Below are positions 1 to 20,639 of a stretch of DNA of 20,639 nt, in pieces; the stretch's first letter is position 1; each line of letters starts with the position of its first letter. The DNA is from a virus, in the IMG/VR virus record IMGVR_UViG_3300025141_000976, positions 1 through 20,639 of that record, one strand, 5' to 3'. The position numbers and the translations under genes are program-made. Below the pieces are notes generated by a model that was given only the letters and a program-made list of their open reading frames with translations, searched no databases and was not told the DNA's origin.

Positions 1-196
1 CAGCATTGTGGTCTTCCAACTGCACAGCACTGACGGGATGAGATTCCAGCTTCTCGTGCCCATCGAAGTCAGCAGTGAGTGCCACCAACTCAGCGCGTAC
101 CTCTCCCGATTGCCACAACAACCCACCGGCTGTGAAGATAATCGGCACAAGCCAAACACTTGCTTTGAGTACATCGCTTTGGGTGATTGCCGCCAT
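1..196 (-). CDS. Membrane-anchored small phage protein (partial, C-terminus outside window)
   Basis: The start ATG (196-194) overlaps the stop of the preceding 391-residue virion gene by one base (TGATG), so the two are probably translationally coupled. The 65 visible residues begin MAAITQSDVLKAS. A hydrophobic segment follows at about residues 14-28 (VWLVPIIFTAGGLLW), then a polar and charged stretch with possible heptads. One N-terminal membrane anchor followed by a charged tail, directly after tail-fibre-type genes, is the usual shape and place of phage lysis proteins (spanin or holin accessory) or small virion membrane proteins. No family motif identifies it, so the lysis role is inference from position. 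The frame runs off the left edge of the window. Confidence 0.6.
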   Translation of the reverse strand, partial: MAAITQSDVLKASVWLVPIIFTAGGLLWQSGEVRAELVALTADFDGHEKLESHPVSAVQLEDHNA

Positions 197-1371
197 CAGT
201 ACCTGTCCGTGTTAACGCCAGAGTGGTTATTCACACGACCCTCGATCCAGTTTGGGACACGCCCAACATTGCTGAAACGGAGTCTATACCAGACTTTGAA
301 TGCGCCTGTTCTTCTAATGTCTGTAAACGTGAGCGTCCCATTTGTGACGGCACCACCGGTAGTAGAAGCGCTCAACTCAAACTCGGTATTACTCGTTTTG
401 GATGCGATAGTAGCCCCTGCTGGGATGCCAGTCCCCGCAACCGAGATTCCGGGGTAAAAATAAGTGTTGTTGTCGTGTGTAATAGTGGGGTCATTATTGT
501 AGTCGCACGTTGAATCCGACTCCCCAGCAACGGGAGGATTCTCGTAAGAAGCGAGCGATACAAACAAATAGATTTTATCGTCGTGAGCCCAAGATGCATT
601 TGAGTTCCACTTCTTCTGAAGACCTCCAACAGGCACCTCACCATCGGAGTCCAGTGGTACACCGCTCGCATAGAAGGTGATGATCTCATCATCGTCTTCG
701 CGGATAAAGTTGTAGCTTACCTGCACTGATTCAAAGTCACTTCCACCGTTGTCATGCTGCTCATGAGAGGCAGTAAACATGGAGTATCCAAGGAATCTAG
801 CAGATGCATCATCGTTCTCGTTGTCGTTCCCATAGCAGGCCATTACCCCGAACTTTCTCTCATCAATAGAGACGGAGCTATCTATGCTACAGATTTCAGC
901 CTTTGCTAAACCTACAGCGATACCGTGCCCTTCATTGTTGGCATGGGGCATGTTCTCCCCAGCCTCGATTCTGAAGTCGATTCCCTGAATATCATCAGCA
1001 GTAAACTGGCCGGTCCCGTCTGGCTTCAATAGTGGCGTTGCCACGCGGCAAGTTTCTGCGTCACTGGATAGCTTAACTCTTGACCCATATTTGTGGAGAT
1101 CGGCATAGAACTCAATGCCATTAGGGCCGACACCAATCCAGTTGTCTGCATGCCCACTGACATCAGCAAGGCCCTTTGGATCGAAGTAGTACCAAACACC
1201 ATCAACCGCATTGGCCAAGTCGCCGCTAATCGTGCTTACGTTTACCGGCATTACCCCGTTTGGGATCGGGTTCACACAAATCCAATCACTAATGCCAGGG
1301 GCATAGTCACGGCTGTTTTGTGCTGTTGGGCCGGTCTTGATTGGCCCAGGATTGATTTGCCTACGGCCCAT
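196..1371 (-). CDS. Putative virion or tail-fibre-associated protein, 391 aa
   Basis: The ATG at 1371 overlaps the stop of the upstream 115-residue gene (TAATG). The protein is acidic, rich in Gly, Asp and Ser, and without signal peptide or membrane segments. The central region, about residues 40-280, alternates short hydrophobic strands with polar loops, as in jelly-roll or lectin-like phage adhesins. Residues about 310-350 hold a block of the type ISVAGTGIPAGATIAS followed by TLTFTD. This is an Ig-like or beta-rich repeat seen in many phage virion and tail-fibre proteins. With its neighbours, this supports an exterior virion or host-recognition role. Carbohydrate binding is only a guess from the strand pattern, and no exact family is recognised. 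Confidence 0.7.
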   Translation of the reverse strand: MGRRQINPGPIKTGPTAQNSRDYAPGISDWICVNPIPNGVMPVNVSTISGDLANAVDGVWYYFDPKGLADVSGHADNWIGVGPNGIEFYADLHKYGSRVKLSSDAETCRVATPLLKPDGTGQFTADDIQGIDFRIEAGENMPHANNEGHGIAVGLAKAEICSIDSSVSIDERKFGVMACYGNDNENDDASARFLGYSMFTASHEQHDNGGSDFESVQVSYNFIREDDDEIITFYASGVPLDSDGEVPVGGLQKKWNSNASWAHDDKIYLFVSLASYENPPVAGESDSTCDYNNDPTITHDNNTYFYPGISVAGTGIPAGATIASKTSNTEFELSASTTGGAVTNGTLTFTDIRRTGAFKVWYRLRFSNVGRVPNWIEGRVNNHSGVNTDRY

Positions 1372-1718
1372 TAGTAGTCCATCCGGTTGACGTATCCGAA
1401 GAGGTTGACCTTCTCTGTTACGGAAGCGAACGCTTTCACAACCAAGCTGTTCTGTATCAATAGCCCAGGGGCTACAAGGACAGTTTCGCTAGGGTTGATC
1501 ACGACTTTGATGTTGTCATCGACGGCTGCGTTACCCCACTCCAACGTCAAAGTCACAGACCCGGTGTGGGTATTAGATGCGTATATCCAAACTTCATCCC
1601 AATCTGTAGCATTCGCAACAGCGGTATGGATGGTATCTCCGGCAGATTCAGTCTGTACAACCTTGATTCCCCTACCATTCGTAGAGCCGCTAAGTTTTTC
1701 CTTGGTAATAGTCGCCAT
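1371..1718 (-). CDS. Small beta-rich virion-type protein, 115 aa
   Basis: The start ATG at 1718 has AGGA upstream on the minus strand, and the gene lies 9 bp after the tail-fibre-like gene. Its stop overlaps the next start by one base. The protein has a short polar N-terminus and then alternating strands (VWIYASNTHTGSVTLTLEWG, IKVVINPSETVLVAPGLLI, LVVKAFASVTEKVNLFGYV), which suggests a single beta-sandwich. This looks like the small phage decoration or head-tail-fibre accessory proteins found beside tail genes. There is no catalytic motif. Assignment as a structural protein comes from fold-like pattern and operon position, not from a recognised family. Confidence 0.7.
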   Translation of the reverse strand: MATITKEKLSGSTNGRGIKVVQTESAGDTIHTAVANATDWDEVWIYASNTHTGSVTLTLEWGNAAVDDNIKVVINPSETVLVAPGLLIQNSLVVKAFASVTEKVNLFGYVNRMDY

Positions 1719-1727
1719 TATGAAATC

Positions 1728-2792
1728 CTATGAGAAGACCTGCATATGCAGGACAAGGTCAACGTCGTCGTTAGAGCCACCGCCACCAGCACCTAACTGC
1801 GTATCGGTTCCAGCATCGTCTGTAAAATACAGCGTATTCGGCGTGCCGCTCTTCACCCAAATCTGGCCAAAGGCCGGAGTGTCTGCGGGCGCATTAGCTA
1901 TCTCGTTCAATGCGATTGCGGCGGCGCTCCCATCTACTACGAAAGAGGCTGCGTGGTCTGTTGTCCCATTGATAATCACGGCTTCTGCACTGGCGTCTAC
2001 AAACAACAAGTTAGCGTTGGCGTCACCCTCGACTCGGAAGTCACAGTTGATACCTGCGTCGTTCACTACGACTTCGCACTGAGTAGCGTTTGCTACATCC
2101 TCCCCACCAATCGAGAAGAGGTTCGCAGTAGCTGCGGTCCCTGCCGTCCCTCCAGCAAACACGTTGAAGGTAATCTTGCCAGCCTCGTCGCCAGCAGTGA
2201 TGTCAGTAGCAAGTGCGTCGATGGTCGCGTAGGCTGTCTTGGCGTTGCCGCCATCCACACCCTGGAATGAGACAGAGCCCAAAGACATATCGTCTGCTTC
2301 ATTCCACGATGCGCGATTGAACTTGAGTATGGCTGGCTTGTCTGTTGCGGTGTTTGAGTTTCTTAGCTCAATAATCGCTTCTGTCTCTGCTGCTGATGAC
2401 TCAACCAGCAGGATTGGGTCACCATCTCCACCAACTGCGGCATTCAGAAGGTGAACCATCTGGACACCTACCGCTGCTGTATTCTCATTGTGGACAGTCA
2501 GCAGAGTTCTATTCCCAGTGTCTGATGAGTCGGATAGGAGTTTTAGCAAGCTTCCTGTAGTGAGGGAGTCGCCTGTGATTGTGGCCGCATCTTCTGTATC
2601 GTCGGCATGAGCGACTGAAAGTGTGGCGGCAGGATTAGTAAGGCCGATACCAACACGGTTGTTGGTAGCGTCGACGGACAGCGTACCGGCATCAATCTCA
2701 AGGTCACCCGCAACAACGCTGGTTGAGGAGATACCGTGCAGACCATCTGTCCCACCAGTAGTAGCCGCCGATGAACTATTAGTTGAAGACAT
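1728..2792 (-). CDS. Tail-fibre-like protein, 354 aa
   Basis: I chose ATG 2792 because it overlaps the stop of the previous gene (TGATG) and has AAGGGGG just upstream. An in-frame TTG one codon earlier is less likely. The N-terminus is low-complexity (Ser, Thr, Ala). A block containing VDATNNRVGIGLTNPAATLSV-type sequence follows near residue 40, then long beta-rich Asp/Gly/Ala-rich tracts, and near the C-terminus a segment of the type PAFGQIWVKSGTPNTLYFTDD. Both blocks are typical of trimeric phage tail fibres and of intramolecular-chaperone-adjacent fibre regions. The last 15 residues carry a poly-Gly linker. The likely role is receptor recognition or a fibre shaft. It shares the operon with the other virion-type genes. 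Confidence 0.75.
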   Translation of the reverse strand: MSSTNSSSAATTGGTDGLHGISSTSVVAGDLEIDAGTLSVDATNNRVGIGLTNPAATLSVAHADDTEDAATITGDSLTTGSLLKLLSDSSDTGNRTLLTVHNENTAAVGVQMVHLLNAAVGGDGDPILLVESSAAETEAIIELRNSNTATDKPAILKFNRASWNEADDMSLGSVSFQGVDGGNAKTAYATIDALATDITAGDEAGKITFNVFAGGTAGTAATANLFSIGGEDVANATQCEVVVNDAGINCDFRVEGDANANLLFVDASAEAVIINGTTDHAASFVVDGSAAAIALNEIANAPADTPAFGQIWVKSGTPNTLYFTDDAGTDTQLGAGGGGSNDDVDLVLHMQVFS

Positions 2793-3145
2793 CAAGCCCC
2801 CTTAGAAACAAACTGAACCGAGATATCGAAATCAGAGCTACCCGCAATAGCGGTCACTCGAAGATATAGTCGCGTACCCACGCAATACACCAACATTACA
2901 CCACTACCGGTAATAGTGGCGGCATTTCCCTGCACCCACTTGTTGGTGTTACCAGACTTAGGATCGTACCAGTAAGGCGTAAGCTCAACTGTTTTTGAAA
3001 CATCTGCCCCACTTACAAGCACAAAGCACTCGGTCGCGTCGACGTTTGGATACTCAACCCCGTCTGTTACCGCTGACGGAGCAGCGCTAACTGCGGTAAC
3101 ATTGGCTGCGTAGACCACAGGAAGATTTCTAAAGTTGCGTCCCAT
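2792..3145 (-). CDS. Small beta-rich virion-type protein, 117 aa
   Basis: The frame stays open upstream to 3358, but that extension overlaps the divergent plus-strand gene, so the ATG at 3145 (MGRNFRNLPVVYAANV) is preferred. The Shine-Dalgarno match upstream is weak (GCGGG). The protein has alternating strands (ECFVLVSG, TVELTPYWYD, GVMLVYCVGTRLYLRVTAI, FDISVQFVSKG), is of similar size to the 115-residue neighbour and may be a distant relative of it. It is the first gene of the leftward virion operon, transcribed away from the gene at 3228. The function is unknown. A virion accessory role is inferred from position. Confidence 0.65.
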   Translation of the reverse strand: MGRNFRNLPVVYAANVTAVSAAPSAVTDGVEYPNVDATECFVLVSGADVSKTVELTPYWYDPKSGNTNKWVQGNAATITGSGVMLVYCVGTRLYLRVTAIAGSSDFDISVQFVSKGA

Positions 3146-3175
3146 ACAATACCCGCTTTTATTATTGGGGTTTCT

Positions 3176-3191
3176 GTCAACCCAGGTTGAC
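3176..3191. promoter_or_regulatory. Inverted repeat in divergent promoter region
   Basis: GTCAACC (3176-3182) and GGTTGAC (3185-3191) are perfect 7-bp arms around CA, in the 82-bp gap between the divergent starts at 3145 and 3228. The minus strand reads TTGACA at 3180-3175 and the plus strand TTGACC at 3187-3192, so both -35-like boxes lie in the dyad. I found no well-spaced -10 for either, although TATTAT (3199-3204) lies downstream on the plus strand. An operator controlling both operons is a reasonable inference. Confidence 0.4.
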
Positions 3192-3227
3192 CAGATAGTA
3201 TTATCAGAACGGCTGGAGAACAACAAT

Positions 3228-3749
3228 ATGCCTGAACAAGAAGAAAAAGCCCCCAGAGAGGGAGCGAACCTTTCCAAGAAGCGCCCGGCCTTCCACGAGG
3301 TAATGGAAGAGACGTCCATTCCTCCCTCCAGAGCGCTCGGAGAGGTGGGCAAGGCCATCGGTCAGGGGCTTGGCAGGGTCTTCAACCCAATCTCCACAGA
3401 GCAGGAAATGGAGAACACTGCAGCGGAAGCACGGGGCTCCGTGGACTATATGCAGCAGTTTGAGTTGTGGATGTCCCGATTTATGCGGGAGTACTCCCCG
3501 GAGGAGTACGGACGCATTGAAGACTTTATGGACGCTAAAGAGCGCGTGATGAAAGACCTACCCTTTGCAGAAGGTCAATCCAAGTCAGATTTGACAGACG
3601 AGCTAGCCTATAATGAGGCAGGCGAGGCGTACCTCCAGCGCGAGGCGCAGCGGATAAGGCGGGCTGACCCGGTAGAAGAGTCGAGCATGAGTATTGGCGC
3701 ATCGCTACGAAACGCCCTACGTGCCGGTGTGCCTTCAGGTGGGCAGTAG
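3228..3749 (+). CDS. Charged hypothetical protein, 173 aa
   Basis: I chose ATG 3228 (MPEQEEKAPREG), with GGAG at 3215-3218, over the longer frame from 3135, which would overlap the divergent gene. The protein is strongly charged, with no membrane segment or cysteine cluster. It has a basic, probably disordered N-terminus, a Gly-rich turn (GKAIGQGLGRVFNP, residues about 43-57), then helices rich in Glu, Arg and Met (YMQQFELWMSRFMREYSPEEYGRIEDFMDAKERV). It is the first gene of a rightward operon. It could be a scaffold-like, virion-internal or adaptor protein, but nothing in the sequence decides this and no family is recognised. Confidence 0.7.
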   Translation: MPEQEEKAPREGANLSKKRPAFHEVMEETSIPPSRALGEVGKAIGQGLGRVFNPISTEQEMENTAAEARGSVDYMQQFELWMSRFMREYSPEEYGRIEDFMDAKERVMKDLPFAEGQSKSDLTDELAYNEAGEAYLQREAQRIRRADPVEESSMSIGASLRNALRAGVPSGGQ

Positions 3750-3780
3750 CAGTATGTAACTACCTGTGTTAGAGATAGAT

Positions 3781-4011
3781 ATGGAACTCGCACTACTTCA
3801 GAAGCAAAACGAAAACCTCACCGAAAAGCTTGCTGCCGCCGAATACACAATGTCGGAGCAGCTTCAAACCAACCTTGAGATGCAGGCGGAGCTTGACCAC
3901 CTGAAGGACGTGGTGAGCAACCTTACCCGCCGACTGCGGCGAATGGAAGATGCCTTCAGGGCTGCAAACAAACAGCGCAATGAGCTAATCCGTCAGACGG
4001 TCGGCCAGTAA
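3781..4011 (+). CDS. Small coiled-coil protein, 76 aa
   Basis: The start ATG at 3781 follows a weak purine-rich TAGAGA. An in-frame GTG at 3766 is possible but has no ribosome binding site. Almost the whole chain is a predicted coiled coil with heptad leucines and methionines (MELALLQKQNENLTEKLAAAEY, LQTNLEMQAELDHLKDVVSNLTRRLRRMEDAF), ending in a basic tail. Short phage coiled-coil proteins serve as spanin-like, scaffolding or oligomerisation factors. There is no membrane anchor here, which speaks against a spanin. The gene lies 31 bp after the 173-residue gene and just before the palindrome-rich island at 4015-4128. Confidence 0.65.
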   Translation: MELALLQKQNENLTEKLAAAEYTMSEQLQTNLEMQAELDHLKDVVSNLTRRLRRMEDAFRAANKQRNELIRQTVGQ

Positions 4012-4014
4012 ACT

Positions 4015-4128
4015 TAGTTACTAGTTAACTACTATACGTAGACTAGTTAACTTAATTAACTCTCTTTAGAGAGCTTATGCAGTCTAGTAAACTTAACTAA
4101 GAGACTTAGACTAGTTAACTTAAGCTTA
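4015..4128. repeat. CTAG- and palindrome-rich non-coding island
   Basis: This AT-rich gap between two genes holds four variants of a unit close to GACTAGTTAACTTAA, near 4018, 4041, 4081 and 4108. It is packed with 6- to 8-bp palindromes: ACTAGT, GTTAAC, TACGTA, TTAATTAA, CTTAAG and AAGCTT. A tight hairpin has CTCTCT and AGAGAG arms around TT (about 4060-4073). All plus-strand frames are full of stops. A minus-strand frame stays open here with codon pairs like those at 15640-15793. The Shine-Dalgarno AGGA of the next gene sits in a mini-hairpin loop (AGCTT 4123-4127, AAGCT 4131-4135). The function is unknown. Confidence 0.6.
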
Positions 4129-4141
4129 GGAAGCTGTCCAG

Positions 4142-4330
4142 ATGCCAATCTACGATTTTTACAAATCTCTTGAAAAGCATGTCGTGGAACGTATCTGCTT
4201 TGAGTGTGACCACCGCTACAAGGGACTCCTCTACTGCCACAGATGCGGGCAGCCGTCTGGCGAGCCAGTAGATATGCCACGTAGCGTGGCAGAAACCGAG
4301 AAAGTTGCAACGTCCCGTGGCAAATCTTGA
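4142..4330 (+). CDS. Small zinc-ribbon protein, 62 aa
   Basis: The ATG at 4142 is preceded by AGGAAG. Two CxxC pairs, Cys19/Cys22 (CFEC) and Cys32/Cys35 (CHRC), are 9 residues apart with an aromatic/basic spacer (DHRYKGLLY). This is the layout of a single zinc ribbon. The N-terminus (MPIYDFYKSLEKHV) is short and the C-terminus polar. Proteins of this kind in phages often bind nucleic acid or a host protein, but no partner is evident. It follows the CTAG-rich island and precedes the possible ribbon-helix-helix gene, so it could belong to a regulatory set. That is inference from position. Confidence 0.65.
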   Translation: MPIYDFYKSLEKHVVERICFECDHRYKGLLYCHRCGQPSGEPVDMPRSVAETEKVATSRGKS

Positions 4331-4361
4331 CTGAGGGGTATCAGTGTGTTACCAATGAAGC

Positions 4362-4694
4362 ATGGAAACTACAGATACCAAGGACCGGGCCACGCTGGTA
4401 GCACTTAGGCTGGGTAAATCCCCCCTAAAACGCCTCGATAGTGCCCGTGGGGTCGTTTCACGAGCCCAATGGTGCCGAAATCAGGTGCTACAAGCCCTAG
4501 AGCCCGTACAAGCGCAGCAAATAGCCCTCTGTAAGGGTGCATGCATCATTATCGGAGACGATGAGTGGATTGTACTAGAAGCTTTCGATGATGGAACCCT
4601 TGATATCGTCAATACAAGCAAGAATCCCTTGGATCAGACTAGTCACAGGTCTGGAATCCGTCTTTCACAACTGATTCGGGAGAACTCCTCATGA
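4362..4694 (+). CDS. Possible ribbon-helix-helix DNA-binding protein, 110 aa
   Basis: Residues 13-46 read VALRLGKSPLKRLDSARGVV then SRAQWCRNQVLQALE. That gives one beta strand, a helix, a turn and a second helix starting S-R-x-x-W, as in Arc/MetJ/CopG ribbon-helix-helix repressors. A second part (residues about 58-82, ACIIIGDDEWIVLEAFDDGTLDIV) looks like a small beta domain. No clear Shine-Dalgarno precedes ATG 4362. A TTGACT box (4327-4332) lies 17 bp before a weak TACCAA (4350-4355), which would put the transcript start about at the ATG, so a leaderless message is possible but weakly supported. The 3' end overlaps the next gene by ATGA. The DNA-binding call is by pattern only. Confidence 0.6.
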   Translation: METTDTKDRATLVALRLGKSPLKRLDSARGVVSRAQWCRNQVLQALEPVQAQQIALCKGACIIIGDDEWIVLEAFDDGTLDIVNTSKNPLDQTSHRSGIRLSQLIRENSS

Positions 4695-5314
4695 TTTGCC
4701 TAGTTACAAACTCTCTTGCGTATGCTTTTGAGGAATCAGAGGTATGCCGACTAATCTCAAGACTCATTCCACTTGGTGAGAACATCGCCACAGGGTTCAA
4801 AAACATGGTTGACCTACCAGATGTAGACCATGAAGTAGTTACAATCACCCTTTCGGAGCAGTCAGAGGACAAAATAGACGGTGATTGGAGCGACCTACTC
4901 CACTACTCACCAATCCTCACACTCCACGAGGACAAACCAGGGGAGCTTACCTTCCGCCACCCTGCATCTACAGGCGCAGTCTTCACTTCCGACGAGCATT
5001 CAGCTCTTGTAGCCCTCGTAAAACTCACTCTACGTAATGTAGTAGATAAGCGAGTAGGTCTTACAGAAGCAGCTAAGGATGCATTCCTTTGCTCAAGAGG
5101 CTCAACAAACCTTTCAGAAAAGGATTTCAACTTCCTGTGCAATAACCTAGCAGGGACAGCATCAGGAACCGCACAGCTACTCGCACTAACAGAAGACATC
5201 TGGCCAACCTGGACACAGTACTTCGATAAGTACCCTAGGTCCGTACTCTCTATCGCCTCTAAAACACAAGTCCTTACCAAACCATTTGAAACAGATGCGG
5301 TAGGAGAAGCCTAA
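4691..5314 (+). CDS. Hypothetical protein, 207 aa
   Basis: The start ATG overlaps the previous stop (ATGA), which implies translational coupling. The stop overlaps the next start (TAATG). The protein is soluble and acidic and begins MICLVTNSLAYAFEESEVC. The middle has short strands (VVTITLSEQ, GELTFRHP) and the second half is mostly helical (HSALVALVKLTLRNVVDKRVGLTEAAKDAFL). Codon use favours A-ending codons (GCA, ACA, CTA), unlike the right-hand operon, so this cassette may have a separate origin. No family or catalytic motif is recognised. Confidence 0.65.
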   Translation: MICLVTNSLAYAFEESEVCRLISRLIPLGENIATGFKNMVDLPDVDHEVVTITLSEQSEDKIDGDWSDLLHYSPILTLHEDKPGELTFRHPASTGAVFTSDEHSALVALVKLTLRNVVDKRVGLTEAAKDAFLCSRGSTNLSEKDFNFLCNNLAGTASGTAQLLALTEDIWPTWTQYFDKYPRSVLSIASKTQVLTKPFETDAVGEA

Positions 5315-5463
5315 TGCAGTTCGTCTTGGTTCAATCAGGGCCTAACAGCGGAAAGTACCACTCCCCTTCTGGAAAAGTATTCACAGAAGAACAGATGAAA
5401 GCCTACTACGCAGAACAAGAAAGGAAAGCTAAGCAGGATTCAAAGAATAATGAACCCTCCTGA
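5314..5463 (+). CDS. Small hypothetical protein, 49 aa
   Basis: A strong AGGAGA (5302-5307) lies 6 nt before ATG 5314, and the start overlaps the previous stop as TAATG. The peptide (MQFVLVQSGPNSGKYHSPSGKVF, then a charged helix TEEQMKAYYAEQERKAKQDSKNN) has a short beta N-terminus with GPNSGKYHSPSGK. This resembles a small nucleic-acid-binding or beta-hairpin motif, and then a Lys/Glu helix follows. It is too short for routine ORF cut-offs, but ribosome binding site, coupling and composition all support it. The function is unknown. Confidence 0.6.
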   Translation: MQFVLVQSGPNSGKYHSPSGKVFTEEQMKAYYAEQERKAKQDSKNNEPS

Positions 5464-5629
5464 CAAACTAAGAGTAGTAGAAGCACTCATTATCGATGCC
5501 CTAATCTCCGCTGCTCCTCACGTATACCGTCAACAACATCACGGTAAACACGAACAAGACCGTAAAGACGCTGAAGAATGGATAGCTGCCTACTCCGATG
5601 TAGTAGCAGCACTAAAAGGAAATGGCTGA
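5450..5629 (+). CDS. Small hypothetical protein, 59 aa
   Basis: ATG 5450 lies inside the end of the previous gene (14-nt overlap) with AGGA at 5435-5438. The protein starts MNPPDKLRVVEALIIDALIS. It has a His-rich middle (HVYRQQHHGKHEQDRKDAEEW) and a helical end (IAAYSDVVAALKGNG). The HH-x(2)-H and neighbouring Asp/Glu could bind a metal, but that is a guess. Codon use (GTA, GCA, CTA) matches the 207-residue gene upstream. It is the last gene of the rightward operon. A T6 run at 5664-5669 follows, with only weak possible stems before it. Confidence 0.55.
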   Translation: MNPPDKLRVVEALIIDALISAAPHVYRQQHHGKHEQDRKDAEEWIAAYSDVVAALKGNG

Positions 5630-5759
5630 ACATCCCATCAAATAGGGTCTGTGAAGTAGGATATTTTTTAGCGAGAGGGGTTTATCTTTAGTTTTATTAC
5701 CCACGGGGGGGCGGGGGCGCACCCAGGTAGACCCCGCGCAAGCTCGTTCGGCCTGCCAT

Positions 5760-5869
5760 GTTCCGCCCTGTTCCATTCCGTTCCGTGACGTTCCATTCTG
5801 TACCGTTCCGTTGCGTTCTATTCTCGGGGGTTTTGCCCTGTTCCATTGGGTTCCGTTGTGGACTGTTCC
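5760..5869. repeat. Degenerate GTTCC array in 5-nt register
   Basis: Exact GTTCC words start at 5760, 5770, 5780, 5790, 5805, 5840, 5850 and 5865. Every interval is a multiple of five, and the first four lie 10 bp apart on one helical face. Variants fill the register (GTACC 5800, GTTGC 5810, GTTCT 5815, ATTCT 5820). A 13-nt exact repeat, GCCCTGTTCCATT, occurs at 5765-5777 and 5835-5847. It could be a decayed short tandem repeat or a phased protein-binding array. Confidence 0.7.
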
Positions 5870-6121
5870 CTCGTATGGTTTGCCGGGAGTCTCAAACGGT
5901 ACGCAAGCCCCCTGTCCTGTACATGCACACCTTGACCTCCCGCCTATTGCCATCGTTAGGCCGTCTTGCTTGGCTTGTGATGCCTTGCAAGGGGCTCGCC
6001 TATGGTCCTGGTAAGGTCTACGCCCGACAAGGGGCTTAGAAGGCCATTGTGAGGCTATCTGGCTGGATACCTCGTAAGGCTCGGAACATAGAGCCGTTCT
6101 GGCCCTGGATTCCAGGCGCAG

Positions 6122-6155
6122 GAAAGCCCGGCCAGCTTGCGCCGACCGGGCTTTC
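6122..6155 (-). terminator. Strong intrinsic terminator-like hairpin
   Basis: GAAAGCCCGG (6122-6131) and CCGGGCTTTC (6146-6155) form a perfect 10-bp GC-rich stem with a 14-nt loop, starting 22 bp past the stop of the last minus-strand gene. The arms supply short U runs in both directions (the plus strand continues TTTCGTTTG), so it may work on both strands. Confidence 0.75.
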
Positions 6156-6176
6156 GTTTGTTGGGTTGTGTTGTGG

Positions 6177-7352
6177 CTATGCCACTGTGAATGCTTGCCC
6201 TGCAATCACTACGCAATCAACTGCCTCACTACTCGTTTTCATCATCGCAAGGAGCGCCTCCAACGGCAGCGCTACAGCGCCATCGGTAGACACAGCTTGT
6301 TGTGACAGGACAAGCGCTTTGTGTTCCGCGATCCGTTCTTGAATGGCATGCGCTGCCATGTAGTCCTGACTTGCAAGCGCCGTCTCAAGCTCAAGCTCAA
6401 GCTCGTTCAATTCGTCGGCTTGTTCCGTAGTGGCTTGGGGCTTTTGGATTGCCCTTGCCTTGTCATCCAAGTCCTTGCGAATAGCGGCGATACGAGCCGA
6501 CTCCTCGGAAGCTTGATGGGCTCCAAGAAAGTCCTCTCTCGCTATGGCTTGCGCCTTGCTATCAGCCAGACCTTGGAGTCGTGCATCGCACTGCACAATA
6601 GTCGTAGGGTCTACGCTGTTCTGTTCTGTGGCTGGTGCCGGTGCCGGTGCCTCGGATACCGCTGCGATGTTGTCACGTTCCAAGCCAAGCCAGTTAGCGA
6701 GAACGCCGCAATTGTTCTCTCGGATAATGGACCTCCAGTGCCCTTTGTGTTGTGCAATGGGGTCGGCACCTTTACCCGGTGCCTCGGGCAAAGCTTTGTA
6801 GACTTTGCCTGTGTTCCCAGGTTGCGAGAACGAGCCCGGAGTTCTGCCATGTGTGAGGCGCTGCCTACGCTTGTCGGGATCCGCCTTTGCCTCCGCCGTC
6901 GTGATTGCCAGCAGGTCAAGCAATTGCCCGATTGACTTTGCAACGACGTTCCCCGTTCTGTAGCAGACGATTCCATTCTGCCCGGTGATAGCGGGGGTTC
7001 CTGGTGCCGTCAGGATATCGAGCAATGCGGCATTGCACTGTGCAATATGTGCGGTTTGCTTTGCTATCCGTGTAGCCGGGGCCGATAGCCATGGTTGGAT
7101 CATGGCTTGCAACATGTCCTTGTGTCCTTGTGTAATGGTGTTCATGTTCTCTATTCTCCACGTTCCCTGTGAATGGTTGAAACAGAATGTTTCGATGCGG
7201 GGCCTGGGAACGACGGCACCCGCAATTAAAGGGTGAGAATCGGTTGAATTGTGGGTGTTTATAATGAATGACCGTTCACTTATGAGCCTAAGTTCCTGTA
7301 ATCTATCAGGAATAAACCTTGTAAAGTTTATGTGTGCATGTTCTGTTGACAT
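6177..7352 (-). CDS. Protein with two UVR-like motifs, 391 aa
   Basis: The frame is open up to ATG 7448. I prefer ATG 7352 (MSTEHAHINFT) because ACAGAACA follows codon 2, as in three other genes here. ATG 7145 (MNTITQGHKD) with GGAG is a good shorter alternative. Residues about 314-350 (ELELELETALASQDYMAAH, then AIQERIAEHKAL) match the UVR motif of UvrB/UvrC, ClpC and McsA, a helical hairpin for protein contact. A weaker copy lies at about 254-295 (QAIAREDFLGAHQASEESA). The N-terminal half is helical and soluble, with a Pro/Ala linker near 235-245. No nuclease or ATPase motif is seen. It may bind a host protein, but the partner is unknown. Codons between 7145 and 7352 (AGG, ATA, TTA) differ from the rest. 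Confidence 0.65.
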   Translation of the reverse strand: MSTEHAHINFTRFIPDRLQELRLISERSFIINTHNSTDSHPLIAGAVVPRPRIETFCFNHSQGTWRIENMNTITQGHKDMLQAMIQPWLSAPATRIAKQTAHIAQCNAALLDILTAPGTPAITGQNGIVCYRTGNVVAKSIGQLLDLLAITTAEAKADPDKRRQRLTHGRTPGSFSQPGNTGKVYKALPEAPGKGADPIAQHKGHWRSIIRENNCGVLANWLGLERDNIAAVSEAPAPAPATEQNSVDPTTIVQCDARLQGLADSKAQAIAREDFLGAHQASEESARIAAIRKDLDDKARAIQKPQATTEQADELNELELELETALASQDYMAAHAIQERIAEHKALVLSQQAVSTDGAVALPLEALLAMMKTSSEAVDCVVIAGQAFTVA

Positions 7353-7357
7353 GGCAA

Positions 7358-7400
7358 GTTCCAACTCCCGTTCCGTTGTGGGTTCGGGAGTGGAACCCAC
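7358..7400 (-). promoter_or_regulatory. Two mutually exclusive hairpins in leader of the UVR-motif gene
   Basis: On the minus strand GTGGGTTC (7400-7393) pairs perfectly with GAACCCAC (7385-7378) around the loop CACTCCC. Alternatively GTTCCACTCCC (7396-7386) pairs with GGGAGTTGGAAC (7369-7358) with one bulged base. The two cannot coexist, and the second would sequester the GGGAG and GGAAC upstream of ATG 7352. This is a possible RNA switch or thermometer. If translation really starts at 7448 it lies inside coding sequence. Confidence 0.45.
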
Positions 7401-7429
7401 TATGTTGCATGGCGTTACACGCTTAGGGA

Positions 7430-8101
7430 TTACGTGTGCCTCGACCATCCCTGATGGTCACCAATAGACACGGAGAACACCTCGCCACCTCCCGGTCCAC
7501 GGTATAGCAACGCGCCACTCATGGCGTATGCATAGCGTTGTGTGAACGAACAGGGTTCTGTTACAAACACAAAGCCTGGGGCGACGAAGTAGTGTTCCTT
7601 CGTGAGCTTGTCGTTTACGTTACGACCCGGCCAATCACGGGCTGTTGCAGGGCTTATGTACCTGTACCAACACAATCCGAAGCAACCGAACAACCCATCG
7701 TCGTGCAATACAATACGATAGTTCTGTACATTCGTTACGTGTTCCGCCGAACCCTCGTCTACAGCGTTACCATGCCGGTCTACCGCAAGGTCACCACCGT
7801 AATCCGCAAGGTCTTGCAAGTTATCATGCAAGTCCTTTGCAAGCTTCAGCGCAAGCAGTCTATGTTCCGTTAGCGATAGAGCAGTGAGCCATCCCGCAAT
7901 GGTGCAATACTTTGCGATAGCGTTCTGTTCCATGGTGAGTCTGGGATATTGCACTTCGCAAGCGGCATACGAGTACCCATAGCACACGTCAATGACCTTG
8001 CTAAGAGCAGTCTCCTGTTCCTGTTTGTTCGCAGCATCCAAGCATTCACGGCAGTACATGTAACCGTGCTTGCATGTTTGTTCTGTTTGTTCTGTGTTCA
8101 T
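7430..8101 (-). CDS. Hypothetical protein with N-terminal Cys/His cluster, 223 aa
   Basis: ATG 8101 has AAGGA 6-10 nt upstream. The N-terminus reads MNTEQTEQTCKHGYMYCREC, with Cys10, His12, Cys17 and Cys20, a compact possible zinc site. Residues about 60-100 are helical (AKYCTIAGWLTALSLTEHRLLALKLAKDLHDNL). The C-terminal half is richer in aromatic and Gly residues (GLFGCFGLCWYRYISP, HYFVAPGFVFVTEPCS), without a clear membrane segment. No enzyme family is recognised. It sits between a 26-residue membrane peptide and the UVR-motif gene. McsA-type proteins join Cys zinc sites and a UVR motif in one chain, and here the two features lie on adjacent genes, which may be coincidence. Confidence 0.65.
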   Translation of the reverse strand: MNTEQTEQTCKHGYMYCRECLDAANKQEQETALSKVIDVCYGYSYAACEVQYPRLTMEQNAIAKYCTIAGWLTALSLTEHRLLALKLAKDLHDNLQDLADYGGDLAVDRHGNAVDEGSAEHVTNVQNYRIVLHDDGLFGCFGLCWYRYISPATARDWPGRNVNDKLTKEHYFVAPGFVFVTEPCSFTQRYAYAMSGALLYRGPGGGEVFSVSIGDHQGWSRHT

Positions 8102-8107
8102 GGTTTG

Positions 8108-8139
8108 TCCTTGCCTCGTTTACCCGCGAGGCATCGGGT
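8108..8139 (-). promoter_or_regulatory. Competing hairpins abutting the ribosome binding site
   Basis: On the minus strand TGCCTCG (8133-8127) pairs with CGAGGCA (8118-8112) across 8 nt, and the last A is the first base of the Shine-Dalgarno AAGGA (8112-8108). A second hairpin, ACCCG (8139-8135) with CGGGT (8126-8122), holds the TGCCTCG arm in its loop, so only one can form at a time. Confidence 0.45.
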
Positions 8140-8152
8140 TGGTGATTGTTTG

Positions 8153-8233
8153 TTAGACGATTGATGATGCGATTAGATACAAGAATCCGAATAGGAATAT
8201 GTAATACCAGAATGGCCATTGTTCTGTTCCCAT
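8153..8233 (-). CDS. Very small single-span membrane protein, 26 aa
   Basis: ATG 8233 overlaps the stop of the 140-residue gene (TAATG), a coupling signal used repeatedly here. The peptide MGTEQWPFWYYIFLFGFL then YLIASSIV is one aromatic-rich transmembrane helix of about 20 residues after a short polar start. Its opening, ATG-NNN-ACAGAACA, is shared with the genes at 8101, 7352 and 11027. Phage peptides of this size act as lysis regulators, superinfection-exclusion peptides or membrane-protease inhibitors. Nothing here selects between these. The reality of the gene rests on coupling, shared start context and hydrophobic composition. Confidence 0.55.
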   Translation of the reverse strand: MGTEQWPFWYYIFLFGFLYLIASSIV

Positions 8234-8655
8234 TACACTCTCGCGCTGTTGTAGAGGTGAAGAGCAATCTCTTCCGACTCTTTACGACATGCCTTGTCTA
8301 AGCCATCCGAGAACTCTGACGGGCTGTTCTTCGTTACCATGCTACCAATGCGTTTGTAATAGACAGCGCTCTTACGCAAGAGGAATCGGTATTCCTGTGC
8401 TTCGTTCTCGTGGTTCTGAATGATTGCGTTGAGGTGCTGGATTTCCTCGTATTGTTTCGCCGCAAGTTCTGTTTCGGGATTGAACGTAGCCTTGTGTTCG
8501 CAAAGTTCTTCAAGAAGATCCGCAATCTCATCTCGTTCTGTTCCGGCCCGGTATCTTGGGTCGTTGGATAGGTTCGCAAGTAGCGATTCAATCCCTCGCA
8601 TAAGGTGTGTATATTCCGCCTCGCTTACGTTTATCATGATTCCATTGAGTGACAT
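8233..8655 (-). CDS. Hypothetical helical protein, 140 aa
   Basis: ATG 8655 is preceded by AAGGA about 9 nt upstream and a 57-nt leader from a likely promoter at 8719-8747. An alternative ATG lies at codon 7 (MINVSEAEYTHL). The chain is almost all helical and charged (IADLLEELCEHKATFNPETEL, QYEEIQHLNAIIQNHENEAQEY), with probable coiled-coil content and a C-terminal helix (GLDKACRKESEEIALHLYNSARV). There is no cysteine cluster or membrane segment. Its stop overlaps the start of the 26-residue membrane peptide, so the two are probably made together. The function is unknown. Confidence 0.65.
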   Translation of the reverse strand: MSLNGIMINVSEAEYTHLMRGIESLLANLSNDPRYRAGTERDEIADLLEELCEHKATFNPETELAAKQYEEIQHLNAIIQNHENEAQEYRFLLRKSAVYYKRIGSMVTKNSPSEFSDGLDKACRKESEEIALHLYNSARV

Positions 8656-8718
8656 ATTGTGTGTCCTTGTGTATTGTGCTTTGTTCTGGCCGCTGGCTGG
8701 ATTGCCGGAGCCACGAGT

Positions 8719-8747
8719 AGTATAACACGCTGGCTAAGTACTTGAAA
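8719..8747 (-). promoter_or_regulatory. Extended -10 promoter for the 8655 operon
   Basis: On the minus strand TATACT (8724-8719) is preceded by TG one base upstream (TGTTATACT), an extended -10 element. TTTCAA (8747-8742) lies 17 bp upstream as a weak -35. The predicted start is near 8712, giving a leader of about 57 nt. The near-palindrome AAGTACTT (8737-8744) overlaps the -35 region and could be an operator. Confidence 0.5.
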
Positions 8748-8841
8748 TCCCTATGCTTTCAGCGGCGAGCCACCCCCTGGTAAGCAGGACAGAACTTCAT
8801 CGCGTAATGTATGTGAGTATATACGATAACGTGTAGCGTAT

Positions 8842-8869
8842 CGTGTGTGTATGTGTGTGCGTATGCGTA
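8842..8869. other. 28-bp alternating purine-pyrimidine tract
   Basis: Every step from 8842 to 8869 alternates pyrimidine and purine (mostly GT repeats with TA and GC steps), the type of sequence prone to Z-DNA or easy unwinding. A dyad, ACGATA (8823-8828) with TATCGT (8839-8844), overlaps its left edge. It lies in a 296-bp gene-free stretch (8656-8951) between a terminator and a promoter. An origin or supercoiling-sensitive control site is possible. Confidence 0.5.
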
Positions 8870-8885
8870 ATCGCAAAACGAGAAA

Positions 8886-8925
8886 GCCCCGGAACCGCAA
8901 CGCTCGCACGCTACAACTCCGGGGC
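8886..8925 (-). terminator. Intrinsic terminator-like hairpin
   Basis: GCCCCGGA (8886-8893) and TCCGGGGC (8918-8925) form a perfect 8-bp GC-rich stem with a 24-nt loop. On the minus strand the stem is followed by TTTCTCGTTTT. It lies 27 bp past the stop of the 100-residue gene and would separate that transcript from the promoter at 8719-8747. Confidence 0.65.
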
Positions 8926-8951
8926 CTATTGAGATACACGCTTAGGGAATG

Positions 8952-9254
8952 TCAATCGTAAGAGGCTACACAACTAGACCCAAACTTGCGATCCGTTTGT
9001 ACGATTACGTTTGAGTCTTCAAACGTTACAACGCATCGTTCCTCTGCCATGTCCTTGATTACACCGGCTGGAAGATTGGGCCATGTTCCAGCCAATAGGT
9101 ACATGCGGCTACCAATCGTGGTGCCATCCTCGTCAAGACCGACACCTCCCAATGACATTGCAAAGTTGTATGCACCTTCGGCATGAAGCCCAACCGTGAT
9201 TGTCTTCTCATCGCCAGTTGTTGGAACAGATTCCAGAACGAATGTTGCTCCCAT
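8952..9254 (-). CDS. Hypothetical beta-rich protein, 100 aa
   Basis: Two ATGs in a row follow GGAGG. The second (9254) has the better spacing and overlaps the upstream stop as TGATG, so it is preferred. The protein (MGATFVLESVPTTGDEKTITV) has alternating strands and turns (GVGLDEDGTTIGSRMYLLAG, ERCVVTFEDSNVIVQTDRKF) and ends SSCVASYD. It appears to be a small soluble beta protein with no recognised motif. It is the last gene of a coupled trio (9864, 9667, 9254) and is followed by a terminator hairpin. Confidence 0.65.
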   Translation of the reverse strand: MGATFVLESVPTTGDEKTITVGLHAEGAYNFAMSLGGVGLDEDGTTIGSRMYLLAGTWPNLPAGVIKDMAEERCVVTFEDSNVIVQTDRKFGSSCVASYD

Positions 9255-9667
9255 CATGCACCTCCCGTTGGGCCAGTAGCAGGCTCAATAGGCCAACCCT
9301 TTTCGGAACAGTTCGCATCGTATTGTTCCTTTGTGGAACCCATGACCCATGTGTATCCACAACCAATGGGAGTGAACAGAACCTTCAAGCTCATGAAACA
9401 CAAACAACGAGGACATCGATAGATGGGTTGTTCCATTTCCACCGGGTTCTCAATATCTGTGATATCCAACTGCCCTTCGCAACTTGACGCTACCAAGTTC
9501 GGGTTCACATCAGTTGCTTGGATTACACTTACAAGTCGACCGCAAGTATTGTTTGGGCAATTGATTAGTAGGTTTGCTTCCTGCCATATCTTGAACACTT
9601 GCCTAACGAGTTCGTTGTTTGAGTGTTCACCTTCGGAAATGCTTTTGTAATACTCGATGGAGTCCAT
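9254..9667 (-). CDS. Cys-rich, probably zinc-binding protein, 137 aa
   Basis: Start ATG 9667 is the second of two ATGs after GGAGG and overlaps the previous stop (TGATG). Cysteines lie at 37, 42, 63, 85, 88, 90 and 103. CPNNTC (37-42) and CPRC (85-88) would make a split zinc ribbon around a strand-rich insert (LVSVIQATDVNPNLVASSCEGQLDITDI). The N-terminal 35 residues are helical (IEYYKSISEGEHSNNELVRQVFKIWQEA). This looks like a small zinc-ribbon adaptor or nucleic-acid-binding protein, with no specific family recognised. The junction sequence at its start is repeated exactly at the start of the next gene. Confidence 0.65.
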   Translation of the reverse strand: MDSIEYYKSISEGEHSNNELVRQVFKIWQEANLLINCPNNTCGRLVSVIQATDVNPNLVASSCEGQLDITDIENPVEMEQPIYRCPRCLCFMSLKVLFTPIGCGYTWVMGSTKEQYDANCSEKGWPIEPATGPTGGA

Positions 9668-9864
9668 CATGCACCTCCACTTGTCAGCATCTTAGAACGT
9701 GAGCGTTGTGCTGCTTGTGTGAACCGACCACGGTGGAACCTCGGGTTCTCCTGTTGGCAGAAGTCACCGAGCTTTACGACGAGCGTATCGAATGTCTTTC
9801 GTTCCATTGGAACGGAGCCAGCAAGCTCCGCAATCTTTATGAAGTCTACTCTTGTGAGTCCCAT
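9667..9864 (-). CDS. Small conserved-type phage protein, 65 aa
   Basis: ATG 9864 follows AGGAAC. The chain has a helix (DFIKIAELAGSV), then FDTLVVKLGDFCQQENPRFHRGRFTQAA. The pattern of a helix, ENPRF and basic-RF-x(2)-A is common in uncharacterised short phage and plasmid proteins of 50-70 residues (ENP-F-R-RF motif), for which no function is established. Only one cysteine is present. It opens a coupled group of three genes (9864, 9667, 9254). Upstream is a 99-bp gap with two sets of hairpins. Confidence 0.65.
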   Translation of the reverse strand: MGLTRVDFIKIAELAGSVPMERKTFDTLVVKLGDFCQQENPRFHRGRFTQAAQRSRSKMLTSGGA

Positions 9865-9870
9865 GTTTGT

Positions 9871-9898
9871 TCCTGCCTTGTAAACCGTAAGGCTACGG
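9871..9898 (-). promoter_or_regulatory. Competing hairpins abutting the ribosome binding site
   Basis: On the minus strand GCCTT (9893-9889) pairs with AAGGC (9879-9875), which directly precedes the Shine-Dalgarno AGGA (9874-9871). A competing hairpin, CCGTA (9898-9894) with TACGG (9889-9885), has GCCT as its loop and shares bases with the first arm, so the two are exclusive. Stems are only 5 bp. Confidence 0.35.
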
Positions 9899-9915
9899 GG
9901 GTTTGTGTTAAGGGT

Positions 9916-9945
9916 GAGGCATCTATTCGGATACGGACATGCCTC
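9916..9945 (-). other. Intergenic hairpin after the 277-aa gene
   Basis: GAGGCAT (9916-9922) and ATGCCTC (9939-9945) are perfect 7-bp arms with a 16-nt loop, 18 bp past the stop at 9964. No U run follows on the minus strand, so this may be a processing or stability hairpin rather than an intrinsic terminator. Confidence 0.4.
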
Positions 9946-9963
9946 CCTGTTCCGTGATGTGAT

Positions 9964-10797
9964 CTACTTGGTGCTTTCCAATCCGTAGTTACGAACCGCG
10001 TCATTCAACACGTCGCTGATTGAGATGGGTTCATCCGTAAGGATGTCCTTCATGATGTCGGTCAAAGCGAACACACGGTCTTGCATTTTGTTGAATGCTA
10101 TCGTGAGTTCTTCCTTTGCATTGAGCGCATCCCTAAGCAAATCATCCTGCGGGGCCTGTAGCTTTGCAATGATTGCATTGAGGTCACGTTCCGTTTCATG
10201 TGCAGCCTCAAGCCGTGCCGCGTATTGCTTGGATAGCTCCGTAGAGGCATCGCCTCTTGCTTTCGATTCCACACCTTCCATCAGCAGCTCTGCTACCTTC
10301 GCAAGAAAGAACACAGGGTCTTCTGTTCCCGCTGCCTCCATGTAGCTCGCAATGATATCGCAACCATCAAGGCTAACCTCCTTGCTGAAATCGATACTCG
10401 GCCCATGGTACACCTCGTTATGCAGGTCAACCGTTACATCGATATCAACGTGTGTATCCTCGACACTGATCGAGGTACTTACCTCGTGTTCCGTTGAGTA
10501 GTTGTCTGCAATCTCATACTCAAGACCCTCAAATACTACCTCGTGTTCAATGGAATATGGGTAGTTGTTGAGCATACGTCTGAACACGGTTTCATTCGTA
10601 AGCCCCTCCCTACCCACAAGGTCGGAGAGCAAACTGCTATGCATCTTTGCCCGTTCCGCCTTGTCTCCAACGGAACAAATGCTATCGAACACATTGCAGA
10701 CATTGTTCGCAACTGTTTCGCGTTGCGTTCTCAAAGTCTCCTTCTGTTCGTCGGTGAGTTCTTGTGATTGGGTTGTGCTGTCTTGTGATTGACCCAT
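9964..10797 (-). CDS. Hypothetical protein, 277 aa
   Basis: ATG 10797 is preceded by AAGGAG at good spacing. The N-terminus is Gln/Ser/Thr-rich and then helical (ELTDEQKETLRTQRETVANNVCNVFDSIC). The centre (about residues 80-135) is acidic and strand-like (VVFEGLEYEIADNYSTEHEV, TSISVEDTHVDIDVTVDL). The last 130 residues form long charged helices, probably coiled coil (ELSKQYAARLEAAHETERDL, LNAKEELTIAFNKMQDRVF). There is no cysteine cluster, Walker motif or membrane segment. The shape suggests an oligomeric protein, with no recognised function. It lies below a 46-residue membrane protein and is preceded by a hairpin ending at its ribosome binding site. Confidence 0.65.
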   Translation of the reverse strand: MGQSQDSTTQSQELTDEQKETLRTQRETVANNVCNVFDSICSVGDKAERAKMHSSLLSDLVGREGLTNETVFRRMLNNYPYSIEHEVVFEGLEYEIADNYSTEHEVSTSISVEDTHVDIDVTVDLHNEVYHGPSIDFSKEVSLDGCDIIASYMEAAGTEDPVFFLAKVAELLMEGVESKARGDASTELSKQYAARLEAAHETERDLNAIIAKLQAPQDDLLRDALNAKEELTIAFNKMQDRVFALTDIMKDILTDEPISISDVLNDAVRNYGLESTK

Positions 10798-10802
10798 GAG
10801 GG

Positions 10803-10827
10803 CTCCTTGTTCCGTTACGCCGGAACA
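10803..10827 (-). promoter_or_regulatory. Hairpin abutting the ribosome binding site
   Basis: On the minus strand TGTTCCG (10827-10821) pairs perfectly with CGGAACA (10814-10808) across a 6-nt loop. The last A of the stem is the first base of the Shine-Dalgarno AAGGAG (10808-10803) of the 277-aa gene. The arms carry the GTTCC/GGAAC word that is frequent in this genome. Confidence 0.5.
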
Positions 10828-10886
10828 TACGTTTGTTGTGAAAGATAGGCAGTTTGGGAACGTACCCAGGTTCTTTCGTTGGTTGG

Positions 10887-11027
10887 TCAGTTACCTTTGT
10901 AAAGCAACATGAATGCCGCAAGCTGTCCGAACACATAGAAGCGGAACCCAAAGAGCCCGCCGATGTCCATGCCAAACATGCAGAACAAACACGATGCAAT
11001 CGCAAAGGTCTTCTGTTCTGTTGTCAT
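10887..11027 (-). CDS. Small membrane protein, 46 aa
   Basis: ATG 11027 overlaps the stop of the 512-residue gene (TAATG). The peptide is hydrophobic: MTTEQKTFAIASCLFCMFGM, then DIGGLFGFRFYVFGQLAAFM and LLYKGN. That gives two likely membrane-spanning segments (about 8-27 and 29-43) with a short polar link. Its first codons (ATG-ACA-ACAGAACA) share a start context with the 26-residue peptide at 8233 and with the genes at 8101 and 7352. It could be a holin-like, exclusion or anti-host membrane peptide, and the sequence does not decide. Both visible small membrane genes of this operon sit in the same coupled position after a soluble protein. Confidence 0.55.
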   Translation of the reverse strand: MTTEQKTFAIASCLFCMFGMDIGGLFGFRFYVFGQLAAFMLLYKGN

Positions 11028-12565
11028 TACTCGGATGCACGAGCGAACAACGGAACAAGCTTCCCGGCTTCGCTTTCAAGTTGGGCGCGTTCCGACTCGG
11101 AGAACTTTCCTTCCCAAGCTGCACGGGTCATCGCATTGATCAGGGCGGCTGGTGTGTCGCCTTGTTCAAACTTGTACCCGTTCAACAGGTTCTCTTGGAG
11201 AACCTTGCTTGAGATGTTCTTCCCAATCTTCTCGTTCTCAACAGCCCACACGAGGGCTTCCTCAACGGTGCCAAATGTTTGGCCCCACATCTCAACGTCA
11301 TCGATGAGTGTGTTCGCAAGAACACCCCAATCATCGAGGATAGCTGACATGCCTTCACGAACCTTGCGGGTTGCCCCGATAAGTTCCGTTTCAATCTGTG
11401 CCATATCGCCCCAATGACGAAGCTGAACCATCGGTGCATAGTCTTGTGCAACGATGAGCAGGTTCAAACACAGGTTGCGATAGACGATGCCACCTCCACG
11501 CAAGGAACCGGCACCGCTATCGTTCGTGCGGAATCGGAACCCAGCCTTGAAGAAGTCACCTGCCGCAAGGTTACGAGGACGTTCATCCGGCATCCAGATG
11601 CAATCAACCTGTACGTTTGTGGACTCCGGGTTGTAAGTCACTTGAGCCCTGGAATCTTTCAAGGCACTGGATGAACCGACGATTGCTGCGATCTCGTTCG
11701 CATCAACCACGGTGTAGCCGGGACTTACAGTTGCAAAGAGGGAACGCTTCCCTTTGTTCACACGAGTACGCAACTTCAACGTAAGTTCCTGGTCTACCTT
11801 GCCAGACATTTCGTTGAACACATGAGCCCTCAAGTCGGGTTCCATACGTGCCATCACGGGACCAGCACTCGGGAACACTTGGTTCCCACGAGCCGCCTTG
11901 CCACTATGGGATTCCACCCCGTAGTCTTCGGAAGCTTCCATGCGGAACTTCGACAACAGGTTTGCAAAGGCGCGACGTTCAACCGTGATGTTCCCGTAAC
12001 CAGGAATCACCAGCCTACCGTCATCGTCCATGCAAAGGTCACGAGCCTTGGCTGTCAAGTCAACGCGCTCTTCCTGTTCAACGTTCTTTGCAAGAGACTC
12101 CCAAGCCTTCGATGCTTCGGGAAGTGTTTCCCATTCGCTACGAAGTTCTGAGAAACGATTGTCACCATAGTCGATGACTCTCGTTCCCTTCGCATAGACA
12201 GGAGGCGTTGGTTCAAAGCCCATTGCACGAAGCACTGCCTCGTGTTTATCAATGCGCTCGATTGCCTCCTCACTGATCGTTCCGCCCTTTGCTTCGGGAA
12301 CAGCGTTCGGTGCTGGGTCACGAACGAATACATCATGACTCGGTTGCGAGTCCATAGTGATCGCAACGACATCGGATGGTTTGAGTCCAACGTTCGCAAG
12401 TACTCCGTATTGTTCCTCGTAGTCAGAAATCTTCATGACCCGGAGTTCCGGTGCAAAGTCCAGCCTTGCGTAAGCAGCCATCGCGGCTTGTGGATTGGGG
12501 TACTTTACAGGTTCTTGCGTGATGACATTGTAAAGTACCATTTGTGGTGGTTGTTGTACTGACAT
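11027..12565 (-). CDS. DUF932-like phage/plasmid protein, 512 aa
   Basis: I chose ATG 12565 (MSVQQPPQMVLYN) for its AAGGAG 7 nt upstream. The longer frame to 12646 has no ribosome binding site. Residues about 262-300 (LKLRTRVNKGKRSLFATV, then SPGYTVVDANEIAAIV) and 345-372 (FRTNDSGAGSLRGG and YRNLCLNLLIV) recall the DUF932 phage/plasmid-related family, where a similar strand, 'Y', 'N-S/D-G-sal' and 'yR-l-C-N' order occurs. The function of that family is not settled. The N-terminal third is mixed and charged, and the C-terminal 130 residues are helical. It is the first gene of the large minus operon, with its own promoter-like sequence and leader hairpins. The family call is by eye. Confidence 0.6.
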   Translation of the reverse strand: MSVQQPPQMVLYNVITQEPVKYPNPQAAMAAYARLDFAPELRVMKISDYEEQYGVLANVGLKPSDVVAITMDSQPSHDVFVRDPAPNAVPEAKGGTISEEAIERIDKHEAVLRAMGFEPTPPVYAKGTRVIDYGDNRFSELRSEWETLPEASKAWESLAKNVEQEERVDLTAKARDLCMDDDGRLVIPGYGNITVERRAFANLLSKFRMEASEDYGVESHSGKAARGNQVFPSAGPVMARMEPDLRAHVFNEMSGKVDQELTLKLRTRVNKGKRSLFATVSPGYTVVDANEIAAIVGSSSALKDSRAQVTYNPESTNVQVDCIWMPDERPRNLAAGDFFKAGFRFRTNDSGAGSLRGGGIVYRNLCLNLLIVAQDYAPMVQLRHWGDMAQIETELIGATRKVREGMSAILDDWGVLANTLIDDVEMWGQTFGTVEEALVWAVENEKIGKNISSKVLQENLLNGYKFEQGDTPAALINAMTRAAWEGKFSESERAQLESEAGKLVPLFARASE

Positions 12566-12571
12566 GTTCTG

Positions 12572-12613
12572 CTCCTTGCGACCTATTGTGAATGAAAGAT
12601 GCTGGCTGGTCGC
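12572..12613 (-). promoter_or_regulatory. Leader hairpin abutting the ribosome binding site
   Basis: On the minus strand GCGACC (12613-12608) pairs with GGTCGC (12583-12578) across 24 nt, and AAGGAG (12577-12572) follows with no gap. The GACC of the 5' arm can instead pair upstream in an 8-bp stem, GGCTGGTC (12644-12637) with GACCAGCC (12611-12604), if transcription starts far enough upstream. This is again a mutually exclusive pair. Confidence 0.45.
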
Positions 12614-12627
12614 TTCCCAACAAACCC

Positions 12628-12656
12628 TACTTATCGGACCAGCCAAGCCCTGTCAA
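12628..12656 (-). promoter_or_regulatory. Promoter-like sequence for the 12565 operon
   Basis: A perfect TTGACA (12656-12651, minus strand) is followed 15 bp on by GATAAG (12635-12630), or 17 bp on by TAAGTA (12633-12628). The predicted start is near 12620-12624, at the centre of the dyad GGCTGGTC/GACCAGCC (12604-12611 and 12637-12644), which could be an operator. The -10 is poor and its spacing is uncertain. Confidence 0.4.
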
Positions 12657-12677
12657 ATCGTCAGTGATTTCAGGTAC

Positions 12678-13589
12678 TTAGCTGGTCGGTCTGGTGTCTT
12701 GAGTAGGCTCTGAACCCCCTACGTGATTATGTGTTTCCGCGCCTAATATGTTATTCATATCATCTGCACATAACCCACCTATCATATCTATTGGTATATC
12801 GCGTATGTTAGATTCGTTTATCATGCGTACGTATTGATTACGAAACGTGCGCTCGATGCTACCGTTCGCGTTCCAATCCGTTGTAAATCCCTGACCCCAC
12901 CACTCGGGGCACAACCTGGATAGCAAGGTCACTGCTCGTTGATACACCGTTAGCGATATCTCTCGATTCATGAGAGGGATACGATGCTCAAGCAACGAAC
13001 CAAACTCTATGAGTTGCGCCGCTTCATCTGCTTCTAATGCGAGCACAAGGCTGACCATCAATGCGTGCTTTGTGTCGGGGGCTGCTGGCTTTAGCAAATC
13101 AAACTCACGCCATGCTTCGCAGATGCCTCGTGCATAATGGCGTGCTGTTCTTGTGTACCCAAGGGACGCAGCGTCAACGATTCGTTTGTTGACCAGTGCC
13201 TTCACAATCTTTCGATACCGAATGTTTGCAGAATGCGTAGCCTTAGCTTCCGGCACTGTTGTAAGCTTGTCGCCTATGTCTCTCGCAACCATGTCTGCCC
13301 ATTGGCGTTTACCACGAGCATCCAGTAGTTCAGGAGACGATACACGTATAGAAAGTTTGCGTCCTGGGAATACCCACAAGCGACCCCGCACACCCAGAAA
13401 GATTTCTCTACGCCCAACGATTACGCCAATGAAGTACGTTCGGATTCCTATTTGCAATAGGCCCGCGTTGATTATGGGGAAGCGTTTCTTTTCCTTTCCG
13501 CTTACGATGGTAGCCCACCCGAGTGGTTCACCGTAATCGGAATGCGGTATGCGCCCGCGCTGGTATGGTTTACGACAAACTATTTTCAC
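12678..13589 (-). CDS. Hypothetical protein, 303 aa, in repressor operon
   Basis: The frame starts at GTG 13589, overlapping the XRE gene by 20 bp, and the Shine-Dalgarno match is weak. The N-terminal 90 residues are basic and strand-rich (GWATIVSGKEKKRFPIINAG, YFIGVIVGRREIFLGVRGRL). The rest is helical (ATHSANIRYRKIVKALVNKR, LMVSLVLALEADEAAQLIEF). There is no HExxH, so it is not an ImmA-type protease, and no recombinase catalytic set is seen. Codon use (ATA, AGA, TAT) is more AT-rich than in the operon to the left. Co-transcription with an XRE repressor suggests a role in immunity or lysogeny control, which is inference only. Confidence 0.6.
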   Translation of the reverse strand: MKIVCRKPYQRGRIPHSDYGEPLGWATIVSGKEKKRFPIINAGLLQIGIRTYFIGVIVGRREIFLGVRGRLWVFPGRKLSIRVSSPELLDARGKRQWADMVARDIGDKLTTVPEAKATHSANIRYRKIVKALVNKRIVDAASLGYTRTARHYARGICEAWREFDLLKPAAPDTKHALMVSLVLALEADEAAQLIEFGSLLEHRIPLMNREISLTVYQRAVTLLSRLCPEWWGQGFTTDWNANGSIERTFRNQYVRMINESNIRDIPIDMIGGLCADDMNNILGAETHNHVGGSEPTQDTRPTS

Positions 13590-13824
13590 GATGACTCACG
13601 GTATTCAAATCCAACAAAGAAGTTTCCAGAAGGCGCAGCAGATGGGGTGTGGAAGGCACCCTATCGCCGCTCTCCCAGAAGCTGTAGGCTGCCTGACTGA
13701 CCCCTACTTCTCTGGCCGCCTGTGCCTGGGTAAGGCCCGCTTCCAGCCTACATCGGCGGAGGGTTGAGGGTATGCCAAAATCTGTCCGGGGTATGGTTTG
13801 TTGTTGCCTGTCCATGCCCCCCAT
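13570..13824 (-). CDS. XRE-family (Cro/CI-type HTH) repressor, 84 aa
   Basis: Residues about 20-68 (LRRCRLEAGLTQAQAAREVG, then VSQAAYSFWESGDRVPSTP) form a standard five-helix XRE DNA-binding domain with the LTQAQAA and VSQ-A-S-W signature. There is no C-terminal peptidase domain, so it is a small Cro-like protein. ATG 13824 is used, and ATG 13815 is an alternative. On the minus strand TTGACC (13865-13860) and CATAAC (13841-13836), 18 bp apart, predict a start near 13829. That leaves almost no leader, as in the leaderless cI transcript of lambda. The operator-like dyad at 13826-13840 overlaps this promoter, so autoregulation is likely. It diverges from the helicase gene. Confidence 0.8.
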   Translation of the reverse strand: MGGMDRQQQTIPRTDFGIPSTLRRCRLEAGLTQAQAAREVGVSQAAYSFWESGDRVPSTPHLLRLLETSLLDLNTVSHRENSLS

Positions 13825-13825
13825 G

Positions 13826-13840
13826 ATAACTGGCTGTTAT
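13826..13840. promoter_or_regulatory. Operator-like dyad between XRE repressor and helicase
   Basis: ATAAC (13826-13830) and GTTAT (13836-13840) flank TGGCT, in the 66-bp gap between the divergent starts. On the minus strand it overlaps the -10 CATAAC of the repressor promoter. On the plus strand GATAAC (13825-13830) lies 18 bp after TTGTTG (13801-13806). A repressor bound here would block both promoters. The dyad is visible in the sequence and its ligand is inferred. Confidence 0.5.
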
Positions 13841-13890
13841 GGAGGCGGCAAGTCTTCGGTCAAACCAACAACCCAAAATGGGAGAACATT

Positions 13891-15231
13891 GTGAGCACAG
13901 CAGTTGACATAGAACGCAACCTACTTGCGACTCTACTTATGAATGGTGGTGCCGGTCTGGATGAAACAGAAGACCGCTTACAACCTGTCGATTTCGCATC
14001 TGACCAGCATCGTCAGATTTACCTTTGGGTACTTGGGAAGGTACGCGACAAGAAAGTTCCAGACTTCTCGATTCTTCTTAGCGAGAACGGTGATTGCGTA
14101 CCATTCGGTGGCGTCTCGTATTTGCAATCCCTTGTAAGCTACGCTGGACCCAAGGCTAGTGTACCTACGTGGGCTAATCGTGTTCACGATGAGGCTCGTG
14201 TTCATCGTATTAGGCACGCTGGTCAGCAAATCGTGGAGCTTACAAACGAGCACACGTTAGAGGCTTCTGATATCGCTGTAGAATCCGAGAAGATTATTCT
14301 CGATGCAACGTCTGACAAATCGGGAGAGGGGCCACGCCCAATCTCGGAACTGATTCACAATCGCATGAACGAATGGGACTTGATTCGTACTGGAGAAATG
14401 CTTGAATACTACCCGTCTGGTTTCAAGTCTTTCGATGATGCGTACATTGGCTGGCCGAAAGGATACCCGGTCATCATTGGCGGAAGAACAAAGATGGGCA
14501 AGAGCATGTTTATGCTTAGCGCTGTGCTTCGTGGTGCTTACGCAGGAGTCCCGCAGGGTATCATCTCGATTGAAATGCCCGCGTCAACGTTGATGGACCG
14601 GCTTGCTTCTATTCGTTCCGGCATTCCGGCTAACGAAGCTCACGGTTCTGATGTCGATAAACGAGAGAAACTTTACGATGCATTACGTGAAGTGAACAAG
14701 CTTCCCATTTCTGTTGATGATGCATCACGACATGTTGAAACGATTGAGTCTTCTGTTCGTAGGATGTCCAGGCGTTACGGAGCCAAGGTCATCTGGCTTG
14801 ATTACATGCAGCTTGTAAGGCCCACACGACTTGCGAAAGAGCCGGGGTCTTGGGCAGAGCTTGATGAAATCTCCGATTCGATTCGTGCTATTGCGAAGTC
14901 AGAAAACGTTTGTATCGTATCAATGATGCAGTTCAATCGTGAAGGAGAGCACCGCTCCACGGATGGCAAGCGTGGTTACCCATCGACCACCGCATTCCGG
15001 GGCTCTGACAAGCCCCTGTTCGACGCTGCGATTGCCTTTGGCCTATACCGTCCATGGCACTATCAGGCTCCAACAGACGAGGATACTGGCGATACGATAT
15101 CGGACACCACACAAGCTACGATGCGTCAGCCTTTGGACTTAGTTTGTTTAGCTTGTAGATACGCACCGCCAAAGAATCTTCACATGAAGGCAACGCTGGC
15201 AACCCAACGTCTTTACGACGAGTTGGATTAG
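13891..15231 (+). CDS. dnaB: Replicative DNA helicase, DnaB type, 446 aa
   Basis: GTG 13891 with GGAG 6 nt upstream is preferred. The longer frame to 13798 would cross the operator region. The N-terminal domain (VDIERNLLATLLMNGG and DRLQPVDFASDQHRQIY) matches DnaB. The RecA-like core has Walker A GGRTKMGKS at about 197-205, ISIEMP at 225-230, Walker B VIWLDYMQL at 300-308 and QFNRE at 347-351. Then come FRGSDKPLFDAA and LACRYAPPKNL, where Arg423 is the likely arginine finger. The length matches DnaB. It unwinds the replication fork ahead of the phage polymerase and would act with the DnaG-type primase at 20077. The 3' end overlaps a minus-strand gene by 116 bp. Confidence 0.93.
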   Translation: MSTAVDIERNLLATLLMNGGAGLDETEDRLQPVDFASDQHRQIYLWVLGKVRDKKVPDFSILLSENGDCVPFGGVSYLQSLVSYAGPKASVPTWANRVHDEARVHRIRHAGQQIVELTNEHTLEASDIAVESEKIILDATSDKSGEGPRPISELIHNRMNEWDLIRTGEMLEYYPSGFKSFDDAYIGWPKGYPVIIGGRTKMGKSMFMLSAVLRGAYAGVPQGIISIEMPASTLMDRLASIRSGIPANEAHGSDVDKREKLYDALREVNKLPISVDDASRHVETIESSVRRMSRRYGAKVIWLDYMQLVRPTRLAKEPGSWAELDEISDSIRAIAKSENVCIVSMMQFNREGEHRSTDGKRGYPSTTAFRGSDKPLFDAAIAFGLYRPWHYQAPTDEDTGDTISDTTQATMRQPLDLVCLACRYAPPKNLHMKATLATQRLYDELD

Positions 15232-15793
15232 TGATTGCCCTTGAGAACTCCGGTCTTCCACCACGTTGAGCGAGTTCGATAGCACACTCCCCCTCTCCCC
15301 TTACGTCGTAAAGCAAATCACTGTTGGGGTATAGCGAGATTGCCTCGTGTATCTCAAACTCTTCCGATAGTATTTCCCAATAGGTAAAGTCAGAAACAAA
15401 CTCAATAAACGATATCCAACGAGGGCTACCTTCCGTACGCATCTCACGCATTGAATCGAAGTAAGTATCCATTGCGTTACTCACAACCTCAACCCACTCG
15501 TCGTTATGAGTGGCATACATTTCAACACAAAAGTCAGTGACCATTCGCAACTGACCAGAAGTTCTTACAGTCACGATAGGGGACCGGAACTTCCAAGCAA
15601 AGTAGAGCTTCCTCAATAAAGGATCTCTAACCATATGTTTCTCATATCTAGTTCTAGCTTCTCTAGAATAACTAGACTTAAGAATTCCTAGTCTTCTAGT
15701 AACTACATTGAAGCTTCTAAACTTAAGAATACTAGTTCTAGTTAGTTTCTTAGGAACTCTATAGTTAGGTAACTTATTAGATTTACTAGGCAT
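15116..15793 (-). CDS. Hypothetical protein, 225 aa, antisense to helicase end
   Basis: This is the only sensible frame for the 590-bp gap between helicase and the next plus-strand gene. It ends inside the helicase gene, a tail-to-tail overlap of 116 bp. ATG 15793 has no clear Shine-Dalgarno. A later ATG, in MVRDPLLRKLYFAWKF, is possible. The first 50 residues are very basic (MPSKSNKLPNYRVPKKLTRT, ILKFRSFNVVTRRL). The rest is mixed, with aromatic helices (FIEFVSDFTYWEILSEEFEI). Codons change sharply: the first 55 or so use NCT, AGA, AGT, CTA and TTA, and later ones are more GC-rich. The gene may be a late insertion or mosaic. No family is recognised. Confidence 0.5.
   Translation of the reverse strand: MPSKSNKLPNYRVPKKLTRTSILKFRSFNVVTRRLGILKSSYSREARTRYEKHMVRDPLLRKLYFAWKFRSPIVTVRTSGQLRMVTDFCVEMYATHNDEWVEVVSNAMDTYFDSMREMRTEGSPRWISFIEFVSDFTYWEILSEEFEIHEAISLYPNSDLLYDVRGEGECAIELAQRGGRPEFSRAITNPTRRKDVGLPALPSCEDSLAVRIYKLNKLSPKADAS
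15640..15793. repeat. CTAG-rich tract at start of the antisense gene
   Basis: About nine or ten CTAG tetramers fall in 154 bp, where chance would give less than one. TCTAGA, ACTAGT, CTTAAG, GAATTC and AAGCTT palindromes are also present. On the minus strand CTAG falls almost always across a codon boundary (NCT AGN) and never as an in-frame TAG. The island shares its words with 4015-4128. Confidence 0.6.
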
Positions 15794-15819
15794 TTGACAG
15801 GTTAGCTACAGGGTGTTAC

Positions 15820-16080
15820 ATGGTAGGTAGAATCGGGAACAAGGTTCAGGTCTTCATCGCATATTGCGATACCAGTTTGCTGGCTCTTTCCCGTGAGTCA
15901 GACGTAAGCAGCATAGAGCTAACGAGGATTGTAAACGGGAACCGCAAGCCAAGTCGAGGAGTAAGAGAACGTATTGCAAAGGCAATGAACATCACGCTGT
16001 CCGAACTTGATTCGGACCTGCAGGTTTTTACAAGCGCAATCAAGCGCAATCAAGGGAGGCCAGAATGGCTGAAGAAGTAA
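15820..16080 (+). CDS. XRE-like HTH protein, 86 aa
   Basis: ATG 15820 has AGGG 7 nt upstream. Residues about 20-64 (SLLALSRESDVSSIELTRIV and NGNRKPSRGVRERIAKAMNI) fit an XRE domain: a helix with S-RESDVSS, a recognition helix followed by NG-RKPS, and a last helix ending NITLSEL. There is no second domain. It begins 27 bp from the divergent antisense gene start, so it may control that gene as well as the operon it heads. A TTGACA box (15794-15799) lies in the gap, but any start 17 bp beyond it would fall inside this gene, so I do not call a promoter. The 3' end overlaps the next HTH gene. Confidence 0.7.
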   Translation: MVGRIGNKVQVFIAYCDTSLLALSRESDVSSIELTRIVNGNRKPSRGVRERIAKAMNITLSELDSDLQVFTSAIKRNQGRPEWLKK

Positions 16081-16310
16081 TACAACTCACACCCGTAACT
16101 CCAGAAGAGTTTGTGCGTGTGTGGCAAACATGCAGAACGGTAGGCGAGGTAGCCAACAAGCTAAACCTTACGAAGCGTGCTTGTTACCAGCGTGCTGTTG
16201 CGTATCGCAAGAAGGGCGTTGCCCTAAAGAAGTACCCAGTGGGTAGGCACGGTGCCCATCACGATATCGATTACGCATCACTTGCCTCGCTAGCCCGATC
16301 ACTTTCATAA
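16065..16310 (+). CDS. Small HTH protein, 81 aa
   Basis: ATG 16065 lies in the end of the XRE gene with GGGAGG upstream. Residues 13-57 (PEEFVRVWQTCRTVGEVANK, then LNLTKRACYQRAVAYRKKGV) match the short HTH protein common in phages: an aromatic helix, V-EVA-L, a recognition helix with RA-Y-RA, then RKKGV-LKK. The C-terminus is short and polar. It probably binds DNA as a regulator, with targets unknown. It is coupled to the XRE gene and followed by a 62-bp gap with a hairpin. Confidence 0.7.
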   Translation: MAEEVIQLTPVTPEEFVRVWQTCRTVGEVANKLNLTKRACYQRAVAYRKKGVALKKYPVGRHGAHHDIDYASLASLARSLS

Positions 16311-16329
16311 ACCATAATCCTTTGAGTGT

Positions 16330-16367
16330 TGCTCACCTCTCATTGGATTCTTTTACGTGAGCAGGAG
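16330..16367 (+). promoter_or_regulatory. Hairpin abutting the ribosome binding site of the Rad52-type gene
   Basis: TGCTCAC (16330-16336) and GTGAGCA (16357-16363) are perfect 7-bp arms with a 20-nt loop. The final A is also the first base of the Shine-Dalgarno AGGAG (16363-16367). A smaller TGAG/CTCA pair (16323-16326 with 16332-16335) competes for the 5' arm. It resembles the hairpins before 8101, 9864, 10797 and 12565. Confidence 0.45.
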
Positions 16368-16372
16368 TCGTC

Positions 16373-17269
16373 ATGACAAAACCAATCAACAACCTTGAAG
16401 CACTTACACGTCCAATGATGGATGAGGAAGTCAACTGGCGTATGGATTCGCTTATGAAGAACGGAACAAGGGTCCGTCTTCTTGCGTATATCGATGCGCG
16501 TGCTGCAATGGAGAGGCTCGATGAGTCCGTGGGTCACGGAGGCTGGGCAGATGATTACATGCCTGGACCCAATGGTGGCGTAATGTGTAAGCTTTCGCTT
16601 TGCATTGGCGGAACCTGGGTAACCAAGTCCGACGTTGCGGAGAACACGCAAATCGAAGCCATCAAAGGTGGCGTATCAGATGCGTTCAAACGTGCCTGCG
16701 TGAAGTGGGGCATTGGCCGCAACCTGTACGACATTGGGGATACCATCGTGGATGTCGTAAGCAACTACCCCAAGGGTGTTTCAAAGAAGTACATCGTTCG
16801 CATCAACTCAAAGCGAGACAACGTAAGGGGCTGGGCAGTAGCTCCATCCATTCGTGACATCATGGGTATTCACACAGATACAGGAGCACCCAAGTTTGAA
16901 CCCGAAGTTGCAAACGGAACACCTGTCCCAGCAGAACCAATCATCGAGCCTGTTACGAAAGATCCAATCGTGAAGGAAGTCGTTGAGCAACTTGATGCGA
17001 AGGTTGTTGATGTTGTTCCTGCAAAGAAGGGTCGCGTAAGCAAGGAAGACATGCTCACCGTGATTGGAAACATCATGCGTGGTCACAACCTGGACAAGCA
17101 AACTATCCCTGACTTCATAGAAGCCATCACAACTGGTGACACCAGGAGTGCCATGGAGTTCAAGGAAATGAAGTGGGCGCAAATCAACGATGCGTTCAAG
17201 GTTGCGAAGACTATTGCAACTCCACAAGCATGGTCTGATTACAACAACGACATGAGCGCAAGGGCATGA
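16373..17269 (+). CDS. Rad52/Rad22-type single-strand annealing protein, 298 aa
   Basis: ATG 16373 has AGGAG 5 nt upstream. The annealing domain spans about residues 18-160: VNWRMDSL, then VRLLAYIDARAAMERLD (33-50), GHGGWADDY (54-62), KSDVAENTQIEAIKGGVSDA (85-104), FKRACVKWGIGRNLYDI (105-121). The order and the AFKRA-WGIGR-LY signature are those of the Rad52/22 family of phage recombinases. The rest is a Pro/Glu/Val linker and a helical tail (about 225-298). It should anneal single strands coated by SSB, working with the nuclease at 17628. ATGA couples it to the OB-fold gene. Only the core is typical, and the tail is not recognised. Confidence 0.9.
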   Translation: MTKPINNLEALTRPMMDEEVNWRMDSLMKNGTRVRLLAYIDARAAMERLDESVGHGGWADDYMPGPNGGVMCKLSLCIGGTWVTKSDVAENTQIEAIKGGVSDAFKRACVKWGIGRNLYDIGDTIVDVVSNYPKGVSKKYIVRINSKRDNVRGWAVAPSIRDIMGIHTDTGAPKFEPEVANGTPVPAEPIIEPVTKDPIVKEVVEQLDAKVVDVVPAKKGRVSKEDMLTVIGNIMRGHNLDKQTIPDFIEAITTGDTRSAMEFKEMKWAQINDAFKVAKTIATPQAWSDYNNDMSARA

Positions 17270-17631
17270 GAGGTCCGAACGCATACGAGTTCCCTAACCT
17301 CGTGATTGTCGGTGGAGTCATCGACAATTGCGAGGACCAGGGGAAAACCAAGGCGAGCGGCAGGAGGGTTGTCGCTCGCCTCAAGAACCCGCACATGGCT
17401 AACAATAGGTTTGATACAAACCTGCGTATTGTAGCCTACGGCAGACTGGCTGAAGACCTCATACAAATCAGTCAGGTAACGAACTCCATTCTTGTGCATG
17501 GCAGGATGGCAACAAACGAAAGTAAGGACTTCGGAACCCATGCATTCATAATCGCTCATGCCATCTACGACATGGGTGAAATAGACGAGAACAATACAAG
17601 CATAATGCTTGATAACGGAGGTCCAACATGA
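17266..17631 (+). CDS. OB-fold SSB-like protein, 121 aa
   Basis: The start overlaps the Rad52-type stop (ATGA). The order of strands resembles an SSB OB fold: PNLVIVGGVIDNCED (10-24), RRVVARLKNP, NLRIVAYGRLAEDLIQIS (about 52-69), NSILVHGRMATNES (73-86), FIIAHAIYD. In particular 'RIVAYG-LAE' and 'ILVHGR' match the SSB 'I-AFG-AE' and 'V-V-GRL'. There is no acidic IPF tail. A second, canonical SSB follows at 18593, so this may be a specialised ssDNA-binding or nuclease-accessory protein. It is translationally coupled to both neighbours. The OB-fold call is by pattern. Confidence 0.65.
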   Translation: MRGPNAYEFPNLVIVGGVIDNCEDQGKTKASGRRVVARLKNPHMANNRFDTNLRIVAYGRLAEDLIQISQVTNSILVHGRMATNESKDFGTHAFIIAHAIYDMGEIDENNTSIMLDNGGPT

Positions 17632-18596
17632 ATGGACAAAGAATGGTTCCTTGGAGGTCTGATATGGAAGGGCCAATAGAACACTACGTAAATGTAGATG
17701 GACATGCAATGCCAGATATTGCGAGCATGGTCAACGAAAGGATTTCAAACCCAGAGGAGCTTCTGTGTCAATACGATACGGAAGCAATCGGGTCTACAAT
17801 CCTGCGCCAACTAAACGATAAGCGTGGTGGCCCCGCACTTCGCTTGTCAGCGTCTGGTGGCTGTACCCGTGCTCTTGCATACAACTGGCATGAGTCGCCA
17901 TCAACTGTTCCAATCGATTCAGCATCACGAATGAACTTTGCGATTGGCGACCTAACGGAAGTTGTCATCGTAGCTGCAATCAAGGAATCGTTGGCGTCAT
18001 CGGAACAGCCCGCATTCGTTCTTGAGAACACGCTTGAGCAGCAAGCAACGGTACACATTGATGTGGATGAGCACATCCAGATTAGTGGCCACCCGGATGG
18101 TCTTATGATCGTGCCTCTTCGTAATAGGGAGGACGGTTCCATCGAGGGTGTTGCTCGTGCCGTATTGGAAGTCAAGTCAATGAGTGACTACGGTTTCCGC
18201 AAGTTCCGACGCGAAGGTCTTACGGAAGACGATTCGTACTACGGTCAGATTCAAGCCTACATGATGGCTACCAAATCTGAGTACACGTACGTGATTGCAT
18301 ATGGAAAGCAATCAACGTCCAAGGACACAGCCCCTCCGTTTGAGGGAGCTTGGATTCAAGCCAACCCGGTGTACCAAGAATCGATAATAGATAAATACCG
18401 TCGCGTAATCGAAAGCGATTCGCCGGAACAGTTTGCACGCATCCCTCCCAATCGGAAGGGACAGCTTGTATTCCCCTGTACATATTGTACGCATCTTCAT
18501 ACCTGTCATGCTGGAGCCTATGACAAAGCTGAAGAATCTAAGTGGCTCCAAAAAACAACCAAGGTCCGCACTTACGCGGCAAAGGACAACTCATGA
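17628..18596 (+). CDS. Cas4/RecB-type PD-(D/E)XK nuclease with likely Fe-S site, 322 aa
   Basis: GGAGGT precedes ATG 17628, which overlaps the previous stop (ATGA). Catalytic residues line up as GHPD (154-157, Asp157), EVK (181-183, Glu181 and Lys183) and QIQAY (207-211), the RecB-type nuclease set with its Q-x(3)-Y motif. Cys79 (SGGCTRAL) and a C-terminal group, Cys284, Cys287 and Cys293 (CTYCTHLHTC), are placed like the four ligands of the Cas4/AddB iron-sulphur cluster. The enzyme should resect DNA ends for the adjacent annealing protein, a two-part recombination system. No CRISPR array is nearby, so a role in spacer capture is not suggested. Confidence 0.9.
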   Translation: MNGQRMVPWRSDMEGPIEHYVNVDGHAMPDIASMVNERISNPEELLCQYDTEAIGSTILRQLNDKRGGPALRLSASGGCTRALAYNWHESPSTVPIDSASRMNFAIGDLTEVVIVAAIKESLASSEQPAFVLENTLEQQATVHIDVDEHIQISGHPDGLMIVPLRNREDGSIEGVARAVLEVKSMSDYGFRKFRREGLTEDDSYYGQIQAYMMATKSEYTYVIAYGKQSTSKDTAPPFEGAWIQANPVYQESIIDKYRRVIESDSPEQFARIPPNRKGQLVFPCTYCTHLHTCHAGAYDKAEESKWLQKTTKVRTYAAKDNS

Positions 18597-19003
18597 TCAA
18601 TCAAGTCACACTCGTCGGAACCGTGAGGCAGCAGCCGAAACCTGCAGCCAACGGTGCTTTGCTCAACTTCTCGGTAGTTACGTGGTCACACGGCAGGGAC
18701 GGAAAGCGTTATGACACAACGCATTTCATTGATGTCAGTGTCAAGCGTGACATTCCGCCTCTTGGTGAGGGAGCGCTTGTCGCTATCACCGGAACTATCA
18801 CTCGACGTTCCTACGAAAAGAACGGGCAGAAGGTTTGGGTGTCAGGCATCCTTGCGTTCAACATCACGATGGCTGAAGGTGCTCCCGCGAATGGCACACA
18901 GCCCTCCTACAGTCGGAGCCCCGAGTCCAGCCATAGCAATGCAAGCGTTGATAGTGGTGGTCAATACCCTCCGCAAAGCAACGATGAAGAAATCCCGTTC
19001 TAG
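18593..19003 (+). CDS. ssb: Single-stranded DNA-binding protein, 136 aa
   Basis: ATG 18593 (MINQVTLVGTV) has AAGGA upstream and overlaps the nuclease stop (ATGA). The longer frame from 18542 lacks support. The OB domain shows INQVTLVGTV (2-11), LLNFSVVTW (23-31), THFIDVSV (43-50), GALVAITGTITRRSY (60-74) and VWVSGILAFNI. A Ser/Asn/Gly/Gln-rich linker (about 97-129) leads to the acidic tip DEEIPF, the protein-docking end of bacterial SSB. Thus it should coat the displaced strand and recruit host or phage replication proteins. It is a separate gene from the OB-fold protein at 17266. Confidence 0.92.
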   Translation: MINQVTLVGTVRQQPKPAANGALLNFSVVTWSHGRDGKRYDTTHFIDVSVKRDIPPLGEGALVAITGTITRRSYEKNGQKVWVSGILAFNITMAEGAPANGTQPSYSRSPESSHSNASVDSGGQYPPQSNDEEIPF

Positions 19004-19323
19004 TGAAACCAACTGATACGTGGGGCCGGTCGGCTCTGTTGGGTGCGATTGAATCTCTTGGCGGGAACAAGAGTTTCATTCAAGCCCTTTACGAATCGAC
19101 CGGCCTCCGTCTTCAAGAGCAACGTGTTCGGCTCTGGGCAAATGGAACACGGATACCAACTAGTCGCGTAGATGAAGAGAACCCGCAACCAACTGACCGT
19201 CATCGGTTGAATTGCTTTCTACGTATACCTGACGAGGCATGGTGGAATCCTCCACCAGAACAAGAACCAGAACCTATTGACGATGCAATAGGATTCTACG
19301 ATCCCAAAGAAGGTGAAGAATGA
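19003..19323 (+). CDS. Possible HTH protein, 106 aa
   Basis: GTG 19003 overlaps the SSB stop (TAGTG), with no clear Shine-Dalgarno, so coupling is likely. Residues about 8-40 (GRSALLGAIESLGGNKSFIQ, then ALYESTGLRLQEQRVRLWAN) followed by GTRIPTSRV recall YdaS/CII-like helix-turn-helix proteins, in which the recognition helix ends in W-NG-R-P. The C-terminal half is Pro/Glu-rich and acidic (WWNPPPEQEPEPIDDAIGFY). It could be a small regulator inside the replication operon. The call is weak. Confidence 0.55.
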   Translation: MKPTDTWGRSALLGAIESLGGNKSFIQALYESTGLRLQEQRVRLWANGTRIPTSRVDEENPQPTDRHRLNCFLRIPDEAWWNPPPEQEPEPIDDAIGFYDPKEGEE

Positions 19324-19619
19324 ACTTACCCGGATACGACAGCTGGAAGCTGGCCTCTCCATACGATGACATCCAGCCCAGCGATCTGGTGCTCACCACA
19401 CAATGCGATGTTTGTGAGCTTCATGACCATGACGAGCACATCATCGTTGTCGGTGAAGAGAATCTCTGCAAAGACTGCGGCGAGGTGGAGGCCATCCCCG
19501 ATGACCACTACATCGAGTGCGAGGGTTGCGGGGCCAAGGTGCTGGAAGACGAGGCAATCTCAATCAACGATGGAACAATCGACCACACCCCAAGGGTATG
19601 CAAGGAGTGTGCTAAATGA
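19320..19619 (+). CDS. Double zinc-ribbon protein, 99 aa
   Basis: ATG 19320 overlaps the previous stop (ATGA) with AAGGTG upstream. Four CxxC pairs are evenly placed: Cys29/32 (CDVC), Cys50/53 (CKDC), Cys67/70 (CEGC) and Cys94/97 (CKEC). This suits two zinc ribbons in tandem, each pairing two neighbouring motifs. The chain is acidic (DDIQPSD, HDHDEH, EEN, EDE), so protein contact may be more likely than DNA binding. Its place between a possible HTH gene and the RuvC gene points to the replication operon. No family is recognised. Confidence 0.7.
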   Translation: MNLPGYDSWKLASPYDDIQPSDLVLTTQCDVCELHDHDEHIIVVGEENLCKDCGEVEAIPDDHYIECEGCGAKVLEDEAISINDGTIDHTPRVCKECAK

Positions 19620-20104
19620 TTTGGGTTGGAATCGATCCTGGCAAGGACGGTGCAATCGTTGCGCTCAATGAGTCCGGTGTCCAGACGGTTCCAATCCTGC
19701 TTCGCAAGTGCGTTCAGAAAAGGAAATGGAACATCCGTCGTGTTCTTGATGCCTTTGCAATCTTTGCGAATATGAACCCAGAGCTTGTGGTCATTGAGAA
19801 ACCAATCGCAATGCCACGACAATCAGTCAAGTCAACCTTTGAAACTGGCTATGGATTTGGAATCCTGGTCACAGCAATGGAAGCACACAACATCGAATAC
19901 GAGGTTGTTCCTGTAAGGGAATGGCAAACCAATGTGCTTCTTGGAACAGATGCAAAAGGCAAAGAGCGAGCAATCGAAGTGGCCCACGCGATTGTACCAG
20001 AGCTTGAATTTTGTGGACCAGTCAAACACTCAGGCATTGCAGATGCTGCGTGCCTAGCAATACATGCGAGGAACCAATGGAACGAGAGACAATCAAAGCC
20101 GTAA
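19616..20104 (+). CDS. ruvC: RuvC-type Holliday junction resolvase, 162 aa
   Basis: ATG 19616 overlaps the previous stop (ATGA). The RNase H-like fold of RuvC is clear: GIDPGKDGAI (5-14, Asp7), LVVIEKP (57-63, Glu61), then KHSGIADAACLAIHA (137-151) with His138 and Asp143. These acidic residues bind the two catalytic metals. FETGYGFGILVTAME matches the RuvC central helix. Length agrees with RuvC (about 170). It should cut four-way junctions made by the annealing protein. The primase gene starts within its last 28 bp. Confidence 0.92.
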   Translation: MIWVGIDPGKDGAIVALNESGVQTVPILLRKCVQKRKWNIRRVLDAFAIFANMNPELVVIEKPIAMPRQSVKSTFETGYGFGILVTAMEAHNIEYEVVPVREWQTNVLLGTDAKGKERAIEVAHAIVPELEFCGPVKHSGIADAACLAIHARNQWNERQSKP

Positions 20105-20639
20105 GGGATGCAACAAGCATTCAAGAGCTAGTCAGTGAACACACGCAACTGCAAGGTGCAGGGGAGCAACTGAAAGGGGTGTGTCCTATTCACGATGACA
20201 CCGACCCGTCCCTTTACGTACACCCTAGTAAGAACATCTGGTACTGCCATGGCTGTCACAAGGGTGGCGATGCAATCCAGTTTGCAATGGACGCAAGGAA
20301 ACTAAGCTTCTTAGAGGCTGTGGATTTCCTGGCTGAACGTGCTGGTATTGCAGTCGAGTTGAACAAGGAACGCTCAGAGGCGATGCTGCAAGCAAAGGGA
20401 AGGCATGTCACGTATGGTCGCAATCTTTGGTCTGATGAACCACCAAGGCTTTCTCATAAAAGAGAAGCGGCAATCGCGTACTTAGAGTCGCGTAAGGTCA
20501 CACTTCAAACCGCGCAGTTGTTTGAGTTGGGAATGGATTCAAAGGGGCATATTACATTTCCGTTCATGAACGAAGCAGGGAATGTTACCGGACATGCCTA
20601 TCGTCCCGCCACCGATGAATGGGCGAATATGGGCAAGAA
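20077..20639 (+). CDS. dnaG: DnaG-type primase (partial, C-terminus outside window)
   Basis: The frame opens at ATG 20077 (MERETIKAVRDATSIQELVS), with AGGAAC upstream, and has no stop before the window ends. Visible residues 1-187 show a CHC2 zinc finger: CPIHDDTDPSLYVHP, then IWYCHGCHKGGDAI. Its ligands are Cys36, His39, Cys57 and Cys60, with the KGGD signature. Later, AIAYLESRKVTLQTAQLFEL and then ITFPFMNEAGNVTGHAYRPA match the N-terminal part of the DnaG catalytic core (YL-RG, FP-GN-V-G-R). The TOPRIM centre lies beyond the edge. It would prime lagging strands with the DnaB-type helicase at 13891. Confidence 0.92.
   Translation, partial: MERETIKAVRDATSIQELVSEHTQLQGAGEQLKGVCPIHDDTDPSLYVHPSKNIWYCHGCHKGGDAIQFAMDARKLSFLEAVDFLAERAGIAVELNKERSEAMLQAKGRHVTYGRNLWSDEPPRLSHKREAAIAYLESRKVTLQTAQLFELGMDSKGHITFPFMNEAGNVTGHAYRPATDEWANMGK

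Follow-up and report, generated by a model that had tools for sequence, protein, structure and literature searches.

Why should short inverted repeats in several gene leaders of one phage end where the Shine-Dalgarno (SD) sequence begins, and do they act as RNA? The question is raised by an IMG/VR virus fragment of 20,639 bases from an unclassified phage, the whole of which we call the window. Its recognizable genes encode a DnaB-like helicase (13891), an Erf/Rad52-like annealing protein (erf, start 16373, plus strand), a Cas4-like nuclease (17628), an SSB-like protein (18593) and, as judged by eye, an XRE-type regulator; a long minus-strand gene block occupies 6177-13589, and most of its products are of unknown function. 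The following five leaders, named by the start positions of their genes, carry the stems.

8101, minus strand: stem TGCCTCG/CGAGGCA with a loop of 8 nt; gene of 223 aa, unknown function
9864, minus strand: stem GCCTT/AAGGC, 5 bp, with a loop of 9 nt; gene of 65 aa
10797, minus strand: stem TGTTCCG/CGGAACA with a loop of 6 nt; gene of 277 aa
12565, minus strand: hairpin GCGACC-24 nt-GGTCGC at 12578..12613, adjoining the SD AAGGAG (12572-12577); gene of 512 aa
16373, plus strand: hairpin TGCTCAC-20 nt-GTGAGCA at 16330..16363, sharing one A with the SD AGGAG (16363-16367); erf

All five stems described in the initial annotation are present in these places, and the 3' arm of each ends right before the SD or has one A in common with it. 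The annotation had counted five notable cases of 5-7 bp; this holds for the four stems of 6-7 bp but not for the 5-bp stem of 9864, which is not significant alone. The geometry it called constant is so at the SD boundary but not in the loops, which are long before 12565 and 16373 (24 and 20 nt). The five stems and their SD contexts all differ in sequence. Each stem is part of the nested minimum-free-energy fold of its own leader, with z-scores against dinucleotide shuffles of that leader of -3.5 (8101), -1.7 (10797), -1.1 (16373), -0.8 (12565) and -0.2 (9864). Because only the 8101 leader clearly exceeds the stability of its own shuffles, it is where the stems are placed, and not overall stability, that carries the signal. 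The stems do not read as intrinsic terminators, as on the sense strand they are followed by the SD and no U run, and a terminator search at the five leaders gave weak antisense matches only. No credible match to the window was found in Rfam 15, where the sole hit was a 15-bit chance match elsewhere, so that no known riboswitch or leader family is indicated.

The position of the stems was evaluated in the 13 uncoupled window leaders with an SD, counting stems of at least 6 bp and defining abutting as within one base of the SD. The initial annotation had assumed about seven uncoupled leaders, which is too few, since we count approximately 13-17. Its view that the SD boundary is not a chance position in the window was borne out: four abutting stems of at least 6 bp were seen vs 0.28 expected from shuffled leaders, with none of 200 shuffles reaching four, and vs 0.48 expected from the density of stems in the noncoding sequence of the genome (P ~0.0016). 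For stems of at least 7 bp, three were seen vs 0.18 expected from noncoding density (P ~0.0009). Among the coupled genes of the window, 0 of 10 had an abutting stem of at least 6 bp.

Several other elements of the window were noted. A strong intrinsic-terminator-like hairpin (8884-8927, minus strand) lies between the genes 8952-9257 and 8233-8655. The noncoding stretch between the convergent gene blocks harbours, at 5750-5870, an array of the word GTTCC(A/G)T(T) with a 10-nt period and six 27-nt copies in register. Two A+T-rich regions (4005-4130 and 15640-15790) are dense in CTAG/TTAA words and contain CTAGTTAACTTAAG-like imperfect 31-nt repeats, one before a plus-strand gene and the other at the start of the minus-strand gene 15116-15793.

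The initial annotation had treated the abutting structures as simple stems. The stems exist, but in the 8101, 9864 and 10797 leaders a better reading, at the sequence level, is an H-type pseudoknot with the abutting stem as its stem 2, while bases just upstream pair with the loop of that stem to give stem 1. The 8101 leader, in the order of the mRNA, is composed as follows.

8135..8139, minus strand: stem 1, 5' strand ACCCG
8134, minus strand: loop 1, a single A
8127..8133, minus strand: stem 2, 5' strand TGCCTCG, the left arm of the initially annotated stem
8122..8126, minus strand: stem 1, 3' strand CGGGT, with a loop 2 of 0 nt
8119-8121, minus strand: loop 3, AAA
8112..8118, minus strand: stem 2, 3' strand CGAGGCA, with one A common to the SD
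8108..8112, minus strand: SD AAGGA

With stem 1 in square brackets and stem 2 in braces, this leader and the other two candidate pseudoknots read:

8101: [ACCCG]a{TGCCTCG}[CGGGT]aaa{CGAGGCA}AGGA
9864, 9872..9898, minus strand: [CCGT]a{GCCTT}[ACGG]tttac{AAGGC}, then the SD AGGA
10797, 10808..10832, minus strand: [ACGT]a{TGTTCCG}[GCGT]aa{CGGAACA}, then AGGAG; one G-U pair in stem 1, the final A belonging also to the SD AAGGAG

The three are unrelated in sequence and alike in architecture, with a loop 1 of one A, a loop 2 of 0 nt and a loop 3 of 2-5 nt. In the pseudoknot of the T4 gene 32 leader, loop 1 is likewise a single adenosine and crosses a 7-bp stem 2. Stem 1, which is left out of nested folds, would add approximately -6 to -11 kcal/mol of stacking; counting against a pseudoknot, the 2-3 nt of loop 3 are few to span a stem 1 of 4-5 bp. 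The 12565 and 16373 hairpins form no tight pseudoknot. Loose pairings are possible there (TTGT/ACAA before 12565; AATCC at 16316-16320 with GGATT at 16345-16349, plus strand, before 16373), have long loops, were judged to be within chance and are not claimed.

An unbiased scan of both strands (41 kb) found 14 tight H-type pseudoknots, three of which abut an SD vs ~0.03 expected from their density. As the 9864 SD was located within the stem by the automatic SD finder, the automatic density test itself lists two at an SD. The architecture was fixed after the window had been seen, which makes its window P value optimistic, and tests on other sequences therefore weigh more. On balance, we lean slightly towards a pseudoknot as the abutting structure in these leaders.

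Close relatives of the window were found neither in INPHARED, by DNA or with the proteins P0001 and P0008, nor among GTDB genomes; single-protein scans of IMG/VR with P0001 and P0006 were empty, and an ortholog scan (A2) for the 8101 gene returned none, leaving no orthologs of the 8101 leader for comparison. The relatives used here come from alignment scans with the Cas4-like nuclease and g12678m. Among them is L003 (contig G001, 53 kb, 66% G+C), a distant relative that has its gene order in common with the window at a protein identity of 36-51%. Inspection by eye and a program both identified stems 0-2 nt from the SD, all differing in sequence, in five early leaders of L003. Interleaved helices are present here as well:

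L003, larger pseudoknot: [CCCCCGTGCAGC]acc{GCACCC}ac[GCTGCACGGGGG]acacaaccc{GGGTGC}acGGAG
L003, second larger pseudoknot: [CCCCTG]ttcgga{CCGGCC}gacag[CAGGGG]tcaaccact{GGCCGG}atGGAG
L003, third pseudoknot, found by eye before a very short ORF: [CCACGGGG]gtt{TGCACTC}aa[CCCCGTGG]gcacaacacc{GAGTGCA}cGGAG
L003, tight pseudoknot in the leader of the ortholog of the 12565 gene: [CGG]a{CTGGG}[CCG]gac{CCCAG}AAGGAG

The first two, with stem sums of 18 and 12, were unequalled in 20 shuffles each of 62 leaders. Sequence-level interleaved helices also occur in L042.

Evidence for pairing comes from erf, whose SD-abutting stem is found not only in the window but also in L050, L056, L072 and L074. In the four aligned leaders of these relatives, three of the six pairs of the abutting helix show two-sided compensatory change and 96% of cells pair, while slid controls, with the partners shifted by 1-3 columns, gave at most one two-sided pair. 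Compensatory change in related leaders, which had been proposed as a check, is thus found in at least one orthologous leader, and it argues for a structure and against an operator of fixed sequence. Stem 1 of erf has 3 bp and is kept in three of the four leaders, L050 being the exception; one pair has a one-sided change and two pairs are lost in one sequence. The neighbouring promoter dyad behaves in the opposite way, as five of its seven pairs never vary. A good sigma-70 promoter precedes erf in L050, L072 and L074, with the predicted +1 at the structure or immediately before it, so that these leaders would consist of little beyond the structure and the SD. The region before erf is a divergent promoter region (L056 8771-8851, L072 7552-7632, L074 7559-7639, L050 7618-7698), in which the dyad GATAGCCnnnGGCTATC, largely conserved in sequence in the four relatives, lies between -35 and -10 of the erf promoter and is likely a repressor operator for erf and the divergent small gene.

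Across the 570 leaders of the relatives, stems that have 6 bp or more and a loop of 3-9 nt form a peak at offsets -1/0 from the SD (15 vs ~4 expected), whereas 765 control leaders from T7, T4, TM4, N4, lambda, HTVC010P, phiKZ, SPO1, CRP-13 and unrelated IMG/VR contigs have no such peak (5 vs 6 expected). Taken over all relatives, this excess is modest, and an energy-based profile around their SDs did not peak sharply at the SD. SD-abutting stems are nearly absent from the closest relatives, G003 and L039, which indicates that the trait has been gained and lost; the earlier suggestion of a device used as one rule was overstated. In G005-G007, tight-loop hairpins abut the SD and leave no room for stem 1. 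As a separate observation, an identical GATTGC-aaa-GCAATC hairpin is located one base before the SD at L087 11310 and L084 18894 (minus strand), within the final coding part of the preceding gene, and similar triloop hairpins occur at L082 296 and L087 11465.

Outside the window, six tight pseudoknots at the SD occur in approximately 2,100 leaders, taken from relatives and from unrelated phages, vs ~1.4 expected from other offsets. In a strict density test, the unrelated phages alone gave 4 vs 0.64, including candidates in N4, SPO1 and HTVC010P. A separate marine-phage control of 749 leaders had no SD-abutting pseudoknots, and a general claim across phages is therefore weakly supported. That SD-abutting H-type pseudoknots are a general, sequence-independent initiation element evolved repeatedly by tailed phages appears doubtful to us, and the tight pseudoknots beyond this clade are a lead, not a result.

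Several other explanations were considered. The leaders might contain simple SD-adjacent hairpins, with no pseudoknot, that block 5'-end-dependent decay and keep the SD open, similar to those of ompA, papA and aprE. The tight-loop stems of G005-G007 fit this idea, as does the L050 erf leader, which with its predicted +1 at the hairpin would be hairpin and SD alone, and 5' hairpins are known to stabilize bacterial mRNA (PMC3997798). However, simple hairpins leave the interleaved stem 1 of the three window leaders and of L003 unexplained, and the search for sigma-70 promoters at the five window leaders gave no clear start beside the stems, whose genes may be operon-internal; we consider this explanation rather unlikely. 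A second view takes the repeats as DNA dyads, operators of transcription factors that lie beside the SD as promoters sit close to the start codon. Dyads are indeed present at phage promoters here, namely GATAGCCnnnGGCTATC in the erf promoter of the four relatives and, at 12603-12645 of the window, the nine-bp dyad TGGCTGGTC/GACCAGCCA around a TAAGTA -10-like element before 12565, with TTGACA 17 nt upstream; the latter overlaps the 5' arm of the 12565 hairpin and is a possible operator. Yet one repressor cannot bind five stems that have no common sequence, interleaved dyads with a 1-nt spacer suit an RNA and not a dimeric protein, and the abutting stem changes by compensation, unlike the promoter dyad, making an operator function of the stems very unlikely.

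Chance, together with the picking of striking cases in the initial annotation, ranks slightly lower again: the numbers are small, the stems are absent from the closest relatives and most per-leader energies are unremarkable, but the counts exceed those in shuffles, in noncoding sequence and in unrelated phages and were replicated in a second phage (L003) and in an orthologous set (erf), and we regard this explanation as already disfavoured. Least probable in our assessment are translational operators, structures to which a phage protein would bind to stop translation. The model is the leader of gene 32 in T4 and T2, where an H-type pseudoknot with coaxial stems, located 67 nt upstream of the start, is bound by gp32 in autorepression and is accompanied by an A+U-rich spreading region (PMC3014915). 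Tight H-type leader pseudoknots recall this operator, and one gene here encodes an Erf-like annealing protein; the structures described here, by contrast, adjoin the SD and have no region of this kind, and most of the genes have no known function. Gene 32, possibly the sole viral pseudoknot in autoregulation of translation according to a 2010 review (PMC3014915), has a single operator far upstream.

Other known leaders are comparable in part. A pseudoknot upstream of the ribosome-binding site is needed for translation of repZ in ColIb-P9/IncI-alpha (Asano and Mizobuchi 1998, as summarized in PMC8383071); its position resembles that of the window elements, but in that summary it is a single copy under antisense RNA control, whereas those of the window are short, occur several times per genome and have no known antisense RNA. 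The tisB leader pseudoknot promotes initiation via S1 (PMC7708055) and that of timP aids translation even when the SD is open (PMC11228461). Both serve type I toxin control (PMC7708055, PMC11228461), and the tisB standby site is ~100 nt upstream of the RBS (PMC7708055), whereas the window structures touch the SD. The SAS/ESAS elements of Cluster K mycobacteriophages are inverted repeats right upstream of the ribosome-binding site of many genes per phage (PMC3203893, PMC7302621); the ESAS are 17-bp repeats conserved in sequence, for which hairpins are little supported according to the authors (PMC3203893), whereas the window stems and SD contexts vary in sequence and the pairing is kept. The 5' stem-loops of ompA, papA and aprE also are leader hairpins upstream of the SD (PMC3997798). 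Such stabilizing stem-loops are defined by their position at the mRNA 5' end (PMC3997798), which is predicted here for the L050, L072 and L074 erf leaders. The window elements are a new variant among known leader pseudoknots.

The stems thus are quite likely a real RNA element and probably a functional structure, as judged from position and covariation, and their recurring shape and position suggest a structural device for the control of translation or of mRNA lifetime. In the reading we propose, about which we are evenly divided, SD-abutting H-type pseudoknots would be cis-acting elements of the mRNA leader, selected for shape and not for sequence, that present the SD or shield the message. 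From 5' to 3', stem 1 would be followed by a loop of one adenosine that crosses the deep groove, then by stem 2, the second strand of stem 1, a short loop and the second strand of stem 2, which would lead directly to the SD. We infer that these structures fold in cells into a compact coaxial rod, whose end at the SD would keep the SD single-stranded and on display, where, as in the tisB, timP and repZ leaders, it might serve to dock the 30S subunit or ribosomal protein S1; the rod may also protect the initiation site from nucleases on its upstream side. The most likely role would be presentation of the SD, promoting initiation or protecting the message, and we propose such a positive role in initiation or stability only tentatively. 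Searches for regulatory RNAs usually rely on sequence conservation and would miss a device at the SD that is defined by geometry only. Leader pseudoknots are rarely exemplified in phages, and several copies in one phage would offer a natural series on how structure adjacent to the SD affects initiation.
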